Positions 1 through 64,000 of a stretch of DNA of 64,000 nucleotides are shown here, piece by piece. The first letter of the stretch is position 1, and each line of letters opens with the position of its first letter. This DNA is from Aureimonas fodinaquatilis (GTDB lineage Bacteria; Pseudomonadota; Alphaproteobacteria; Rhizobiales; Rhizobiaceae). The translations under genes and the position numbers were made by a program. The stretch lies in assembly GCF_008369445.1 (NCBI RefSeq), contig NZ_VTWH01000001.1, positions 372,001 to 436,000 on the forward strand. Direction: 5' to 3'. The notes under the pieces are model-generated. The model did not search any database. It had not been told where the DNA came from and saw nothing but the letters and a program-made list of their open reading frames with translations.

Positions 1-1
1 T

Positions 2-991
2 ATCGCGGTGGATCTCAAGCACCCTGAAGCGACCGATGTTGTGCATCGCCTGATTGGCCGGACACATGTGCTGGCGGAAAATTACCGGCCGGGAACATTG
101 GACAGGCTGGGGCTTGGTTACGAGCAGGTCAAAGCCCGCAAACCTGACATCATCTACGCCTCTGCCTCGGGGTTCGGCAGTACCGGCCCGCTGGTCCGCC
201 GCCCGGGGCAGGACCTGTTGGTTCAGGCAATGTCCGGGCTTGCCCGTGCAACCGGGGATGGTCGGGTGCCTGTGCCTGTCGGCCTTGCCGCAGTGGATCA
301 GCACGGAGCCGCGCTCATGGCGCTTTCCATCACGGGGGCCTATGCAAAATGGCAGGCAACCGGCCTTGGAACGCGTGTTGAATCCAGCCTGTTTTCCGCG
401 GCGATCGATCTGCAGAATGAATCCATTGTGACTTACCATGCCGCCGGGCTCGGTTCCCGAAGCATGCCCCGGGATCCACATCTGGCAACATGGTATCATG
501 AAGCGCCCTATGGCGTTTACGCGGTGAAGGATGCCTTCGTTGCACTGTCGATGACCAAGGTTGAAGCCCTTGCAGACGCGTTGAACAGCGACCGGCTGAA
601 AGCGCTTGTCGATCTGGATCCGTTTGTCGAGCGCGATATCATCGCGTCTGAAACCGCCGACGTTTTGAGAGAGTGGTCTTTTGATGCGCTGTCTGAAGCT
701 CTGGACAGCGGCGGCATCTGGTTTGCCCGGGTTGAAGACTACGAGGATCTGGCCGCAAACCCGCAGGCTGCGCACAATGGCGCGTTTCAGACGATGCCGG
801 TGAATGATGCTCAGGCGACCCTGGTCAGCCATCCTGTCAGCTACAATGGTGAAGTACCGGGCATCAGGACTATGGCGCTGTCGGCGGGGGCCGACACACG
901 AAGCGTGCTGGAGAATGCAGGTTTCGACGGCAGCGAAGTCGCCGACCTTATTCGAAACAATGTTGTTTTCACGCCGGATGACGCGGCATGA
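2..991 (+). CDS. Class III (CaiB/BaiF) CoA-transferase, 5' end cut by window
   Basis: Family III CoA-transferases move CoA between carboxylic acids. The frame is open from base 2, and the first visible residues match the internal IALDLKxPEG segment, so roughly the first 60-70 residues lie outside the window and the GTG at 8 is not a true start. Visible motifs are ENYRPG, YASASGFG and RRPGQDL; the probable catalytic Asp is in AAVDQHG, about 97 residues after base 8. The stop overlaps the MaoC start (ATGA), indicating translational coupling. The substrate is not readable from sequence; the operon couples it to a sugar-type importer and an amidase. Family call is secure, substrate unknown. Confidence 0.92.
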   Translation: MAVDLKHPEATDVVHRLIGRTHVLAENYRPGTLDRLGLGYEQVKARKPDIIYASASGFGSTGPLVRRPGQDLLVQAMSGLARATGDGRVPVPVGLAAVDQHGAALMALSITGAYAKWQATGLGTRVESSLFSAAIDLQNESIVTYHAAGLGSRSMPRDPHLATWYHEAPYGVYAVKDAFVALSMTKVEALADALNSDRLKALVDLDPFVERDIIASETADVLREWSFDALSEALDSGGIWFARVEDYEDLAANPQAAHNGAFQTMPVNDAQATLVSHPVSYNGEVPGIRTMALSAGADTRSVLENAGFDGSEVADLIRNNVVFTPDDAA

Positions 992-1443
992 GTGAGGCCA
1001 GGTCCTTTTACGTTTCCGTCGGTGACGCGGTGTCGTTTTCAAAAACCGTGGGTGAATCTGACGTGTATCTGTTTGCCGGGATCACCGGTGATCTGTCTTC
1101 CAACCATGTCAATGAACAGGTCATGGCCAAATCCCGATTTGGCAGGCGCGTTGTTCACGGCGCTTTGCTTGTGGGCTTCATGTCCACCTGCTCGACCCGC
1201 ATGATTGAAACATTTGGCGCGGGTGCAAGAGGCTCGGTTACAGCCGTTGCCCTGGGCTATGAGCGCATTCGCTTTGTGGCGCCTGTCTTCATCGGAGATA
1301 CGGTGACAGTTCAATATCGCATCAGCCGCGTGGAGCCGGAACGGGCGCGAAGCTACGGAGAAATTACCGTTACAAACCAAGAGGATACGGTTGTTGCGGT
1401 TGCTGAGGGCATTCTGAAATGGGTGCCGGATCATGGCAGTTAA
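988..1443 (+). CDS. MaoC-like dehydratase (hotdog fold)
   Basis: 151 aa, the size of a single-hotdog (R)-hydratase that hydrates enoyl-CoA or dehydrates 3-hydroxyacyl-CoA. The hydratase motif is visible as AGITGDxxxNH, with the Asp at about 35 and the His at about 40, five residues apart as in the family. HGALLVGF and the RFVAPVFIGDTV strand also fit MaoC. ATG at 988 overlaps the CoA-transferase stop by four bases. Together the pair would activate an acid as its CoA thioester and hydrate or dehydrate it. A second MaoC gene sits at 20555-21016 beside another CoA-transferase operon. Confidence 0.9.
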   Translation: MSEARSFYVSVGDAVSFSKTVGESDVYLFAGITGDLSSNHVNEQVMAKSRFGRRVVHGALLVGFMSTCSTRMIETFGAGARGSVTAVALGYERIRFVAPVFIGDTVTVQYRISRVEPERARSYGEITVTNQEDTVVAVAEGILKWVPDHGS

Positions 1444-1462
1444 TCTCAAAATGGAGGTCGTT

Positions 1463-2464
1463 ATGCGCAATCACATTCGTAAACTTCGCACTTTGCTGGT
1501 CACAGGCGTGGCAATGGCAACCTGCCTGGCTGTCTTGCCTGCGCAGGCGCAGGAAGAAAAAACCTTTGCCGTCGTGGTCAAGGTGGCAGGCGATCCATGG
1601 TGGAGCCGTCTGGAAGAAGGGCTCGTTGAATTCGCCGCCGAAAATCCAGGTATCCGCGTCTTCATGCAGGGCGTTTCGCAAGCCGATGCAGCGCTTCAGG
1701 CACAGTTGATCGAAGATCTGGTGGCGCAGAATGTTGATGCGCTGGGCATTGTTCCGATTTCGCCGCAGACGCTTGAGCCTGTCATCGCCAAAGCCCGCGA
1801 AAAGGGCATTGTCGTCGTAACCCATGAAGGCGAGACCCAGCCGACAAAGGATTACGACATTGAAGCATTCGACAACGCGGCCTACGGCGTTCATCTGATG
1901 GATCAGCTGGCGGCAGGCATGGGCGAAGAGGGCGAGTATGCCGTCTTTGTCGGTCGGTTGACCAATGTTTCGCAGAATATCTGGGTTGATGCTGCCATTG
2001 CGCATCAAAAAGAAAAATACCCCAACATGACATTGGTGGGAGATCGCAACGAAACGGGTGAGGACGCAGCCACCGCCTATCGCAAGACACTTGAGTTGCT
2101 GGCCGCCTATCCGAACATCAAGGGTTTTCAGGGTTCGTCGTCAAATGACCCGATCGGAATCGGCCAAGCAGTTGAGGAAGCGGGCCTTGAAGAACGCACC
2201 ACTGTTGTGAGCACCAGTCTGGTGTCGCTGACGCGTGATCTTCTGGAAACCGGCGCTGTCGATGTCATCAGTTTCTGGGATCCCAAGCTTGCGGGACAGG
2301 CAATGATGGTTGCCGCGCTTCGCAAGATCAACAACGAACCGATTGAGACAGGCGATGATCTGGGTATCGTCGGCTACGAAAGCGTGACCGTGGTGGATGA
2401 CGTGGTTTACGGCGCTGCGTGGGTCGATGTCACCGCCGAAAACATGGATGAGTACGATTTCTGA
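1463..2464 (+). CDS. Periplasmic sugar-type ABC substrate-binding protein
   Basis: 333 aa. ATG 1463 is chosen because GGAGG lies just upstream and the protein then begins with a clean Sec signal peptide (basic MRNHIRKLR, hydrophobic stretch, AQA-Q cleavage near residue 30). The mature part starts TFAVVVKVAGDPWW and looks like the periplasmic-binding-protein type 1 fold used by ribose, rhamnose and autoinducer-2 binding proteins. An upstream ATG at 1433 is possible but adds ten residues before the signal. It is first of the importer set and is followed by a small intercistronic hairpin, common where the binding protein is made in excess. Ligand unknown. Confidence 0.9.
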   Translation: MRNHIRKLRTLLVTGVAMATCLAVLPAQAQEEKTFAVVVKVAGDPWWSRLEEGLVEFAAENPGIRVFMQGVSQADAALQAQLIEDLVAQNVDALGIVPISPQTLEPVIAKAREKGIVVVTHEGETQPTKDYDIEAFDNAAYGVHLMDQLAAGMGEEGEYAVFVGRLTNVSQNIWVDAAIAHQKEKYPNMTLVGDRNETGEDAATAYRKTLELLAAYPNIKGFQGSSSNDPIGIGQAVEEAGLEERTTVVSTSLVSLTRDLLETGAVDVISFWDPKLAGQAMMVAALRKINNEPIETGDDLGIVGYESVTVVDDVVYGAAWVDVTAENMDEYDF

Positions 2465-2488
2465 TCGCATTCCGACACCACACCGATG

Positions 2489-2506
2489 CCGGGCATGGCT
2501 GCCCGG
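2489..2506 (+). other. Intercistronic stem-loop between binding protein and ATPase
   Basis: CCGGGC (2489-2494) and GCCCGG (2501-2506) form a perfect 6-bp stem with a 6-nt loop, extendable outward by G-U pairs, 25 bases after the binding-protein stop. There is no T tract, so it is more likely an mRNA-stabilising or partial-attenuation hairpin than a terminator. Seen by eye; folding energy not computed. Confidence 0.45.
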
Positions 2507-2535
2507 TGTCGTCTGTATGAGACCGAACTTCGCGC

Positions 2536-4083
2536 GTGGCGGATCCTATGATCGAAGCAGATAGACATTCCGGGCATGCCGGCAGAGCGCCTCTGTTGCG
2601 CGTTGTGGACATCGTCAAAAATTATGGTGGAATTCGCGCACTTTCCGGCGTCAGTCTGGACGTGGCTGCCGGAGAGGTGATCTCACTCGCAGGTGAAAAC
2701 GGTTCGGGAAAATCAACTCTCATCCGCGCGATCGCCGGCATCGAGCGTCCCGATTCCGGCGGCATCTTTATTGATGGCGTGGACTGGACACAGCGCCCGC
2801 CCTCCGATCGCATTGATGCAGGTGTGCAGATTATTTACCAGGATTTTGCGCCGCTGCCCAATCTGACCGCAGGTGAGAATATCTGGCTGCCACGGCAGAT
2901 CAGCCAGGGCAGGCGTATTGTTGCGCGCCGGGAGGGTATGGCTCTTGCCCGCGAAGTGCTTGCCGATATGAAGGTGGACATCGATCTGGATCGCGATCTG
3001 GAAGAGCTGTCGGTTGCGCATAAGCAGGTGGTAGCCATCGCCCGTGCGCTGGCACACAAAGCGCGTCTGTTGATCATGGATGAGCCGACAACCGCCCTGA
3101 CGCACCGGGAGGTGGAGCAGCTTTTTACGTTGATCCGCCGTCTGGCTGCGAATGGGATGGGCTTTATTTTTGTCAGCCATAAGCTTCAGGAAGTGTCGGA
3201 AATTGCCGAGCGCGCCGTGGTCCTGCGCAATGGGAAGGTGCATCTGTCGGCGCCGCTTTCTCAGTTGAACGAGGCTGACATACAGCGCGCCATGACTGGC
3301 AGAGAGATTTCCGCAAAGCGTTACGAGCGGGGGCCGGTTGCCGCGGTATCCACGCCGCGGCTGGAAGTTTCCGGCCTCTCTCGCGCCGGCCAATATGAGC
3401 ATATCGGATTTTCTCTGCAGCCCGGCGAGATTCTGGGGCTGGCAGGCCTTATGGGAGCCGGACGAACCGCGCTGGCCAAATCCATCTTCGGCATTGCACC
3501 AGCGCAGGCAGGTTCGCTGAAAGTCGATGGACAAGCTACAGCAATAGGGTCTGTTGCAGATGCGCTTGCGGCCCGGATAGCCTATGTGCCAGAGGATCGG
3601 CTGAGTGAGGGGCTTTTCCTCAATTTCTCAATTCGCGACAATATTGTGGTTCGCGCCGTTGAAAGATTGACCGATCGGTTCGGCTGGCTGACAGGTGCGC
3701 GCAAATCGAAAGAAGCCTATCACTGGATTGACAGGCTGACGATCAAGGCCGCATCGGACAAGGCGCCGGTCAGCAGCCTGTCTGGTGGAAACCAGCAACG
3801 CGTCGTTCTGGCCAAATGGCTTGCGAGCAATCCTTCCATTCTGATTTTGAACCGTCCGTCTGTCGGCGTTGATGTCGGCTCCAAGAGCGATCTGCACGAG
3901 GTCGTTGTCGAGCTTGCAAATGATGGGCTCGGCGTCATCGTCATTTCCGATGATCTGCCGGAGCTGATGCAATTGTGCGACCGCATTCTGGTGCTGCGCA
4001 ACGGCCGCATTGTTGCCGAGCGCCAGATTCCGGAAACCCCGGAACTGGAAATCCTGGACATTATAAACGAGACGCACTCATGA
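2536..4083 (+). CDS. Sugar ABC transporter ATP-binding protein, two nucleotide-binding domains
   Basis: 515 aa tandem ATPase of the RbsA/MglA type that energises import. Domain 1 has an intact Walker A (GENGSGKST, near 54-62), signature-like LSVAHKQ and Walker B LLIMDEP. Domain 2 (from about 290) has the degenerate Walker A GAGRTALAK usual for this family, a good LSGGNQQ signature, and Walker B LILNRPS, where Asp-Glu is replaced by Asn-Arg. The second site should therefore not hydrolyse ATP. The GTG at 2536 or ATG at 2548 could start the protein; neither has a strong ribosome site. The stop overlaps the next ATG. Confidence 0.93.
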   Translation: MADPMIEADRHSGHAGRAPLLRVVDIVKNYGGIRALSGVSLDVAAGEVISLAGENGSGKSTLIRAIAGIERPDSGGIFIDGVDWTQRPPSDRIDAGVQIIYQDFAPLPNLTAGENIWLPRQISQGRRIVARREGMALAREVLADMKVDIDLDRDLEELSVAHKQVVAIARALAHKARLLIMDEPTTALTHREVEQLFTLIRRLAANGMGFIFVSHKLQEVSEIAERAVVLRNGKVHLSAPLSQLNEADIQRAMTGREISAKRYERGPVAAVSTPRLEVSGLSRAGQYEHIGFSLQPGEILGLAGLMGAGRTALAKSIFGIAPAQAGSLKVDGQATAIGSVADALAARIAYVPEDRLSEGLFLNFSIRDNIVVRAVERLTDRFGWLTGARKSKEAYHWIDRLTIKAASDKAPVSSLSGGNQQRVVLAKWLASNPSILILNRPSVGVDVGSKSDLHEVVVELANDGLGVIVISDDLPELMQLCDRILVLRNGRIVAERQIPETPELEILDIINETHS

Positions 4084-5069
4084 CCTTGCCCCGCCTCCTC
4101 ATGCGCCATGAGACAATTCTGCTGCTGGTCGTGGTTGGTATGATTGCGCTCATCAACCTGATCAATCCCGGTTTCCTCACGCTGTTCAATCTGTTTTCCA
4201 TGTTGAAAAGCAGCACGGTCGTCGGGCTGTTTGCGATTGGCTTTTTCGTCATACTCGTTATCGGCGGGCTGGATGTTTCCTTTGCCGCAATTGCAATCGT
4301 TGCCATGTACGGCACGGTTGTCATAGCCAATGCGTTTTTCCCCGATCTGTCGATCTGGCTGCTGTTTGGCATGGCAGGGCTGATCGGCATGCTGCTGGGC
4401 ACGATCAATGGTGTTCTGGTGGCCTGGCTCAAGGCCCCGTCGTTGATCATCACACTGGGGACGACAAGCCTGTTCCGCGGCTTTCTGCTTTATTTCGTTG
4501 GCACCGATACAATCCGAAGAGTGCCATCGGGAATGGTGGATTTTTCCCGCACCAATGTTCTGACGCTGACTGCCGAAAACGGCGCCCGCGTGGGCCTGCA
4601 TGTGTCGGTCATCATTCTTCTGGTCATTGCTTTGCTGGTGCATTTCATCATGCGCCACACCACGGTGGGGCGCAGTCTCTATGCCATAGGTGGCAATCGC
4701 AGCGCGGCGCAGCGAATGGGCATCAGTGTTCTGAAAATTGAAACGCTGGCTTACACGGCCGCCGGCACACTTGCCGGAATTGCCGGGTTGATTGCGGGGG
4801 GCATCATCCGCCTTGCCAACCCGCAAACTCTTGTGGGCGGCGAGCTGGATGTTATTGCTGCCGTTGTTATTGGCGGCGCTGCAATCACCGGCGGCAGAGG
4901 AAGTGTAGTCGGAGTCCTTCTGGGCGTTTTCCTGATTGTCACAACCAACAGCAGCCTGATCGCGCTGGGCGTTTCCACGGTGTGGCAAAAAGTTGCAATC
5001 GGCACGCTGCTGCTGATCGCTATTGGTTTGCCAATGCTGGTGCGGCGCATGCAGGGAGCACAATCATGA
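4080..5069 (+). CDS. Sugar-type ABC transporter permease (first)
   Basis: 329 aa inner-membrane permease of the BPD_transp_2 (RbsC-like) family with about nine hydrophobic segments. The family hallmark GGLDVSFAAIA follows the second membrane span, and IGGNRSAAQRMGI is the cytoplasmic loop that contacts the ATPase. ATG 4080 overlaps the ATPase stop as ATGA; the longer open frame upstream runs through ATPase coding sequence and is ignored. With the second permease downstream it should form a heterodimeric pore. Confidence 0.93.
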   Translation: MTLPRLLMRHETILLLVVVGMIALINLINPGFLTLFNLFSMLKSSTVVGLFAIGFFVILVIGGLDVSFAAIAIVAMYGTVVIANAFFPDLSIWLLFGMAGLIGMLLGTINGVLVAWLKAPSLIITLGTTSLFRGFLLYFVGTDTIRRVPSGMVDFSRTNVLTLTAENGARVGLHVSVIILLVIALLVHFIMRHTTVGRSLYAIGGNRSAAQRMGISVLKIETLAYTAAGTLAGIAGLIAGGIIRLANPQTLVGGELDVIAAVVIGGAAITGGRGSVVGVLLGVFLIVTTNSSLIALGVSTVWQKVAIGTLLLIAIGLPMLVRRMQGAQS

Positions 5070-6133
5070 CAACAACGGATCGTTCCCGGCGCGCCAGTGT
5101 GCTTCCAGACTTCATCGACACGCATGTGATCGTGCTGTTCTTTGCTGCAGTTGCCGTGTTCGCGGCTTTGGGTTTCGCCCGACCGGACATATTTCTGAGC
5201 GCGCAGAACCTGCAGTCGATGCTGCTTCAGATCAGTGTTATCGGTCTGCTTTCACTGGCCGTGGCGCTGACTTTGCTGACAGGTGGTATTGATCTCTCCA
5301 TCAACGCTGTTGCAAATCTGGCCTCGATTGTCGCCGCCAGTTTCCTCAGCGCCTCTGTCGGCAGCAACCTCGGTTTGCCGCCGGAACTTCTTGCCGTGTT
5401 TGCCCTGGTTGTCGGGCTGGTGGTGGGGCTGTTGTGCGGGCTCTTCAACGGATTTCTGATCGCGGTCCTTGGCTATTCGCCCATTCTTGCCACGCTGGGC
5501 ACGATGACGCTGTTCATCGGCTTTGGCACCGTCATCACCGGTGGCAGCACGCTTTTCGGAATTGCCTCACTGGCCAACATCGGGCGTGGTGCTTTTCTGG
5601 GCATTCCATTTCCTGCCATCGTGTTTGTGCTGATAGCGTTGGGCCTTGCCGCAATGCTGCACGGCCGCCGCCTGGGGTTCAACCTCTATCTTTATGGCGC
5701 AAATCCAACGGCCGCCCGCTATTCCGGCATCAACACACGCAAGCTGCTTCTGATTGTTTATGCGATCAGCGGTGCGCTGTCGGGGCTGGCCGGCATTGTC
5801 AATCTGAGCGTTACGAATTCGGCCAATGTCGATTTCGGATCTTCCTATGTTCTGCTGGCCATCCTTGTTTCTGTGCTCGGTGGCATTTCACCTCTGGGTG
5901 GCGTCGGCAAAATTCTGGGGGTCATCTTCTCGGTGATCATTCTGCAGCTGCTTTCCACGGGCCTGAACCTCATCCTTCAGGCCAGCGGCAGCAACTTCCT
6001 CAGGGACTTCGCCTGGGGCCTGACACTCATTCTGGTGCTTGCCATCGGCCGGGTCCAGTTCGGCAGCCTGCAGAAGCTGTTTTCGCGCCACTCGGGCACT
6101 GTCGAAAAGGGGGAAGCCAATGGCAAAGGATGA
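5066..6133 (+). CDS. Sugar-type ABC transporter permease (second)
   Basis: 355 aa, same RbsC-like family as the preceding gene. LTGGIDLSINAV is the conserved loop motif and YGANPTAARYSGI the coupling region. ATG 5066 sits on the preceding stop (ATGA). The C-terminal tail ends with a basic, soluble stretch after the last membrane helix. Two different permeases with one tandem ATPase is the layout of rhamnose- and AI-2-type importers. The 3' end overlaps the following small gene by 14 bases. Confidence 0.93.
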   Translation: MTTTDRSRRASVLPDFIDTHVIVLFFAAVAVFAALGFARPDIFLSAQNLQSMLLQISVIGLLSLAVALTLLTGGIDLSINAVANLASIVAASFLSASVGSNLGLPPELLAVFALVVGLVVGLLCGLFNGFLIAVLGYSPILATLGTMTLFIGFGTVITGGSTLFGIASLANIGRGAFLGIPFPAIVFVLIALGLAAMLHGRRLGFNLYLYGANPTAARYSGINTRKLLLIVYAISGALSGLAGIVNLSVTNSANVDFGSSYVLLAILVSVLGGISPLGGVGKILGVIFSVIILQLLSTGLNLILQASGSNFLRDFAWGLTLILVLAIGRVQFGSLQKLFSRHSGTVEKGEANGKG

Positions 6134-6323
6134 TGTGTCTGCGAGCGCGCTTCTCACCGCGTGCGACGCGATGCTGCGTGAGGTGGGTGGCTTTCCTCTT
6201 GCCGCTGACCGACTGCAGGAAGCGGAGCCTGTGATTGCCGGCATAGTTCGCGCAATCCGGACGATGGACGAAGTTGACGTGAGCGATCTGGAACCTGCTT
6301 TCATATTCCGGGTGGAGGCGTGA
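6120..6323 (+). CDS. AtzG-like small amidase subunit (DUF4089-type)
   Basis: 67 aa. The ending DVSDLEPAFIFRVEA matches the C-terminal LEPAxxFR signature of AtzG-like proteins, which are GatC-like subunits that bind and stabilise AtzE-type amidases. The start ATG 6120 lies inside the permease gene, and the stop abuts the amidase start, so the pair should be made in stoichiometric amounts. The neighbouring amidase supports the assignment strongly; the sequence alone is short. Confidence 0.75.
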   Translation: MAKDDVSASALLTACDAMLREVGGFPLAADRLQEAEPVIAGIVRAIRTMDEVDVSDLEPAFIFRVEA

Positions 6324-6325
6324 TC

Positions 6326-7741
6326 ATGCGTGCCGCACTGAGTATCCGTGAGGCGCAAACACGATTGCGCCAGGGCAGTTTGAAGGCGCGGGACCTCATG
6401 GAGGCCGCGATTGTTGCTGCGGATCGGCACGCTTGTGAACTGAATGTTTTTGCCGCACGGGCTGACAGCGACGGCCTGCTGACGGCGGCCGATAAGATTG
6501 ACCGGCGCCTTGCAACGGGTGAAGCGGTTGGACCGCTGGCGGGCATTCCGATCGCCATAAAGGATGTGTTCGGCACAAAAGACCTGCCAACCACTGCAAG
6601 CTCCAAGGTGCTTGCCGACCACCACACCGGAGTTGATGCAGAGGCCGTAGCCCGGCTGCGCTCATCCGGTGCGCTGGTTGTCGGAAAATCTCAGACACAT
6701 GAGTTTGCCTTCGGCCCCACAACCAACAACGAATATGCCGGGCCGTCGCGAAATCCATGGAACCCGGATCACGTGCCGGGCGGTTCCAGTGGCGGTTCTG
6801 CGATAGCACTTGCTGCGGGAATGTGCATGGGCGCGACGGGAAGCGACACTGGTGGCTCTATCCGCACGCCGAGCGCATTGTGCGGCGTTTCGGGATTGAA
6901 GCCCACTTATGGCCTGGTCAGCCGCCGCGGCGTGTTATCGCTTGCCTGGTCGCTTGATCATGCGGGACCAATGGCGCGCAGTGTCGATGATCTGGCATTC
7001 CTGCTTGAGGCGATGGCAGGGTTTGATGCGCGGGACAGCGGTTCAGTCGACAGGCCGGTGCAACAATACAGCGCCCTGATGAACCAGCCTGCCGGGCCCT
7101 TGAGAATTGGCGTACCGCAGGATTACTTTCTCGATCTGGTCGATGTGGAAGTCCATGCTGCCTTTGATGCGTCTCTGGAGTGCCTGCAGTCGATTGGCTG
7201 CAAGGTTCATCCGGTTTCCCTGCCCAGCATGAAATATGCCTTGGGCGCAGAACTGGCTATTCTGGGTTCGGAGGCTTCGGCCTACCATCGGGATCGTCTG
7301 AAGCGACAGGCTGAGGATTACTCGCCAAATGTGCGGCGTGAACTTCTGGCCGGGCTGACCATCTTGGCCAGCGATTATCTGTTGGGGCAGCGAGTCCGTG
7401 GCCTCATCTGCAAGGATTTTGCCACTGCTTTTCAGAACGTGGATGTGATTGCCACTCCGACGGTGCCCATTGTCGCGCCTTTGATAGGCGCCACGCAGGT
7501 GGTGGTGAACGGTGAGGCCACCCCGGCGCTGGATGCCATCTGGCGCAATGTGTTTCCAACCAATCTGACCGGCTCGCCCACGCTCAGCCTCCCGAATGGA
7601 TTTTCAAAGTCAGGACTGCCGATCGGTTTGCAACTGATCGGCCGATATTTTGATGAAACCACGCTGTTGCGACTGGGGCGCGATCTTCAGGCTGTGACAG
7701 AGTTTCACCGCCAGGCCCCGCCCATGATCGACAGCGCCTGA
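6326..7741 (+). CDS. Amidase-signature family amidohydrolase (AtzE-like)
   Basis: 471 aa. The Ser-cisSer-Lys triad is visible: Lys about 79 in IAIKD, cis-Ser about 154 in PGGSSGGS and nucleophilic Ser about 178 in SDTGGSIR, with the 24-residue Ser spacing of the family. ATG 6326 has GGAGG seven bases upstream and is preferred over the GTG at 6320. With its AtzG-like partner it resembles 1-carboxybiuret hydrolase AtzE, but nothing identifies biuret as the substrate here: no cyanuric acid or allophanate genes are present. More likely it cleaves an amide imported by the preceding ABC system. Confidence 0.9.
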   Translation: MRAALSIREAQTRLRQGSLKARDLMEAAIVAADRHACELNVFAARADSDGLLTAADKIDRRLATGEAVGPLAGIPIAIKDVFGTKDLPTTASSKVLADHHTGVDAEAVARLRSSGALVVGKSQTHEFAFGPTTNNEYAGPSRNPWNPDHVPGGSSGGSAIALAAGMCMGATGSDTGGSIRTPSALCGVSGLKPTYGLVSRRGVLSLAWSLDHAGPMARSVDDLAFLLEAMAGFDARDSGSVDRPVQQYSALMNQPAGPLRIGVPQDYFLDLVDVEVHAAFDASLECLQSIGCKVHPVSLPSMKYALGAELAILGSEASAYHRDRLKRQAEDYSPNVRRELLAGLTILASDYLLGQRVRGLICKDFATAFQNVDVIATPTVPIVAPLIGATQVVVNGEATPALDAIWRNVFPTNLTGSPTLSLPNGFSKSGLPIGLQLIGRYFDETTLLRLGRDLQAVTEFHRQAPPMIDSA

Positions 7742-7774
7742 AGTTTTAACATGCAATTTCCCACAGAGGTCTCC

Positions 7775-8842
7775 ATGAACCGTTATAATCCGCGTGATCT
7801 GGCGGCACTTGCCGCTGCGCTTCTGGAGTGTTCCGGAATGCCGGAAGATCGTGCCATTGAAGTCGCCGACATATTGCTCGAAGCGGATATGATGGGACAT
7901 GACACCCACGGGCTTCAATTGCTGCCAGCCTATCTTGATGAGCTGGCCGCCGGACGCATGCGCGCCACCGGCAATTATGAGATAGTGAGTGACAGGGGCG
8001 CCGTTGCCGTATGGGATGGCCTGTGGCTGAGTGGCGTTTGGCTGACTTTGCGTGGGCTGGAATTTGCCGCGCAGAGGGCAGAACAGTTTGGCCTGGGCGC
8101 AGTAGCAATCCGCCGCAGCCACCATATCGCCTGTCTTCAGGCATATCTGCCCCGCATGACAGATCGTGGACTGGTGCCCATGATCACATCATCAGATCCG
8201 TCTCTGGCATCGGTGGCGCCGTTTGGCGGGCTTGATCCGGTTTTCACTCCAGATCCGATAGCCCTGGGCATCCCGACAAAAGCAGACCCGATCCTCATCG
8301 ACATGTCGACGTCAATTACCACAAACGCCATGACCGGGCGTCTGGCAAAGGCGGGCCAACGCATGCGGGGACAATGGTTGCAGGACCATGAGGGCAACCT
8401 GACGGACGACCCCGGCGTGCTGACGCGTGAACCAAAGGGAACGCTGCTGCCCAGTGGCGGGCAGGATCATGGTCACAAGGGTTACAACATGGCCCTGATG
8501 GTCGAGTGCCTGTCACAAGGGCTTGCAGGCTATGGGCGCGGCATTGCGGAAACGCAGTGGGGAGCCACAACCTATATTCAGGTTTTCTCGCCGGAATTCT
8601 TTGCTGGGGCTGACGCGTTCACGGACCGCTCGTCGGCAATTGCGGCCCAATGCCTGGCGTCAAGAGCCCACCCCGATGCCGGAGCGGTTCGTCTGCCGGG
8701 CCAGAAAGGCCTTGAGCGCCGCCGCGATGCAGAAGATCAAGGGTTGTTACTGCCTTCGATGTTTGTGCAGGGCCTGGTGCAACGGGCCTCTGATCTGGGT
8801 GCAAGGGTGCCGCAGGGCCTTGGCGGCCGCAACCCTGGCTAG
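7775..8842 (+). CDS. LDH2/malate dehydrogenase-family oxidoreductase
   Basis: 355 aa NAD(P)-dependent 2-hydroxyacid (or imino acid) dehydrogenase of the Ldh_2 family, unrelated to classical lactate dehydrogenase. Family segments: ADMMGHDTHGLQLLP near the N-terminus with the conserved His, RRSHHIACLQAY, PDPIALGIPT, LIDMSTS and the HKGYNMALMVE loop. ATG 7775 has GAGGT upstream. It is last in the operon and converges on the START-domain gene 45 bases away. It probably oxidises a hydroxy acid from the amidase or CoA steps, which is inference. Confidence 0.88.
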   Translation: MNRYNPRDLAALAAALLECSGMPEDRAIEVADILLEADMMGHDTHGLQLLPAYLDELAAGRMRATGNYEIVSDRGAVAVWDGLWLSGVWLTLRGLEFAAQRAEQFGLGAVAIRRSHHIACLQAYLPRMTDRGLVPMITSSDPSLASVAPFGGLDPVFTPDPIALGIPTKADPILIDMSTSITTNAMTGRLAKAGQRMRGQWLQDHEGNLTDDPGVLTREPKGTLLPSGGQDHGHKGYNMALMVECLSQGLAGYGRGIAETQWGATTYIQVFSPEFFAGADAFTDRSSAIAAQCLASRAHPDAGAVRLPGQKGLERRRDAEDQGLLLPSMFVQGLVQRASDLGARVPQGLGGRNPG

Positions 8843-8887
8843 CTTCAACGCCGGGCTCATGGAGATGCTCGGCTGTCGCGCCTTGGC

Positions 8888-9310
8888 TCAACGGCCATTC
8901 CGGGTTTTTTCGGCGTAACGCGCAAAGCTGTCGAGAATGGCCTGCCAGCCCTGCTGTTGCTGCTCAATCGAGTATTCACCATCAGGATCAAAGGACACTG
9001 TGACCTGAACTGCATCACCCACAGGCACAAACTCCACCCGCGCAGCGCGGTCACCGAACGTGTACTCAATCAGTGCATGTTGTTTGATTGCCGTGTAGGT
9101 CCCGGCAAAGTCAAATCCCATGCTGCCATCCTTGGCTTCCATGCGGGATGAGAATGTTCCGCCAACGCGCAGATCTACATCTGCGGCCGTGGTGTGCCAG
9201 TCCTCCGAGGCCGCATTCCACTGCCTGATATCCTCAGGTGAGGTATAAACCTTCCACACATGTTCAATCGGCGCGGCAACCATGGTCTGGACGGTGATGG
9301 GGTGGGTCAT
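8888..9310 (-). CDS. SRPBCC (AHSA1/START-like) domain protein
   Basis: 140 aa, a complete AHSA1-type helix-grip domain: starts ITVQTMVAAPIEHVWKVYTSPEDIRQWN and ends GWQAILDSFARYAE, the usual opening and C-terminal helix. Such proteins bind hydrophobic ligands or act as regulators; function cannot be narrowed. A paralogous gene lies 27 bases upstream, so the two are probably one transcript. Confidence 0.85.
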   Translation of the reverse strand: MTHPITVQTMVAAPIEHVWKVYTSPEDIRQWNAASEDWHTTAADVDLRVGGTFSSRMEAKDGSMGFDFAGTYTAIKQHALIEYTFGDRAARVEFVPVGDAVQVTVSFDPDGEYSIEQQQQGWQAILDSFARYAEKTRNGR

Positions 9311-9337
9311 GATGCTTTTCCTGTCAATGCGCGCTTG

Positions 9338-9781
9338 TCAGTCCTTGATATCCGGCTCAACCAGTTTGGCAAGCTTGCGAAGCGACTCCTGCCAGCCAAG
9401 ATAGCATGCCTCAACCGGAATCAGGTCTGGTATGCTCGCCTGCTCAATGTGAAGCTCGGTCCCGACAGACACAGTTTTCAGGGTCACAGTTACCGTCATT
9501 TCACCCGGCAGTGACGGGTCGTCAAAACGGTCTGTGTAAACGAGCTTTTCATTTGGCACGAGCTGAAGATATGTGCCGCCAAAAGCATGGCTTTTGCCCG
9601 AAGTGAAATTGCGAAAGGACATTCGGTGATTGCCACCCTCCCGGGCGTCCAACTCGTGAACGCTGCAGAGAAAGCCATAGGGTGGCAGCCAACTGGCAAT
9701 GGCGTCCGGTTCCAGAAATGCGCGGTAGATTTTTTCCGGTCGGGCAGCAATGACCCGATGAAGTGTGACAGTGCCTGGCAT
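9338..9781 (-). CDS. SRPBCC (AHSA1/START-like) domain protein
   Basis: 147 aa, same fold as the preceding gene but clearly diverged: TLHRVIAARPEKIYRAFLEPDAIASWLPP at the start and CYLGWQESLRKLAKLVEP at the end. The central GGTYLQLVPNEKLVYTDRF matches the activator-of-Hsp90-like strand order. It is the promoter-proximal member of the pair. Often such pairs follow an ArsR regulator; none is seen here. Confidence 0.85.
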   Translation of the reverse strand: MPGTVTLHRVIAARPEKIYRAFLEPDAIASWLPPYGFLCSVHELDAREGGNHRMSFRNFTSGKSHAFGGTYLQLVPNEKLVYTDRFDDPSLPGEMTVTVTLKTVSVGTELHIEQASIPDLIPVEACYLGWQESLRKLAKLVEPDIKD

Positions 9782-10132
9782 GACAGTTCTCCCGTTTCCG
9801 GCGCGATCTTCGGCGACGTTTTCCGGATTTACGCAGCAAATTATGCTGGATTTTTGTCCAATTGGTTTGCCGGCCTAATTCCTTGATGTTCAAGCATATT
9901 TATGTAAAAATTGCCTGCATTCCGGTGCTGCCAAGCTGTTTTTACCCGCAGGTATTTGAATTAAATTTTACGGAAATATAACAATAGTGCAAAATTTGAA
10001 ATTTGGTTTGGTTTTAAAGTGACTGCAGGAATACGTAATATAAAACTCAATTAAAGTTTATGTGTTATTGACATCCATCCAGCAACTAGTGATTGTACCG
10101 ACAACTGAGTTGCGTGAAGTGGATCAAGTATA
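9782..10132. promoter_or_regulatory. AT-rich divergent intergenic region
   Basis: 351 bases with no gene I can support, conspicuously AT-rich from about 9880 to 10080 compared with the coding DNA around it. It must hold the promoters of both divergent units. TTGACA at 10068-10073 is a possible -35 for the rightward gene, but the sequence 17 bases on (GATTGT) is a poor -10. No convincing operator was found. Confidence 0.4.
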
Positions 10133-10870
10133 ATGCAATCTGCCCCCGTTGCTGTCCATCCGGAAATTACCCGATACCCACTTATGGAAAAGCCGCTGAC
10201 AGGCTTTCTGTTAGCCGTTATGGCGGGCTCGATGAACGCATGGACACTGGCCCATGCCCAGACCTTTGCGACTGTTCAATCCGGCAACGTGGTCCAGAGT
10301 GGATACAGGCTTGTGCAGGGCGACTGGGAGGCATTCACGTTCTCCAGCCTCTCCGTTCTGGCATTCGGCATTGGTTCGGCTCTGTGCGGCGCATTGATGA
10401 CCAGCATGTTGCACAAGGGAAAAGTCTACACGCCGGTGGTTCTGTTTGGCATGTTTGCTGCACTTGTGGCGCTTGCTTTCAGCGCCCGCGCCGGTTCACT
10501 GGAGCCGCAATATATCGCATATGGCATCAGCTTTATTGCCGGAGCGCAGGGCAATGCCTTCCATAAAGATCGGGGCATGTTGTTTGGCGCAGTTGCAGTA
10601 ACGTTTGTTGTGCAGATGGCGTTTAACTTCCTGGTTCAGTCCCTGTATTCGCGCACAGGCATCAACGGCAAATCCAATCTCAGCTGGGCAGGCATCTTTT
10701 TCCTGACGTTGCTTGGCTTTGCCGGCGGTGGCGCCGTTGGTTTCCTTATCGATCAGCGCATTGCAGGCGCTGCTATCTTCCTGCCTGCCGCAATCGCCCT
10801 TGTTCTTGGTGCAATGGCGCTCGCCAACCCAGAAAAAGCAGATCCAACGCCTGGCGGCCTGATCGGCTGA
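10133..10870 (+). CDS. DUF1275 (YoaK-like) membrane protein
   Basis: 245 aa with six to seven hydrophobic segments. LLAVMAGSMNAWTLAHAQTFATVQSGNVV matches the DUF1275 opening (gly-rich helix, then a T/S-GN motif), followed by GSLEPQYIAYGISFIAGAQGNAF. An internal ATG at 10184 could be the start; the first helix begins right after it and neither site has a strong Shine-Dalgarno. The family has no proven activity. The oxalate decarboxylase gene starts 27 bases after its stop, so the two are probably co-transcribed. Confidence 0.75.
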   Translation: MQSAPVAVHPEITRYPLMEKPLTGFLLAVMAGSMNAWTLAHAQTFATVQSGNVVQSGYRLVQGDWEAFTFSSLSVLAFGIGSALCGALMTSMLHKGKVYTPVVLFGMFAALVALAFSARAGSLEPQYIAYGISFIAGAQGNAFHKDRGMLFGAVAVTFVVQMAFNFLVQSLYSRTGINGKSNLSWAGIFFLTLLGFAGGGAVGFLIDQRIAGAAIFLPAAIALVLGAMALANPEKADPTPGGLIG

Positions 10871-10897
10871 ATCTGTTTATAGTCCGTGGAGAAAATT

Positions 10898-12028
10898 ATG
10901 ACTGATTTGAAGCAACCGATCCGTGGTACCAAGGGTGCCGACATTGTCGGGCCGCGTAACCCTGCGGTTGAAGCGCAAAATCCCGACATTCTGCTGCCGC
11001 CTGCGACGGATAATGGTGGTATTCCCAACCTGAAGTTTCCGTTTGCCATGGCGCACAACCGCCTGGAAGATGGCGGTTGGGCACGTGAGGTCACCCAGCG
11101 TGAAATGGGTTCGCTGAAAGAGCTGGCCATTGTCAACATGCGTCTGCCAGCAGGTGTGGTGCGCGAAATGCACTGGCACAAGGAAGCAGAATGGGCCTAT
11201 GTCCTGAAGGGGAGGGTGCGTTTTTACCTGATTGACGATCAGCGCCAGACGCTGGTGGAAGATCTGGGCCCAGGTGATCTGTGGCTTGCGCCTGCCGGCT
11301 TCCCCCACGCGATTCAAGGGCTGGAAGAAGGCACCGAGTTTGTGCTGGTGTTCAATGACGGCAATTTCTCGGAAAACCAGACTTTGCTGGTCACCGAACT
11401 GTTTGCGCATACACCGCTTGAAGTGCTGGCCAAAAACTTCGGCGTTCCGGTTGAGGCGTTTGATGGAATTCCAGCTTCAGAGAAGTATATTTTCCGTCAG
11501 CCGGTTCCGCCGTCATTGGAAGAGGTGCGCCGCGATCTGGGTGCAGTGTCGTTCACCGACAAATATGTTTTCCGTGGCGCGTCAATCGCACCGACACCCT
11601 ATCCGGGTGGTGCTACCACCGTGGTCGATGCCCGCAATTTCGAAGTCACCAATCTCGCCGCTCTGTTCATTGATCTGGAGCCGGGCGGCATGCGCGAAAT
11701 TCACTGGCACCCGGATGCCGATGAAATTCAGTTCTACATCAGCGGAAAAGCCCGCATGACCGTGTTTGATGCGGTCAATAACGCACGGACATTCGACTTT
11801 GTGGCGGGTGATGTTGGCTATGTGCCCAAGACGCTGGCTCACTATATCGAAAACACAGGCGATGAGCCGATGCGCATCCTGAATGTGTTTCACACGAGCC
11901 ATTACCGCGATGTGTCGCTGAACAACTGGCTGGCACTGACACCGCGCCACCTGGTTGAAGGGCATCTTGATGTGGGTGATCCGCTGATGTCGGCGCTGCG
12001 TGCAACCCGTCAGCCGGTGGTCAAATAA
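10898..12028 (+). CDS. oxdC: Oxalate decarboxylase, bicupin
   Basis: 376 aa, two Mn-binding cupin domains. Domain 1 ligands: HWH at 92-94, Glu 98, His 137. Domain 2: HWH at 269-271, Glu 276, His 315. The lid loop reads SENQT (158-162), and its Glu 159 is the residue that separates decarboxylases from oxidases (SENST in the Bacillus enzyme). Product: formate and CO2 from oxalate. ATG 10898 has GGAG six bases upstream; the GTG at 10886 is weaker. No Sec signal is visible, so it is predicted cytoplasmic. A strong terminator follows. Confidence 0.93.
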   Translation: MTDLKQPIRGTKGADIVGPRNPAVEAQNPDILLPPATDNGGIPNLKFPFAMAHNRLEDGGWAREVTQREMGSLKELAIVNMRLPAGVVREMHWHKEAEWAYVLKGRVRFYLIDDQRQTLVEDLGPGDLWLAPAGFPHAIQGLEEGTEFVLVFNDGNFSENQTLLVTELFAHTPLEVLAKNFGVPVEAFDGIPASEKYIFRQPVPPSLEEVRRDLGAVSFTDKYVFRGASIAPTPYPGGATTVVDARNFEVTNLAALFIDLEPGGMREIHWHPDADEIQFYISGKARMTVFDAVNNARTFDFVAGDVGYVPKTLAHYIENTGDEPMRILNVFHTSHYRDVSLNNWLALTPRHLVEGHLDVGDPLMSALRATRQPVVK

Positions 12029-12059
12029 CACTTCGCTGATTTTGTCAGCTTGAATAAAG

Positions 12060-12093
12060 CGCCGCTCAGAAGGTCTCTGAGCGGCGTTTTTTT
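12060..12093 (+). terminator. Rho-independent terminator after oxdC
   Basis: CGCCGCTCAGA (12060-12070 region) pairs perfectly with TCTGAGCGGCG (to 12086) around a 5-nt loop, followed by seven T (12087-12093). It ends the oxdC transcript and sits just before the convergent fasciclin stop. No equally good T tract is present for the opposite strand. Confidence 0.92.
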
Positions 12094-12101
12094 GCCTCGC
12101 C

Positions 12102-12662
12102 TCAGCTGGCTGGCAACAGCACTTTGTCGATGACGTGGATAACACCATTCGACTGCTTCACATCGGCAATCGTTACCGTGGCAACGCCACCGGTCTCATC
12201 TGTCAGCGTTATCTTGTCGCCGTCCATCTTCGCCTGCAGCTTGCAGCCGCCAACCGTATCCACGGTATGGGTGCCGCCATCATCCGCAATCATCTTTGCA
12301 ATAGCGGCTGACATCGCCTCAGCGCCGACCACGTGACAGGTCAGCACTTTGGTCAGCTGATCCTTGTTCTCTGGCATCAGCAGCGTGTCAACGGTGCCCG
12401 CTGGCAGCGCATCAAATGCTGCGTTAACGGGAGCAAAGACTGTAAACGGACCGGGGCCCGACAGCGTTTCCACCAGGCCGGCCGCCTTGACTGCCGCAAC
12501 AAGTGTCGTGTGATCTGCAGAATTAACCGCATTTTCGACGATGTTCTTATCGGCGAACATTGCTGCTCCGCCGACTTTAGGGTTGTCCTGCGCTACTGCG
12601 ACGCCGGTAAAAGCTGATGCCGCAAAAATGCCGGCTGCTAGCATGGAAGTTAACCTGCGCAT
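12102..12662 (-). CDS. Secreted fasciclin (FAS1) domain protein
   Basis: 186 aa with a Sec signal peptide ending AVAQ (about residue 25) and one FAS1 domain: NIVENAVNSADHTTLVAAVKAAG, GPFTVFAPVNAAFDAL (H1 motif) and NGVIHVIDKVLLP (H2 motif). FAS1 domains mediate adhesion or bind small ligands. Start has a strong AGGAGGA site. It lies directly downstream of an ECF sigma/anti-sigma-K pair, the context known for MPT70/MPT83 in mycobacteria, so it is the likely regulon target. Confidence 0.93.
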   Translation of the reverse strand: MRRLTSMLAAGIFAASAFTGVAVAQDNPKVGGAAMFADKNIVENAVNSADHTTLVAAVKAAGLVETLSGPGPFTVFAPVNAAFDALPAGTVDTLLMPENKDQLTKVLTCHVVGAEAMSAAIAKMIADDGGTHTVDTVGGCKLQAKMDGDKITLTDETGGVATVTIADVKQSNGVIHVIDKVLLPAS

Positions 12663-12712
12663 TGCTGTACTCCTCCTGAATTCTGATCCGCCTTGTGGGG
12701 AACTTCAGAAGC

Positions 12713-12739
12713 TACGGAAGCGCTGGTGGGAAAGTTTCA
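12713..12739 (-). promoter_or_regulatory. Candidate ECF-type promoter for the fasciclin gene
   Basis: On the - strand TGAAAC (12739-12734) is followed after 17 bases by CGTA (12716-12713), resembling the AAC / CGT cores of ECF promoters, about 50 bases before the fasciclin start. I could not find an equally good copy before the sigma gene, so the match may be chance. Confidence 0.3.
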
Positions 12740-12808
12740 GCCGGGTCAAAAAAAATATTGAAATGCAGTTCGACCGGAGCGCGAGAATATCTTTCGGCGC
12801 GGTATCGG

Positions 12809-13543
12809 TCAGATTGTCCGCAGGTCGCCCGCAGCAACAACGGGGCCTGTAGGCTCGCCTGACGGTGAACCGCCTTCCGGCTCAAGGCTGATTGCAAACA
12901 GTGCTCCGGCTCCAATCAGATCACGGTGACCTGACGCCACCGGTACGTTAACACTGGCGCCGACCGGGATAACGCCCAACGACACTGGGGCACTGTCACC
13001 CTCGATCACCCAGAGCTCGAAATCATGATCGGCAGCGCGATCGCCCGAGACATGTGACAACGACACCTCGCCCAATCCGGAATCGTAGACAACCAGATAG
13101 CTGACATCGCTTCCCGGATCTGCAAGAGAAGCCACCAGGCGCTCGGAAGGCGCTTTGTCCAAAGTGGGGCTGAGATATGGCATCGCGACAAGCGCGATCA
13201 GGCCGATCATCGCCGCGATGGACAAGCCGCGCCAGAAACTCAGCCGTTCAAGCAGGCCGCCCCGTTGCGCGGAAGAGCTTTCGCCCAAGCCAAATAACCG
13301 TTGATCCAGAGCAGCCTTGGCAGAAGCCGGCGGGGTTACGTCCTCAAACGCTCCGTTCATGGGTGCGAAGCGGCTTTCCCAGTTTCGAACCAGATTCGCA
13401 AAAACCGCGTCATCGCTGATGCGTTTCTCAATGGCCTGGCGCTCGTCCCATGGCAAAACGCCAAGAACGTATTCGGCGGCGATCATATCGTCACCTTCGC
13501 GCTCGGGGTCTTTCATGCCGTCGGACGTCATCGCTCCAGACAT
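12809..13543 (-). CDS. Anti-sigma factor, RskA/anti-sigma-K family
   Basis: 244 aa. N-terminal cytoplasmic part has the zinc-less anti-sigma-like AAEYVLGVLPWDERQAIE motif (about 22-39), one membrane span at about 110-130 (SIAAMIGLIALVAM), and a periplasmic anti-sigma-K domain with the typical DHDFELWVIEGDSAPVSLG strand. Overlaps the sigma-factor stop by 16 bases, so the two are co-translated. Role: holds the ECF sigma factor at the membrane until an extracellular signal triggers release. Confidence 0.92.
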   Translation of the reverse strand: MSGAMTSDGMKDPEREGDDMIAAEYVLGVLPWDERQAIEKRISDDAVFANLVRNWESRFAPMNGAFEDVTPPASAKAALDQRLFGLGESSSAQRGGLLERLSFWRGLSIAAMIGLIALVAMPYLSPTLDKAPSERLVASLADPGSDVSYLVVYDSGLGEVSLSHVSGDRAADHDFELWVIEGDSAPVSLGVIPVGASVNVPVASGHRDLIGAGALFAISLEPEGGSPSGEPTGPVVAAGDLRTI

Positions 13544-14082
13544 TCCTTCAATTTCAGCAAACTGCGCCGGAGCCAGGTTCGCATTGTGTTCAACGGTACC
13601 TTGTGCCGTTCGGCAAGCTCTGCATAGCTCTCGCCATTCAGATACGCGCCTTGTATGGCAGCAGAACGGCCTTCCTCAAGCTCGTCCAGACAGACGTAAA
13701 TTCGCTGGGTTTCACCGCTGGCAATCGCAAGCGCTTCCGGTCCAGGACTATCATCCGCAATTTCCATTGCCTCGTCGATTGGCGCAGCACCCCTGCCGCG
13801 CGCGCGCGCGCGGTCAATGGAGTGGTTGCGCGCTACGGCCACCAACCACGTTATAGGGCTTAGGTCAGAAACAGCGTACCGGTCGGCCTTGGTCCAGACC
13901 TTCACAAAAACTTCCTGCAACGCTTCTTCGGCTTCAGCCCTATCTGACAAGACACGCAGACAGACACCAAAAAGTTTCGCGCTGGTTCGTTGATAAAGCG
14001 TGTCAAAGGCCCCGCGGTCCTTCATCGCAACCCGGGTAATCAATCTCGAGATATCTTGCGATGCGGAGGGCAATGTTGACAT
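13528..14082 (-). CDS. ECF sigma factor (SigK-like)
   Basis: 184 aa from ATG 14082 (a Met seven codons further upstream, 14103, is also open). Region 2: DTLYQRTSAKLFGVCLRVLSDRAEAEEALQEVFVKVW; the SPITWLVAVARNHSIDR segment ends region 2.4. Region 4: ESYAELAERHKVPLNTMRTWLRRSLLKLKECL. The linker between domains is encoded over a (CG)8 dinucleotide tract. Partnered with the overlapping anti-sigma-K gene; expected to direct its own operon and the fasciclin gene. Confidence 0.93.
   Translation of the reverse strand: MSTLPSASQDISRLITRVAMKDRGAFDTLYQRTSAKLFGVCLRVLSDRAEAEEALQEVFVKVWTKADRYAVSDLSPITWLVAVARNHSIDRARARGRGAAPIDEAMEIADDSPGPEALAIASGETQRIYVCLDELEEGRSAAIQGAYLNGESYAELAERHKVPLNTMRTWLRRSLLKLKECLER
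13797..13812. repeat. (CG)8 dinucleotide tract in sigma-factor linker
   Basis: Sixteen bases of alternating CG inside the ECF sigma gene, encoding an Arg/Ala run (RARARGRG) between regions 2 and 4. Alternating CG can adopt Z-DNA, and a one-unit slip would frameshift the gene before region 4. Confidence 0.95.
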
Positions 14083-14203
14083 GACACGCTGGAAATAGGG
14101 CATGTCGGACGCGCGTCAATCACTTGTCAAACATGCAGCACTTTGCAGCCCGGAAAGGCGCAAGCCATCGTTTGCTTTGAAAAAAGCTAACAGGAAATGA
14201 GAA

Positions 14204-14246
14204 CGAGACGAAGCATTTCTGTTGGATACAAAAATGCTCCGTCTCG
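14204..14246 (-). terminator. Hairpin terminator of the LacI-controlled operon
   Basis: A 15-bp inverted repeat (14204-14218 with 14232-14246, 13-nt loop) just past the last gene of the - strand operon. On the + strand one position is an A/C mismatch; in - strand RNA it becomes a G-U pair, so the stem is continuous only in that direction. A T-rich run (TTCTCATTTCCTG) follows on the - strand instead of a perfect U tract. Confidence 0.7.
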
Positions 14247-14264
14247 GTACAAGGTTGTAAGACG

Positions 14265-15392
14265 TTAGAAGCTCTGGCGGAAAAGAGCATTCAGATCGGC
14301 GATAACCGCATCCGCGGCCTCGCCAGCGCGCAGGCCGCTGCTGATGCGTTCCGATGCCTTGACCTGAAATGCCATGTAGCCGTCATGCCGTGGCCGCAGG
14401 AATGAGCCTTCAAGCGTCTCACGCGTGTTGCGATAAAAGTCCCAGGCCGGAGTGTTCACCGCATCAGCCTCCCAGGCCTCTGCATTGCCCGGCTGGCCGC
14501 CTGCCGCAGCATAAGGCCCGCTTTGCGCCTCTGCCGCGGCAATCCAGTAGGCAAAGTCAGTCGCCGCCTGCGGATGCTTGGTATAGGCCGACACCGCAAT
14601 GCCGGTTCCGCCAAGAGCACCGCCAACCGGGCCGTTTTCGCCCACCGCGGGGATATTGGCAAAACCTATGCGCTTTGGCCGGAAACCTTCCCACGCATAG
14701 CTGACATAGCCGTAAGTATAAGGAATACAGGCGCTCTGGCTTTCGGCATTTGCCATTTCCTCACTGGCATCAATCGGGTCCATCGCAAAGCATGCCGGGT
14801 CCAGATGTGCAACCAGGTCCTGCAGCAGATTGTAAACTTTCGCACCCGCATCCGGTGCAATCAGATCGCCCTGTTCGGTAGAGCAGGGCGTGCCGATATT
14901 GGCCGCCAGAGTATAAAATGTCATGAGCGCATGGGGCTCACGCAGTGGCAAAAGCACTTTGCCTTCGCGGGCCAGCTCCATGACTTCCTGCCAGCGGGTC
15001 GGTGCCTGTGCCAGCAAGTCCGGCCGATAGGCCTGAACCTGCGTGGCGGCATCGATGGGAAATGCCCACTGACGCCCCTGCCACAAATAGCTGTCATAGG
15101 ACTGCCCGACCGTCGCCTTGCTCAGCGCGGCCCGTTCGCCTTCGCGTCCGGCCACATCAAGCGGCAGCAGGCAGTTTTCCTGCGTTACCTGCCCGACATG
15201 CGGATGGTCAATCACGATCAGGTCGTATGCCTTTGCCAGTTCATCAACCGGAAAGCTTTCAAAATCCTGAAGCGAGCGCTTTTCCCAGACCACCTCAATG
15301 CCGGTCTTGTCTTTAAAGATCTGCGAGCAGCGCACCATCGGGTCGTAGCCACGCGGGTGGCTCCAGGTCATGCCCTTCAATGTCACGGTCAT
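14265..15392 (-). CDS. Extracellular solute-binding-protein fold, no signal peptide
   Basis: 375 aa from ATG 15392 (the frame is open 14 codons further, to 15434, with no better start). The body is a type 2 periplasmic binding protein of the sugar/iron class: YDLIVIDHPHVGQ, GRQWAFPIDAATQVQAYRPDLL, GGTGIAVSAYTKHP. The N-terminus MTVTLKGMTWSHPRGYDP has no hydrophobic core, so it should stay in the cytoplasm unless the start is misjudged. No ABC permease or ATPase is in the operon, which already has a TRAP importer. It may be a cytosolic ligand-binding or acyl-handling protein; function unknown. Confidence 0.8.
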   Translation of the reverse strand: MTVTLKGMTWSHPRGYDPMVRCSQIFKDKTGIEVVWEKRSLQDFESFPVDELAKAYDLIVIDHPHVGQVTQENCLLPLDVAGREGERAALSKATVGQSYDSYLWQGRQWAFPIDAATQVQAYRPDLLAQAPTRWQEVMELAREGKVLLPLREPHALMTFYTLAANIGTPCSTEQGDLIAPDAGAKVYNLLQDLVAHLDPACFAMDPIDASEEMANAESQSACIPYTYGYVSYAWEGFRPKRIGFANIPAVGENGPVGGALGGTGIAVSAYTKHPQAATDFAYWIAAAEAQSGPYAAAGGQPGNAEAWEADAVNTPAWDFYRNTRETLEGSFLRPRHDGYMAFQVKASERISSGLRAGEAADAVIADLNALFRQSF

Positions 15393-15430
15393 GGTCGTAA
15401 CTCTTGTCTCTTGCTGAATTTCGGGTGGCA

Positions 15431-16201
15431 TCAACGCCGGGTGAACACCGGCGCGCGCTTTTCCTTGAAGGCGGCGCGACCTTCAAGTGCATCGGCCGTT
15501 GCAAAGCAGATTGTTTGCAGGTCGCGCTCGTACTCGATGGCCTTTTCCTGCGGCATTGCGAATGCGGCGCGCAGGTTGAGCTTGGCAGTTTCCGCGGCAA
15601 TGGGCGCACGGGACGCAATGGTCTGCGCTATAGAGTGCGCCCGTGTCATAAGATCAGCCTGTGGCACAACATCGCTGATCAACCCCCAGGCCAGTGCCTT
15701 GTCCGCAGGAATGGGGTCTCCGGTCATCAGCATCAACGCGGCATTGGACGCGCCAATGGAGTGGCCCAGAAATGTTGCCATGCCGCCGCCACCGATCCAG
15801 CCCAGCTTGATTTCCGGAGCAGCGAACTGGGCGTTATCGGACGCAATGCGAATATCGCAGCTCATTGCGGTTTCCAGCCCGCCGCCAAAGGCATAACCGT
15901 TCACTGCGGCAATGCTTGGCTTCAAAAGCTTGCGCATGGCATCGCAATAATCCGGCCGGTTGCGGAACTGCCATGGCGTTTCATACGTGTCCAGTTCCTT
16001 GATGTCGGAACCCGCGCAGAAAGCGCGCTCGCCTGCACCCGTCACGATAACGCAGCGGATTGTGTCGCTGTCATTGACCGTTTCAACCGCCGCAATAATC
16101 GCGTCAGACATTTCCGGCGTAACTGAATTCAGCTTTTGCGGGCGGTTCAGCGTAATGGTGGCGATATGCCCATCAACGGTGAAGAGAACATCGTTGGTCA
16201 T
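15431..16201 (-). CDS. Enoyl-CoA hydratase/isomerase family protein
   Basis: 256 aa crotonase. Oxyanion-hole segments are AFCAGSDIKEL and GYAFGGGLE; both catalytic glutamates of true hydratases are kept, Glu 110 (GGGLETAM) and Glu 130 (AAPEIKLG), 20 residues apart as in rat mitochondrial hydratase. It should hydrate an enoyl-CoA. Only three bases separate it from the CoA-transferase upstream, so the two are coupled: CoA transfer then hydration of the TRAP-imported acid. Confidence 0.9.
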   Translation of the reverse strand: MTNDVLFTVDGHIATITLNRPQKLNSVTPEMSDAIIAAVETVNDSDTIRCVIVTGAGERAFCAGSDIKELDTYETPWQFRNRPDYCDAMRKLLKPSIAAVNGYAFGGGLETAMSCDIRIASDNAQFAAPEIKLGWIGGGGMATFLGHSIGASNAALMLMTGDPIPADKALAWGLISDVVPQADLMTRAHSIAQTIASRAPIAAETAKLNLRAAFAMPQEKAIEYERDLQTICFATADALEGRAAFKEKRAPVFTRR

Positions 16202-16204
16202 GAC

Positions 16205-17410
16205 CTAGAGTTCTCCCTGCGAAACAACGCCGCTTGCCAGAAGCTTTTCAATCCGGTCTTCCGAAAAGCCGGCTTCGGCCAGAACTTCACGCGTGTGCTC
16301 ACCGGTGATCGGCGCGCCACGTTCAATGCGTGATGGTGTTTTGGAAAAGCGGATAGGGAAGCCCGGTGTCTTGATGTGACCTTCCGTCGGATGGTCGTAT
16401 TCAACAAAAGTCTTGTTGTGGAGGATTTGCTCATCCTTGAGCAGCTCGTCATAGCCATAGACTGGTCCGCACCAGATGTCGGCAGCGCGAAAGAGTGCCA
16501 GCCATTCAGCAGACGTTTTTGTTACCAGCCGCTCACGCGTGCGGGCAAAAATATGGTCGCGCTGTGCCCAGCTGTCTGTTTCATCGTCCATTGTCAGGAA
16601 GGACGGTTCACCGATAATTTCGCCAAACGGCTTCAGCGGCGGAAACGCCACGATGATATAGCCATCGCTCGTTGCAAACGCGCCGTATGGTGCGCGAATG
16701 TAAACATGCGCGTGAGGTTCAGCCGACCGTGCCTGTGGCTTGCCCGCCACGGTGAACACCGACAGCTCCTGCATCTGGATATTGGTGATGGCATCCAGCA
16801 TGTTCACCTGAACAAGCTGGCCTTCGCCCGTGCGCTCACGGTGAAGCAATGCCGCCAATGCGCCTTCAAACGCGGTGTAGGCGGCAACAGCATCAACCAG
16901 ATACTGGCCTGCTGCAGTTGGCGCTTCACCTTCACGGCCTGCCGACAACATGGCGCCGGACATGCCCTGCAAAATAAGGTCCTGACCCGGATGGTTCAGA
17001 TATGGACCGCTTTCGCCATAGCCGGACATGGAAACATAAACGAGGCGCGGATTGAGCTTGGCCAATGTTTCGTAGTCCACACCCAGCCGTGCAGCAACGC
17101 CCGGGCGATAGTTCTGCAGAAAGACGTCTGCGTCCTTGACCAGATCCATCAGGGTCGCTTTGCCCTCTGGCGACTTGAGGTCAATCGCCAGGGAGCGTTT
17201 GTTACGGTTGAGCGACAGAAACGACACATTGATGCGGTTGCCCTTTGCACCACCTGCCGAAACATGGCGCTGCCACTCGCCGGTGACTGGCTCGATTTTC
17301 ACGACGTCAGCACCGAGATCACCCAGACGCTGTGCAGCAAAGGGGCCGGCCATGGCAATGGAGCAGTCTAGTACACGGTAGCCGGAAAGAATGCCGGTGC
17401 TTTTGGTCAT
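16205..17410 (-). CDS. Class III (CaiB/BaiF) CoA-transferase
   Basis: 401 aa from ATG 17410, which has AAGGAA upstream; the open frame 27 codons further overlaps dctM coding sequence and is not used. Family landmarks: RVLDCSIAMAGPFAAQRLGDLGADVVKIE, NRNKRSLAIDLK, FLQNYRPG, YVSMSGYG, HPGQDLI and the probable catalytic Asp at about 173 in YLVDAVAAY. Full length for the family. It probably loads CoA onto the acid brought in by the TRAP transporter. Related to, but not a copy of, the truncated gene at the left edge. Confidence 0.93.
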   Translation of the reverse strand: MTKSTGILSGYRVLDCSIAMAGPFAAQRLGDLGADVVKIEPVTGEWQRHVSAGGAKGNRINVSFLSLNRNKRSLAIDLKSPEGKATLMDLVKDADVFLQNYRPGVAARLGVDYETLAKLNPRLVYVSMSGYGESGPYLNHPGQDLILQGMSGAMLSAGREGEAPTAAGQYLVDAVAAYTAFEGALAALLHRERTGEGQLVQVNMLDAITNIQMQELSVFTVAGKPQARSAEPHAHVYIRAPYGAFATSDGYIIVAFPPLKPFGEIIGEPSFLTMDDETDSWAQRDHIFARTRERLVTKTSAEWLALFRAADIWCGPVYGYDELLKDEQILHNKTFVEYDHPTEGHIKTPGFPIRFSKTPSRIERGAPITGEHTREVLAEAGFSEDRIEKLLASGVVSQGEL

Positions 17411-17448
17411 TTTGGTAGTTCCTTGAATAGAGCTTAGCCTGGCGATGC

Positions 17449-18729
17449 TTAGTAGAAGTAGTTCGGCAGCCACATCACGATCGGGGACCAATAGGTGATG
17501 ATGAGAAGCATGATGCCGAGCGGAATGTAGAAGGGCAGGATCGCCCTGATCATCTCGGAAAAGCGGATTTCCGCGATGTGCTGGCAGATGAACAGGATGA
17601 CGCCCATGGGCGGTGTAATCGCACCAATCAGAAGATTGACGATCATGATGACACCAAGGTGGATCGGGTCGATGCCGAAGACAGCGGCCAGTGGCAGCAG
17701 TGCCGGCGTGGCGATCAGCAACACGGCGGTGGTTTCGATGAACAGGCCGAAGACCAGAAGCGCAATATTGACGATGAGCAGGAAGACAACCCAGTTGGCA
17801 CCGATGGCTTCAAAGAAACCAAGCAGGCCGGACGCATAGTTACCGACTGAGATGATCCAGCCGAATGGCACGGCCGCTGCGATGATGAGCGTGAGAATGC
17901 CCGAGGTTACCGCGCTTTGACGAATATGTGCGAACAGCGAAGAAACCGTGAGATCCTTGGTGATGAAGCCGAGCACCACGGCGTAGAGAACGGTGAGGGC
18001 ACCCAGCTCGGTTGGCGTTGCAAAGCCCATCAACATGCCGGATGTCAGGAAGATTGGCGCAACAAGTGCCGGAAGTGCTTTCCAGAACGTGATGGCAATT
18101 ACCGGAATGTTGGCGCGCGGCTCTGTTGGCGCAACAACGCGACCCGTGGCAGCAAGCACGTAAACCAGGATCATCAGCGCCACGCCCATTGTCAGGCCGG
18201 GAATGATGCCTGCGAGAAACAGCTTGGTTAGCGAAACCTGCGCCGTAACCGCGTAAACCACCATGATAACGCTTGGCGGGATGACCGGGCCGATAATGGC
18301 CGAGGCAGCGGTACAGGCAGCCGCGAAGGGCGCACTGTAGCCGTGTTGCTTCATATGCTTGATTTCGATGGTGCCAAGACCCGCGGCATCAGCCTGCGCC
18401 ACGCCGGACATACCGGCAAAGACCATGCTGCCAAAAATGTTGACCTGCGCCAGACCGCCCCGGATGTGGCCGACAAGGGCCACCGCAAAGGCGTAGATGC
18501 GCGCTGCGATGCCTGCGCCGTTCAGAATGTTGCCGGCCAGCACAAACAGTGGAATGGCAATCAGGGGAAAGCTGTCCAGGCCGGATGCCATGCGCTGCAC
18601 GACGATTGACAGCGGCATCGGCGTGAAGATGTCAATATAGGCCAGGGACGACAGGAACAGCGCGATTGCTACGGGAACTTCGGCTGCAAGCAGAACCAGA
18701 AAGCCTGCGAAAAGAACAAATATCGGCAC
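17449..18729 (-). CDS. dctM: TRAP transporter large permease subunit
   Basis: 426 aa with about 12 membrane helices, the ion-coupled channel of a tripartite ATP-independent periplasmic transporter. Characteristic stretches: PLFVLAGNILNGAGIA, GSMVFAGMSGVAQADAAGLG and IGPVIPPSVIMVVYAV. Stop lies 38 bases before the CoA-transferase start. Four bases separate it from the small permease gene. The family moves carboxylates, sialic acid and similar anions with sodium. Confidence 0.95.
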   Translation of the reverse strand: MPIFVLFAGFLVLLAAEVPVAIALFLSSLAYIDIFTPMPLSIVVQRMASGLDSFPLIAIPLFVLAGNILNGAGIAARIYAFAVALVGHIRGGLAQVNIFGSMVFAGMSGVAQADAAGLGTIEIKHMKQHGYSAPFAAACTAASAIIGPVIPPSVIMVVYAVTAQVSLTKLFLAGIIPGLTMGVALMILVYVLAATGRVVAPTEPRANIPVIAITFWKALPALVAPIFLTSGMLMGFATPTELGALTVLYAVVLGFITKDLTVSSLFAHIRQSAVTSGILTLIIAAAVPFGWIISVGNYASGLLGFFEAIGANWVVFLLIVNIALLVFGLFIETTAVLLIATPALLPLAAVFGIDPIHLGVIMIVNLLIGAITPPMGVILFICQHIAEIRFSEMIRAILPFYIPLGIMLLIITYWSPIVMWLPNYFY

Positions 18730-18733
18730 GGGA

Positions 18734-19297
18734 TCAGCTCGCGGTTAGAGGAATGTCTTGCTCTTCAACAGGGAACGGCTCCACGAGCGGTGTCCTGTCC
18801 TTGAGCACGATCAACCTGAAGAGGCGTGCCAGGCTTACAAAAGCTGTCACGAAGGCGAAGTAGAAAAGCGGGACTGAGTAGAACCAGGAGCGCGGCACAT
18901 CGATTGGCAGCGCAATTGTGGAACTGCGGCTCTCAATGGCAATGACGCTTGGCGTGATCCATGCCAGATAGGAGCATCCCAGAAAGATGATGATGTGGCT
19001 GAGGATGGCGATCTTGCGCAGCCCCGCCTCATGAAAGTTCGCGCTGAAAAGCTCGACCTTGATGAGCTTGCCCTGCTTCGCGCCATAAGCGGCGCCCACA
19101 AATGTAATCCAGATAAAGGCGTAAGTGGCGCCTTCCTCGACCCAGGTTATAGGACGGCCAAACGCATAGCGCGTGAACGTCTGGAGAGCGATGGACAGCA
19201 CGATGAAAACCATCATGACCACCAGCGCCGAAATCTCTATGCGGGCGATGAAGCGGATCAACCCCGCAAGAAACCCGTCAATTCGTTTAGCAAGCAT
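18734..19297 (-). CDS. dctQ: TRAP transporter small permease subunit
   Basis: 187 aa with four membrane helices. The family motif FTRYAFGRPITWVEEGATYAFIWITFVGAAYGAKQG is clear (residues about 42-77). Partner of the adjacent large permease. It follows the binding-protein gene after a 234-base gap that contains two hairpins, consistent with lower expression of the permeases than of the binding protein. Confidence 0.94.
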   Translation of the reverse strand: MLAKRIDGFLAGLIRFIARIEISALVVMMVFIVLSIALQTFTRYAFGRPITWVEEGATYAFIWITFVGAAYGAKQGKLIKVELFSANFHEAGLRKIAILSHIIIFLGCSYLAWITPSVIAIESRSSTIALPIDVPRSWFYSVPLFYFAFVTAFVSLARLFRLIVLKDRTPLVEPFPVEEQDIPLTAS

Positions 19298-19452
19298 TGG
19301 TTCTAACCTTTTCGCGGAATGCGCCCATTTGGCATGCCAAAGGTGGCCGACCCGAACATCTTCGCCATTCAGGGAATTGCGAAGATGTTCCAGGTCGTTG
19401 TTTGCAGTAAATTTATAACGCGAACTGCTTTAACCGCCGGCCACCGGCATCA

Positions 19453-19521
19453 AGTCAGACCGTGTCGGTCTGACTCCTTGTTCGTCGCATTGTCTTTTAG
19501 TTGAAACATATCTGTTTCAAC
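19453..19521 (-). other. Two intercistronic hairpins between dctP and dctQ
   Basis: Two perfect inverted repeats: AGTCAGACCG / CGGTCTGACT with a 3-nt loop (19453-19475), and a 9-bp stem around 19500-19521 (TTGAAACA / TGTTTCAA, 4-nt loop) lying 10 bases past the dctP stop. Neither is followed by a U tract on the - strand. The rest of the 19298-19531 gap shows no gene. Likely mRNA-stability or attenuation elements. Confidence 0.6.
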
Positions 19522-19531
19522 AAGAAATGCT

Positions 19532-20509
19532 TTATTGCAACGCCTGAATGCTTGCCCACAGACCCTTTGGCCAGAACCCTTCGGCTTCCAGCTTTTCAAC
19601 CGCAACCTCGGAGCGCTCGCGAAGCGGTGCCACGTCAATTTCAGTCACGGTCGCGCCGTCGGCTGCCATCTTCTCAAGCGTTTCCGCCTGCTCGGCAGTG
19701 ACAGTGTCTGTCTGCCACTTGACCGCGTCTTGAGCGGCAGTGGTCAGCAGTTCCTGAATTTCAGGGGTTTGTGCTTCAAACCATGCATCATTGACTGCAA
19801 TCTGCGCGATGATGCGCACATGGTCTGTGCGGGTCACATGCTTGGCTGCTTCGTGGAACTTTGCACCATAAAGCGAGGAGATGCCGCCTTCAGCGCCTTC
19901 AACAACACCAGTTGAAAGGCCAAGGAACGTTTCACCCCATGCAACGCGTGCCGGCGATGTGCCCAGTGTTTCCCACAGCGCAAGATAAGTGCGGATTTCC
20001 GGAACGCGCATCTTCAGACCAGCAAGATCATCAATGCTGCCGATCGGGCGGTTGGAAACCATGACGCGAATCTGGCCCGGGCCGGCAGCCAGAATACGGA
20101 TGCCCTGCTCAACACGCAGTTTCTCAACGGCTTCCTTATAGGCGTCGCTGTTGATGAAGGCCTCAACATGCGCATTGTCACGGAACAGGAAGCCCCAGCT
20201 GACAATGTTCAGCTCCGGAACCCAGTTGGCATAAAAGCTGAAATCGTCGCCGTAGAACTGTACCGCGCCGCTCATCACCTGCTCGATGACCTGAACGTCG
20301 TTGCCAAGCTGCTCGCCACGAATGAACTCAAGCTTGATTTCGCCTTCGCCGCGCTCGTTCACCAGATCAACGAATTTCTGGTTCTGGCGGTCGTACACAC
20401 CCTCCAGTGGATCAGCGCCGCCGAAAACGGCGGAAACCTGCGCCGAGGCAGTGCCAACCATGGCCAGCATCGCCAGAGCGCTGATCATTCCTCTTCCAAA
20501 CAATTTCAT
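19532..20509 (-). CDS. dctP: TRAP transporter substrate-binding protein
   Basis: 325 aa with a Sec signal peptide ending SAQ near residue 24. The DctP fold is shown by EQVMSGAVQF, the conserved arginine segment LAGLKMRVPEIRTYLALWETLGTSPARV (ligand carboxylate contact) and WGETFLGLSTGVVEGAEGG. Most DctP-type proteins bind organic acids through that arginine, which fits the CoA-transferase and hydratases encoded in the same operon. Exact ligand not identifiable. Confidence 0.93.
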   Translation of the reverse strand: MKLFGRGMISALAMLAMVGTASAQVSAVFGGADPLEGVYDRQNQKFVDLVNERGEGEIKLEFIRGEQLGNDVQVIEQVMSGAVQFYGDDFSFYANWVPELNIVSWGFLFRDNAHVEAFINSDAYKEAVEKLRVEQGIRILAAGPGQIRVMVSNRPIGSIDDLAGLKMRVPEIRTYLALWETLGTSPARVAWGETFLGLSTGVVEGAEGGISSLYGAKFHEAAKHVTRTDHVRIIAQIAVNDAWFEAQTPEIQELLTTAAQDAVKWQTDTVTAEQAETLEKMAADGATVTEIDVAPLRERSEVAVEKLEAEGFWPKGLWASIQALQ

Positions 20510-20554
20510 GCTCTTCCCTCCCTTAAATCCAAGCGGCTGATGCCACTTGTCGTC

Positions 20555-21016
20555 TCAAGCCTGCCGGAGCGTCTCCGGGGCTTTTTCCACCATCCGTATG
20601 TGATCGCTAACAAGAACGGTTTCACCGCGCTGGTTCACAACCTCGCACCGCTCTGTCACACGGCCATATTGCGGTTTGCGCGGGTCATCCATCTTTTCGA
20701 TAACCGTAATCCGGGTCTGGATTGTATCGCCGATGAACACCGGGCGCACGAAGCGCAATTTGTCATGCCCGTAACTGAATGAAGCGGGATTTACCTCGGA
20801 GGCCGCAAGGCCAATGCCGATGGAGAAAACCATGGTTCCATGCGCAATGCGCTGACCGAACGGGGTTTTCGCCGCAAACTCGGCATCAACATGATGAGGG
20901 AAAAAGTCGCCAGTGTGCCCTGCGTGAACCACAATATCCGTTTCGGTTATCGTGCGTGTTGGCGAAGAGCGTGATGCGCCTATGGCAAATTGTTCAAAAT
21001 AGACAGCAACCGACAT
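20555..21016 (-). CDS. MaoC family (R)-hydratase
   Basis: 153 aa from ATG 21016, chosen for the GGGAGG ribosome site upstream. Hydratase motif AGHTGDFFPHHVD gives Asp 37 and His 42 at the family spacing; HGTMVFSIGIG and RFVRPVFIGDTI complete the hotdog core. It is the first gene of the LacI-controlled operon, 45 bases before dctP. With a crotonase also present, the pathway may involve two hydration steps or opposite stereochemistry, which is inference. Confidence 0.92.
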   Translation of the reverse strand: MSVAVYFEQFAIGASRSSPTRTITETDIVVHAGHTGDFFPHHVDAEFAAKTPFGQRIAHGTMVFSIGIGLAASEVNPASFSYGHDKLRFVRPVFIGDTIQTRITVIEKMDDPRKPQYGRVTERCEVVNQRGETVLVSDHIRMVEKAPETLRQA

Positions 21017-21148
21017 GGCAATCCCTCCCTGATGCGCTGACATTCGCAAGTTCGGCACAGGGTCACTTTGGTCCCATGCCGGATGACCAAAGATTGGTCA
21101 TTACGAATGGCGGAATCGTGAGCCTCCACTCAGAATTCCATAAATTCG

Positions 21149-21176
21149 TGTTAGCGCTATCAAAAAAAGATGTCAA
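21149..21176 (-). promoter_or_regulatory. LacI-family operator overlapping candidate promoter
   Basis: TGTTAGCGCTATCA (21149-21162) is a near-perfect palindrome of the LacI-family type with the central CG pair. On the - strand TTGACA (21176-21171) lies directly upstream, and the operator covers the place where the spacer and -10 would be (TAACAC 17 bases on, a poor -10). It precedes the MaoC-TRAP operon and lies just beyond the lacI gene, an arrangement expected for direct repression. Confidence 0.7.
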
Positions 21177-21208
21177 TTGCTTTCGAAATGGCATTCCGGT
21201 TTAATCTG

Positions 21209-22252
21209 TCAGGCACTCGCGCGTCGCAGAAGTTGCAACGGCACCACCGTCTGCGACAGCGCTTTTGCCGGCTCGTCCAGGCGGGCCAGAATTGCCTTTG
21301 CGGCAAGTGCGCCGATCTCTTCAAATGGCACGGCCACGGTGGTCAGAGAGGGCACAACGGCGTCAGCAAAATCGTAATTGCCAAAGCCGCATATTGCCAG
21401 TTGTTCCGGCACGCGCAGCCCGCGCCGGTTGCATTCCAGCAAGGCGGAGATAGCCAGAGTGTCAGCGCTGAAAAAAATTGCCTGGGTCAGAGGATCAATC
21501 TCAAGAACACGGTCCAGCCCGCGCACTCCATCGCCGATAGGCATGGGCAGCGTCAGCTCGATGCGGGCCACCGGGGCCAGCCCATCTTCCGCCAGTCTGG
21601 AACACAGCCCCTCATAGCGCTTGTTGGAGCGGTGGTCCTGATCCGACCGCCCGCCGACATAGGCGATTCGGGTTAGCCCGCGACTGCGGAAAAGCTCGGC
21701 GACCATGCGTCCGGCATCGAAATTGCTGAAACCAACCGACATGTCCATGGCTTTGTTGTCGCCATCAAAGGTCTCAACCACCGGCACTCCGCTGCTCTTC
21801 AGAAGCTGGCGTGTCAGGTCTGTATGCTGGGTGCCCGTCAGAATGAAGCCATCCGGCCGCCGCTCCATGAAAGACTGCACAAGCCGCTGCTCGCGAAGCT
21901 CGGAATAGTCGCTGTGTCCTATGACGACCGAGAAGGAATGCTCTTCAAGAACCCGAACAATATGGTGCACTTCCTGCGCGTAGACGCTGGCAGACAGGCT
22001 GGGAATGATGACTGCAACAATATGGCTGACACTGGAAGCCAGAAGCCGTGCGGCGCTGTTGGGAATATAATTCAGATCGCGAACCGCCTGCTCCACGAGC
22101 TTGCGTGTTTCTTCCGCAACAAGTTCCGGGCGGCTGAGCACACGCGATACGGTCTGAGTGGAGGTTCCAGCCAGCTTGGCAACGTCTTCCATTTTAACAC
22201 CGCCGCTGGAAAGGCGGCGGCTTCGCTTGCGCTTGGCTGGCGTGTCAGACAT
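21209..22252 (-). CDS. LacI-family transcriptional regulator
   Basis: 347 aa. The DNA-binding helix-turn-helix and hinge are complete: MEDVAKLAGTSTQTVSRVLSRPELV (about 21-45) and PNSAARLLAS, the hinge helix that inserts into the central CG of operators. The ligand domain (about 75-347) is the periplasmic-binding-like fold and ends FEEIGALAAKAILARL. It most resembles the gluconate-type GntR/IdnR subgroup by eye. It lies directly upstream of the MaoC-TRAP operon on the same strand, with operator-like sites on both sides. Confidence 0.95.
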   Translation of the reverse strand: MSDTPAKRKRSRRLSSGGVKMEDVAKLAGTSTQTVSRVLSRPELVAEETRKLVEQAVRDLNYIPNSAARLLASSVSHIVAVIIPSLSASVYAQEVHHIVRVLEEHSFSVVIGHSDYSELREQRLVQSFMERRPDGFILTGTQHTDLTRQLLKSSGVPVVETFDGDNKAMDMSVGFSNFDAGRMVAELFRSRGLTRIAYVGGRSDQDHRSNKRYEGLCSRLAEDGLAPVARIELTLPMPIGDGVRGLDRVLEIDPLTQAIFFSADTLAISALLECNRRGLRVPEQLAICGFGNYDFADAVVPSLTTVAVPFEEIGALAAKAILARLDEPAKALSQTVVPLQLLRRASA

Positions 22253-22303
22253 GGGCTCTCCCTGATCGCGATTCGCCAGAGAAGTAGCTTATATTTCACG
22301 CTA

Positions 22304-22317
22304 TGCAAACGCTAACA
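22304..22317. promoter_or_regulatory. Possible LacI-family half-operator upstream of the lacI gene
   Basis: TGCAAACGCTAACA keeps the right half (GCTAACA) of the 21149 operator exactly and the left half poorly. It lies 52 bases before the lacI start, a good place for autoregulation. Confidence 0.45.
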
Positions 22318-22394
22318 CTGACTTTGCAATCGGCGCTTGCGTTTGCAACTGCAATTGCCATCTGCCGGCGTTAAATTCGCCGACGGAGTTTGGC

Positions 22395-22838
22395 TCAGCT
22401 GTCGGAATCGAAATCCAGCAACCGGCCGTCGGCCGCAAATTCGGCTTCAAATTCTCGCCCGTCAGCCAGGCGGCCTTCGATTTCTACACGCCCATCGCTT
22501 TCAAACTCGATTTTCTCAAGCTGTGCATCAGCAGGCCATGATGCACTTTCAACAACAGCGGCAGGCACAAGGCTGCGAATATCGGCAATGGGGAAAAGGT
22601 CATTGCCTCGCGCTTCAATATCCTCAATCACACCCTTGCCATCAATATCGACCTCAACGCGTGCACCGCCGGGAAGCGTGCCGTGAATGCGCTGTCCATA
22701 TTCGGCTCTGGATTTTTCGCGGATCTGGATATCGCTCAATCCCAAGGCTGATGCCGCCTGTGGAATGTCCTGGGCCAGAACACTGCCCGGACTGGCAAGC
22801 AAGGCTGCCATAAGAATGATTGAGAAACTGCGCTTCAT
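22395..22838 (-). CDS. Secreted PepSY-like small protein
   Basis: 147 aa with a signal peptide ending VLAQ near residue 23. The body has two beta-strand repeats of the type GARVEVDIDGKGVIEDIEARG and AQLEKIEFESDGRVEIEGRLADGREFEAEF, which resemble PepSY-like periplasmic domains; the tail is acidic (DFDSDS). No catalytic motif. PepSY-like proteins are thought to inhibit proteases or modulate sensors. Assignment is by pattern only. Confidence 0.6.
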   Translation of the reverse strand: MKRSFSIILMAALLASPGSVLAQDIPQAASALGLSDIQIREKSRAEYGQRIHGTLPGGARVEVDIDGKGVIEDIEARGNDLFPIADIRSLVPAAVVESASWPADAQLEKIEFESDGRVEIEGRLADGREFEAEFAADGRLLDFDSDS

Positions 22839-23135
22839 GGAAATCCTCCGTTTGTCCGCCTGCTTCAGGCGGCGTCGAATTTCATACCTAGGCAGTCATA
22901 ATTTCCATTCAACTTGTGCTTGCGGCTGCAGCTTCCAATTTCAGCAATGAAAGACCATCAGTTTTTCGTGAGTGCATACCTGCGAGCGGTGAGCACTCGA
23001 GAAAGAATGCGTTGAAATGACAAGGCATAATCGGGACTGACTGATCGAAAAAGTGTAGTCTGGCTTCGCAGTTCACTTTTTCGAAAATCGCCAGAGTTCA
23101 ATCAGATCTTTCACACACAGGAAGGGGACACGATC
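22839..23135. promoter_or_regulatory. Divergent intergenic region with 11-bp inverted repeat
   Basis: 297 bases between two divergent genes. TCGAAAAAGTG (23045-23055) is repeated inverted as CACTTTTTCGA (23074-23084) around an 18-nt spacer, ending 51 bases before the hydrolase start. It could be a repressor site or an RNA hairpin. GGAAGGGG before the ATG at 23136 is a good ribosome site. Nothing else stands out. Confidence 0.5.
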
Positions 23136-23972
23136 ATGACGTTTGTGAAGACGCAGGACGGCGTGCATATCTTCTACAAGGATTGGGGGCCCAGAGACGC
23201 CCAACCTATTGTGTTTCATCATGGCTGGCCGCTCAGCGCCGACGACTGGGACACGCAGATGCTGTTCTTTCTTGCCAACGGCTTTCGCGTTGTTGCGCTT
23301 GACCGGCGTGGACATGGCCGATCGAGCCAGGTCAGCGAAGGGCATGATATGGACCATTATGCAGCCGACGCATCTGCCGTGGTTGAGAACCTGGACTTGA
23401 AAAATGCCATACATGTTGGTCATTCGACCGGTGGCGGGCAGGTTGCGCGCTATGTTGCAAGGCATGGCCAACCGCAGGGACGCGTTGCCAAGGCTGTTCT
23501 CATCAGCGCCGTACCACCGTTGATGGTTAAAACCGAAAACAATCCGGGTGGTTTGCCAATAGAGATATTCGATGGCTTCCGGGCGCAACTGGCTGCCAAT
23601 CGCGCGCAGTTTTACCTCGATGTGGCATCCGGCCCTTTCTACGGCTACAACCGCCCCGGCGCTGACGCATCGCAAGGCATTGTTCAAAACTGGTGGCGGC
23701 AGGGCATGATGGGCAGTGCGAAAGCCCATTATGAAGGGATCAAGGCATTCTCGGAAACGGATCAGACTGAAGATCTGAAAACAATCACTGTTCCGGTACT
23801 GATCATGCAGGGCGATGACGACCAGATTGTGCCCTATAAAAACGCCTCACTGCTTCAGGAGCAGCTTCTTCAAAACAGCACTCTGAAAATCTATGCGGGC
23901 TTTCCACATGGCATGCAGACCACAAACGCCGAAACAATCAACGCCGATCTTCTGGCCTTCATCACCAGTTGA
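23136..23972 (+). CDS. Alpha/beta hydrolase, haloperoxidase/perhydrolase type
   Basis: 278 aa, the typical length of cofactor-free chloroperoxidases. HHGWPLSADDWDTQ near the N-terminus forms the oxyanion hole; nucleophile Ser 97 in GHSTGGG, acid Asp in MQGDDDQIVP (about 225-233) and His 258 in FPHGM complete the triad. LDRRGHGRSSQ is also characteristic. These enzymes act as esterases or perhydrolases; the natural substrate is unknown. It has its own promoter region and no operon partner clearly linked to it. Confidence 0.92.
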   Translation: MTFVKTQDGVHIFYKDWGPRDAQPIVFHHGWPLSADDWDTQMLFFLANGFRVVALDRRGHGRSSQVSEGHDMDHYAADASAVVENLDLKNAIHVGHSTGGGQVARYVARHGQPQGRVAKAVLISAVPPLMVKTENNPGGLPIEIFDGFRAQLAANRAQFYLDVASGPFYGYNRPGADASQGIVQNWWRQGMMGSAKAHYEGIKAFSETDQTEDLKTITVPVLIMQGDDDQIVPYKNASLLQEQLLQNSTLKIYAGFPHGMQTTNAETINADLLAFITS

Positions 23973-23990
23973 GCATTGACCTGAATTGCC

Positions 23991-24023
23991 AGCGGGGGAG
24001 CATCATAGGGTTGGGCCCCCGCT
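23991..24023 (+). terminator. Weak hairpin after the hydrolase
   Basis: AGCGGGGG (23991-23998) pairs with CCCCCGCT (24016-24023) over a 17-nt loop, 18 bases past the hydrolase stop. No T tract follows, so termination is uncertain. Confidence 0.35.
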
Positions 24024-24060
24024 AACCCGCAACTGAAGTTAACCTGAAAGATCGTTGTCC

Positions 24061-24726
24061 ATGACGCAAAAAGTGCTTCTTGCTGGCAGTACCGGGCTGG
24101 TGGGAGGGCTTGTCAGCGCCCGCCTTTCAGCACGCGCGGAGTTTGAACTGATCAAACTGGTACGAAGCGGCTCATTGGCATCCGGCAGTGCCGTTGATTT
24201 TGAACAATTGTGCAGGTCGCCGGACGAATTGCTGATGCCTGTCGCACCACACGGTGTTGATGTTGCAATTTCGTGTCTGGGCACAACCATTCGCACCGCC
24301 GGATCGCAGCCAGCAATGTTTCGGGTTGATCATGATTATGTTTTGGCTGTTGCCAAAGGTGCAAAGGCTCTGGGCGCGAAGCACTTTATTCTTGTGACAT
24401 CCGTGGGGGCCGGTGGGCCGGGCTTCTATCTTCAGACCAAGGGCCGGATTGAACAGGCCGTCACTGCGCTTGGCTTTGAACGGCTGGACATTATCCGCCC
24501 CGGCATACTGCTTGGCAGCCGTAACGAAAGGCGTGTGGGTGAGGCGATAGGCCAACGCGTGGTTTCGGCTCTTCAGCCGATCATGGTTGGACCACTCGCG
24601 CCCTATGCTGCAATTTCGGCGGAAACGGTGGCCGATGCGGTGGTGGAGCTTGCTGCCGCATCCGCTCCCGGCAGCCGGATCCATGAAAACAGTGATCTTC
24701 GTCGCGTCGCCGGAACACAGCGTTGA
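24061..24726 (+). CDS. NAD(P)H-binding atypical SDR protein
   Basis: 221 aa from ATG 24061. The nucleotide-binding loop is LLAGSTGLVGG at the very N-terminus, followed by AISCLGTTIR and FILVTSVGAGGPG. IEQAVTALGFERLDIIRPGILLGSRNERR is the usual atypical-SDR core seen in NAD(P)H-binding HTATIP2-like proteins. No YxxxK motif is visible. Likely an oxidoreductase or NAD(P)-sensing protein. It converges with the antiporter-hydrolase gene six bases away. Confidence 0.82.
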   Translation: MTQKVLLAGSTGLVGGLVSARLSARAEFELIKLVRSGSLASGSAVDFEQLCRSPDELLMPVAPHGVDVAISCLGTTIRTAGSQPAMFRVDHDYVLAVAKGAKALGAKHFILVTSVGAGGPGFYLQTKGRIEQAVTALGFERLDIIRPGILLGSRNERRVGEAIGQRVVSALQPIMVGPLAPYAAISAETVADAVVELAAASAPGSRIHENSDLRRVAGTQR

Positions 24727-24732
24727 CGACAA

Positions 24733-27510
24733 TTATTCAATCGCCTGCAAATCAAGGCCGATCTGCTCAATCTGCTCGCCGTAGGTTCGGCGTGTGTTCG
24801 GATCAATCACCGCCAGCGGTGCACTGATGGTGGCGCCTGCAACGCCACCAACCGCCTTGCCAAGGCCAATTGTCAGGCCGCTGATACGCTCGCCCAGACT
24901 TGCCTCGGAATCCGTCATCAACTGCCCGGCAATCAGGCGGTTTCCAATCAACTGAATGATTTCCGGATTGTCGGCGAACTTGCCGTGGTGAAGTCGATCG
25001 GCACCGGACATGCCGCTGAGGTCAAGAACAACAATTCCGGATTCCTCAAGCGCTGCACGGTAGCGCTCTGCGGCCGGATCAATTTCACCCAACCGCGTGA
25101 CATTGCCCGATATACGGCGGGAAATTCCCAGGGCGCGATCGCGCTGTGACGTGAACAGAAAAACCTCCGGGCGCGGGTTGGGAATTCTGCGCCATTGCGT
25201 GGCAAAAACGTCGCTGTCGATGTCCGGTGACGCCAGAATGACGTTTCGAAGTTTGGGGTCGATGCGGCCATCCTTGATTGCCATCTGCCGCAAAACCTCC
25301 ATGACCGGCCAGGCGCCCATTGAATGCGCAAGCACGGTAATTTCGCCCACATCACGATCCGCGATGACAGTTCGCAAAAGCGTTTCAAGACCATCACGGG
25401 AGAAATTGGTGCTTTCCCGGTCGTAAAGATAATCAAAAACCCGCGCCCGCGATGGCCAGGTGAACAGGATGGGCGCGACATCGGCCCCGGAATCATGAAC
25501 AATCTGGGCAAAGCGATAAACCGCATCGTCGAAGCGATTGTTAAAACCGTGTACGAAAATCAGGACGCGGCGGTTTGCGGGAAGATGCTCGCTCAGCCAT
25601 TGCCGCGCTTCGGTTTGGCCGGCCAGCGGAGTGACATTCAGCGTCGCAAATTCCCGGGCCGGATTGGCAGGCAGCCGGCTAGGCCATTGCACCTGCCCAA
25701 CCTCTCGCGCGTTTTCCGGCGGTATGGAAACGCCAATGTTCAGGAGCGAGAGGGCAGAACCGCGTTCGCCGGAAAATATGACGCCTGGCTCGCTTGTCGG
25801 GGCACGGGTGGTTGCCACCAGCAGATCCACTCTGCTGGCATCCGGCACAGTGCTGTTGCTCGGCACCAGCACACCGGTGGGGCGGCTGGCACAGCCGGAA
25901 AGCACCAACGCGAAAACCATTGCCACGATGACCACTGCAAGGCTGCCGACGCGCCACCGGCGCAGCGTGGCGTCGCAACTGGCGGCAATGCCGCTGAACC
26001 ACTGACCTGCTGTGCCGCCCCGCTGCGCAATCAACAAAATATCGCCCGGTGGCACTGTTGGCAGCTTTGCGCCCGCACGGCGCATGGCAAATGTCAGCAA
26101 AAGGCCCAGCGCAATTGGCCAGGCAGCGGCCCAGAGCATTTTCGGGTTCATCAGATCGTCCAGTAGAATGTCGGGAGCTGCTATTCGCGGATAAATTGAC
26201 CACAATATCCCAAGCGATGCCAGCGCCATGACAGCAAAAGCGGACACTGCGCCCTTGAACCCCAGTGATGCATCTGGCGAAGAGGAGGGTGCAGGAAGCA
26301 ATGTGAGAAAATGCGCCATGAGCAGCGCGCTGCCCACGGCGGCCATGGTGGCAATTGTTGCCGCCAGCCCGAAGCCAAGCAGCGGGTAAACCGCCATTTT
26401 TGCGACATAACCGCCGCTGAGTGGCAGTCCGGCAAAGCTGAACGCGAGAATGGCGATGATGACGGTCAAGACGCGGCGGCCCTGTGCGCCGGTGAGAGTG
26501 AGAACGCCGAGCCCCAGAAACAGCGCTCCTTTTACGATTATGTGGAAACCGGCATAAAGCGCTGCTGGCAGCAGGTCGCCATCTCCCAACATCAGGCCAA
26601 GCCCGAGAATTGCGGTCAAAAAACCCATCTGGCTGACGGTGGAGTAGGCCAGGACCGATTTTGGATATGTTTGTGTCAATCCAAAAGCAACGCCGTAAAA
26701 GGCCGACAGGCAGCCAATGATTGCCAATACGTAACCCCATTCCGGAAGCCCGGTTTCAAACGGCATGAAGCGGATAAGGCCTATGATCCCGGCCTTGACG
26801 CCGACCCCGCTGAGCACGGCGCTGGCGGCTGTGGGCGCGTTGACATGGGCGGGCGGCAGCCAGAAATGCAGCGGTACCAGGCCGATTTTTATGGCAAATG
26901 CGGTCACCAGCATCGCATAGGCAAGATTTGCGTTGGCAGACAGAGGCAGCGCCGCAACTGCCTGGGGTATGGAGTGCGAGGCACCACCGGCCGCCAGCGC
27001 CAGCAACACCAACCCCAACAGCAAAGCCGCCTCGCTGATAAGGGTGAAAATCATATACACCCGCCCGGCCCGCAGGGCGTTGTGCGAGCCCTCATGCGTT
27101 ATGAGCCCATATGCTGCCAGGCTGCCAAGCGAAAACATGAAGTAGAAGCTGATAAGGCCACCAGCCAGAAACACTCCGAGGCTGCCGGTCATTGACATCA
27201 ACCACCAGATTGCAAAACGCGTCCGGCGCGGATCGTTGGCCATGGTCAAAGAGGCGTACAGGCTGGCCGCCATCCACAATAGGGCAGCAATGCCAAGCAG
27301 AAGCCGCCCGGGCGAATCGATTGTCAGAGTCAGGCCCGACAGTGGCAGCGTGACCGTGCCATCCGGCGTGACGAACGCTGCAGCAAACGCGGGAAGCGGG
27401 GCCAGTGCCATGAACCTGATGACATGGGCGCGAATTGGCGAAACCAGACAGCCAGACAGCAGCAAAATCGGGGTCAGAATGGCGAGTGTAACGAACAGTT
27501 GGTCGGTCAT
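24733..27510 (-). CDS. MrpD-like antiporter subunit fused to DUF900 alpha/beta hydrolase
   Basis: 925 aa with two parts. Residues 1-490 are a 14-helix proton-conducting subunit of the NuoL/MrpD family with conserved lysines in FAIKIGLVPLHFWLP (208) and GVGVKAG (239), but the usual FxxxE glutamate of helix 5 is Ser 127 (FYFMFSLGS). Residues 521-540 form another hydrophobic segment ending LSGC, a lipobox-like site. Residues 560-860 are a DUF900 hydrolase: FVHGFNN (652-658), FTWPS, nucleophile Ser 730 in LAHSMGAW. No plausible separate start precedes the hydrolase, and the frame is unbroken. It is last in the Mrp operon. Standard MrpD is about 500 aa. Confidence 0.88.
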   Translation of the reverse strand: MTDQLFVTLAILTPILLLSGCLVSPIRAHVIRFMALAPLPAFAAAFVTPDGTVTLPLSGLTLTIDSPGRLLLGIAALLWMAASLYASLTMANDPRRTRFAIWWLMSMTGSLGVFLAGGLISFYFMFSLGSLAAYGLITHEGSHNALRAGRVYMIFTLISEAALLLGLVLLALAAGGASHSIPQAVAALPLSANANLAYAMLVTAFAIKIGLVPLHFWLPPAHVNAPTAASAVLSGVGVKAGIIGLIRFMPFETGLPEWGYVLAIIGCLSAFYGVAFGLTQTYPKSVLAYSTVSQMGFLTAILGLGLMLGDGDLLPAALYAGFHIIVKGALFLGLGVLTLTGAQGRRVLTVIIAILAFSFAGLPLSGGYVAKMAVYPLLGFGLAATIATMAAVGSALLMAHFLTLLPAPSSSPDASLGFKGAVSAFAVMALASLGILWSIYPRIAAPDILLDDLMNPKMLWAAAWPIALGLLLTFAMRRAGAKLPTVPPGDILLIAQRGGTAGQWFSGIAASCDATLRRWRVGSLAVVIVAMVFALVLSGCASRPTGVLVPSNSTVPDASRVDLLVATTRAPTSEPGVIFSGERGSALSLLNIGVSIPPENAREVGQVQWPSRLPANPAREFATLNVTPLAGQTEARQWLSEHLPANRRVLIFVHGFNNRFDDAVYRFAQIVHDSGADVAPILFTWPSRARVFDYLYDRESTNFSRDGLETLLRTVIADRDVGEITVLAHSMGAWPVMEVLRQMAIKDGRIDPKLRNVILASPDIDSDVFATQWRRIPNPRPEVFLFTSQRDRALGISRRISGNVTRLGEIDPAAERYRAALEESGIVVLDLSGMSGADRLHHGKFADNPEIIQLIGNRLIAGQLMTDSEASLGERISGLTIGLGKAVGGVAGATISAPLAVIDPNTRRTYGEQIEQIGLDLQAIE

Positions 27511-29009
27511 TGCACAGCACCATCGTTGAAAGACTGGCCGATCATCGAGATATCCAGCACTGCCTGCGGCAGGAAGCCCAGTGCAATGGCAACCAGAGCA
27601 AGGCCAAGAACGACAATCTGCGGTCCGCGTCGCGGCGTCTGCAGCAGGCGTGGTGCTGCGTCAGGGCCGCCGAATGCCAGGCCAACAACGCGGAAGATGT
27701 ACCCCCCGGCGAGAATGCCGCCGACAAGGATGGTTATGGCCAACCACCATTGCTCCTGCGCCGCGGCGGCTGTCAGCAGCAGCCATTTGGCCGAAAAGCC
27801 GCCACTGGGTGGCAGCCCGACCAGCGAAAGACCGGCCAACGCAAAGGCAAGGAATGGAATGGGAAGCGATCGGGCACAACCGCCCATTGCCGCTATGCGG
27901 TCGTGCCCGAAAGCTTGTGCCACAAGACCGGCAGCCATGAACATCGCGGCCTTGGCAAAAGCGTGAGATACGAGTTGCAGGGTCATTCCTGTCCACGCCA
28001 CGCTGGCCCACGCGCCACCTTGCAGCAGCGGAAACACCAGAAACAGATATCCGAGCTGGGCAAGCGTGGAATATGCCACCATAAGCTTCAGTCGAGGCTG
28101 CCGCATGGCGATGAGGCTTGCAAACAGAATGGCGGCAGCGCCGAGCGCGCCAAGCATCGGGGCGGCGGCGCTTGCCATCTCCTCTGGCGCGACATCCACC
28201 CACAACCGCAGCACAATGACGAATGAGGCTTTGACCACCAGTGCCGAAAGCACTGCGCTGGCCGCTGCAGGTGCGCCTGAATGCGCGGCTGGCAGCCAGA
28301 GGTAAAGTGGAAACAGCGCAGATTTGGCCAAAAGGCCGGCGGTCATGATGGCCAGGGCGCACCAGGCAACGGGTTCATCTGAAACAAGGGTGGAAAGAAG
28401 CTGAATATCAAGAACGCCATAGGCGCCATACAGAAGTGCAATGCCCAGCAGATAAAGCGCAGAGCCGAACAGGGCAAACATGAGATAGCGAAGCGCAGCA
28501 GCCAAAGCCCGCGGTTTGCCATCCAGACAAACCAGCGGAACAGCGCTGAAGGTCAGGAGTTCAAGAGCCACAAACAGGTTGAAAAAATCGCTGCTGACAA
28601 ACACGATGTTCAGCGCGCACCAAAGTGCCAGAAGCAAAATCCAGAACATCAGCGGTCGGCGGGCTTCGGTTGCTGTGCTGGCCATATCCGCCTGCGCAAA
28701 CAATGCCGTTGCCGGCACCAGCAGTGCCGACAGCAGGATGAGAACTGCCGACAGGCCATCTGCCCGCAAAGCCAGCCCCAATGGCGGCTGCCATCCGCCC
28801 AGTAGGGCAACAAGCGGAACCTGCATGCCATGAATCTGCAAGGTTATAAGACAGGCGACAACCAAAGTGGCAGCACCGGTTGCCAGCACTATGCGGAAGC
28901 TGTGCCGGTGGTTGGCCAGCAGCACAAGCATCGCTCCGGCGATTGGCAGGATGATGATGAGAACCAGCAGCAGGCTGCCCGCATCGACCGGGTCTGCGAT
29001 GGGGATCAC
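27507..29009 (-). CDS. mnhD: Mrp-type cation/proton antiporter subunit D
   Basis: 500 aa, about 14 membrane helices, NuoN/MrpD family. The helix-5 motif FFNLFVALELLTFSAVPLV keeps the essential glutamate (about 150), and PLYLWLPAAHSGAPAAASAVLSALVVKA keeps the lysine. It is the canonical D subunit of this operon. ATGA-type overlap joins it to both neighbours. The encoded complex exchanges Na+ or K+ for protons. Confidence 0.92.
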   Translation of the reverse strand: MIPIADPVDAGSLLLVLIIILPIAGAMLVLLANHRHSFRIVLATGAATLVVACLITLQIHGMQVPLVALLGGWQPPLGLALRADGLSAVLILLSALLVPATALFAQADMASTATEARRPLMFWILLLALWCALNIVFVSSDFFNLFVALELLTFSAVPLVCLDGKPRALAAALRYLMFALFGSALYLLGIALLYGAYGVLDIQLLSTLVSDEPVAWCALAIMTAGLLAKSALFPLYLWLPAAHSGAPAAASAVLSALVVKASFVIVLRLWVDVAPEEMASAAAPMLGALGAAAILFASLIAMRQPRLKLMVAYSTLAQLGYLFLVFPLLQGGAWASVAWTGMTLQLVSHAFAKAAMFMAAGLVAQAFGHDRIAAMGGCARSLPIPFLAFALAGLSLVGLPPSGGFSAKWLLLTAAAAQEQWWLAITILVGGILAGGYIFRVVGLAFGGPDAAPRLLQTPRRGPQIVVLGLALVAIALGFLPQAVLDISMIGQSFNDGAVQ

Positions 29010-29332
29010 GATGCCTCGTCCTCCGCTTCGGTATCATCGATCCCGGAACTGCCCTGCGCATCGACAAGCCGCATCAGCAAGGTTACGGCAAGTGCAGTGG
29101 CGGCAAATGCAACGACAATGCCGGTGATGACCATGGCCTGAGGCACAGGGTCGCCAGCAAAGCCAGCCGCCGCGCCCCGCCGGGCGATAACGCCGAACAG
29201 AATGAAAATGCCGCCGCCCATGAGGTTGAAGGCCAGAATTTTGCGCAATGGCCTGGGGTCTGAAATCAGGCCATAAAGACCAAGTCCCACAAGGGCGGCA
29301 GCACACAGGCCAAAAAGTGTGGCAGTGCTCAT
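29006..29332 (-). CDS. mnhC: Mrp-type antiporter subunit C (NuoK-like)
   Basis: 108 aa with three membrane helices, homologous to NuoK: GLYGLISDPRPLRKILAFNLMGGGIFILFGVIA and the QAMVITGIVVAFAATALAVTLL helix that gives the DPVPQALVLTAIVI family signature. The tail is acidic. Overlaps both neighbours by four bases. Confidence 0.93.
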   Translation of the reverse strand: MSTATLFGLCAAALVGLGLYGLISDPRPLRKILAFNLMGGGIFILFGVIARRGAAAGFAGDPVPQAMVITGIVVAFAATALAVTLLMRLVDAQGSSGIDDTEAEDEAS

Positions 29333-30282
29333 CGCGCTTCCCCGTGCAGAGGTGGTCCGGCAACCAGCATGGCAAGTGTTACGGCAATGGACAGGGTCAA
29401 CATGGCTTCAACCGCCACGATGACCGGCTTGGCCCAACCGGCGGGATAGGCCAGAAAGCCGCCCCACAATGCTGCGCCAACAAAGCCCACAGCAATGAAG
29501 AAAACCGGCCCGGCCACCAGGGCCGCCCGTAAAGCCCGAGACGAAATACGGGGCGCTGGGCGCAATCCTGCAAGAATGACCAGTGTCCAGCCAGCCGCGA
29601 TGACGGTGCCGCCCTGAAACGCGCCGCCCGGCGCATCCGCGCCTATCCAGACCAGCGCAATGCCGATCAGTACAGTGAATGGCGGCAGCAATTGTGCCAG
29701 AAAGGGCAATGGCCCGCCGGATTGCGCAAATTGCGGACCTGCCCGGCCGCCCCAGGCGTCATCCGTTGCCAGCGACCAGACTCCGATCAGGGCCAGCAGC
29801 AGCACAATCATTTCCAGCAGCGTGTCGAGGCTGCGATAGGCCAGAAGCACAGCGGTGACCGGGTTGCCCACGCCCGTTCGCGCCAGTTCGGCCGCGGCCG
29901 CCGGGGCCAGCGTTGCCGCCTCATCCGGCAAATTCAGAACCAGAGCACCCAGAGCAAGGGTCACGCTGCCGCAACAAAGGGCGGTGATAGCACGGATGAG
30001 GCCGCTGGCCGGCCGCATGGTTTCATGCTGCGGGGCCTGTGTTTGAAAGCGCAGCCGCGTTGCCGCCCGCAGCAGCAAAGCTCCAGTCAATCCGCCGCCG
30101 ATGGCCGCCTCGGTCAATGCAATATCGATAGAGCCCAGCCGAACCCAGACAAGCCCGAGCAACAGCCCATAAGCTATGAATCCGGCCGTTGCGGCCAGGC
30201 TGTCTCTGACGCGAATTGTCCAGGCAGCAAGGCACAGAACCATAAGGCCGATGACCACATCAAGCGCGGTTTCAAGCATCAT
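29329..30282 (-). CDS. mnhB: Mrp-type antiporter subunit B fused to DUF4040 (MrpA C-terminal) domain
   Basis: 317 aa from ATG 30282 (or 30279); the open frame further upstream is mnhG coding sequence. The N-terminal 80 residues (VVIGLMVLCLAAWTIRVRDSLAATAGF, then SIDIALTEAAIGGGLTGALLL) are the DUF4040/MbhD module found at the C-terminus of MrpA in Bacillus. The C-terminal 150 residues are MnhB: LLPPFTVLIGIALVWIGADAPGGAFQGGTVIAAGW. This places part of subunit A in subunit B and explains the absence of a full-length mrpA gene. Confidence 0.9.
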   Translation of the reverse strand: MMLETALDVVIGLMVLCLAAWTIRVRDSLAATAGFIAYGLLLGLVWVRLGSIDIALTEAAIGGGLTGALLLRAATRLRFQTQAPQHETMRPASGLIRAITALCCGSVTLALGALVLNLPDEAATLAPAAAAELARTGVGNPVTAVLLAYRSLDTLLEMIVLLLALIGVWSLATDDAWGGRAGPQFAQSGGPLPFLAQLLPPFTVLIGIALVWIGADAPGGAFQGGTVIAAGWTLVILAGLRPAPRISSRALRAALVAGPVFFIAVGFVGAALWGGFLAYPAGWAKPVIVAVEAMLTLSIAVTLAMLVAGPPLHGEAR

Positions 30283-30565
30283 GCGCGTTCTGCCGCGCCA
30301 ACCGGGCCAGCAATTGTGCCACGGTTGCGCCTGCCAGTTGCGCCAAAACCCAGACACAGATGATTTTCAGCGCGCCAAATGGCCAGCTTGCTTGCGGCAG
30401 CACGCCCAGGGCAATCAGCCCCAGCCCCAGATTGTCCACCTTGGTCAAGGCGTGGAGGCGGCTGAGCGTATCCGGAAAGCGCAAAAGGCCGATTGTGCCG
30501 GCCATGAAGAAAAATGCGCCACAGGTCACCGCCACAATGCTGAAAACCATCAGAGCGGTGCTCAT
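30272..30565 (-). CDS. mnhG: Mrp-type antiporter subunit G
   Basis: 97 aa, three membrane helices. The subunit G signature GTIGLLRFPDTLSRLHALTKVDNLGLGL spans about residues 23-50. The 3' end overlaps the start of mnhB by 11 bases, and the 5' end overlaps mnhF by four. Confidence 0.93.
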   Translation of the reverse strand: MSTALMVFSIVAVTCGAFFFMAGTIGLLRFPDTLSRLHALTKVDNLGLGLIALGVLPQASWPFGALKIICVWVLAQLAGATVAQLLARLARQNAHDA

Positions 30566-30840
30566 TGGCTGTCCTCGCCCTGGCTGGTGGAACGGGTCAC
30601 CCAGACATAAAACGTTGCAGCCGCAAAGGCGGCCAGAAGTGCCAGCATCAGCGCAACATCAACAATCGCTTCATTGCCGCTCACAGTGGCCAGCAGAAGA
30701 AGCACCGCTGCTCCGCCGGTTCCCAGCAATTGCACCACCATGATCCGGTCCACAATGCCCGGGCCGATGAGAAGGCGAACAAGGCCAAGCCCGGTCATGA
30801 CCGGAATGAAGATTGCCGCTGCCAGAAAAATGTCGTTCAT
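30562..30840 (-). CDS. mnhF: Mrp-type antiporter subunit F
   Basis: 92 aa, three membrane helices. LVRLLIGPGIVDRIMVVQLLGTGG is the family GPxxxDRIxAxxxxG motif. ATGA overlap with mnhE and mnhG. Subunit F has been linked to bile-salt or cation efflux in other bacteria; here it is simply part of the set. Confidence 0.92.
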   Translation of the reverse strand: MNDIFLAAAIFIPVMTGLGLVRLLIGPGIVDRIMVVQLLGTGGAAVLLLLATVSGNEAIVDVALMLALLAAFAAATFYVWVTRSTSQGEDSQ

Positions 30841-31367
30841 GGCGGGGTACCCACTCCGCCTGCACGCCTGAGCAACGCTTCATCCCTTGCCATTCCGGAT
30901 GCAGAGGGTCGGTTGACATCCAGGCAATGCAGGACCAGGGTGCCGTCCCGCCGTTCCTCTACCGGCATTGAGCCGGGAAACAGACATTCGATTGTGGTGA
31001 ACATGTTGCGCGCAGGACCGGCGGGCAGGTTGGTGTGATACGTTATGAAACCTGGCGCAATGTTGAGATCCATCGCCCGGCGCGCCGTGTAAATTCCGGC
31101 GAGAAATGACTGCCCGGCAAATCTGAACAGAAGCCGCATGCTAGCCAATGGCGAAAAACGTGCCGGGCTCTGCGGGATCAGCAGGAAACTGGTCCAGCTT
31201 GCGGCAAAAGCGGCAAACAGGCCAATGATCAGGTCTGCAATGCCTGCACCAGCCAGCCCGAGCCACAATACGTAAAATATGACGGTGCGGCGCATGAGGC
31301 CAAGCGCGCCCACCCGCGCTGCGCGCCTGGGTGTGGCTGTTGCTTCATTTTTCTGCGGCGATATCAT
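30837..31367 (-). CDS. mnhE: Mrp-type antiporter subunit E
   Basis: 176 aa. Two N-terminal membrane helices, then LLFRFAGQSFLAGIYTARRAMDLNIAPGFITYHTNL and the soluble MnhE tail ending LFPGSMPVEERRDGTLVLHCLDV. It is the first antiporter gene, starting 11 bases after the asparaginase stop, so the antiporter is probably transcribed with the amidohydrolase genes upstream. Confidence 0.92.
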   Translation of the reverse strand: MISPQKNEATATPRRAARVGALGLMRRTVIFYVLWLGLAGAGIADLIIGLFAAFAASWTSFLLIPQSPARFSPLASMRLLFRFAGQSFLAGIYTARRAMDLNIAPGFITYHTNLPAGPARNMFTTIECLFPGSMPVEERRDGTLVLHCLDVNRPSASGMARDEALLRRAGGVGTPP

Positions 31368-31378
31368 CGGCTCTGGCC

Positions 31379-32362
31379 TTACTGATAGGGCTCGAATGCC
31401 TGACGAACGGCGTCATGCGTGCCGCCGTCGCTCAACGCCAGCGCCATCAGCAACCGTGCCTTCAGGCCGGACAACAGGCCGGAAGGCAAAATGCCGCGCG
31501 CCACCAGATCCATCTGTGAGCCGGGATAGCCATAGGTTTGAGTGAAAACCGGACCAGTTGCCGCCCGCGTTGCGTAGGCAATCGGCAATGATGCCGCAAG
31601 GTCACCCAGAAGCGGTGCGACGTCTGCGGGTACATTGCCCGAGCCCATGCCCTCAATAACCAGGCCCTGAAAGCCAAGTGAGGGCAGATTGCGCAGCAGT
31701 CTGCCATCATCCCCCATTGACCATTTCAGCAAGGCAATCGGGGCGGGAGCCTGGTCAGGTATCGCCAGATTGGGCTTGCGAGAAACACGGGTGAAAAACC
31801 GCGCCCGCCCTTCGGCCACAATACCGAGTGGCCCGCAAATGGGCGACAGAAAAGCCGAAGGCAGCGCTGTGTGGGCTTTTTGCACAAAGCGTGCAGCATG
31901 AATTTCGTCGTTCAGAACTGCCAGCGTGCCAAGACCGGCTGCCTCGGGCGAGGTCGCAACCTGAGCGGCAGCCAGCAGATTGGCTCCGCCTTCTGCCCCC
32001 GGTGCACTTGCGCCACGCATGGCGCCGGTGACAACCACGGGCTTGTCACTATCCACCAGGAGGTCGAGCAGAAAAGCCGATTCCTCAATCGTATCGGTGC
32101 CCTGAACGACCATGGCGGCATCGAAACCTTCGGCAAATGCGACACGGATCTGACGTGCAACTTCCACCAGGTCATTGGGACCCAGCGATGGGCTGGGCAG
32201 TCGAAATGGCGATTGCGCAACAATCTCTGCCACGTCCGCCAGAGCGGGCACCGAGGAGACAAGCTCCTCTGCGCCCAATTTGGGGACTATGCCGCCCTCG
32301 CTGCCGGGCACCATGGTAATGGTGCCACCCAGCGACAGGACCAGAAGGCGAGGCCGCGCCAT
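31379..32362 (-). CDS. L-asparaginase
   Basis: 327 aa, bacterial type asparaginase: asparagine to aspartate and ammonia. Catalytic residues line up with the E. coli enzyme: Thr 14 in LGGTIT, Thr 89-Asp 90 in VVQGTDT and Lys 162 in FVQKAH. VVVTGAMRGASAPGAEGGANLL is the substrate-loop region. No signal peptide, so cytoplasmic. The start codon shares bases with the MFS stop. Partner of the upstream glutaminase; could also accept glutamine. Confidence 0.93.
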   Translation of the reverse strand: MARPRLLVLSLGGTITMVPGSEGGIVPKLGAEELVSSVPALADVAEIVAQSPFRLPSPSLGPNDLVEVARQIRVAFAEGFDAAMVVQGTDTIEESAFLLDLLVDSDKPVVVTGAMRGASAPGAEGGANLLAAAQVATSPEAAGLGTLAVLNDEIHAARFVQKAHTALPSAFLSPICGPLGIVAEGRARFFTRVSRKPNLAIPDQAPAPIALLKWSMGDDGRLLRNLPSLGFQGLVIEGMGSGNVPADVAPLLGDLAASLPIAYATRAATGPVFTQTYGYPGSQMDLVARGILPSGLLSGLKARLLMALALSDGGTHDAVRQAFEPYQ

Positions 32363-34023
32363 CAGGCCAGTTCCTCCTCCGGCACGGGGACCGGACGAAT
32401 GGGCGGATTGGCCGGAATTTCACCCGGCCGGTAGGCGGGCAGGCGGCTGGCCGGGAAAATTGCCAGAAGCGCGATGCAGGCCATGATCAACAAGCCGATC
32501 TTCAAAGCCTGAAGCCGCGATTCCATGTTCACCCGGACCGCTTCGGCCACCTGCTCGGGGCTGGCGGATGTTTGCTGCATGACGCTCAGCAGGCGCTCAT
32601 TGTTGATGAAATTGATGCTGTCCAGATCAACTTCCGCCTGCAATTCCACCGGCAGAGTGGGATTGTCTGCAATGCGGCTCATGATGCTGGCGCTGAGCAG
32701 GCCGACAAGCAGAGCGCCTGCCAGCGCGGTTCCGACACCTGCTGCAAGGTTGTTGGCCGTTCCGCGCAGCGAGCCGACATCACCGGCCAGTTCCTTGGGT
32801 ACCGCAGTTACCAGCACGTTGAAGACCAGTGTTACCAATGCACCCTGGCCGATGCCGAAGACGATCAGCCCGATCATGACAATGGGCGCGCTCCAGTCAT
32901 TGCGAACCACAAAAGCAAGCCAGAAAAGCGCTATGGCGCAAAGGACAAAACCCGTCATGCCAATGACGCGCGGCGTATAGACCTTATAAAGCCGCACAAC
33001 CAGCATAGCGGTGAAAAACACCGTCAGGTTGAATGGCAGCATGGCAACAGCAGTTTCCAGAGGCGATCTGCCCTGCACGATCTGGATGTAGAGCGGCACG
33101 GAAAAGTTCAGCATCGCTTCCAGTGTCACAACGGCCATCATGGCAATAACGGCGGCACGCTCCTGACCGGAGGCGATGACGCGCAGATCCAGAAGCGGGG
33201 TGCGGCCGGAATTCTGTTGGCGGCGTGTCCAGAACACAAAGAAGTTCATCAACACAATGCCGGTAACAATCATCAGCGGTGCGGGCGACAGGCCGAACAC
33301 GTCAAATGGCGCGGCATCCCGCGCAATGCCAAGGCCCCAGCGGTTCAGGTTGTTGAACCCGAATGTCAGAATGATGATGGCGGACGCGGCGAGAATGGCA
33401 CCAATCGGGTCGATCTTGACCTCGGGCCTGGCCTCTTCCGGCTTGAGCTTGAAGCTGAGGAAAAACACAATTGCCGAGGTGACAATCAGGATGCCGAAGA
33501 CGGGACGCCAACCGATGAAGGTGCCAAGGACACCACCGATCAGAAAGGCCGCAACACCTGCACCGGCGCGCGCCGAACCCAGTGCGCCCACTGCAGTCGC
33601 CTGCTGCTGGCCGTGGTAATGGTTGGCTATCAGCGCCACCAGAGCGGGCACGATCACGGCCGCCGCCAGGCCGCACAAAAGCTGCGCGACCATCATGAAA
33701 GTTGCCGTTGGGCTGAAGGTCATCAGAACCTGCGCAACGCCGAACAGCGCAACAACAATGCGGAAGACCTGCGTTGAACCGAACCGCTGGACAAGCTTTG
33801 CGCCCAGCATGACGAAGCCTGCAACAGCCAGCGAGTACATGACAATGCCGGTTGCAATGGTGGTCGGAGGAACGCCGAAGCTTTCCACCATGCCGCTGAG
33901 CGCGACAGGAAGCGATGCGACGTTGAACGACATGATTGCCTGCCCAAGGGCAATGGCGATCATCGGAACCCAGGATTCCTTAGTTTCGAATGCCGCGCTG
34001 GCGTGGGTGGTTTGCCCGGACAT
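32362..34023 (-). CDS. MFS transporter, DHA2-like (14 helices)
   Basis: 553 aa. About 14 membrane helices with the MFS motif-A region LGAKLVQRFGSTQVFRI and the motif-C-like GSARAGAGVAAFLIGGVLGTFIGWRPVFG. A long periplasmic loop after helix 13 carries the acidic PVELQAEVDLDSINF stretch, seen in DHA2 drug/proton antiporters. Lying between glutaminase and asparaginase, it could move an amino acid or a related compound, but the sequence itself points to an exporter. Confidence 0.88.
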   Translation of the reverse strand: MSGQTTHASAAFETKESWVPMIAIALGQAIMSFNVASLPVALSGMVESFGVPPTTIATGIVMYSLAVAGFVMLGAKLVQRFGSTQVFRIVVALFGVAQVLMTFSPTATFMMVAQLLCGLAAAVIVPALVALIANHYHGQQQATAVGALGSARAGAGVAAFLIGGVLGTFIGWRPVFGILIVTSAIVFFLSFKLKPEEARPEVKIDPIGAILAASAIIILTFGFNNLNRWGLGIARDAAPFDVFGLSPAPLMIVTGIVLMNFFVFWTRRQQNSGRTPLLDLRVIASGQERAAVIAMMAVVTLEAMLNFSVPLYIQIVQGRSPLETAVAMLPFNLTVFFTAMLVVRLYKVYTPRVIGMTGFVLCAIALFWLAFVVRNDWSAPIVMIGLIVFGIGQGALVTLVFNVLVTAVPKELAGDVGSLRGTANNLAAGVGTALAGALLVGLLSASIMSRIADNPTLPVELQAEVDLDSINFINNERLLSVMQQTSASPEQVAEAVRVNMESRLQALKIGLLIMACIALLAIFPASRLPAYRPGEIPANPPIRPVPVPEEELA

Positions 34024-34064
34024 GATATCTCCGTTTCAACGGGAATGCTTCAGGTGGCCCGCGC

Positions 34065-35069
34065 TTAGCGCTCGGGCTGCGACGCAAAAAGGTTCAGGCC
34101 AAGGCGATCAGACAGATAGCGGGTGGCCAGTTGCCCGCGCACGCTGTTGCCCGCCTCGTCAAGCGGCGGGGCAAAGGTGCCGCAACCACCCTTGCCGGGC
34201 GATATCGTGACCAGACCACCGCTCACGCCGCTTTTGCCCGGCAGTCCAACTTCGTAAAGCCAGTCACCGGATTGTTCGTAAAGGCCCGCCGTTGCCAGCA
34301 CGGCCAAAGCGCGCTTGCAGCGGTCCGCATCAACCACGCGCTCGCCGGTGACCGGGTTGACGCCGCCATCCGCCAGCGTGGCGCCCATGATTGCCAGATC
34401 TCTGGCATTGATGTTCAGGGCGCACTGCCGGGTGTAAATGTCGGTGGCTTCCTCGGGGTCGCTGTACATGCGGCCATAACCATAAAGCAGCCTGGCTATG
34501 CCCTGATTGCGCTGGTTGGTCGCCGCCTCCGACTGGTAGACTTCCTCGTCCACATCCAGCTGGCGTCCGGCAAAACGCGAAAGGCCATCACGCACAAAAC
34601 GCCACTTCTCGTCCGCGTTTGCACCAGGGGCAAGGCTGGTGGTTGCAATGGCTCCGGCGTTGACCATCGGGTTCATTGTCCGGTCTTCGTTCAGCTCAAT
34701 CGCCATGACAGAATTGAAGGGCAGGCCGGTGCTGTTCACCCCAATCTTGCGGCGGGCTTCGCCGCCGCCCAGTGCCTGGCAAACCAGTGCGAAAACAAAG
34801 GGCTTGGAAATGCTCTGGATCGAGAAAAGCTGTTTCGTGTCGCCAACCTCGTAAACGCCGCCATTGACGCCGGCAACGCAGATGCCGAACTGATGGCGCG
34901 GTGACTTTGCCAAGGCCGGTATGTAGTCCGCAACCTTGCCATCATCATTGCCGCGATACCGCTCATACGCCTCATTGACGATGGCGGTCACACGCTCCGG
35001 GTCGGGCAATTGCCCGGTGGAAACAACCGGGGTTTCAACGGCTTCATCGACATGAAGTTGGGAATACAT
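34065..35069 (-). CDS. glsA: Glutaminase A
   Basis: 334 aa from ATG 35069, which has GGAGG upstream; the frame stays open 55 codons further but adds a Cys-rich segment unlike the family. Beta-lactamase-like serine glutaminase: FSIQSISKPF gives Ser 86 and Lys 89, followed by PFNSVMAIE, NPMVNAGAI, SGVSGG and the GKGGCGTFAPPLD tail. Converts glutamine to glutamate and ammonia, often for acid tolerance. Divergent from an AraC regulator; first of the glsA-MFS-asparaginase-Mrp unit. Confidence 0.93.
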   Translation of the reverse strand: MYSQLHVDEAVETPVVSTGQLPDPERVTAIVNEAYERYRGNDDGKVADYIPALAKSPRHQFGICVAGVNGGVYEVGDTKQLFSIQSISKPFVFALVCQALGGGEARRKIGVNSTGLPFNSVMAIELNEDRTMNPMVNAGAIATTSLAPGANADEKWRFVRDGLSRFAGRQLDVDEEVYQSEAATNQRNQGIARLLYGYGRMYSDPEEATDIYTRQCALNINARDLAIMGATLADGGVNPVTGERVVDADRCKRALAVLATAGLYEQSGDWLYEVGLPGKSGVSGGLVTISPGKGGCGTFAPPLDEAGNSVRGQLATRYLSDRLGLNLFASQPER

Positions 35070-35223
35070 GAACAAGACCTCCGCAATTGCCTGTTTGCGC
35101 AAATCCCGCAGGCCGGGTCGATAAGCACATGTTGCTGTCGAAGCATAATACGCGGCCAGCGGGCAGCAATCGCACGTTATCCCATTCTTGTGCATGCCGT
35201 CCCAGATTGGACGAGCGACTTGT

Positions 35224-35245
35224 TTGAAATCCATACGAATTTCAA
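35224..35245. promoter_or_regulatory. Inverted repeat in the glsA/araC intergenic region
   Basis: TTGAAAT (35224-35230) and ATTTCAA (35239-35245) form a 7-bp inverted repeat with an 8-nt spacer in the 250-base gap (35070-35319) between divergent genes. A plausible dimer site for a regulator; otherwise the gap shows no gene. Confidence 0.4.
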
Positions 35246-35319
35246 TCTATGATAATTAATTTGACTGATGCGACAAACTGTAGCTCTCATAGGTGCAATC
35301 TATTGCTGAGGGGGCCAGT

Positions 35320-36381
35320 ATGGATTTTCAACCCGCGGTTAAAAGCAGAGCCAGCCCAAAGTCGCGGGTTCCCATGACCCGTTTCGCAACCTGTGGCATG
35401 CCGGCAGCAGATCAGTTTCAAGCCTGGTCAGATTTTCTGCAACCTGTTGTGAATCTGGGGCTGACTGAGCGCTCGCCGGGTGGATTTGACGCCGAGTTCA
35501 CCGCCTGGGACCTGGGCAGCATGGTCTTTTGTGACATTGCGACGCCTTGCGAAGCCCCATCGCGCAACTGGCAACACGCTGCCAATCCCAGTGGTGACCA
35601 TTGGTACCTGATTCTTCACAACTCCGGGCCATCGACAAATGTCAAAGGCCGACAAGAGACACGCTCGCTGAATTTTCGCTCGCTGGCACGCAGGAGCGCT
35701 GGTGTCACCGACAGTACGAACACCGTTGCACTGTTGATTCCGCGTGATCTGTATACCGCGACGTCTGCCTTGCTGGACAGCGTTTGCGAAACCATTCCTG
35801 ACGTTGGGCCGGGCGCGATGCTGGCGGACTATCTGCTGATGGTCCGGCGTCATCTGAACGAGCTTGACCAGATCGACGTTCCAGCACTTGCCGCCGCAAC
35901 CAAGGCTATGGTTTCCTTTTGCCTCGCGCCCAGTATGGACCGGGCTGCCATTGCGCAAGGCGCAATTTCCATCACCTGTTTCGAACGCGCGCGGCAGATC
36001 ATCCGGCGCGACCTGTTGCTGCCGGAACTGGACGCAGACCACCTTTGCCGCGCCATGGGAATTTCGCGATCCCGGCTGTATCGCCTGTTCGATGCTGTTG
36101 GCGGGGTCAGCAACTATATTCGCCGCCAGCGCCTGCTGGCAGCGCGCGACGCTCTGTCTGATCTGGCAGATTTGCGGCCCATTGGCGTTATTGCCTTCAG
36201 TGTCGGATTTGCCGATGCATCCGGCTTCAGCCGCGCTTATCATCGAGAGTTTGGATGCAGCCCCAGCGACACGCGCATGGAACGGCTGGCCGGACGCGCT
36301 ATCGCTCTTCCCGTCCGGCCTTTGCCACGAACCGACGGTTCATCGCAGTTTGAGGATCTGCTTCGCCAGCTTCGTGCCTGA
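35320..36381 (+). CDS. AraC-family transcriptional regulator
   Basis: 353 aa from ATG 35320 (GAGGGGG upstream). The N-terminal 200 residues resemble the AraC-binding-2 ligand domain; the C-terminal pair of helix-turn-helices is clear: LDADHLCRAMGISRSRLYRLFDAVGGVSNYIRRQRL and IGVIAFSVGFADASGFSRAYHREFGCSPSD. Divergent from the glsA unit and upstream of an RND pump, so it could control either. The ligand is unknown. Confidence 0.92.
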   Translation: MDFQPAVKSRASPKSRVPMTRFATCGMPAADQFQAWSDFLQPVVNLGLTERSPGGFDAEFTAWDLGSMVFCDIATPCEAPSRNWQHAANPSGDHWYLILHNSGPSTNVKGRQETRSLNFRSLARRSAGVTDSTNTVALLIPRDLYTATSALLDSVCETIPDVGPGAMLADYLLMVRRHLNELDQIDVPALAAATKAMVSFCLAPSMDRAAIAQGAISITCFERARQIIRRDLLLPELDADHLCRAMGISRSRLYRLFDAVGGVSNYIRRQRLLAARDALSDLADLRPIGVIAFSVGFADASGFSRAYHREFGCSPSDTRMERLAGRAIALPVRPLPRTDGSSQFEDLLRQLRA

Positions 36382-36499
36382 CAAGGCTTGGAGCTGCGTG
36401 ATTTGGGATTTTTGGCCTAGGCAAGAGATTCCATGCTCATCCCAACCCTTTGTGAACCGGATATCACTGATGCCAGTTCAGACAGTATGGAATAGGCTG

Positions 36500-37627
36500 A
36501 TGAAGCAAAGTTCAACGACAGCGGCCGTACGGAACTGTTGCTCCCGGAATTTCCCCAAATCCTTAAGTGTCTTGCTTCTGCCGCTGGTGCTGGGGCTTGC
36601 AGGTTGCGGCAAAGATGCCGAACAGGTGGAAGCGCCACCACGGCCGGTGCGCACCGTTACTGTGGAATTAAGCGATACGGCCAATCCCGTAAGCCTGACT
36701 GGCCGCATCGAGGCGCGGAACGAGGCTGGACTTGGCTTTCGCATTGCGGGCCGCCTGATTGAGCGCAGTGTCAATGTGGGCGATGTGGTGGAGCCGGGCG
36801 AAATCATCGCAAAGCTTGATCCGCAAAATGAGTTGAACGCCTTGAGTTCGGCTCAGGCGGCGCTGAACGCCGCAAACGGCCAGTTGAACAAATCGCGAAA
36901 CGCCTTTGAGCGCCAGGAACAGTTGCTGGCAAACGGCTTCACCACACGCGCCGTTTTCGATCAGGCGCAGCAGGCCCTGCTGGCGGCCACTTCGCAGGTT
37001 GATGATGCCTCGGCCCGGCTGAAGCTGGCGCGCGATCAGGTTGCCTTTACCGAATTGAAGGCTGACACGGCAGGAGTCGTGACAGCGCGCGGTGCGGAAC
37101 CGGGCGAGGTTGTGCAGGCCGGGCAGATGATTGTGCAGATTGCCCGGGAAAACGGGCGTGATGCGGTTTTCGACGTGCCAGCGCAGTTGCTGCGCAATCT
37201 GCCGCCAGACCCGTTGGTGACCGTGCGCCTGAATGACAATGCGGCGGTGACTGCGCAGGGCAGGGTGCGCGAGGTCGCCCCGCAGGCAGACCCGGCAACG
37301 CGGACATTTCCTGTCAGGGTGGGCCTTATAGACCCGCCCGCGGCCATACGCCTTGGTGCCGGCATCACCGGCAGCGTTGTGCCGCAGGCGGGTTCCGCCA
37401 TCAACCTGCCCGCCTCTGCCCTGACACGCATCGAGGGCGCGCCGGCCGTGTGGGTTGTGGACCCGGCAACGGAATCCGTTTCTCTGCGCAATATCGAGGT
37501 TGCGGCATTTGACCCTGCCATGGTGGTTGTGTCGCAGGGGCTCGAGGTCGGCGAGATCGTCGTAACGGCGGGTGTTCAGGCGCTGCATCCAGGGCAAGTG
37601 GTTCGGCTTCTCGGGGTTCAGCCATGA
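36500..37627 (+). CDS. RND efflux periplasmic adaptor (lipoprotein)
   Basis: 375 aa from ATG 36500. Lipobox LAGC puts the acylated Cys at 36. Biotinyl-lipoyl halves are GRIEARNEAGLGFRIAGRLIERSVNVGDVVEPGEIIAKLD and ELKADTAGVVTARGAEPGEVVQAGQ, around a coiled-coil hairpin (about 100-160) that reaches the outer-membrane channel. The frame is open far upstream through araC, but only as out-of-frame shadow. Overlaps the pump gene by four bases. An outer-membrane factor is not in the window. Confidence 0.9.
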   Translation: MKQSSTTAAVRNCCSRNFPKSLSVLLLPLVLGLAGCGKDAEQVEAPPRPVRTVTVELSDTANPVSLTGRIEARNEAGLGFRIAGRLIERSVNVGDVVEPGEIIAKLDPQNELNALSSAQAALNAANGQLNKSRNAFERQEQLLANGFTTRAVFDQAQQALLAATSQVDDASARLKLARDQVAFTELKADTAGVVTARGAEPGEVVQAGQMIVQIARENGRDAVFDVPAQLLRNLPPDPLVTVRLNDNAAVTAQGRVREVAPQADPATRTFPVRVGLIDPPAAIRLGAGITGSVVPQAGSAINLPASALTRIEGAPAVWVVDPATESVSLRNIEVAAFDPAMVVVSQGLEVGEIVVTAGVQALHPGQVVRLLGVQP

Positions 37628-40600
37628 GCAGCTTCAATCTTTCGGACTGGGCGCTCCGGCACCGGTCCATCGTGCTTTACCTGATGCTGGCGGCCATCCT
37701 CATCGGCGTGTTTTCCTATCAGAGGCTGGGCCGCAACGAAGACCCGACCTTCATTATCAAAACCATGGTTGTGCAGGCTGCATGGCCGGGAGCCAGCGTT
37801 GAGGAAACGCTGAAGCAGGTTACGGAAAGACTGGAGAGAAAACTTCAGGAAACTCCCAAACTGGATTTCCTGCGCAGCTATACCAGCGCCGGGCTGACCA
37901 CCATTTTTGTCAATCTTGATGGCAGCACAACCGGGCAGGAGGTGCCGGATATCTGGTATCACGTGCGCAAAAGCATTGGCGATATACGACACACATTGCC
38001 CGCGGGCATTGTCGGACCCGGTTTTGATGACGAGTTCGGCGACACATTCGGCATCATCTATGGTTTCACCGCTGATGGGTTTTCCTCGCGGGAACTGCGT
38101 GATTATGTCGAGGGTGTAAGATCTGATCTTCTGCTGGTGCCGGACGTGTCAAAGATCGACATTATCGGCGCGCAGGACGAGCAGATCTTCATCGAGTTTT
38201 CGATGGATCAGCTTGCGGCGCTGGGCATTGACCGCACGGCGTTGATCGGGGCCCTGCAAGCCCAGAACGTGGTGCGGCCATCAGGCACTATCCGCACAGG
38301 CGATGAAAATCTGGCGCTGACTGTTTCCGGCTCGTTTGATACCGAGGAAGACATACGCGATGTGAATTTCTTCGTTAATGGCCGACTGCTGCGCCTCAGC
38401 GATATTGCAGAAGTGCGCCGGGGCGAAAGCGATCCACCGCAGCCATTGTTCCGGGTGAACGGGCAGCAGGCGATTGGTCTTGCCATTGCCATGCGGGACG
38501 GCGGGGATATTCTGGCACTTGGCGCCAACATTGCCTCGGCAATGGACGACATTGCCGCCGACCTGCCACTGGGCGTTAATGTGCAGCTTGTGGCAGATCA
38601 GGCCGTAACGGTTGAAAGCGCCATCGGCGATTTCATGACATCGCTGGTCCAGTCCATTGCCATCATCCTTGCCGTCAGTTTTGTGGCATTGGGCATTCGC
38701 CCCGGTCTTGTTGTTGCGCTGTCCATACCGCTGACTCTGGCAATCGTTTTTTCGCTCATGGGCATTGCCAGCATTGACATGCAACGCGTTTCCCTCGGTG
38801 CGCTGATCATTGCACTTGCGCTGCTGGTGGACGATGCGATGACCACAACGGACGCGATGATCAACCGGCTTGCGGCCGGTGACGACAAGCACAATGCGGC
38901 AACCTTTGCCTTTCGCACCTATGCCTTTGCCATGCTGGCCGGAACGCTGGTAACAATTGCAGGCTTTGTGCCAATTGGCTTTGCCGCCAGCTCCGCCGGC
39001 GAATACACTTTTTCGCTGTTCGCGGTCGTCAGCATAGCGCTTGTCGTATCATGGTTTGTCGCGGTCATTTTCGCACCGCTGCTGGGCGTGTTCATCCTGA
39101 AGGCGCCAAAAAATTTCGGCTCGGCAAAGCCCGGCAAGGTTATAACCTATTATCGCGGTTTTCTGGGCAAGGCGATTGCGTATAAAGGCGTTACCATCGC
39201 TGTTACGCTGGCGTTGTTTGTCATATCGCTGCTGGCAATGCCGCTTGTGCCACGGCAATTCTTCCCTTCATCTGACCGGCCGGAGCTTTTGGTCGATCTT
39301 CGGTTGCCTCAAAGCGCGTCGATTCACGCCAGCCAGAGTGTGGCGGAAAAATTTGACGCAGCTTTGAAGGACGATCCCGATGTTGATCGGTGGAGCACCT
39401 ATGTCGGGCGCGGTGCCATCCGCTTTTACCTGCCGCTCAACGCGCAGCTTCCCAACGACTTTTTTGCCCAGGCCGTGGTCGTTGCCAAGGATGTGCCGGC
39501 GCGTGAACGCCTGCATGCAAAGCTGGAAGCCCTTCTGGCAGAAGACTTTCCAAGCCTGATTGCGCGCGTTTATCCGCTGGAACTTGGTCCGCCTGTCGGC
39601 TGGCCGGTTCAGTATCGGGTCAGTGGTCCCGATATAGAGGAAGTGCGCAACATCTCGTTCCAGGTGGCGCAGATCATCGCCGCCAATGACGACACGAAAA
39701 TGGTCAATTTTGACTGGATTGAGCCAACGCGGGAAGTGCGTATCAATGTCGACCAGAACGAGGCCCGGCAATTGGGGTTGAGTTCACAGGCCATAGCGTC
39801 TGTGTTGAACACCGTTGTTTCCGGTACGCCGCTGACGCAGGTTCGTGACGACATATACCTTGTTGATGTCATTGCCCGCTCCACCGAAGAGCAACGAGTT
39901 TCTCTGGCATCATTGCCCACTTTGCCGCTGCCTTTGCCCAACGGACGCACCGTGCCGCTGGGGCAGGTGGCAACGTTCTCCTATGAACAATCCTACCCAT
40001 TGGTCTGGCGGCGCGACCGTGTGCCAACGCTGACAATTCAGGCCGATGTGACGCCTGGCATTCTGCCGGACACCGTGGTGTCGGCGCTGGAGCCGCAGGT
40101 TGAAGCGCTGCGCCAGAGCTTGCCGCGTTCCTACAATATCGTGCTGGGCGGAACGGTGGAGGAGAGCGTGAAGTCACAGGCCTCCGTCATCGCCGTTGTT
40201 CCCGTGATGTTGCTGATCATGTTCACCGTGCTGATTTTCCAGCTTAAAAGCTTCCAGCGGCTGTTCATTGTGCTCAGTGTCGCACCACTCGGCCTTATCG
40301 GCGTTGTGGCCGCGCTGATGCTTTCGGGCAAACCGCTGGGTTTCGTGGCTATTCTGGGCATTCTGGCGCTGCTGGGCATGATTATCAAAAATGCCGTTAT
40401 TCTGATTGGTCAGATCGATGCCGAGCGTCTTGCCGGCAAAAGCGTGGCCGATGCGGTGATTGACGCCAGCAGTTCGCGGTTTAGACCCATCATGCTGACC
40501 ACGGTTTCGACCGTGCTGGGCATGATCCCGATTGCGCCCACGGTGTTCTGGGGGCCAATGGCATTTGCCATTATGGGCGGGTTGCTTGTTGCCACGCTGC

Positions 40601-40701
40601 TGACGCTGGTTTTCCTGCCAACTCTCTATGCATTGTGGTTCGGCTGGCGCGAGAAAGTGGCTGAAAACAAAAGCAAGGCGCATCGCTCGCAACATGCATA
40701 G
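37624..40701 (+). CDS. RND efflux inner-membrane pump
   Basis: 1025 aa, HAE1/AcrB-type proton antiporter. The start (WALRHRSIVLYLMLAAILIGVFSY) and the proton-relay segment LIIALALLVDDAMTTTDAMI, with the adjacent Asp pair in helix 4, are intact. GFVAILGILALLGMIIKNAVILIGQID lies in helix 11 region. Two periplasmic porter domains. Substrate range unknown: the family exports drugs, solvents and lipophiles. Encoded in one transcript with the adaptor and probably the AI-2E exporter, whose start lies inside this stop. Confidence 0.94.
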   Translation: MSSFNLSDWALRHRSIVLYLMLAAILIGVFSYQRLGRNEDPTFIIKTMVVQAAWPGASVEETLKQVTERLERKLQETPKLDFLRSYTSAGLTTIFVNLDGSTTGQEVPDIWYHVRKSIGDIRHTLPAGIVGPGFDDEFGDTFGIIYGFTADGFSSRELRDYVEGVRSDLLLVPDVSKIDIIGAQDEQIFIEFSMDQLAALGIDRTALIGALQAQNVVRPSGTIRTGDENLALTVSGSFDTEEDIRDVNFFVNGRLLRLSDIAEVRRGESDPPQPLFRVNGQQAIGLAIAMRDGGDILALGANIASAMDDIAADLPLGVNVQLVADQAVTVESAIGDFMTSLVQSIAIILAVSFVALGIRPGLVVALSIPLTLAIVFSLMGIASIDMQRVSLGALIIALALLVDDAMTTTDAMINRLAAGDDKHNAATFAFRTYAFAMLAGTLVTIAGFVPIGFAASSAGEYTFSLFAVVSIALVVSWFVAVIFAPLLGVFILKAPKNFGSAKPGKVITYYRGFLGKAIAYKGVTIAVTLALFVISLLAMPLVPRQFFPSSDRPELLVDLRLPQSASIHASQSVAEKFDAALKDDPDVDRWSTYVGRGAIRFYLPLNAQLPNDFFAQAVVVAKDVPARERLHAKLEALLAEDFPSLIARVYPLELGPPVGWPVQYRVSGPDIEEVRNISFQVAQIIAANDDTKMVNFDWIEPTREVRINVDQNEARQLGLSSQAIASVLNTVVSGTPLTQVRDDIYLVDVIARSTEEQRVSLASLPTLPLPLPNGRTVPLGQVATFSYEQSYPLVWRRDRVPTLTIQADVTPGILPDTVVSALEPQVEALRQSLPRSYNIVLGGTVEESVKSQASVIAVVPVMLLIMFTVLIFQLKSFQRLFIVLSVAPLGLIGVVAALMLSGKPLGFVAILGILALLGMIIKNAVILIGQIDAERLAGKSVADAVIDASSSRFRPIMLTTVSTVLGMIPIAPTVFWGPMAFAIMGGLLVATLLTLVFLPTLYALWFGWREKVAENKSKAHRSQHA

Positions 40702-41734
40702 TTTCATCGAAAATCGCGCTGCCCGGTTGGTCGGCATTGCCGCCGGACTGGTGATTATAGCCGCCGGGCTGAAACTCGCCGCACCGATTCTGGCACCGGT
40801 GACATTTGCCCTGTTTGCAATTGCCATTGTGTGGCCACTGCAAAAGACACTGCAACGTGTGCTGCCCGGTGTTGCAGCGCTGGGCATAACGTTGGTTGCC
40901 ACTTCCCTGGTGCTGGGCGCGTTCGGCATAATGGTGTCGTGGGGGCTGGCGCAGGTGGTGCAATGGCTGATCGCCAACACTGGCCGGTTTCAACTTTTAT
41001 ACAGTCGCGGCACCCAACTGCTCGAATATTACGGGGTGTTTATTGACGGGGTGATTGCCAACCGGTTCGATGTCTCGTGGATCGTCGGCATGCTGCGGGT
41101 TCTCAGCGTGCAACTGAACGGCATGGTGGGCTTCTCGCTTCTTGTTTTCATTTTTCTGGTGCTCGGGCTTCTGGAAGTGCGGGTGTTTGCACAGCGTCTG
41201 GAAGCCAATGGTGCAAACACTGCGGCCACAATCGGGCGCATCGCCGCCAAGTTCCGGCGCTATCTTTTGATACGCACAATTGCCAGCGTGCTGACCGGCG
41301 CATCAATCTGGGTATTCACGCTCTATATGGGGCTTGAACTGGCGGTTGCCTGGGGGGTGATCGGCTTTGCGCTCAACTTCATTCCCTTCATCGGGCCAGC
41401 CATCGCAATGGTGCTGCCAATGTGCCTGGCAATTGTCCAGTTTGAATCAGTCGCGGTGATTGTTGGCATATTTGCCGGGCTGTCTGTCATCCAGTTCATC
41501 ATCGGCAGCTATCTGGAGCCGCGCCTTGCTGGTGCCGCCCTGTCGATCTCGCCCTTTCTGGTGCTGTTTTCGGTGTTCTTCTGGTCGTTTCTGTGGGGAA
41601 TTTCCGGGGCCTTCATCGGCGTGCCCATTGTCATCGCGCTCTTGACCTTTGCCGAGGCAAACCCTTCTCTGCGCTGGATAGCAGAGCTTCTGTCCGGTAC
41701 GGAACAGTCCGGGATTTCCAGTGATGCCACTTGA
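40694..41734 (+). CDS. AI-2E (PerM/YdiK) family transporter
   Basis: 346 aa, seven or eight membrane helices with a long middle region. The C-terminal signature WGVIGFALNFIPFIGPAIAMVLPMCLAIVQF and the EPRLAGAALSISPFLVLFSVFFWSFLWGISGAFIGVPI stretch define the family. ATG 40694 overlaps the RND stop by eight bases. Some members export autoinducer-2, others are Na+/H+ antiporters or have no known role. Confidence 0.9.
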   Translation: MHSFIENRAARLVGIAAGLVIIAAGLKLAAPILAPVTFALFAIAIVWPLQKTLQRVLPGVAALGITLVATSLVLGAFGIMVSWGLAQVVQWLIANTGRFQLLYSRGTQLLEYYGVFIDGVIANRFDVSWIVGMLRVLSVQLNGMVGFSLLVFIFLVLGLLEVRVFAQRLEANGANTAATIGRIAAKFRRYLLIRTIASVLTGASIWVFTLYMGLELAVAWGVIGFALNFIPFIGPAIAMVLPMCLAIVQFESVAVIVGIFAGLSVIQFIIGSYLEPRLAGAALSISPFLVLFSVFFWSFLWGISGAFIGVPIVIALLTFAEANPSLRWIAELLSGTEQSGISSDAT

Positions 41735-41784
41735 GACAATGGCCGTGACGCCGTAGAAGCTTCGCAAAGGCGATTGGCAGGCAG

Positions 41785-42738
41785 ATGAGCGACAAACCCC
41801 GTTTCTTTGACTTGAGCGACGAACGCGGTGTGCTCAGGACATCCATCGCGGTGACGCTTGTCATATCCTCGCTCGGCATTGGCTTTGGTCTGATTTCGGG
41901 TTCATTTTCCATCACTTTCGACGGTGTCTACTCGCTGGTGGATGCGAGCATGAGCCTGTTGTCGTTGATCGTCGTCAATCTCATCACCTCCTACGCCGTT
42001 TCCAAAGGACTATCGCGCAAGCTGCGCGAACGGTTTTCCGTCGGGTTCTGGCATCTGGAGCCGATGGTGCTTGGGCTCAATGCAACGCTGCTGATTGGCG
42101 TTTCTGCCTATGCTCTGGTCAACGCGATCAGCAGTCTTCTGGAGGGCGGGCGTGATCTGGAGTTTGGCTGGGCCATTGTCTATGCGGTTATAACGCTGAT
42201 CGCCTGCTGCTCCGTCGCCTTTATCGAAGCGCGGGCCAACCGCAGGATCAGGTCGGAATTTGTGCGCCTTGATGTCAAAGGCTGGATCATGTCGGCGGGC
42301 ATAACGGCGGCGCTGCTGATTGCATTCTGCATCGGCTATGCAGTGCAGGGCACGCAGTGGCAGTGGCTCTCACCCTATATCGACCCGGCGGTGCTGGCTC
42401 TGGTCTGTCTGCTGATCATCCCTCTGCCAATACCGGTTATCCGGCAAGCGCTGGCAGATATATTTCTGGTAACGCCTGTTGATCTTAAAATGCACATCGA
42501 TCAGGTGGCGCAGGCCTTCGTTGAGAAGCATGGCCTGATTGCCTATCGCGCCTATGTAGCGCGCGTTGGCCGCGCCAAGGAAATTGAGCTTTACTTCATC
42601 ATCCCGGAACAGGCTCCTGCACGAACCATTGCGGAATGGGACGCCCTGCGCGACGAAATCGGCGACGCCGTGGGCGGCAAGGGGCCGGATCGCTGGCTGA
42701 CCGTTGTTTTCACCGGCAACCTTGAATGGGCTGAGTAG
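41785..42738 (+). CDS. Cation diffusion facilitator family, COG3965-like, atypical metal site
   Basis: 317 aa: six membrane helices then a cytoplasmic domain (about 220-317). The helix-2 motif is FDGVYSLVD (45-53), where typical exporters have HxxxD or DxxxD, so only one of the usual pair of ligands lies in the standard place. The helix-5 equivalent reads LDVKGWIMSAG, without the HxxxD pair. This matches the divergent group annotated as predicted Co/Zn/Cd transporters. Substrate uncertain. It follows the AI-2E gene by 50 bases. Confidence 0.8.
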   Translation: MSDKPRFFDLSDERGVLRTSIAVTLVISSLGIGFGLISGSFSITFDGVYSLVDASMSLLSLIVVNLITSYAVSKGLSRKLRERFSVGFWHLEPMVLGLNATLLIGVSAYALVNAISSLLEGGRDLEFGWAIVYAVITLIACCSVAFIEARANRRIRSEFVRLDVKGWIMSAGITAALLIAFCIGYAVQGTQWQWLSPYIDPAVLALVCLLIIPLPIPVIRQALADIFLVTPVDLKMHIDQVAQAFVEKHGLIAYRAYVARVGRAKEIELYFIIPEQAPARTIAEWDALRDEIGDAVGGKGPDRWLTVVFTGNLEWAE

Positions 42739-42876
42739 ACCCGTCGCAAGCCTGTTCATTACCGATCATCAGATTTTCGCTGTCACAAAAGTGAAGCGCG
42801 ACAGCTCTACTGTGTGCGCCAGTGCCGCTTGTTGAGAATTTTTGAGCGGCAGACAAACAGCAGGATTTCGATCGCT

Positions 42877-43953
42877 ATGGTCACGATCGCCCTTAACGGG
42901 GTTACGAAAGATTTCGCGAAAAAGCGCGTGCTCGACGATGTGTCGCTTCGTGTGGAAAATGGCGAGTTCATAGCCGTGCTCGGGCCGTCCGGCTGCGGTA
43001 AAACCACGATGCTGCGGCTGATTGCCGGTTTTGAGCAGATGAAAGCCGGTACGATACGGTTTGACAACGACATCATTGCTTCCCCTGAGCGCAGTCTGCC
43101 GCCGGAAAAGCGCAATGTCGGCATCGTGTTTCAAAACTACGCCTTGTGGCCGCATATGACGGTTGAGCAAAATGTCGGCTATGCGCTGAAAATAGCCGGT
43201 GTTTCTTCTGATGAGCGGCGCAGGCGCAGCCTTGAAGCCCTGGCCACAGTTGCCATGGAGAATTTTGCTGATCGGCTGCCGGCGGATCTTTCCGGTGGCC
43301 AGCGCCAGCGCGTGGCACTGGCCCGCTGCCTTGCAGCCAATCCTACGGTGATGCTGCTGGACGAACCTCTCGCCAATCTTGACGTGCATCTGCGTGCGTC
43401 CATGGAAAGCGAGTTCGCCGATTTTCATCGTCGCACCCGGGCAACGATGATTTACATTACCCACGACCAGTCAGAAGCGATGGCGCTGGCAGACCGGATT
43501 GCGGTGATGGACGGCGGGCGAGTGATGCAGGTTGGCCGCCCGCATGAGTTGTACAGCCAGCCGCAGAATGAAATGGTGGCGCGCTTTATCGGCAACGGCT
43601 TTGTGCTTCCTGTGACCAACATCCAGCGTGGCGCCAGAGATGGCACGGTTGATGTGGATGTGTTTGGCCACCGCAGTGTTGTGCGCGCCCGCAAAGATCA
43701 ATCAATGGTGGCCCGTGCCAGCCTTGGCCTGCACCCCGGTGACTTGAAACTGGCGGGCACCGCCAATGACGGATTTGCTGCGCAGGTTGAACGCACAACC
43801 TATCGCGGCGGCCATATGCAGGTGCATTTCCGCCCTCAGCAGGCTCCGCACCTTACCCTGAGCCTGCATGCATCTCACGATCGGCCGGTCGCAGCCGGTG
43901 ACACGATTTCAGTTTGCGTCGGGGATGGCTGGGTCATTCCCGAAGCAGCTTGA
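42877..43953 (+). CDS. ABC transporter ATP-binding protein, Fe3+/spermidine class
   Basis: 358 aa from ATG 42877. Walker A GPSGCGKTT (36-44), signature LSGGQRQRVALARCL, Walker B VMLLDEPLANLD and switch His in YITHDQSEAMALADR. The C-terminal third is the TOBE domain (LGLHPGDLKLAG, then RTTYRGGHMQV) typical of PotA/FbpC ATPases. First gene of the ABC-hydrolase-phosphatase operon. Confidence 0.93.
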   Translation: MVTIALNGVTKDFAKKRVLDDVSLRVENGEFIAVLGPSGCGKTTMLRLIAGFEQMKAGTIRFDNDIIASPERSLPPEKRNVGIVFQNYALWPHMTVEQNVGYALKIAGVSSDERRRRSLEALATVAMENFADRLPADLSGGQRQRVALARCLAANPTVMLLDEPLANLDVHLRASMESEFADFHRRTRATMIYITHDQSEAMALADRIAVMDGGRVMQVGRPHELYSQPQNEMVARFIGNGFVLPVTNIQRGARDGTVDVDVFGHRSVVRARKDQSMVARASLGLHPGDLKLAGTANDGFAAQVERTTYRGGHMQVHFRPQQAPHLTLSLHASHDRPVAAGDTISVCVGDGWVIPEAA

Positions 43954-43990
43954 TTTTCCTCTCCCACTCCCCCTTTTCAAGGAACACTTC

Positions 43991-44953
43991 ATGCGCCTTT
44001 TAACAACCCTTGCGCTCACCCTCATGGTGGGCACCGCCAACGCTCAAACGCTGACGCTTTATACTTCGCAGTCGCCGGAAATAGCCCAGCAGACAGTTGA
44101 TGCCTTTCAGGCCAAATATCCGGACATCAAGGTTGAATGGACCCGCAATGGCACCAGCCAGCTGATGAATGTCATCCGCGCTGAAATTGCCGCCGGTGAC
44201 CTGAAACCGGACGTGCTGCTGGTTGCCGACACCATCAATCTGGGTCAGCTCAAATCCGAAGGCCGCCTGCTGGCTTATCCTGAAGCCAAGGTGGACGGCT
44301 ATGACGCCGGCACCTTTGACAAGGACAAAACGTTCTTCGGCACCAAGATCATCTCTACCGGCATTGCCTACAACACGCAGACCGCGCAGCCTGTTGAAAC
44401 CTGGAACGAGTTGCTGGTCGAAGACAACAAGGGCCAGATCGCAGTGCCAAGCCCGCTCTATTCGGGTGCGGCGCTGAACCATCTGCACAGCGTGATTGAC
44501 GTGGATGGAATTGGCTGGGATTTCTACAAAAAACTGGCTGAACTGGATATCGCGCCCGATGGCGGCAATGGCCCGGCACTGAAGGCAGTGGCCAGTGGCC
44601 TTGCCAAATACGGCATTATTGCCGATGCCGACGTTATTCGCGCCAAGGCCAGCGGTTCACCGGTTGACCTGATCTTCCCGAAGGATGGTGTGTCCTTCAT
44701 CACCGAGCCGGTCGCGATTTTGTCCACTGCCAAGGAGCCGGAAGCGGCCAAGCGTTTTGTGGACTTCCTGTTGTCCCGGGAAGGACAGGAACTTGTTGCT
44801 CAGCAGGGCAATCTGCCAATTGATGCTTCGGTAACGCCGCCAGAAGGCTTCCCGACACTTTCCGACATCAAGCTTCTGCCGATGGATGCCGATAAGGCTG
44901 TAGAGAGCGATCAGGAAGTGCGCGAGCAATTCACAGAAGTGTTCGGCGGCTGA
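43991..44953 (+). CDS. ABC substrate-binding protein, iron/phosphonate class
   Basis: 320 aa from ATG 43991; the frame is open further upstream only through the ATPase tail. Signal peptide MRLLTTLALTLMVGTANAQ, then LTLYTSQSPEIAQQTVDAFQAKYPDIKVEW, the opening of FbpA/PhnS-like type 2 binding proteins, and RFVDFLLSREGQELVAQQG. The tyrosine pair used by ferric binding proteins (YYxxR) is not obvious, which argues against iron. The neighbouring hydrolase and phosphatase suggest an organophosphate or related ligand. Confidence 0.9.
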   Translation: MRLLTTLALTLMVGTANAQTLTLYTSQSPEIAQQTVDAFQAKYPDIKVEWTRNGTSQLMNVIRAEIAAGDLKPDVLLVADTINLGQLKSEGRLLAYPEAKVDGYDAGTFDKDKTFFGTKIISTGIAYNTQTAQPVETWNELLVEDNKGQIAVPSPLYSGAALNHLHSVIDVDGIGWDFYKKLAELDIAPDGGNGPALKAVASGLAKYGIIADADVIRAKASGSPVDLIFPKDGVSFITEPVAILSTAKEPEAAKRFVDFLLSREGQELVAQQGNLPIDASVTPPEGFPTLSDIKLLPMDADKAVESDQEVREQFTEVFGG

Positions 44954-44956
44954 TTG

Positions 44957-46690
44957 ATGGCTGATATTGCGGCAGCAATGCCGGGGGAACGCAGGCCGGT
45001 GCCTGCGTTCCGTCTTGGCCCTGAAACCTTGGTGCTTGGCATTCTCGCGCTGTTTGTGGCGACAATTTCCCTTGCGCCATTGGGGCGTCTGGCGTTGACC
45101 GCAATTGCGCCGGAAGGCGTTCTGGACCTTGAAAGAGCGTGGAGCGTGCTGGCAAGGCCGCGCGTTTTCACCGCAGCTATGAACTCGCTTTATGTTGCGC
45201 TTGCATCAACACTTTTTGCCGTGGTGCTTGGCAGCATTGCCGCGCTTCTGACCGTGCACAGCAACATGCGGTTCAAGGCGGCGTGGGTGTTTGGCTTTGT
45301 CCTGCCGCTGTTGATACCACCACAGGTTACCGCGCTTGCCTGGGTGCAGGCCTTTTCGCCATCCAGTCCGGTGCTGGGTTTTTTCGGCCTTGCGCTGACG
45401 CCTGGTACGCGGCATCCGCTTTATTCAGCCGGTGGCATTATCTTTCTTCTCGGCATTTACAACGCGCCGCTGGTGTTTCTTACCATGCGTGCGGCACTTC
45501 GGCGTCTGCCTGCCAATCTTTCCGAAGCGGCCCGGGCATCGGGCGCAGGCAACTTTCAGCTCATCTTCACCATTTTGCTGCCGCTGGCCCGGTCCGGTCT
45601 GTACGCCGGGGCGGCGATCGCCTTTGTTTCGGCTATCGGCAATTTCGGCATTCAGGCTATGTTGGGCATTCCAGCCCGATTTCCGACACTGATCACCCTG
45701 ATTTATCAGCAACTCAACAGCTATGGTCCGGCAAGCCTTTCCGACATGGCTTCCTTGTCGCTGCTGCTTTCGCTCATGACCGTTCTTGCGCTTGGCCTCA
45801 GTGGGTGGCTTGGCGGGCGTGGCGATGTGCGGGTGGAAGAAGGTGGAAGGGCGGTTGAAATCAATCTTGGTCGCGGGCGCCCTTTGGTTGAGGCTGGTGC
45901 CTGGCTCTATCTGGCTGCCACGCTGCTTTTGCCGGTTTCCGCCTTGGTTGCAACGTCATTGGTCAGAGGTTTCGGACAGGAGCTTGGCTGGGAAACGCTG
46001 ACGCTGACCAACTATGCCAACGCGCTGTTGTATCATGCCTCTGTTCGCGACGCCTTCACCACCAGTCTGGTTCTGACAGTTTCGGCGGTGGTGCTGCTGA
46101 GCGCAATTTCACTGGTTCTTGCTTATTTCATCAGTTGGAGAAAAAGCCTGTTCGTCCGGCTGATCCAGCTTGCCGCTGAGCTTTCCTATGTGCTGCCGGG
46201 ACTTATTCTCGGCGTTGCCATGATTTTGTTTTTCCTGCGCCCGCTGCCGCTTTTGGGGTTCAGCATCTACGGCACGGTGTGGATTATTCTGGCTGCCTAC
46301 CTTGCCAATTTTCTGGCATTGGCGCTGCGCCCGATGCTGGGCGGCTTTGCGCAGATTGACCGGTCGATGGAGGATGCCGCGCGCGTGGCCGGGGCGGGCT
46401 TTTTCCAGCGCATGCGCGATATCATTCTGCCAATGCTGGCGCCTGCGGTCATTGCCGGTGGCATAATCGTCTTCATGTCGGCGCTGAATGAAATTCAGGT
46501 ATCAATCCTGCTTGTCTCTTCCAGCGCGCGAACCATTGGTCCGATGATCATCTTTCTTGAAGAGGGGGGATCATCCACTCTGGCAGCAGCCGTTGGCTGC
46601 CTGATGATCCTGATTGTTCTGGTGCTGATGTGCACTGCATCGCTGTTTGCCGGCCGTTTGCCGAAGGGGGCACTGCCATGGCGCGATTGA
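44957..46690 (+). CDS. ABC transporter permease, fused double domain
   Basis: 577 aa with about 12 membrane helices. Both permease halves carry the EAA loop that docks the ATPase: LSEAARASGAGNFQLIFTILLP in the first and MEDAARVAGAGFFQRMRDIILP in the second. Such fused permeases are typical of FbpB-type importers. ATG 44957 is three bases after a TTG that could also initiate. The 3' end overlaps the hydrolase gene by 13 bases. Confidence 0.92.
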   Translation: MADIAAAMPGERRPVPAFRLGPETLVLGILALFVATISLAPLGRLALTAIAPEGVLDLERAWSVLARPRVFTAAMNSLYVALASTLFAVVLGSIAALLTVHSNMRFKAAWVFGFVLPLLIPPQVTALAWVQAFSPSSPVLGFFGLALTPGTRHPLYSAGGIIFLLGIYNAPLVFLTMRAALRRLPANLSEAARASGAGNFQLIFTILLPLARSGLYAGAAIAFVSAIGNFGIQAMLGIPARFPTLITLIYQQLNSYGPASLSDMASLSLLLSLMTVLALGLSGWLGGRGDVRVEEGGRAVEINLGRGRPLVEAGAWLYLAATLLLPVSALVATSLVRGFGQELGWETLTLTNYANALLYHASVRDAFTTSLVLTVSAVVLLSAISLVLAYFISWRKSLFVRLIQLAAELSYVLPGLILGVAMILFFLRPLPLLGFSIYGTVWIILAAYLANFLALALRPMLGGFAQIDRSMEDAARVAGAGFFQRMRDIILPMLAPAVIAGGIIVFMSALNEIQVSILLVSSSARTIGPMIIFLEEGGSSTLAAAVGCLMILIVLVLMCTASLFAGRLPKGALPWRD

Positions 46691-47772
46691 CGGCGATCAG
46701 TGGGCTGGGTGGCAAGCTTCCGGCGGCATTTCTGCTTGAAGCCCATGGCAAGCGGCTGCTTCTGGATCTCGGCGAGGGGCCGGAGCCAGGCATCTTTCCC
46801 GATCTGAGCCAGATCGGGACTGTGGATGCAATCTGCCTGTCTCACTCGCATCTGGACCATACCGGTGCCTTGCACCTCGCGTCTGAGATCGGCAATCCAC
46901 CGATCTATGCCACGGCCATGACATTTCTGGGAATTGGCCTTGATGTGGCGACAGAGCGGCGCTGCCGCGTCATTCCGGACTTCGGGCATGCCGAGATAGA
47001 GGGCGTGCCGGTTATTCTTGGCCGGTGCGGCCATGCGCCGGGCGGCGTCTGGTTTCACTTTCCGGTTGATGGCGGCATCCTCTACACCGGAGACTGGAGT
47101 GTGGAATCGCTGCTTTTGCCGTTTGATACACCGCCGCGAGCAGCCCTGATGGTCACTGATGCCTCTTATGGCGACCGCGATATCAGCCTGTCTGATCAGA
47201 TCAGTGTCATCATCAGGGCAGCGAGAACCGGTTGTGTGTTACCGGTTCCATCTGGTGGACGCGGGCCGGAAATGGCGCTTGCGCTGTTTGCTGCGGGGCT
47301 TGAAACCCGGGTTTGCCCGCAGGTGAGGCGTGAGATTGAGACTTTGATTGCCAGGCCTGGCTTGATTGCGGATGCCAGCAAGGAAAGGCTGGCCGCTTAT
47401 CTGCGCAGCCAGAGCGATGGCGTGCAGGCCTGGCATCCATCCGACATTATCATTGCGGCAGAAGCAAATGGCGAGGCAGGAGTTTCTGCGCAGCTCGTTG
47501 GCAGGATTGACGATGGATTTCGCTTCATCTTCTCCAGCCATGTGCCGCACGGAACCCCGGCCGCGAGGCTGATTGCGCAAAAGCGTGCAGAATGGCTGCC
47601 ATGGAATGTGCATCCGCGCCGCCATGATGTGCTTCATCTGGCAGATGTCACGAACGCACGGGATGTTATACCGGTGTTTGTCAAACCGGATGACATGCCA
47701 TTTCTGGCGGAAAAACTGGGAAACAGGCTGCGGCTGGAAAAAACCACCGAGTTGTTGCCTGCAGAGGCATGA
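46678..47772 (+). CDS. Metallo-beta-lactamase-fold hydrolase, beta-CASP-like
   Basis: 364 aa from ATG 46678. Zinc motif SHSHLDH gives His 56, His 58, Asp 60 and His 61; His 119 (CGHAPGG), Asp 139 (YTGDWS). TDASYGDRD (160-168) is close to the ESTYGDR element of RNA-processing beta-CASP nucleases, and HVPHGTPAA late in the protein could be the last His. Such proteins cleave phosphodiesters. Unlike true RNases it is encoded inside an importer operon, so a small phosphodiester substrate is possible. Function inferred. Confidence 0.85.
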   Translation: MARLTAISGLGGKLPAAFLLEAHGKRLLLDLGEGPEPGIFPDLSQIGTVDAICLSHSHLDHTGALHLASEIGNPPIYATAMTFLGIGLDVATERRCRVIPDFGHAEIEGVPVILGRCGHAPGGVWFHFPVDGGILYTGDWSVESLLLPFDTPPRAALMVTDASYGDRDISLSDQISVIIRAARTGCVLPVPSGGRGPEMALALFAAGLETRVCPQVRREIETLIARPGLIADASKERLAAYLRSQSDGVQAWHPSDIIIAAEANGEAGVSAQLVGRIDDGFRFIFSSHVPHGTPAARLIAQKRAEWLPWNVHPRRHDVLHLADVTNARDVIPVFVKPDDMPFLAEKLGNRLRLEKTTELLPAEA

Positions 47773-48387
47773 ATGAATGGACATCAGAACATGACGGCAC
47801 AGCACCAACACCAAGAGCTGACGGAAGAACAGGAGGACCGTCTTGCGGTTCTGCTTCCCGTGATTGATGGAACCGGACCACACAATGCCCGGCTGTTCAT
47901 CGGCAACAAGGTGGCAGCCGAAAATGCCGCTCTGCTTTTGCAACACGACATCACGTCAACAATGAATCTGGCAGTCAATATCGAGATTGCTCCATTGACC
48001 CTGACCGATGGAACACATGTCCGGCGAACCCATATCGGCCTGATCGACGGTTCGGGAAATACACCACACCATCTTCTGTCTGCCGTTATGGCAATATTTG
48101 GCATCGTCGCACAGGACAGCCCAGGCAAAGCGCATTATCCACCACATCGCCGCGGCAATATTCTGGTGCATTGTCGTGGCGGGCGCAGCCGGTCAGCAAC
48201 CGTGATTGCGCTTTATCTGCACTTGGCCCACCCTTCGCGTTTTGCAACATTCGACAGTGCCATTGCCCATATACGCAATGTGCGGGGACTTGATGCAACG
48301 CAGCCGCAACCGGCCATGCTGGCTTTGGTGGAAGAAGCGTTGGCGTTCATTCAAATCAATCGCCTGCGTTGCTCGCAATCCAGCTAA
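47773..48387 (+). CDS. Dual-specificity/tyrosine phosphatase-like protein
   Basis: 204 aa. The phosphatase P-loop HCRGGRSRS (133-141) gives nucleophile Cys 134 and Arg 140, with a possible general acid Asp 92 in GLIDGSGN. GNKVAAENAALLLQHDITSTMNLA at the front matches dual-specificity phosphatases. It starts one base after the hydrolase stop, so it should be co-translated. It could dephosphorylate the imported compound after the hydrolase, or a protein; context favours the former. Confidence 0.88.
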   Translation: MNGHQNMTAQHQHQELTEEQEDRLAVLLPVIDGTGPHNARLFIGNKVAAENAALLLQHDITSTMNLAVNIEIAPLTLTDGTHVRRTHIGLIDGSGNTPHHLLSAVMAIFGIVAQDSPGKAHYPPHRRGNILVHCRGGRSRSATVIALYLHLAHPSRFATFDSAIAHIRNVRGLDATQPQPAMLALVEEALAFIQINRLRCSQSS

Positions 48388-48494
48388 CTCGCACAGCAAT
48401 ATCCAGACTGCTCTGAAGTCGAGCGCCAAATTGATTTGACAAGATCATCATTGCGCCCACAGGTTGTAAAGATCGGGATCAAGTAAAGGATAGC

Positions 48495-51137
48495 GTGTTG
48501 CGATCACGTAATGGTCTTTTTGTCCTATGTGCTGTTTTTCTAGCGTATCCGTCTGAAAAAGCTTATGCGGCATGCGTCGTTGTTCCCGCAGGTATTTTAC
48601 CCCTTCAGCTTGTCTGCGATCCCGGCGCTGGGGAAACTGTCAGTATCACGCCGGGAAATGGGGTGTTTATCCGGTCAGGAGATGTCACCTCCATCAGTCA
48701 GGGCAGTAACCCCGCTTATTTCGAAATGACGGGCGGAACGCTTCAAAACCTGAATCAGGGCGGCGGTCTCGACATTTTCAGAATGATTGATGGTCACCTC
48801 ACAGGAACTGCAACCGCGGGCGATTTCGGTATTCAGACAGGAGGCAGAATTGGCGCGGTCAATTTGCAGGCTGCGGATAACGGTTATCATATGCTGGGCG
48901 GCACAATAGACCGGTTTTTATATGCCCAGACCGGGGATGACTATTTTCAGCTTGAAGGCGGCAGTATCGGCTTTGATCCGGCAGGTGGCACTGCCGGTGC
49001 GGGCAACAGCATCAATTCCGGCGCCGGTAACGACAAGATTGTTCTGAACGGAACGCTTGTCGAGGGCAACATTGTCATGTTCAACCCCAACAATCCGGGT
49101 GCCGAAACTGACTTTCTTGATCTCAGGTCAGGGGCCATTCAGGGCCGCGTCCTTCTGGGCGATGGCAGCGATTTTGTTTTGGTCGGACCCGATTTCGCGC
49201 CGCAGTTTTCCAGTGGTGTTCAGGGCGGAATTGACGCGGGCGATGGCCTTTCGAGCACTGACGGCTGGATTGATGTTTTCGCTACAAATGGGTGGTCCGG
49301 TCAGCTCACAGGGTCGTTGATCACCAATTTTGAGACTATGGTTATTTCTGCCGGCGCGGTCAGTTTCAGCGACAATGCTCTGGCAGTGGGTGGCGATGCC
49401 GGCACCGGTGTCTTTGTTGTGGATGGGGCCGAACTTGATTTCGGGCCTGCTTTCACTCTGGATGGAAACCTGAATCTGGGTGGAAGTCCGATTGTCAATT
49501 TCGATGCCGCAACCTACGGCTTTACTGCCAATCCAAACCGGTTCTATACAATCGACACATCGCTCTATGATCTGCGCGGTCCTGCAGATTTTGCCTTCTC
49601 CAGCGCGGGCGGCACATTGCTTGCCGGTGGCCTCGGGGCCTACCGCATTAATGGAGATGTTTTAAATGCCGGAACAATTGATCTTCAGGGAGGCGGTCCT
49701 GGCACCCGACTGGTTGTTGCAGGTGATTACACCGGCGCCAATGGCACTCTGCTGATCAATACAGTTTTGGGGGACGACAGATCTGTAACCGATCAACTCG
49801 TTGTTGAGGGCGAGACGGCTGGGAACACGCTTTTATACGTCAACAATATCGGCGGCACCGGAGCGCAAACCACGCAAGGCATCAAAGTGGTTGATGTTCT
49901 GGGGCCAAACTCGGCGGGCAGTTTCTCGCTGATGGGTGACAGGTCTCTCAATGGCCAGCAAGTTCTGATTGCGGGTGCTTATTACTACAGTTTGAACCAA
50001 GGGAGCATTTCCGAACCGGGCGACGGTGACTGGTATCTGCAATCGCTGACAAGGGCGGTCAGTCCAACAGATCCTGCATCACCCACGAACCCCGTGGTTC
50101 CATTCTATCAGGCGGCGGTGCCGCTGGCAGAAGCCTATCCGAGTGTGCTGTTGCGTTTGCAGGGACTTCCAACACTGCAACAGCGTATGGGAAACCGGTT
50201 CTGGAGCGGTGCTGGCAACGGCATTGCTGCGCAGGGTTCGGACCTGGTCGATGAAGCCGTTTCACCAGATCAAATGCCAATATCAGAAGGGCGGGGCATC
50301 TGGGCGCAGGTAGAGGGAACCCATATCCGCATTGCGCCAGAAAATTCCGCTTCGCTCGGCAACTACACCAATGACGTGTTTCAATTCAAGGCAGGCATTG
50401 ATCTGCCCGTTCATGAAACCTCGACAGGATTGCTGGTAGGCGGCATCAATGCTCAACTTGACCGGGCATCCACGGATGTGACGTCCGATTACGGCAATGG
50501 CTCAATCTCGACGAACGGGCTGGGTTTCGGCGGTACGTTGACCTGGTATGGGGCAGGCGGACAATATGTTGATGGTCAGGCCAGAGTTGCCTGGTATGAG
50601 AGTGACCTGGAATCCGACGAACTCGGGCTCATTGCTTCGGGCAATCATGGTCTGGGCTATGCGTTTTCGCTGGAAGCTGGCAGGCGGCTTGAGATGCGCT
50701 CCGGTCTGGCGCTGACCCCACAGGTGCAACTGACCTATTCAGCCATTGAGTTCGACAGTTTCAACCAGATCGTTAACGGTCGATCGGCTGCCAGCATATC
50801 CTTGCGGGATGGAGAAAGCCTCACTGGCAGGATAGGGCTTGCGCTCGACAGTGAAGCGTCATGGCAGTCAGACAACGGCACCATGTCCCGCAGGCACATC
50901 TATGGCATCGCAAATCTGTACTACGAGTTTCTCGATGGAACTCTGGTGGATGTTTCCGGTGAAAATTTTGCGACGGAAAATGAACGGCTTTGGGGTGGAG
51001 TGGGCCTTGGCGGATCGTACAACTGGAACGATGACCGTTACTCACTTTACGGCGAAGGCCTGGTCAGCACTGCATTGGACAACTTCGGCGACAGTTACGC
51101 GCTGAAGGGCACCGTTGGCTTTCGTGCAAACTGGTAA
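48495..51137 (+). CDS. Autotransporter with beta-barrel domain
   Basis: 880 aa. GTG 48495 (AAAGGA upstream) or TTG 48498 starts a signal peptide ending AYAA (about 25). Residues about 40-570 are a Gly/Asn/Asp-rich beta-helical passenger with repeated GGxL/GNI strands; a Pro/Thr hinge (PTDPASPTNPV, about 523) precedes the linker, and about 600-880 form the 12-strand autotransporter barrel, ending FRANW. The barrel exports the passenger to the cell surface. No protease or adhesin motif was recognised. Confidence 0.9.
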   Translation: MLRSRNGLFVLCAVFLAYPSEKAYAACVVVPAGILPLQLVCDPGAGETVSITPGNGVFIRSGDVTSISQGSNPAYFEMTGGTLQNLNQGGGLDIFRMIDGHLTGTATAGDFGIQTGGRIGAVNLQAADNGYHMLGGTIDRFLYAQTGDDYFQLEGGSIGFDPAGGTAGAGNSINSGAGNDKIVLNGTLVEGNIVMFNPNNPGAETDFLDLRSGAIQGRVLLGDGSDFVLVGPDFAPQFSSGVQGGIDAGDGLSSTDGWIDVFATNGWSGQLTGSLITNFETMVISAGAVSFSDNALAVGGDAGTGVFVVDGAELDFGPAFTLDGNLNLGGSPIVNFDAATYGFTANPNRFYTIDTSLYDLRGPADFAFSSAGGTLLAGGLGAYRINGDVLNAGTIDLQGGGPGTRLVVAGDYTGANGTLLINTVLGDDRSVTDQLVVEGETAGNTLLYVNNIGGTGAQTTQGIKVVDVLGPNSAGSFSLMGDRSLNGQQVLIAGAYYYSLNQGSISEPGDGDWYLQSLTRAVSPTDPASPTNPVVPFYQAAVPLAEAYPSVLLRLQGLPTLQQRMGNRFWSGAGNGIAAQGSDLVDEAVSPDQMPISEGRGIWAQVEGTHIRIAPENSASLGNYTNDVFQFKAGIDLPVHETSTGLLVGGINAQLDRASTDVTSDYGNGSISTNGLGFGGTLTWYGAGGQYVDGQARVAWYESDLESDELGLIASGNHGLGYAFSLEAGRRLEMRSGLALTPQVQLTYSAIEFDSFNQIVNGRSAASISLRDGESLTGRIGLALDSEASWQSDNGTMSRRHIYGIANLYYEFLDGTLVDVSGENFATENERLWGGVGLGGSYNWNDDRYSLYGEGLVSTALDNFGDSYALKGTVGFRANW

Positions 51138-51159
51138 TCCAGGGCAGGCAAGCTTTTCA

Positions 51160-52062
51160 TCACAAGGCAGGCGTCTGCCGCCATTGCCTGACATGCTCCA
51201 CCAGCGCCCGCATTTTGGGCGCCATGTTGCGGCGCTGGGGGAAGTAAAGAAAAAAGCCGGGGAATGGTGGCAGATATTCAGCCAGTAACGGCACCAGTTC
51301 GCCGGATTCCAAAAAGGGGCGAAACGTCTCTTCCGGCGCAAAGGTGATGCCGCCACCAGCAAGCGCGGTGCGCAGCATCAGGCGCAGGTCATTGGTGGTG
51401 ATCTGAGGCTCCACCGCGACGTCAAATGGCGTTCCATTCTCTTCGAACTCCCAGCGGTGGGGCGCAACATTGGGTGCCGGTCGCCAGCCGATGCACCTAT
51501 GGTTGACCAGATCACGCGGATGCACAGGAGCGCCGTGCCGGGCAAGATAGGCTGGAGTCGCAACCACCATCTCACATTGGTCGCCCGTCAGCGGAATGGC
51601 GATCATGTCCTGCTCTATCACCTCGCCCAGGCGCACACCGGCATCAAATCCAGCGGCAACAATGTCAAACTCTGCGTCCGTAACGGTTATATCTATGGTG
51701 ACGTCCGGGTAAGCCATTGCGAAAGCTGCAAGCAAGGGGCCCGACAGGAAGCCTTCCGCAATGGAGGTTGCGGCTATCTTCAACAGGCCGCGCGGTGCCT
51801 TGTCTGCTGCAACACCTTCCAGCGCCAAGTCGATTTCGGACAAGGGCCGCGACACCGTTTCCAGAAAATCCTCTCCTGCTTGCGTCAAGCGGACCGAACG
51901 GGTTGTGCGCAAAAACAATGCGGTGCCGATGCCGTCCTCCAGCCGTCTGATGCCCTGACTGACGGCCGAGCGTGTGACCCCAAGGCGATCGGCCGCGGCG
52001 CGGAAATTGTGCTCCTGCGCCACCGCCAGGAAAATCGGCAACAGGTTCAGATCCGGTTTCAT
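51160..52062 (-). CDS. LysR-family transcriptional regulator
   Basis: 300 aa. N-terminal winged helix: FLAVAQEHNFRAAADRLGVTRSAVSQGIRRLEDGIGTALFLRTTRSVRLTQAGE (about 12-65). Substrate domain starts LKIAATSIAEGFLSGPLLAAF and ends with the usual PFPGFFLYFPQRRN. Divergent from the SDR gene with 92 bases between, the normal LysR arrangement, so it probably controls the SDR-NTF2-Atu4866 unit. Confidence 0.94.
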   Translation of the reverse strand: MKPDLNLLPIFLAVAQEHNFRAAADRLGVTRSAVSQGIRRLEDGIGTALFLRTTRSVRLTQAGEDFLETVSRPLSEIDLALEGVAADKAPRGLLKIAATSIAEGFLSGPLLAAFAMAYPDVTIDITVTDAEFDIVAAGFDAGVRLGEVIEQDMIAIPLTGDQCEMVVATPAYLARHGAPVHPRDLVNHRCIGWRPAPNVAPHRWEFEENGTPFDVAVEPQITTNDLRLMLRTALAGGGITFAPEETFRPFLESGELVPLLAEYLPPFPGFFLYFPQRRNMAPKMRALVEHVRQWRQTPAL

Positions 52063-52154
52063 TGTCCAGCCTTGTTAACCAACCAGTCAAGCAAAAGGTG
52101 AGTAGCATTGCCAATCCTCTGCGTCCATCTTGTCTGCAACACAAGGAGATGATG

Positions 52155-52877
52155 ATGGACATGGTCGTTCTGATTACCGGTGCGTCGAGCGGAATTGGCG
52201 AAGGAATTGCGCGTGAACTGGGCGGCGCAGGTGCAAAGGTGCTTTTGGGCGCACGCCGCCTGGAGCGCATAGAGGCTGTTGCAGAAGACATCCGCAAGGC
52301 CGGAGGCATTGCCGAAGTCAAATCGCTGGATGTGACCAATCGTCAATCCATGGCGGCCTTTGCGCAAGCCGCAATGGCAAATTGGGGGCGCATTGACGTG
52401 CTGGTCAACAATGCCGGTGTGATGCCGCTTTCGCCGCTTGCCGCTGGCAAGCAGGATGAGTGGAACCACATGGTGGATGTCAATATCAAGGGCGTGCTCT
52501 GGGGTATTGGTGCAGTTCTGCCAATTATGGAAGCGCAGAACAGCGGCCAGATCATCAATATCGGCTCCATCGGGGCTTTATCTGTCGTGCCGACGGCTGC
52601 GGTCTATTGCGCCACCAAATTTGCCGTCCGGGCAATTTCAGATGGTCTGCGGCAGGAAAGCCCGAATATCCGCGTCACCTGCGTCAATCCCGGTGTCGTG
52701 GAAAGTGAGTTGGCCTCAACCATCACCCATGAAGAAACCATGGCGGTGATGGACAGCTATCGGGCAATCGCGCTGCAGCCTGCCGACATTGCCCGCGCGG
52801 TTCGTCAGGTGATTGAGGCACCTGCCAGTGTGGATACCAGCGAAATCACCATTCGTCCCACAGCATCAGCCAATTGA
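52155..52877 (+). CDS. Short-chain dehydrogenase/reductase
   Basis: 240 aa from the third of three consecutive ATG codons (52149, 52152, 52155), which gives AAGGAG six bases upstream. Classical SDR: cofactor loop TGASSGIG (8-15), NNAG (85-88), Ser 138, Tyr 151 and Lys 155 (YCATK). NAD(P)-dependent alcohol/ketone oxidoreductase; substrate unknown. Controlled by the divergent LysR gene. Confidence 0.93.
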   Translation: MDMVVLITGASSGIGEGIARELGGAGAKVLLGARRLERIEAVAEDIRKAGGIAEVKSLDVTNRQSMAAFAQAAMANWGRIDVLVNNAGVMPLSPLAAGKQDEWNHMVDVNIKGVLWGIGAVLPIMEAQNSGQIINIGSIGALSVVPTAAVYCATKFAVRAISDGLRQESPNIRVTCVNPGVVESELASTITHEETMAVMDSYRAIALQPADIARAVRQVIEAPASVDTSEITIRPTASAN

Positions 52878-52924
52878 TGCTGATCGCCTCAGTGCACGAG
52901 CAATTCAAAAAACGGAGTTTTCTC

Positions 52925-53458
52925 ATGTCCTATACCCAAAAGATGACCCACATCCGGCCAGTGGCACACAAACTGCTGATGGTCTTTGCCCTGGCGCTTG
53001 CTGTTGCGCCCGCACATGCCAGCACCAGCACGACAACGGAAGCCGACACTGCGGCCCGCAATGAGACGATTGTGCGCGAAGCGTTCGAGGGCTGGGCGGA
53101 CCAGAGTGGAAATGTCTTCGACCTGTTGTCACCTGATGTGCGCTGGACGATCCAGGGTTCCGGCCCTGTTGCGGGCGTCTATACCGGCATTGAGGATTTC
53201 GTACAGCGCGGGTCGGTGCCTCTTGTCAGCCGCCTCGCCACTGCGCTGACCCCGGACGTGCATGGCATCTGGGCGGTTGAAGACCGGGTTATTATCCGTT
53301 TCGACGCATCGGCCACCACGACCTCCGGCGCGCCATACAACAACCAGTTTGTGTGGATTTTCCGCATGGAAGACGGTTCGGTGGTTGAGGCAGAAGCGTT
53401 TCTGGACCTTGCCGCCTATCACGAGGTTGTCGAGAACAACGAGCCTCGCCAGCAATAA
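52925..53458 (+). CDS. Secreted NTF2-like (SnoaL) protein
   Basis: 177 aa from ATG 52925. Signal peptide ends AHA, followed by a Thr-rich spacer, then the NTF2-like fold: NETIVREAFEGWADQSGNVFDLLSPDVRWTIQGSGPVAGVYTGIEDF and FVWIFRMEDGSVVEAEAFLDLAAYHEV. SnoaL-like proteins include epimerases and isomerases, but many have no known role. Follows the SDR gene by 47 bases. Confidence 0.85.
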   Translation: MSYTQKMTHIRPVAHKLLMVFALALAVAPAHASTSTTTEADTAARNETIVREAFEGWADQSGNVFDLLSPDVRWTIQGSGPVAGVYTGIEDFVQRGSVPLVSRLATALTPDVHGIWAVEDRVIIRFDASATTTSGAPYNNQFVWIFRMEDGSVVEAEAFLDLAAYHEVVENNEPRQQ

Positions 53459-53473
53459 AGATTTTAATGGAGC

Positions 53474-53501
53474 CAGCACGGTCGCTTGTGCGACCGTGCT
53501 G
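53474..53501 (+). other. Strong intercistronic hairpin
   Basis: CAGCACGGTCGC (53474-53485) pairs perfectly with GCGACCGTGCTG (53490-53501) over a TTGT loop: 12 bp of GC-rich stem between the NTF2-like and Atu4866-type genes. There is no T tract, so it may limit read-through or protect the upstream transcript. Confidence 0.7.
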
Positions 53502-53518
53502 CTATCAGGAGCTCAATC

Positions 53519-53830
53519 ATGCAAAGTGTCTTCACTGCCCTGATCGTTTCAGCGCTGGCTGTGCTGCCCGTGCAAGCAGAGGAAAGCGAAGTGCAAGCCT
53601 CCCATCCCTATGCAGGCCTTTGGGTAACGGAAGATGGCCGAATTCGGCATGAGCTTTTGCCGAATGGCCGCTATGTCGAGGCTCGTGGCACGCGAGAGCG
53701 CGCCTATGAAGGGCGATATGAGGTGACTGGAACCCATATCGAATACTGGGACGATACCGGCTTTACGGCAGACGGCGATTTCATCGACGAGGTGCTGCAT
53801 CACGCCGGTATGATCCTTTACCGGAAGTGA
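53519..53830 (+). CDS. Small secreted Atu4866-domain protein
   Basis: 103 aa from ATG 53519. Signal peptide ends VQAEE; the mature part is the Atu4866 domain: HPYAGLWVTEDGRIRHELLPNGRYVEARG, RERAYEGRYEVTGTHIEYWDDTGFTADGDF and HHAGMILYRK. Domain has known structure but no proven function; genes of this type commonly travel with SDR genes. Its 3' end overlaps the convergent nitronate monooxygenase by 50 bases. Confidence 0.88.
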   Translation: MQSVFTALIVSALAVLPVQAEESEVQASHPYAGLWVTEDGRIRHELLPNGRYVEARGTRERAYEGRYEVTGTHIEYWDDTGFTADGDFIDEVLHHAGMILYRK

Positions 53831-54881
53831 CGAGGCCTTCGAGCTCAGCCTGCAGAAGGCGAACCAGCGCGGCAGCAGGCATTGCACGGACAAGCGGCGC
53901 ACCCTGGCCAGCCCATTGGGCCCCAAAACCATGCTCACCCTGCGATTTTGCTGCTGCGTTCAGTGCCTTCCCGGCATCATATGCAATCGGGTAATCGGGC
54001 GGGGAAAATTCAGCCAACTGATGGCTTAATGCTGTAAACCGGTTGGGAAGCGCACGCGCCGGGCGTCCGGATATCAGCGAGGTCATGGTCGTGTGGCGGC
54101 AGCCCGGACCAGCCAGAGCGGCACGATAGGCAGTGTCGGCAGCAGATTCCGGGCAGGCGACAAACGCAGTGCCCAGTTGCGCCGCCACGGCACCCAGATC
54201 AAGCACAGCCGCAATGCCTGCTCCATCCATAAGTCCGCCCGCGCCGATAACCGGCAACATGTCCTGCCGAACCAGAAGCCGGGTTAGCGCTAAAGTGCCA
54301 AGTTCATCATCCGGGGCGGTCGGGTCAAACATGCCTCGATGACCACCTGCCTCAATTCCCTGCGCTACGATTGCATCAATCCCCGCGGCCCCAATTGCAT
54401 CGGCTTCCTCAATGCTGGTGGCGGTGGCCATCAGGTAAATGCCACGCGCGCGCAGAGCAGACAAAGCATCTGCTGGTGGCAGCCCGAAGTGAAAACTTAC
54501 GACCGGCGGAGCCAATGCAAGCAGCATCGACAGCATTTCGGGATCGTCAGCAAAGCTCTTGTAGATTGGCTTGATTGTTTTTGGAGGCTCTGCCCCGAAT
54601 TCGGCGAACAATGGCGCAAGCTGGTCCAGCCAGATATCCTCCCGCTTCGGATCGGACAATGGCGCGCCGTGAACGAAGAGGTTGACATTAAAAGCCCGGC
54701 CAGTGCGACCTCGCAATTCTTCGATCATGGATCGTGCGCCAGCCGCATCGGTCGCGCCAACGGCGATCGAGCCCAGACCTCCGGCTTCACTGACTGAAGC
54801 TGCGAGAAGCGGGGTTGATACACCAGCCATCGGGGCCTGCACCAGCGGGACCGAGAGTTTCAGGCGCTCGATAAATGACAT
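53781..54881 (-). CDS. Nitronate monooxygenase (NPD-type flavoenzyme)
   Basis: 366 aa from ATG 54881; an upstream Met at 54953 is possible but adds an atypical leader. FMN TIM-barrel: PLVQAPMAGVSTPLLAASVSEAGGLGSIA at the start, AQGIEAGGHRG in the middle and VIGAGGLMDGAGIAAVLDLGAVAAQLGTAF for phosphate binding. Oxidises alkyl nitronates. The C-terminal coding region overlaps the convergent Atu4866 gene. It is not clearly part of an operon. Confidence 0.9.
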   Translation of the reverse strand: MSFIERLKLSVPLVQAPMAGVSTPLLAASVSEAGGLGSIAVGATDAAGARSMIEELRGRTGRAFNVNLFVHGAPLSDPKREDIWLDQLAPLFAEFGAEPPKTIKPIYKSFADDPEMLSMLLALAPPVVSFHFGLPPADALSALRARGIYLMATATSIEEADAIGAAGIDAIVAQGIEAGGHRGMFDPTAPDDELGTLALTRLLVRQDMLPVIGAGGLMDGAGIAAVLDLGAVAAQLGTAFVACPESAADTAYRAALAGPGCRHTTMTSLISGRPARALPNRFTALSHQLAEFSPPDYPIAYDAGKALNAAAKSQGEHGFGAQWAGQGAPLVRAMPAAALVRLLQAELEGLVTSGKGSYRRDAAPRR

Positions 54882-54974
54882 TTGGCTGAGACGATCGCGC
54901 AGTTGACGTTGAACCTGCTTATAAATGGCCAGTCGCAGGATTGAAATTGGCATGAGTCTGCCAAGGGTGACCCG

Positions 54975-55469
54975 TCACCGGGCACAGGTCCCAATTCGCC
55001 CGACCTTCGTGAGTTCCAGCCATTTCGGGCCAAGAATTTCTCTGGCCGGAATTGCCTGTGCAGCTTCCCTCTCATTTTCGTGGAACATTCTGATTGAAAT
55101 GCTCATTTCATGCCGCCCTGAAACGATTGGTATTCCTGGCTCATATGTTGTTACGGCGTTATAGGTGTTGCCTCTTGCCGTCGCGGTTGTGTGATATGAT
55201 CCTGCCGTGGATCTGACGCTGACGTTGTTTGTGCTGCTGGCGTCGATAATTTTGTAACGGTCAAACCCGGCTTTGATGGTTTCGATAGCAGCTTGTTTTT
55301 GAGCAACCGCTGCAGTCCTGACGCTGCCACACACTGGCGCTCCACGGGTCTGGACCAGCGCAGTGTTTGATGAAGTCAATATCGTGCTCGACGAAGTGCA
55401 CGATACCAAAGCGACCAACAACAGCAGAAAAAGCAGTATGAAAAGTGCACGCAAAACAATGTGTCGCAT
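54975..55469 (-). CDS. Lipoprotein of unknown function
   Basis: 164 aa from ATG 55469. A very hydrophobic signal (ALFILLFLLLLVALVSC) ends in a lipobox-like VSC, Cys about 24; then a Ser/Thr-rich spacer, and a domain with VCGSVRTAAVAQKQAAIETIKAGFDRYKII and GRHEMSISIRMF. I do not recognise the family. Conserved-looking Cys residues (49 and near the end) may form a disulfide. Divergent from the small XRE regulator. Confidence 0.65.
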   Translation of the reverse strand: MRHIVLRALFILLFLLLLVALVSCTSSSTILTSSNTALVQTRGAPVCGSVRTAAVAQKQAAIETIKAGFDRYKIIDASSTNNVSVRSTAGSYHTTATARGNTYNAVTTYEPGIPIVSGRHEMSISIRMFHENEREAAQAIPAREILGPKWLELTKVGRIGTCAR

Positions 55470-55600
55470 GTGGGTGTTTTCTACCCGGATTTTTTGATTT
55501 TTCACGCAGTAACTCCAGAATCATCAGATGCTGGCACTATGACAGAATATCCGAATTTGGGGTATTCTAAAATCGGGTTCAAACAAAGTGCTGGTCTCTC

Positions 55601-55861
55601 ATGCTGGCGCTGAAATTGTCATCTCTTAATCCTGAAATTTACCGTCAGATGATTGACTTGCTCATCACGGCTCGCAAAAAGGCCGGCATGACTCAGGTTG
55701 AACTGGGCAGGCGCATAAGCCAGCGGCAGACATTCGTTTCCAAATTTGAAACTGGTGAACGGCGGCTTGATTTTGCAGAGTTCATTCTGATTTGTGAGGC
55801 GATTGGCGTTGATCCGGTCACGCTTATCCCGGCCAAAGGCCAACTTCATAAAGACGACTGA
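55601..55861 (+). CDS. Small XRE-family helix-turn-helix regulator
   Basis: 86 aa, almost all one HTH_XRE domain: LLITARKKAGMTQVELGRRISQRQTFVSKFETGERRLDFAEFILICEAIGVDP (about 20-74). A Met at 55649 could be the true start. Stand-alone XRE proteins are found in mobile elements and in chromosomes; no toxin or phage gene is nearby. It converges with the permease gene 24 bases away. Confidence 0.88.
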   Translation: MLALKLSSLNPEIYRQMIDLLITARKKAGMTQVELGRRISQRQTFVSKFETGERRLDFAEFILICEAIGVDPVTLIPAKGQLHKDD

Positions 55862-55885
55862 ATTTGCAGGGCCGCTTTGTTGCGC

Positions 55886-57688
55886 CTATCCAGTCATGCC
55901 GTAAAAGAAATAGATCGCCGCGCAGGTGGCAAGACCCACCACCACATTCATCGGTATTCCCACTTTTACGAAATCGGTGAAACGATAATTGGCCGCGCCG
56001 TAAACCAGCGTGTTTGTTTGATAGCCGATAGGGGTGGCAAAACTGGCGCTTGCGGCAAACATCACCGCCACCACCAATGGCCTGGGGTCAACGCCCAGCT
56101 CGACACTGAGCGCAATGACAATGGGCGTCATGACAACCGCAACCGCATTATTGGTGATAAGCTCGGTCAGAGCCGAAGTCATCATGTAGATGGTGACCAA
56201 CAGCAGAAGCGGTGAAAGCCCTGTCAGATGCGGAGCAATCGCGCTGACGATCAAATCCACTGATCCGGCATTCTGCAGCCCAAGCCCAACAATGAGCATC
56301 GCGAAGATCAGCACCAGGATGCCACCGTCGATTGCACCCCATGCCTCTTCGCTGTCAATGCAACGCAGCGCCAGAATGGCAACGACAGCCAGCATGGCCA
56401 AAATTCCAATATCCATGACGCCGAATGCCGCCAGTGCAACCACTCCCGCCAGAGCGGCCAGCGTAATTGGCGCTTTGGATTGCCGATAAGCCCGGCCACT
56501 CGTGCGCGTTACCGAAACCAGCACTCCACGCTGGCTCAGTGCATCAACTCCTGCGGCCGGTCCCTCGATCAACAGCCGGTCAGCAGCCCGCAATTTGGCG
56601 CTGCGCAGATCCTGCCCGGCAATGTGGTTGTGCCGGTTGACGCCTAGCACCCGCACGCCAAACTGACTGCTGATCGCCAACTGGTCGATCCGCCGGCCTT
56701 GAATGGACTGGTTCGGGCCGACCACTGCCTCAACCATTGCCAGTTCGGTCTTTTCCCGGGGCTGAATGGCTCCCGTGCCAATTCGAATCCCCTCAATGTC
56801 ATGCAGCGTTAACAGTTCGGACGCCGTTGCCGAAATCGCCAGCCTGTCGCCGCGCTTCAACTCAATGGACCTGATATCCTTGCGGGTGATGGTACCGCTC
56901 TGGTTGACCGCGCGGACTTTAAGATTGGGCAGTTTCAGTGCGGCGATCTCACCGATTTTGGTCTGCGTAAAGTCGCCTTCCTCAATAATGGTGATTTCGG
57001 AAAGAAACTGCGCGTTTTCTCCGTCAAGGTCTCCGCCTTCTTCCTTGCGGTCTGGCAACAGAAATCTCCCGAACAGGCCAAGCAGCAACAGACCGGAAAT
57101 CGCCGTTACCATGCCCACCGGCGTTATTTCGAAAATCGAAAACGGCTCCATCCCGTGTTCCCGCGCCACGCCGTCAACAAGCAGATTTGTCGAAGTGCCG
57201 ATCAGCGTCAGAGTGCCGGCAAGAATGGTAAAATAGGAAATCGGTATCAGAAGCCGTGTTGGGGCAAAGCCGAATTTATGTGCGATGCGCACCCCGATCG
57301 GAATGAGGATCAGGACCAGAGGCGTGTTGTTGATGAAACCGCCCAGCAGCATGATGCCTGCCACCAGACAAATCACCGCACGAGCCGCATTGTCACCTGC
57401 AAAATCGAGAATGATGCCAACCACCCGCTCCAGCACGCCGGTGCGCACCATTGCGCCGGTCAGCACGAACATTGCAGCAATGGTCAACGGTGCAGGATTG
57501 GAAAAGACGCTGAAAGTCTGCGCGGGACTGACATAGCCGAACAGCACAAAAGCTGCCGCGCCGATGGCTGCCGTAACTTCCGGAGGCAATTTTTCAAAGA
57601 GAAAACCGATGAAGGTCAATGCCATGAGGCCAAGCGCAATGTAGGCCTGGTAGTTTACGAGAAAATCCTGCAACACGCGGCCTTGCAT
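55886..57688 (-). CDS. SLC13-type permease with two RCK_C domains
   Basis: 600 aa. N-terminal and C-terminal membrane halves (about 15-205 and 415-600) flank two TrkA-C/RCK_C domains (about 225-300 and 315-390), the layout of DASS/SLC13 proteins. NNTPLVLILIPIGVRIA and GTSTNLLVDGV, repeated as ITNNAVAVVMTPIVI and GYQTNTLVYG, are the paired SNT substrate/sodium motifs. Likely transports a dicarboxylate or sulfate. A 121-base gap separates it from the Rrf2 gene upstream. Confidence 0.92.
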   Translation of the reverse strand: MQGRVLQDFLVNYQAYIALGLMALTFIGFLFEKLPPEVTAAIGAAAFVLFGYVSPAQTFSVFSNPAPLTIAAMFVLTGAMVRTGVLERVVGIILDFAGDNAARAVICLVAGIMLLGGFINNTPLVLILIPIGVRIAHKFGFAPTRLLIPISYFTILAGTLTLIGTSTNLLVDGVAREHGMEPFSIFEITPVGMVTAISGLLLLGLFGRFLLPDRKEEGGDLDGENAQFLSEITIIEEGDFTQTKIGEIAALKLPNLKVRAVNQSGTITRKDIRSIELKRGDRLAISATASELLTLHDIEGIRIGTGAIQPREKTELAMVEAVVGPNQSIQGRRIDQLAISSQFGVRVLGVNRHNHIAGQDLRSAKLRAADRLLIEGPAAGVDALSQRGVLVSVTRTSGRAYRQSKAPITLAALAGVVALAAFGVMDIGILAMLAVVAILALRCIDSEEAWGAIDGGILVLIFAMLIVGLGLQNAGSVDLIVSAIAPHLTGLSPLLLLVTIYMMTSALTELITNNAVAVVMTPIVIALSVELGVDPRPLVVAVMFAASASFATPIGYQTNTLVYGAANYRFTDFVKVGIPMNVVVGLATCAAIYFFYGMTG

Positions 57689-57747
57689 CCCCTGCGATCA
57701 TTGGCCTGGCACCATAGTGCAGGCAGTCCCCCGGCGTAACTGGTAGC

Positions 57748-57773
57748 GTCAATCGCCACTTCAAGAGATTGAC
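57748..57773. promoter_or_regulatory. Inverted repeat upstream of the SLC13-type gene
   Basis: GTCAATC (57748-57754) and GATTGAC (57767-57773) form a 7-bp inverted repeat with a 12-nt spacer, 60 bases before the permease start and after the Rrf2 stop. Possibly a regulator site; weak evidence. Confidence 0.3.
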
Positions 57774-57809
57774 TTGTACAGTCTCCATTCTCCACCATGG
57801 CGCCGATCG

Positions 57810-58238
57810 TCAAGGTTGCGGAGCCGACGTAACTTCATCCGGGGCAAGCTGGTCGAGTGTTATGCCGCTGAATCGCTCAATAAACAGTTTTTCGGCTTGC
57901 GCCATCGTATCAGACAGCGCGGCATTCACATGTTTCTGCACCTGACAATCCGTGCGGTCATCCCTGTTGCCAATTGCAAACAGCGTCGGTCGGTTCAGGG
58001 CCTCGTATACCGCAAGCAAGGTTATCTGGCTCAGTGGTCGTGCCAATTGCCAGCCGCCGCCATGGCCTTTGCCGGACTTGACATAACCCGCCTCACGCAG
58101 ACCTGCCATGGTTCGCCGAAACACCGCCGGGTTGGTGCCCATGCTCCGGGCAAGCACCTGTGAGGTCGCAGGCTTATTGTCCTGTGCCATGTGCAAGAGA
58201 ACATGCAGCACATCCGATAGCCTTGTATCCTTGTTCAT
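57810..58238 (-). CDS. Rrf2-family transcriptional regulator
   Basis: 141 aa+ from ATG 58238. Rrf2 winged helix: LSDVLHVLLHMAQDNKPATSQVLARSMGTNPAVFRRTMAGLREAGYVKSGKGHGGGWQLARP. The iron-sulfur cysteine triad of IscR/NsrR is absent apart from one Cys (TDCQVQ), so it is the YwnA-type cluster-free kind. Divergent from a methyltransferase gene with a perfect palindrome in the gap. Confidence 0.92.
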   Translation of the reverse strand: MNKDTRLSDVLHVLLHMAQDNKPATSQVLARSMGTNPAVFRRTMAGLREAGYVKSGKGHGGGWQLARPLSQITLLAVYEALNRPTLFAIGNRDDRTDCQVQKHVNAALSDTMAQAEKLFIERFSGITLDQLAPDEVTSAPQP

Positions 58239-58306
58239 TCCACAACCCGTGTTTGAAACCCTGCGATCAGCCGACAAACTTATGCATCATCTGTTGATAC
58301 GTGAAC

Positions 58307-58316
58307 AGCAATTGCT
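58307..58316. promoter_or_regulatory. Palindrome in the Rrf2/methyltransferase intergenic region
   Basis: AGCAATTGCT is a perfect 10-bp palindrome, and GATAC (58296-58300) with GTATC (58320-58324) brackets it nearly symmetrically. It lies between the divergent starts at 58238 and 58352, the expected place for a shared Rrf2 operator. Confidence 0.5.
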
Positions 58317-58351
58317 TATGTATCTTCAACTGTTACAAAATAAGGTGCGGC

Positions 58352-59032
58352 ATGAATCTCAAACTCTCCCCATTCAGAAATCCGGCGGCGGTTGCATCCT
58401 ATGTCCACGATACACCGCAAAAGGTGCCGGGCCTCGCCGACCTGCATCGAATGGCGGCAATTCTACTTGGTGAAGGCGCGCCGGGTTCCGCCCATATTTT
58501 CGTCGTCGGGGCGGGCGGTGGGCTTGAGCTGAAGGCTCTGGCAGAGTTGCGGTCGGATTGGCGTTTCACAGGTGTCGATCCTTCGCCCGCCATGCTGGAC
58601 ATCGCCCGCCAGACATCTGCGCCCTACGCTGATCGGATCACACTTCTGGAAGGCACGGTCGATCAAGCCCCGATGCTGGCTTTTGACGGTGCAACATGCC
58701 TGCTGACGCTGCACTTTCTCGACACTGCACTTCGGCTGCATACGCTGTCCCAAATTCGCCGCCGGCTTCGGCCGGGCAGCAGGTTTGTTGTTGCTCATCA
58801 CACTGCGCCCGACGCCAACCCGCAAAGCTGGCTGGCGCGCTCGGCGGCTTTCGCCAAACGCGCCGGTTCCAGCAGGGCAAATGAGATAAGCTCCGCTAAA
58901 TCAATGGCAGATCAACTTCCGTTGCTTCCTCCCATTGCGGAGGAGGAACTCTTGCTGTCAGCGGGTTTTACAGAGCCATCCCTGTTTTATGCAGCATTTT
59001 CATTTCGTGGCTGGGTTGCCACCGCTGGCTAG
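58352..59032 (+). CDS. Class I SAM-dependent methyltransferase
   Basis: 226 aa from ATG 58352 (AAGGTG upstream). SAM-binding motif I VVGAGGGLEL (about 47-56), acidic motif II FTGVDPSPAMLDIA, and TCLLTLHFL for motif IV. A frequent divergent partner of YwnA-type Rrf2 genes. Substrate unknown. The 3' end overlaps the convergent RraA-like gene by 33 bases. Confidence 0.88.
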   Translation: MNLKLSPFRNPAAVASYVHDTPQKVPGLADLHRMAAILLGEGAPGSAHIFVVGAGGGLELKALAELRSDWRFTGVDPSPAMLDIARQTSAPYADRITLLEGTVDQAPMLAFDGATCLLTLHFLDTALRLHTLSQIRRRLRPGSRFVVAHHTAPDANPQSWLARSAAFAKRAGSSRANEISSAKSMADQLPLLPPIAEEELLLSAGFTEPSLFYAAFSFRGWVATAG

Positions 59033-59710
59033 TTGCCGGGCAATGCGCTTGTCAAACAGCGCGCGCGATCCTGTCATGTCCCCGAGGGACTCGCCTTTGG
59101 CAAGGCGCAGCCGCCATTCAACTTCCCGCTCCTCGTCTGCCAGAGCCTTTTGCACCAGCGCGTCAAGCTGCGGATGCTGTGGTGACAGGGTGAGCAGGCC
59201 ATTGTTGTCGCCCATGAGAATATCACCGGTTCTGACTGTGATTCCGCCAATGACAACAGGGCCGAACAATTCGGCGCCATCAATATCCAGTGTGCGCGTG
59301 GTCACCACATTGAGACCTTTTGCAAAAACGGGAATGCCGATCTCGCGCAGTTCGTCAATATCGGTGACGACCCCGTCGACCACAAAGCCTGCAAGTCCAA
59401 TAGCCAGGCCCGCCCTGACCGTCATTTCACCAAGACAGGCAATGTGGTTATCACCGCAGCGATCAATGACGAGAATATCGCCAGCTTTAAGGTATTCGAA
59501 CACCACATGAACCGCGATGGCATCGGGAAATGGCTGCCGCACGGTAACAGCGCGGCCAACCATGCGCTTGTCTGCAACGAGGGGGCGCACGGAATTGCCG
59601 ATGATGCCATTGGTCAGATAGTGCCCCAGAGACGCAGGCTGCAGTTTTGTCAGACCTTGCCAGGTTTGCGGCGCAATGGCGGTGTGGTTGGGTAGGGGAT
59701 GCAAGATCAT
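59000..59710 (-). CDS. RraA/HMG-aldolase family protein with altered active site
   Basis: 236 aa from ATG 59710. Family core: GRAVTVRQPFPDAIAVH, RCGDNHIACLGEMTVRAGLAIGLAGFVVDGVVTD and GDILMGDNNGLLTLSP. HMG/CHA aldolases and RraA normally have GxxRD; here it is GVVTD, Thr 116 in place of the pyruvate-binding Arg while the metal-binding Asp 117 is kept. Last of the tripartite-transporter operon, four bases after the formamidase stop. It may have a different chemistry. Confidence 0.88.
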   Translation of the reverse strand: MILHPLPNHTAIAPQTWQGLTKLQPASLGHYLTNGIIGNSVRPLVADKRMVGRAVTVRQPFPDAIAVHVVFEYLKAGDILVIDRCGDNHIACLGEMTVRAGLAIGLAGFVVDGVVTDIDELREIGIPVFAKGLNVVTTRTLDIDGAELFGPVVIGGITVRTGDILMGDNNGLLTLSPQHPQLDALVQKALADEEREVEWRLRLAKGESLGDMTGSRALFDKRIARQLASGGNPATK

Positions 59711-59714
59711 GATT

Positions 59715-60650
59715 TTAACGGTCCTGATGGCGAATGATGCCGTGGCCCAGCCGGGGCATTTCGACACGCACGCTGATGTCTGCGGTCGAGCCGCATGATT
59801 GGTTGATCCGCACGTCGCCAATGGCGCTGATCAGCATATAGGCGTCGGTCGGGTTGAGGCCGAGACGAGTGCCGAGAAGGTCGATCATCTGATCCACGCC
59901 GATCCGACCCGCCTCCTCATAGGTTGGCGCAGAGGCGATCGAGATGATGTCCGTCTCTGTTTCGAGCCATGGCCATTGCCGGGCGTTGCCTTTCATCAGC
60001 TCGACTTCGACGGTTACGCTGCCACCGATTTCAATGCCAGTGCCGGTGACTTCGCCGTCTCCCATAGAGGCGTGAATGTCGCCGACATAAAGCATTGCGC
60101 CTGCAACCTGCACCGGCAGATACAGCGTTGCGCCAACCGCAACGCGCTTGCAATCCATATTGCCACCATAGCGGCCAACGAGCGCCGGTGATATTGGACC
60201 GCCAGCAGGAGCGACCGCGATGACCCCGACCATCGGAGAGACAGGAAAGCGCAGATCATCAAACAGAACTTCGCCAGCCACGACCCGGCAGATCTTTGCA
60301 ATCGGCTTTTCAACCTTGCCATGGGTGATGCCCATATCGGGCTTGACCAGAATGAAGCCCTGGTCGTCGAGGCCGATTTCGATAATTCTGACGGCAACAG
60401 TGTCTCCGGGCTCGGCCCCGTCGATGAAAACGGGGCCGGTTACCGGATTGACCTTCGGAAAGCGCTCCGAAAAGTCGGGCGTGGTCTGGTGCACCTGCCA
60501 TGCCTCACGCAGTTTTCCACCACGCGCATCGTGGGTTTCAAACACGAGCTGGGCTTTGCTGCCCACACGGGCTGCCGGAACCGCTGCCGCATCAATGCAA
60601 TATTGCGGGTTCTCGCGGGAAATATGTGTGACGTTGGACATGGTGCTCAA
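59715..60650 (-). CDS. Acetamidase/formamidase family protein
   Basis: 311 aa. FmdA/AmdA family: VNPVTGPVFIDGAEPGDTVAVRI near the front, SPMVGVIAVAPAGG, RYGGNMDCKRVAVGATLYLPV with the conserved Asp, and HASMGDGEVTGTGIE. Hydrolyses short amides to acid and ammonia. Met at 60641 is an alternative start. Five bases after tctC, four before the RraA-like gene; it may act on an amide imported by the Tct system. Confidence 0.92.
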   Translation of the reverse strand: MSTMSNVTHISRENPQYCIDAAAVPAARVGSKAQLVFETHDARGGKLREAWQVHQTTPDFSERFPKVNPVTGPVFIDGAEPGDTVAVRIIEIGLDDQGFILVKPDMGITHGKVEKPIAKICRVVAGEVLFDDLRFPVSPMVGVIAVAPAGGPISPALVGRYGGNMDCKRVAVGATLYLPVQVAGAMLYVGDIHASMGDGEVTGTGIEIGGSVTVEVELMKGNARQWPWLETETDIISIASAPTYEEAGRIGVDQMIDLLGTRLGLNPTDAYMLISAIGDVRINQSCGSTADISVRVEMPRLGHGIIRHQDR

Positions 60651-60655
60651 TTCAC

Positions 60656-61618
60656 TCAGTTGGTCAAACCCTGCGCTGCCAGAATGGCAGCCACCTTTTC
60701 AGCATCGGCCTCCATCTGCCCGGCAAGTTCATCGCCGGCAACATAATCAAGGGTAATGCCGTTTTCCGCTGCAAATGTCTGGAAACGCTCATCATCGAAC
60801 ATGTCTTTGAGAGCGGCGCTCAGCACCTGGAAACGCTCTTCCGGAATATCCTTGGGTGCTGCCATCGCTGCCCAGGAGCCGAACACAATGTCATAGCCAG
60901 CTTCCTTGAAGGTCGGAACATCAGGCAGGGCCGGGTGGCGCTCTTCCGTGGCAGTGGCCAGAACCTTCAGCTTTCCGGTGGTCACATGGTCGATGACCTC
61001 CTGAACGGAAATCGTGGTTGCATCCACCTGACCGCCCAGAAGCGCTATGGCTGACTGAGCGCCGCCATCAAACGGCACAACATTGATTTCAGTGTTGGTT
61101 TCGCTGGTGATCAGGCCTGCTGCAACGTTCCACACTGCGCCGGGAGGGGAGGCGGCAATGCGCAACTCGTTGGGACGCTTGCGCGCATCCTCGATGAATT
61201 CCTCAAGTGTGTTCCACGGTGCATCCGCCTGCACGGTCAGCGTGGCGGGTGAAGACTGAACTTTCATGATGAAACGCACATCGTCAGGACCAACCGGCGC
61301 GCGCTCCAGTGGCCGGAATGTCAGCAGCTCGAAATTCACGGTGCCAATGGTGTAACCGTCGGGCCGGGCATTGGCGAGAGCCAGCATGCCCACGGCACCA
61401 GCGCCACCGGTACGGTTTTCAACGGCGATTTCCTGACCAATATATTCATTGGCAAAGCGGACCAGTGAGCGGGCAGCCACGTCAGTGCTGCCGCCAGCCC
61501 CGAACGCCACGATGGATGTGATGGCGCGGTCAGGAAAATCCTGTGCATGGGCAGCGCTGACGCCTGCCAGCAAAGCGGCGGCTACACAGGCAGTGCGGAT
61601 TACAGAAAACAGACTCAC
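60656..61618 (-). CDS. tctC: Tripartite tricarboxylate transporter binding protein (Bug family)
   Basis: 320 aa with a signal peptide ending AHAQ. Bug signature: PDRAITSIVAFGAGGSTDVAARSLVRFANEYIGQEIAVENRTGGAGAVGMLALANARPDGYTIG. Bug proteins bind carboxylates or aromatic and amide compounds through this pocket. The genes for the two membrane subunits precede it in the same transcript. Confidence 0.94.
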   Translation of the reverse strand: MSLFSVIRTACVAAALLAGVSAAHAQDFPDRAITSIVAFGAGGSTDVAARSLVRFANEYIGQEIAVENRTGGAGAVGMLALANARPDGYTIGTVNFELLTFRPLERAPVGPDDVRFIMKVQSSPATLTVQADAPWNTLEEFIEDARKRPNELRIAASPPGAVWNVAAGLITSETNTEINVVPFDGGAQSAIALLGGQVDATTISVQEVIDHVTTGKLKVLATATEERHPALPDVPTFKEAGYDIVFGSWAAMAAPKDIPEERFQVLSAALKDMFDDERFQTFAAENGITLDYVAGDELAGQMEADAEKVAAILAAQGLTN

Positions 61619-61647
61619 CTTTGCATTCTCCTCTTTTGGTTGTGTTG

Positions 61648-63117
61648 TTATGCGAAAATGGCGCGGCGACTGCGGACGCTGAACCAGACCGTGATGGCAG
61701 CCAGCGCAAATATCGCCAGAGAAATCGGACTGGACAGGAAGGCGAGCACATCGCCGGAATGCATCACCAGGCCGCGTCGAAGATTGGTTTCGACCATGGG
61801 CCCGAGGATAATGGCCAGAACGATGGGCGAGAGCGGATAATCATTCTCTTCCAGAAAATATCCGACAGCCCCGAAGGCCAGCATGATGAACACGTCAAAC
61901 ATGCTGAATTGCATGGAATAGGCACCGACCACGGAAAGCACGATGACGCCGCCAATGATGAAACTGCTTGGAAGGCGGACAATCTGGCTGATCGGCCCGG
62001 AAAATATATAGCCGCACACCAGCATCAGAAGATTGATGGCAATAAGCCCCATGAAGAGCGGGTAGATCAGGCTGTAGAGATGGGTTTCGAACAGAAGCGG
62101 TCCGGGCCTTATGCCTTGAATGGTGAAAGCCCCGATCAGCACCGCCGTCACAGCATCGCCCGGCACGCCAAGAGTCAGCAACGGAACCATAGCGCCGCCA
62201 GTGATGCCGTTATTGGCGGACTCTGCTGCAACAAGGCCGCGCGGATCGCCCTTGCCGAACCCGGATTTGTCCTTGGCAGAGCGGCGCGCCTCATTATAGG
62301 CAATGAATGCAGCCACATCTGCGCCCGCACCGGGAAGCACCCCGACGGCGCTGCCGATCAGGCCGGATTTTGCAGCCTCCGGTGTCAGTTGCACCACTTC
62401 CCGGATGTTGGTGTGGGAATTATCAAATTGCGGCGTTTCTTCCTTACTGGTCGCAAACTTGGCGGCCCGGCGAAAAGCCTCCGGCAGAGCAAACAGGCCA
62501 ATCAGCGCGGCCAGAAAAGGCACTCCGCCCAAAAGGTCGGTTGAACCGAAGGTGAAGCGCGGATATCCGGCCACCGGGTCCAGGCCAATCAGCGTGAGTG
62601 TGAGGCCGAGAGCTGCCGCGATGATGGCCTTGAGCAGTGAACGCCCGGCAACACCGACAATGGCGGTGAGCCCGAATATGCCAATGGCGAAATATTCCGA
62701 CGGGCCGAACATCAGGGCCACATTGGAGATCAGCGGCGAAAGAAAAATCATGACCAGAACGCTGACCAGACCGCCAATGCCCGAAGCATAAAGGGCCAAT
62801 TCGACTGCGCGCCGACCTTGCCCCTTCTGGGCCATCGGGTAGCCGTCAAGCACTGTTGCGGCGGCGGCAGGCGTTCCGGGCGTTCTGAGCAGAATGGCGG
62901 TGATGGCGCCACCGTAATTGGCGCCCGCGTGAATGCCGCAAAGCATCAGAAGAGCGGCAAGCGGCGCCATGGTGAAAGTGAATGGCACAAGCAGGGCAAT
63001 GACCATGGTTGCGGTCAGCCCCGGAAGCGCGCCGCCGACGATGCCGAGCATGACGCCGGACAGCATGGCAATTAAATTGGTGAGCGTCGCGACAGTCGCG
63101 AGAGATTCCAGGATCAT
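61648..63117 (-). CDS. tctA: Tripartite tricarboxylate transporter large membrane subunit
   Basis: 489 aa, about 11-12 helices. The family motif GALPGLTATMVIALLVPFTFTMAPLAALLMLCGIHAGANYGGAITAILLRTPGTPAAAATVLDGYPMAQKGQ is intact near the N-terminus, with a second partial copy later (VGVLPGAGADVAAFIAYNEARRS). Ion-coupled translocator for the tctC ligand. Confidence 0.95.
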   Translation of the reverse strand: MILESLATVATLTNLIAMLSGVMLGIVGGALPGLTATMVIALLVPFTFTMAPLAALLMLCGIHAGANYGGAITAILLRTPGTPAAAATVLDGYPMAQKGQGRRAVELALYASGIGGLVSVLVMIFLSPLISNVALMFGPSEYFAIGIFGLTAIVGVAGRSLLKAIIAAALGLTLTLIGLDPVAGYPRFTFGSTDLLGGVPFLAALIGLFALPEAFRRAAKFATSKEETPQFDNSHTNIREVVQLTPEAAKSGLIGSAVGVLPGAGADVAAFIAYNEARRSAKDKSGFGKGDPRGLVAAESANNGITGGAMVPLLTLGVPGDAVTAVLIGAFTIQGIRPGPLLFETHLYSLIYPLFMGLIAINLLMLVCGYIFSGPISQIVRLPSSFIIGGVIVLSVVGAYSMQFSMFDVFIMLAFGAVGYFLEENDYPLSPIVLAIILGPMVETNLRRGLVMHSGDVLAFLSSPISLAIFALAAITVWFSVRSRRAIFA

Positions 63118-63125
63118 TTGGCGGA

Positions 63126-63680
63126 CTACTCGAAAAAGCCAAGCGGAAGTGGCACGCGCAGCGCCATGATGAAGATGGCATAGAGCGCGGCGGCAAAGCC
63201 GATCGCATAGAGAGCAATAAGCCAGTATCGGCGCTCCCCGAGCGCAAGGGAGAAGGCCGTGAGCGCCGCTGCCGTGGCCAGCGGAAAGCCGATGATCGGC
63301 ATGGCCAGTGGGTAAGCGATGGTGATGCAGAGAATGATGGCCGCCCGCATGTGGCCCCGGAGAGGAATGGGAGCGTTTTCAGGCGGGGGCAGCTTGTTGG
63401 CAGCGGTTTGCCAGACGAGCAGGGCTGCCAGACCGATCAGCAGCACAATCAGGACGCTGGGAAACACCAGCGGCATTGAAACGCCGGTGCGGGACCGCCC
63501 CGAAAAGAACGTGCCATGCGCAATAATGGCGGATACTCCGACCATGATGGCGGCAACGACATAATTGAACACACGCGAACGGCCCGGTGCTGCCGCGTCT
63601 GTCGTGGTCGGGTTCAGTGCCAACTCAGTCTCCCCATCCGATTTTTGCCCCGCAGAACTTTCGAAAAATCCGAAAGGCAC
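63126..63680 (-). CDS. tctB: Tripartite tricarboxylate transporter small membrane subunit
   Basis: 184 aa, four membrane helices in a poorly conserved family: VVAAIMVGVSAIIAHG, VLIVLLIGLAALLVW, and the C-terminal IGFPLATAAALTAFSLALGERRYW. First gene of the operon; a compact 78-base AT-rich gap separates it from divergent aroQ. Ends GFFE, mirroring the N-terminal GFFE, which may be coincidence. Confidence 0.88.
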   Translation of the reverse strand: MPFGFFESSAGQKSDGETELALNPTTTDAAAPGRSRVFNYVVAAIMVGVSAIIAHGTFFSGRSRTGVSMPLVFPSVLIVLLIGLAALLVWQTAANKLPPPENAPIPLRGHMRAAIILCITIAYPLAMPIIGFPLATAAALTAFSLALGERRYWLIALYAIGFAAALYAIFIMALRVPLPLGFFE

Positions 63681-63758
63681 TTTCCAAACTGCATTTCCCT
63701 CAATATATGAAATATCAGATTTTAAATTTCGTCAAGCGAACTCGTCGGACAGAAAGTG

Positions 63759-64000
63759 ATGATGCGGAAAATTCTTGTGCTCAACGGCCCCAACCTGAAC
63801 CTTCTGGGTACGCGTGAGCCTGCGATTTACGGCGCCATGACGTTGATGGATGTGGAAAGGCGAACGCGCAGCCACGCTGGTGGTCGGGCGGAAATCATGT
63901 TCGAACAAAGCAATAGTGAGGGTGAGATTGTTTCCCGCATTCACGATGCCGGGCAAGCCGGCTGGGGCGTCATCCTCAATGCTGGCGCACTGACACACAC
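63759..64000 (+). CDS. aroQ: Type II 3-dehydroquinate dehydratase, 3' end cut by window
   Basis: Visible 79-80 residues start at ATG 63759 or 63762. LNGPNLNLLGTREPAIYG carries the catalytic Arg 18 and Tyr 23, QSNSEGEIVSRIHDA and VILNAGALTHT follow as in the family (usually NPGAYTHTS). Dehydrates 3-dehydroquinate in the shikimate or quinate pathway. Divergent from the Tct operon rather than beside accB, so it could be a catabolic or second copy. The C-terminal half lies outside the window. Confidence 0.9.
   Translation, partial: MMRKILVLNGPNLNLLGTREPAIYGAMTLMDVERRTRSHAGGRAEIMFEQSNSEGEIVSRIHDAGQAGWGVILNAGALTH

What the first reader, a model, noticed from the sequence alone, without database searches (positions are those of the whole stretch)
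42877..48387. Importer operon with beta-CASP-like hydrolase and dual-specificity phosphatase
An FbpABC-like ABC importer (ATPase, binding protein, fused permease) overlaps a metallo-hydrolase carrying beta-CASP-like SHSHLDH and ASYGDRD motifs, followed one base later by a phosphatase with an intact HCRGGRSRS loop. Import, phosphodiester cleavage and dephosphorylation in one coupled transcript suggests an undescribed route for an organophosphate, possibly a nucleotide-like or glycerophosphodiester compound.
Basis: partly seen in the sequence, partly recalled or inferred. Interest (0 to 1): 0.6.

Follow-up and report, generated by a model that had tools for sequence, protein, structure and literature searches.

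The report
Phosphate-regulated import operon for organic phosphates
This bacterium carries a five-gene unit, recurring in related bacteria, that probably imports a phosphorus-containing compound when phosphate is scarce, cuts it with an enzyme built like RNA-cutting enzymes, and strips off the phosphate; the compound itself is still unknown.

Summary
In detail: an ABC importer (ATPase, binding protein, fused permease), a metallo-hydrolase and a DSP-type phosphatase lie in one tightly packed run at 42877-48387. It is a real, recurrent unit. At 56 other loci with the hydrolase, 50 have the whole importer beside it and 45 a phosphatase directly after it. That phosphatase comes from four unrelated families: DSP (17), SurE (12), histidine phosphatase and/or PNKP-type HAD (16). 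Of 34 related importer loci without the hydrolase, 1 has one in the operon. The hydrolase is a compact beta-CASP enzyme (pLDDT 93.5; Z 36-37 to CPSF73 and TTHA0252). The binding protein is closest to glucose-6-phosphate binders; most of the phosphate site is kept, the sugar-ring site is not. A Pho-box-like site lies upstream (42780-42797); such sites are enriched at these operons (30 of 57 at p<=0.05; 10 of 275 control upstreams) and equally at hydrolase-less relatives (24 of 34), so phosphate control belongs to the importer family and argues against iron. Best reading: import, phosphodiester cleavage and dephosphorylation of an organophosphate. A nucleotide-like substrate fits the enzyme families but is not shown. 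No enzymatic step was tested.

The parts
42780..42797 (+). Pho-box-like site CTGTCACAAAAGTGAAGC, 97 bases before the ATPase start
   Evidence: score 12, p 0.02 against 100 shuffles; same site with 0-1 mismatch in 7 of 56 other loci, all of the DSP type (of these 7, L025, L091 and L102 do not stand out singly, p 0.23-0.37)
42808..42813 (+). TACTGT, possible -10 element 10 bases after the box
   Evidence: same 10-base spacing to TATTGT in L091 and TAATGT in L025; no transcription start mapped
42877..43953 (+). ABC importer ATPase with TOBE_2 domain
43991..44953 (+). substrate-binding protein (signal peptide read by eye), AfuA-like
44957..46690 (+). fused permease, two BPD_transp_1 stretches
46678..47772 (+). 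compact beta-CASP-type metallo-hydrolase, no signal peptide by eye
47773..48387 (+). DSP-type phosphatase with HCRGGRSRS loop (alternative start 47791)

Best explanation
A Pho-regulated import-and-dephosphorylation operon. Under phosphate shortage PhoB turns it on (inferred from the box). The AfuA-like binding protein catches a compound through its phosphate in the periplasm, and the ATPase and fused permease bring it in (inferred from families). In the cytoplasm the beta-CASP-type metallo-hydrolase opens a phosphodiester bond, and the phosphatase then releases inorganic phosphate from the monoester (inferred from families and from the swapping of phosphatase types). The substrate most compatible with the enzyme families is nucleotide-like (a short oligonucleotide, cyclic nucleotide or other nucleotidyl diester); a sugar or glycerol phosphodiester is the main alternative. 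Shown here: gene content, conservation, phosphatase swapping, predicted fold, box enrichment. Not shown: any ligand, any activity, PhoB dependence.
For: Importer complete beside the hydrolase at 50 of 56 loci and a phosphatase of one of four families directly after the hydrolase at 45 of 56 (17 DSP, 12 SurE, 16 histidine phosphatase and/or PNKP-type HAD), on the same strand and starting within 100 bases; control 1 of 34 hydrolase-less importer loci. Two loci show only the hydrolase-phosphatase pair in the DNA read (L003 DSP, L114 SurE). Catalytic signatures kept: SurE 12 of 12, HAD 10 of 10, HPF 13 of 14, DSP HCxxGxxR 16 of 17, the 17th keeping C and R. Hydrolase: metal motifs and motifs A and B invariant in 22 of 22; profile best hit human CPSF73 E 2e-29; AlphaFold pLDDT 93.5, the 50 Foldseek rows shown all beta-CASP, Z 36.7 and 36.4 to CPSF73 and TTHA0252. 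Binding protein: best folds AfuA and VcA0625; T55, S158, G159 at AfuA phosphate positions invariant in 20 of 20. Pho boxes: 16 of 57 hydrolase loci at p<=0.01 and 30 of 57 at p<=0.05; 12 and 24 of 34 hydrolase-less importers; 1 and 10 of 275 control upstreams. In the own genome the consensus with one mismatch hits 6 places (0 for the reversed pattern), one of them before a PstS-like frame. Nucleotide lean: SurE models are 5'/3'-nucleotidases, HAD_PNKP is a polynucleotide phosphatase domain, the HPF is nearest alpha-ribazole phosphatase, the window DSP passes PTP-SAK (28.4 against 27 bits).
Against: No activity or ligand is known. Loci are related by descent, so counts are not independent; partners follow the trees in large part. 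Pho boxes are as frequent at hydrolase-less importers, so they speak for the importer's cargo, not for the hydrolase's role. 11 of 56 loci have no phosphatase of the four families (one is a contig end). Motif C, a zinc ligand in RNA-type beta-CASP enzymes, is His only in 3 of 22. DSPc and PTP-SAK were below their cut-offs in L003, and in L028 DSPc was below and PTP-SAK not listed. The NCBIfam matches shown for SurE, HPF and the importer proteins all lie below their curated cut-offs. A plain type II binding protein may be small for a nucleotide dimer. The window's own box has a weak second half-site (GTGAAGC for CTGTCAT).
Confidence: 0.72

Rival explanations
1. Same pathway logic but the substrate is a sugar or glycerol phosphodiester, as in the agrocinopine (Acc) route: the hydrolase frees a sugar phosphate and the phosphatase frees the sugar. 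(A variant of the best explanation, so the two confidences overlap.)
For: Binding protein closest to hexose-6-phosphate binders. Adjacent regulators are of sugar- or sugar-phosphate-sensing families: LacI (RbsR best model), SorC (Bacillus DeoR best model), DeoR/GlpR (representatives only). The Acc system has the same plan (passages of PMC4526662).
Against: AfuA ring residues His205 and Glu229 have no counterpart in 20 of 20, Asp206 aligns with Asp in 4 of 20. In the clusters of neighbours that I looked at, no sugar catabolism gene recurs beside the block, but most clusters were not identified. beta-CASP enzymes are known for DNA and RNA processing (PMC3095777 passages).
Confidence: 0.3
2. A phosphonate accessory module: the importer brings a phosphonate and the hydrolase does the job of PhnP, the metallo-beta-lactamase-fold cyclic phosphodiesterase of the C-P lyase pathway (PhnP recalled).
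For: Nearest NCBIfam names are PhnS2 and PhnU2, with PhnT2 among the top three. In L034 the block follows an amidohydrolase (PhnM-like) and a guanylate-kinase-like gene (PhnN-like, just under the Pfam cut-off); L036 and L037 have the same clusters. In these three genomes PhnJ lies about 12 kb upstream on the same contig and strand.
Against: All three NCBIfam scores are far below cut-off (114 of 393, 316 of 458, 151 of 593 bits). The window's genome has no PhnJ; 40 of 56 hydrolase genomes have it, like the family background of 136 of 199. PhnP lacks a beta-CASP cap (recalled). The phosphatases have no obvious place in that pathway.
Confidence: 0.1
3. A ferric iron importer with two unrelated enzymes behind it by chance.
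For: Annotated 'iron ABC transporter permease' in public records; FbpA proteins are among the fold matches.
Against: The Tyr-Tyr pair of the ferric-binding protein 1y4t has no counterpart in 20 of 20 rows. Pho boxes upstream. Hydrolase and importer together at 50 of 56 loci.
Confidence: 0.04
4. An RNA repair, defence or signalling unit in which the hydrolase cuts RNA and the phosphatase trims ends or dephosphorylates proteins, with the importer serving another purpose.
For: beta-CASP fold; PTP-SAK and HAD_SAK_2 are named after Swiss Army Knife (RNA repair) proteins (HAD_SAK_2 slightly below cut-off).
Against: Importer and hydrolase stay together across four partner types and several gene orders. 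No PADLOC model matches binding protein, permease, hydrolase or phosphatase. Pho control fits nutrition.
Confidence: 0.05

Closest known systems
AfuABC hexose-6-phosphate importer (AfuA, VcA0625) and P5PA vitamin B6 phosphate binder
   Same: Best sequence and fold matches of the binding protein (P5PA third by sequence); Ser37, Ser148 and Gly149 around the bound phosphate align with T55, S158, G159
   Different: Thr150 is Ala or Gly; His205 and Glu229 of AfuA replaced in all 20 rows; hydrolase and phosphatase in the operon
Agrocinopine catabolism (AccABCDEFG) of Agrobacterium
   Same: Plan: binding protein and ABC importer, cytoplasmic phosphodiesterase AccF, putative phosphatase AccG (PMC4526662 passages)
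   Different: The two sets of proteins were not compared by sequence here; Acc is controlled by the repressor AccR, this by Pho-box-like sites
beta-CASP nucleases (TTHA0252, CPSF73, archaeal CPSF/FttA, RNase J)
   Same: Fold over the full length (Z 30-37 in the rows shown), motifs 1-4, A and B
   Different: Motif A to B spacing 151 residues against 202 in MTH1203; motif C not His in 19 of 22; only 364 residues, with no further domain; sits in an importer operon
PhnS2T2U2 putative 2-aminoethylphosphonate importer
   Same: Nearest NCBIfam names of binding protein and permease, the permease matched over its whole length
   Different: Scores far below the equivalog cut-offs

Membership tests
beta-CASP metallo-hydrolases | MBL motifs 1-4 (D30, H56xH58xD60H61, H119, D139) | tested here: met
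   22 of 22 rows
beta-CASP metallo-hydrolases | motif A acid and motif B histidine | tested here: met
   D161 and H312 in 22 of 22, aligned with the STYG and SAH stretches of CPSF73 (that these are motifs A and B is recalled)
beta-CASP metallo-hydrolases | motif C histidine (RNA type) or valine (DNA type) | tested here: inconclusive
   position 333: Val in the window, His only in the three SurE-type rows, otherwise mostly Ala; the alignment is loose there
beta-CASP metallo-hydrolases | MBL core plus inserted cap | tested here: met
   model pLDDT 93.5; Z 36.7, 3.2 A over 359 residues to 9nh6_H; cap shorter
beta-CASP metallo-hydrolases | nuclease activity | not testable with these tools
   needs an assay
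AfuABC hexose-phosphate importers | His205, Asp206, Glu229 ring-binding residues | tested here: not met
   His205 and Glu229 absent in 20 of 20; Asp at the Asp206 column in 4 of 20, the window among them (numbering offset of two between paper and chain is my inference)
AfuABC hexose-phosphate importers | phosphate-binding Ser37, Ser148, Gly149, Thr150 | tested here: inconclusive
   T55 (as Thr37 in P5PA), S158, G159 invariant in 20 of 20; Thr150 is Ala in 19, Gly in 1
FbpABC ferric importers | adjacent iron-binding tyrosines | tested here: not met
   columns aligned with Tyr-Tyr of 1y4t: no Tyr-Tyr in 20 of 20; one Tyr in 7 rows (that this pair binds iron is recalled)
Pho regulon | Pho box upstream | tested here: met
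   window p 0.02; 30 of 57 loci at p<=0.05 against 10 of 275 controls; second half-site of the window weak
Pho regulon | PhoB-dependent induction | not testable with these tools
   needs expression data
PhnS2T2U2 phosphonate importer | NCBIfam equivalog cut-offs | tested here: not met
   114.2 of 392.75, 316.3 of 457.7, 150.6 of 593.25 bits
DSP phosphatases | C(X)5R loop | tested here: met
   HCRGGRSR in 9 of 9 aligned rows; in the wider set HCxxGxxR 16 of 17, the 17th with NCRGGRSR
Agrocinopine Acc system | AccF/AccG homologues | not tested
   no sequence comparison made

The most novel reading that the evidence does not exclude
A branch of the beta-CASP nucleases, until now known for processing RNA and DNA, has become a nutrient enzyme: a Pho-controlled ABC importer takes up intact nucleotide-like phosphodiesters (cyclic nucleotides or short oligonucleotides), the compact beta-CASP enzyme cuts them inside the cell, and any of four unrelated phosphatases finishes the job. 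This would be a bacterial route for eating nucleic-acid fragments without periplasmic dephosphorylation.
Probability: 0.3. Interest if true: 0.82.

Novelty: new variant of a known kind. Interest (0 to 1): 0.62.

Why it matters
Organic phosphorus is a main reserve in soil and sea, and many importers annotated as iron or polyamine carriers have unknown cargo. Here an importer family found across Proteobacteria carries Pho boxes, and one part of it a fixed hydrolase with interchangeable phosphatases, so its cargo class can be named and tested. If the beta-CASP enzyme works on imported small molecules, a family known for nucleic-acid processing has a metabolic branch. It would also correct the 'iron ABC transporter' label on these genes.

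Tried and rejected
Iron import: rejected on the missing Tyr pair and the Pho boxes. Defence: PADLOC matched only the ATPase. C-P lyase dependence: PhnJ in 40 of 56 hydrolase genomes against 136 of 199 in the family, so no association, and the window's genome has none. PstS positive control by TIGR00975: no match in the own genome, although a PstS-like frame, judged by eye, follows a consensus box in L198. Literature: I saw only listings and starts of abstracts; some returned no paper, no title listed by the others describes this operon; the library is open-access only. My first tally lacked histidine phosphatases in L039, L094, L096 and L101, probably through its composition and overlap filters; the profile search replaced it. 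Loci without the four phosphatases are L032-L038, L055, L056, L058 (contig end) and L093; nine neighbours at five of them (L033, L034, L035, L038, L055) were scanned in Pfam and none was a phosphatase, and a tenth stretch (L032) matched nothing; other neighbours were not scanned. The hydrolase tree left out L058 (fragment). My notes hold two early readings that I corrected: G194 against AfuA Gly185 (on recount N193), and the phosphatase counts, which stood. A genome-contig scan with the single protein found only one relative; its patterns reach close relatives only.
Full report
WHAT IS THERE. The five genes lie on the + strand, packed closely: ATPase 42877-43953, binding protein 43991-44953, fused permease 44957-46690, hydrolase 46678-47772, phosphatase 47773-48387. 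The permease and hydrolase frames overlap by 13 bases and the phosphatase frame starts at the base after the hydrolase stop. Pfam confirms the families. In NCBIfam no match shown reaches its curated cut-off; the nearest names are PhnS2 and PhnU2 for binding protein and permease, and PotA, UgpC and PhnT2 for the ATPase. The window is G000:C1:372001-436000 of a 3.93 Mb genome that is rich in such ATPases.

HOW WIDESPREAD. With the hydrolase as query, matches (own genome counted each time) were found in 19 of 297 genomes of the order, 3 of 21 of the genus, 8 of 385 of the class, 17 of 398 of the phylum and 19 of 199 of the family; the first two searches used the single protein at E<=1e-15, the others the alignment at 1e-25. 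Further matches are Pseudovibrio exalbescens and 57 plasmid records, 44 of them Phaeobacter, Paracoccus and Azospirillum. The distribution is patchy, even within the genus.

THE UNIT IS REAL AND THE PHOSPHATASE IS SWAPPED. I fetched 8 to 15 kb around the hydrolase in 55 genomes and added the Pseudovibrio locus: 56 loci besides the window. The whole importer lies within 7 kb on the same strand in 50 of 56, binding protein plus permease in 52. Directly after the hydrolase, on the same strand and starting within 100 bases, stands a phosphatase in 45 of 56: DSP in 17, SurE in 12, histidine phosphatase (HPF) and/or PNKP-type HAD in 16 (Pfam identities of representatives). Gene orders differ: ATP-SBP-PERM-MBL-DSP 16, SBP-PERM-ATP-MBL-SurE 11, SBP-PERM-ATP-MBL-HPF-HAD 8, -HAD 2, -HPF 1, ATP-MBL-HPF-SBP-PERM 5, bare MBL-DSP 1, bare MBL-SurE 1; the other 11 have none of the four (one is a contig end). 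Of seven named plasmid loci read, five show these orders: Phaeobacter inhibens, Enterobacter hormaechei, Pannonibacter, Haematobacter and Paracoccus. Two do not: Azospirillum thermophilum has binding protein, split permease and hydrolase but no ATPase or phosphatase listed beside them, and Falsirhodobacter has the hydrolase without importer or phosphatase. Catalytic signatures: SurE 12 of 12, HAD 10 of 10, HPF 13 of 14, DSP 16 of 17; the odd DSP keeps Cys and Arg.

CONTROL. The importer family is wider than the unit: 45 of 131 family genomes hold the binding protein at E<=1e-60, 11 of them beside the hydrolase. Of the 34 loci without it, 1 has a phosphatase of the four families in the operon (L161, SurE); a weak HPF match in L167 lies on the other strand from the importer. 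So the phosphatase goes with the hydrolase, not with the importer as such. Trees of binding protein (87 rows) and hydrolase (56 rows) show partner types clustered in clades, with HPF-type partners in two separate hydrolase clades. The counts therefore are not independent events.

THE HYDROLASE. The family alignment has D30, H56, H58, D60, H61, H119, D139, D161 and H312 invariant in 22 of 22. The profile finds human CPSF73 first, E 2e-29, over nearly the full length. The AlphaFold model (pLDDT 93.5) has only beta-CASP proteins in the 50 Foldseek rows shown and Z 36.7 to CPSF73 in 9nh6 and 36.4 to TTHA0252 in 3ie1. Motif A to B is 151 residues, against 202 in MTH1203 (PMC3095777, passages). Motif C, which that paper gives as His in RNA-type and Val in DNA-type enzymes, is Val in the window, mostly Ala elsewhere, and His in the three SurE-type rows of the alignment.

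THE BINDING PROTEIN. Profile and fold searches put AfuA and VcA0625 first, with P5PA third by sequence. Passages of PMC4546632 and PMC8427247 name the residues around phosphate and ring. On the HMMER alignment Ser37, Ser148 and Gly149 fall on T55, S158 and G159, invariant in 20 of 20; Thr150 falls on Ala (19) or Gly (1). His205 and Glu229 have no counterpart in any row, Asp206 falls on Asp in 4 of 20, the window among them. So a phosphate site is plausible, a hexose-6-phosphate site is not. The Tyr-Tyr of ferric-binding protein 1y4t has no counterpart in 20 of 20.

PHOSPHATE CONTROL. The box CTGTCACAAAAGTGAAGC lies at 42780-42797, with TACTGT ten bases on. Seven of 56 other loci, all with DSP, carry this site with 0-1 mismatch. 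Scored against the 7-4-7 consensus quoted in PMC3131613 (passage) with 100 dinucleotide shuffles each, 16 of 57 hydrolase loci reach p<=0.01 and 30 of 57 p<=0.05, the window at 0.02; hydrolase-less importers 12 and 24 of 34. Not every conserved site stands out alone: L025, L091 and L102 have p 0.23 to 0.37. The control, upstreams of other genes in the loci, gives 1 and 10 of 275; some of these upstreams lie inside operons. In the own genome the consensus with one mismatch hits 6 places, the reversed pattern none; by eye one hit precedes a PstS-like frame and one a pyrophosphatase-like frame, the other four were not identified. Relatedness inflates the counts, but the contrast with the control is large. 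Since hydrolase-less importers have the boxes too, this speaks for the importer's cargo rather than for the hydrolase.

WHAT THE SUBSTRATE MIGHT BE. Three leads, none decisive. (1) Enzyme families lean to nucleotides: beta-CASP, SurE (5'/3'-nucleotidase models), HAD_PNKP, HPF nearest alpha-ribazole phosphatase, and the window DSP just over the PTP-SAK cut-off, though two other DSPs do not reach it. (2) Regulators lean to sugars or pentoses: by clusters LacI at 11 loci (RbsR the best model), SorC at 9 (Bacillus DeoR the best model), DeoR/GlpR at 11, each identified on one or two representatives. (3) In L034 the block follows the tail of a C-P lyase operon, and L036 and L037 share these gene clusters and have PhnJ upstream on the same strand, so phosphorus is the common theme, but PhnJ is not associated overall. 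Six hydrolase-less importer loci carry a shared gene downstream of the ATPase, not always next to it, that Pfam calls Exo_endo_phos in the two tested.

VERDICT. A Pho-regulated organophosphate import, cleavage and dephosphorylation operon is the best reading (0.72). It works like the agrocinopine route (PMC4526662, passages) but probably with other parts. The hydrolase is a beta-CASP-type protein by fold and most motifs; its activity is unknown. Nucleotide-like cargo is my most novel reading (0.3).

Noticed in passing
L175, L179, L184, L185, L188, L189: Hydrolase-less relatives of the importer with a shared gene downstream of the ATPase, Exo_endo_phos in Pfam (run on L175 and L184 only): perhaps another phosphodiesterase in the same role.
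   Followed up: partly
L034, L036, L037; L190: The importer-hydrolase block sits right after PhnM-like and PhnN-like genes of a C-P lyase operon that, by eye, already has its own PhnCDE-like transporter.
   Followed up: partly
hydrolase position 333, rows L041, L042, L044: Motif C histidine of RNA-type beta-CASP enzymes is kept only in the SurE-partnered rows of the alignment.
   Followed up: partly
L025 and L091, just after the -10 element: TGTGCACACG-type palindrome, a possible LacI operator; a LacI gene lies beside it in these loci but not in the window.
   Followed up: no
L114 and L166 (one genome): Hydrolase-SurE pair without importer, while an importer of another branch lies elsewhere in the same genome.
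   Followed up: no
window 48495-51137: Autotransporter (Pfam Autotransporter, AC_1) on the same strand 107 bases after the phosphatase; no match to it in the relatives' loci compared.
   Followed up: no
own genome, L198 and L199: Pho-box consensus hits before a PstS-like and a periplasmic pyrophosphatase-like frame (read by eye); TIGR00975 did not match the PstS-like one.
   Followed up: partly
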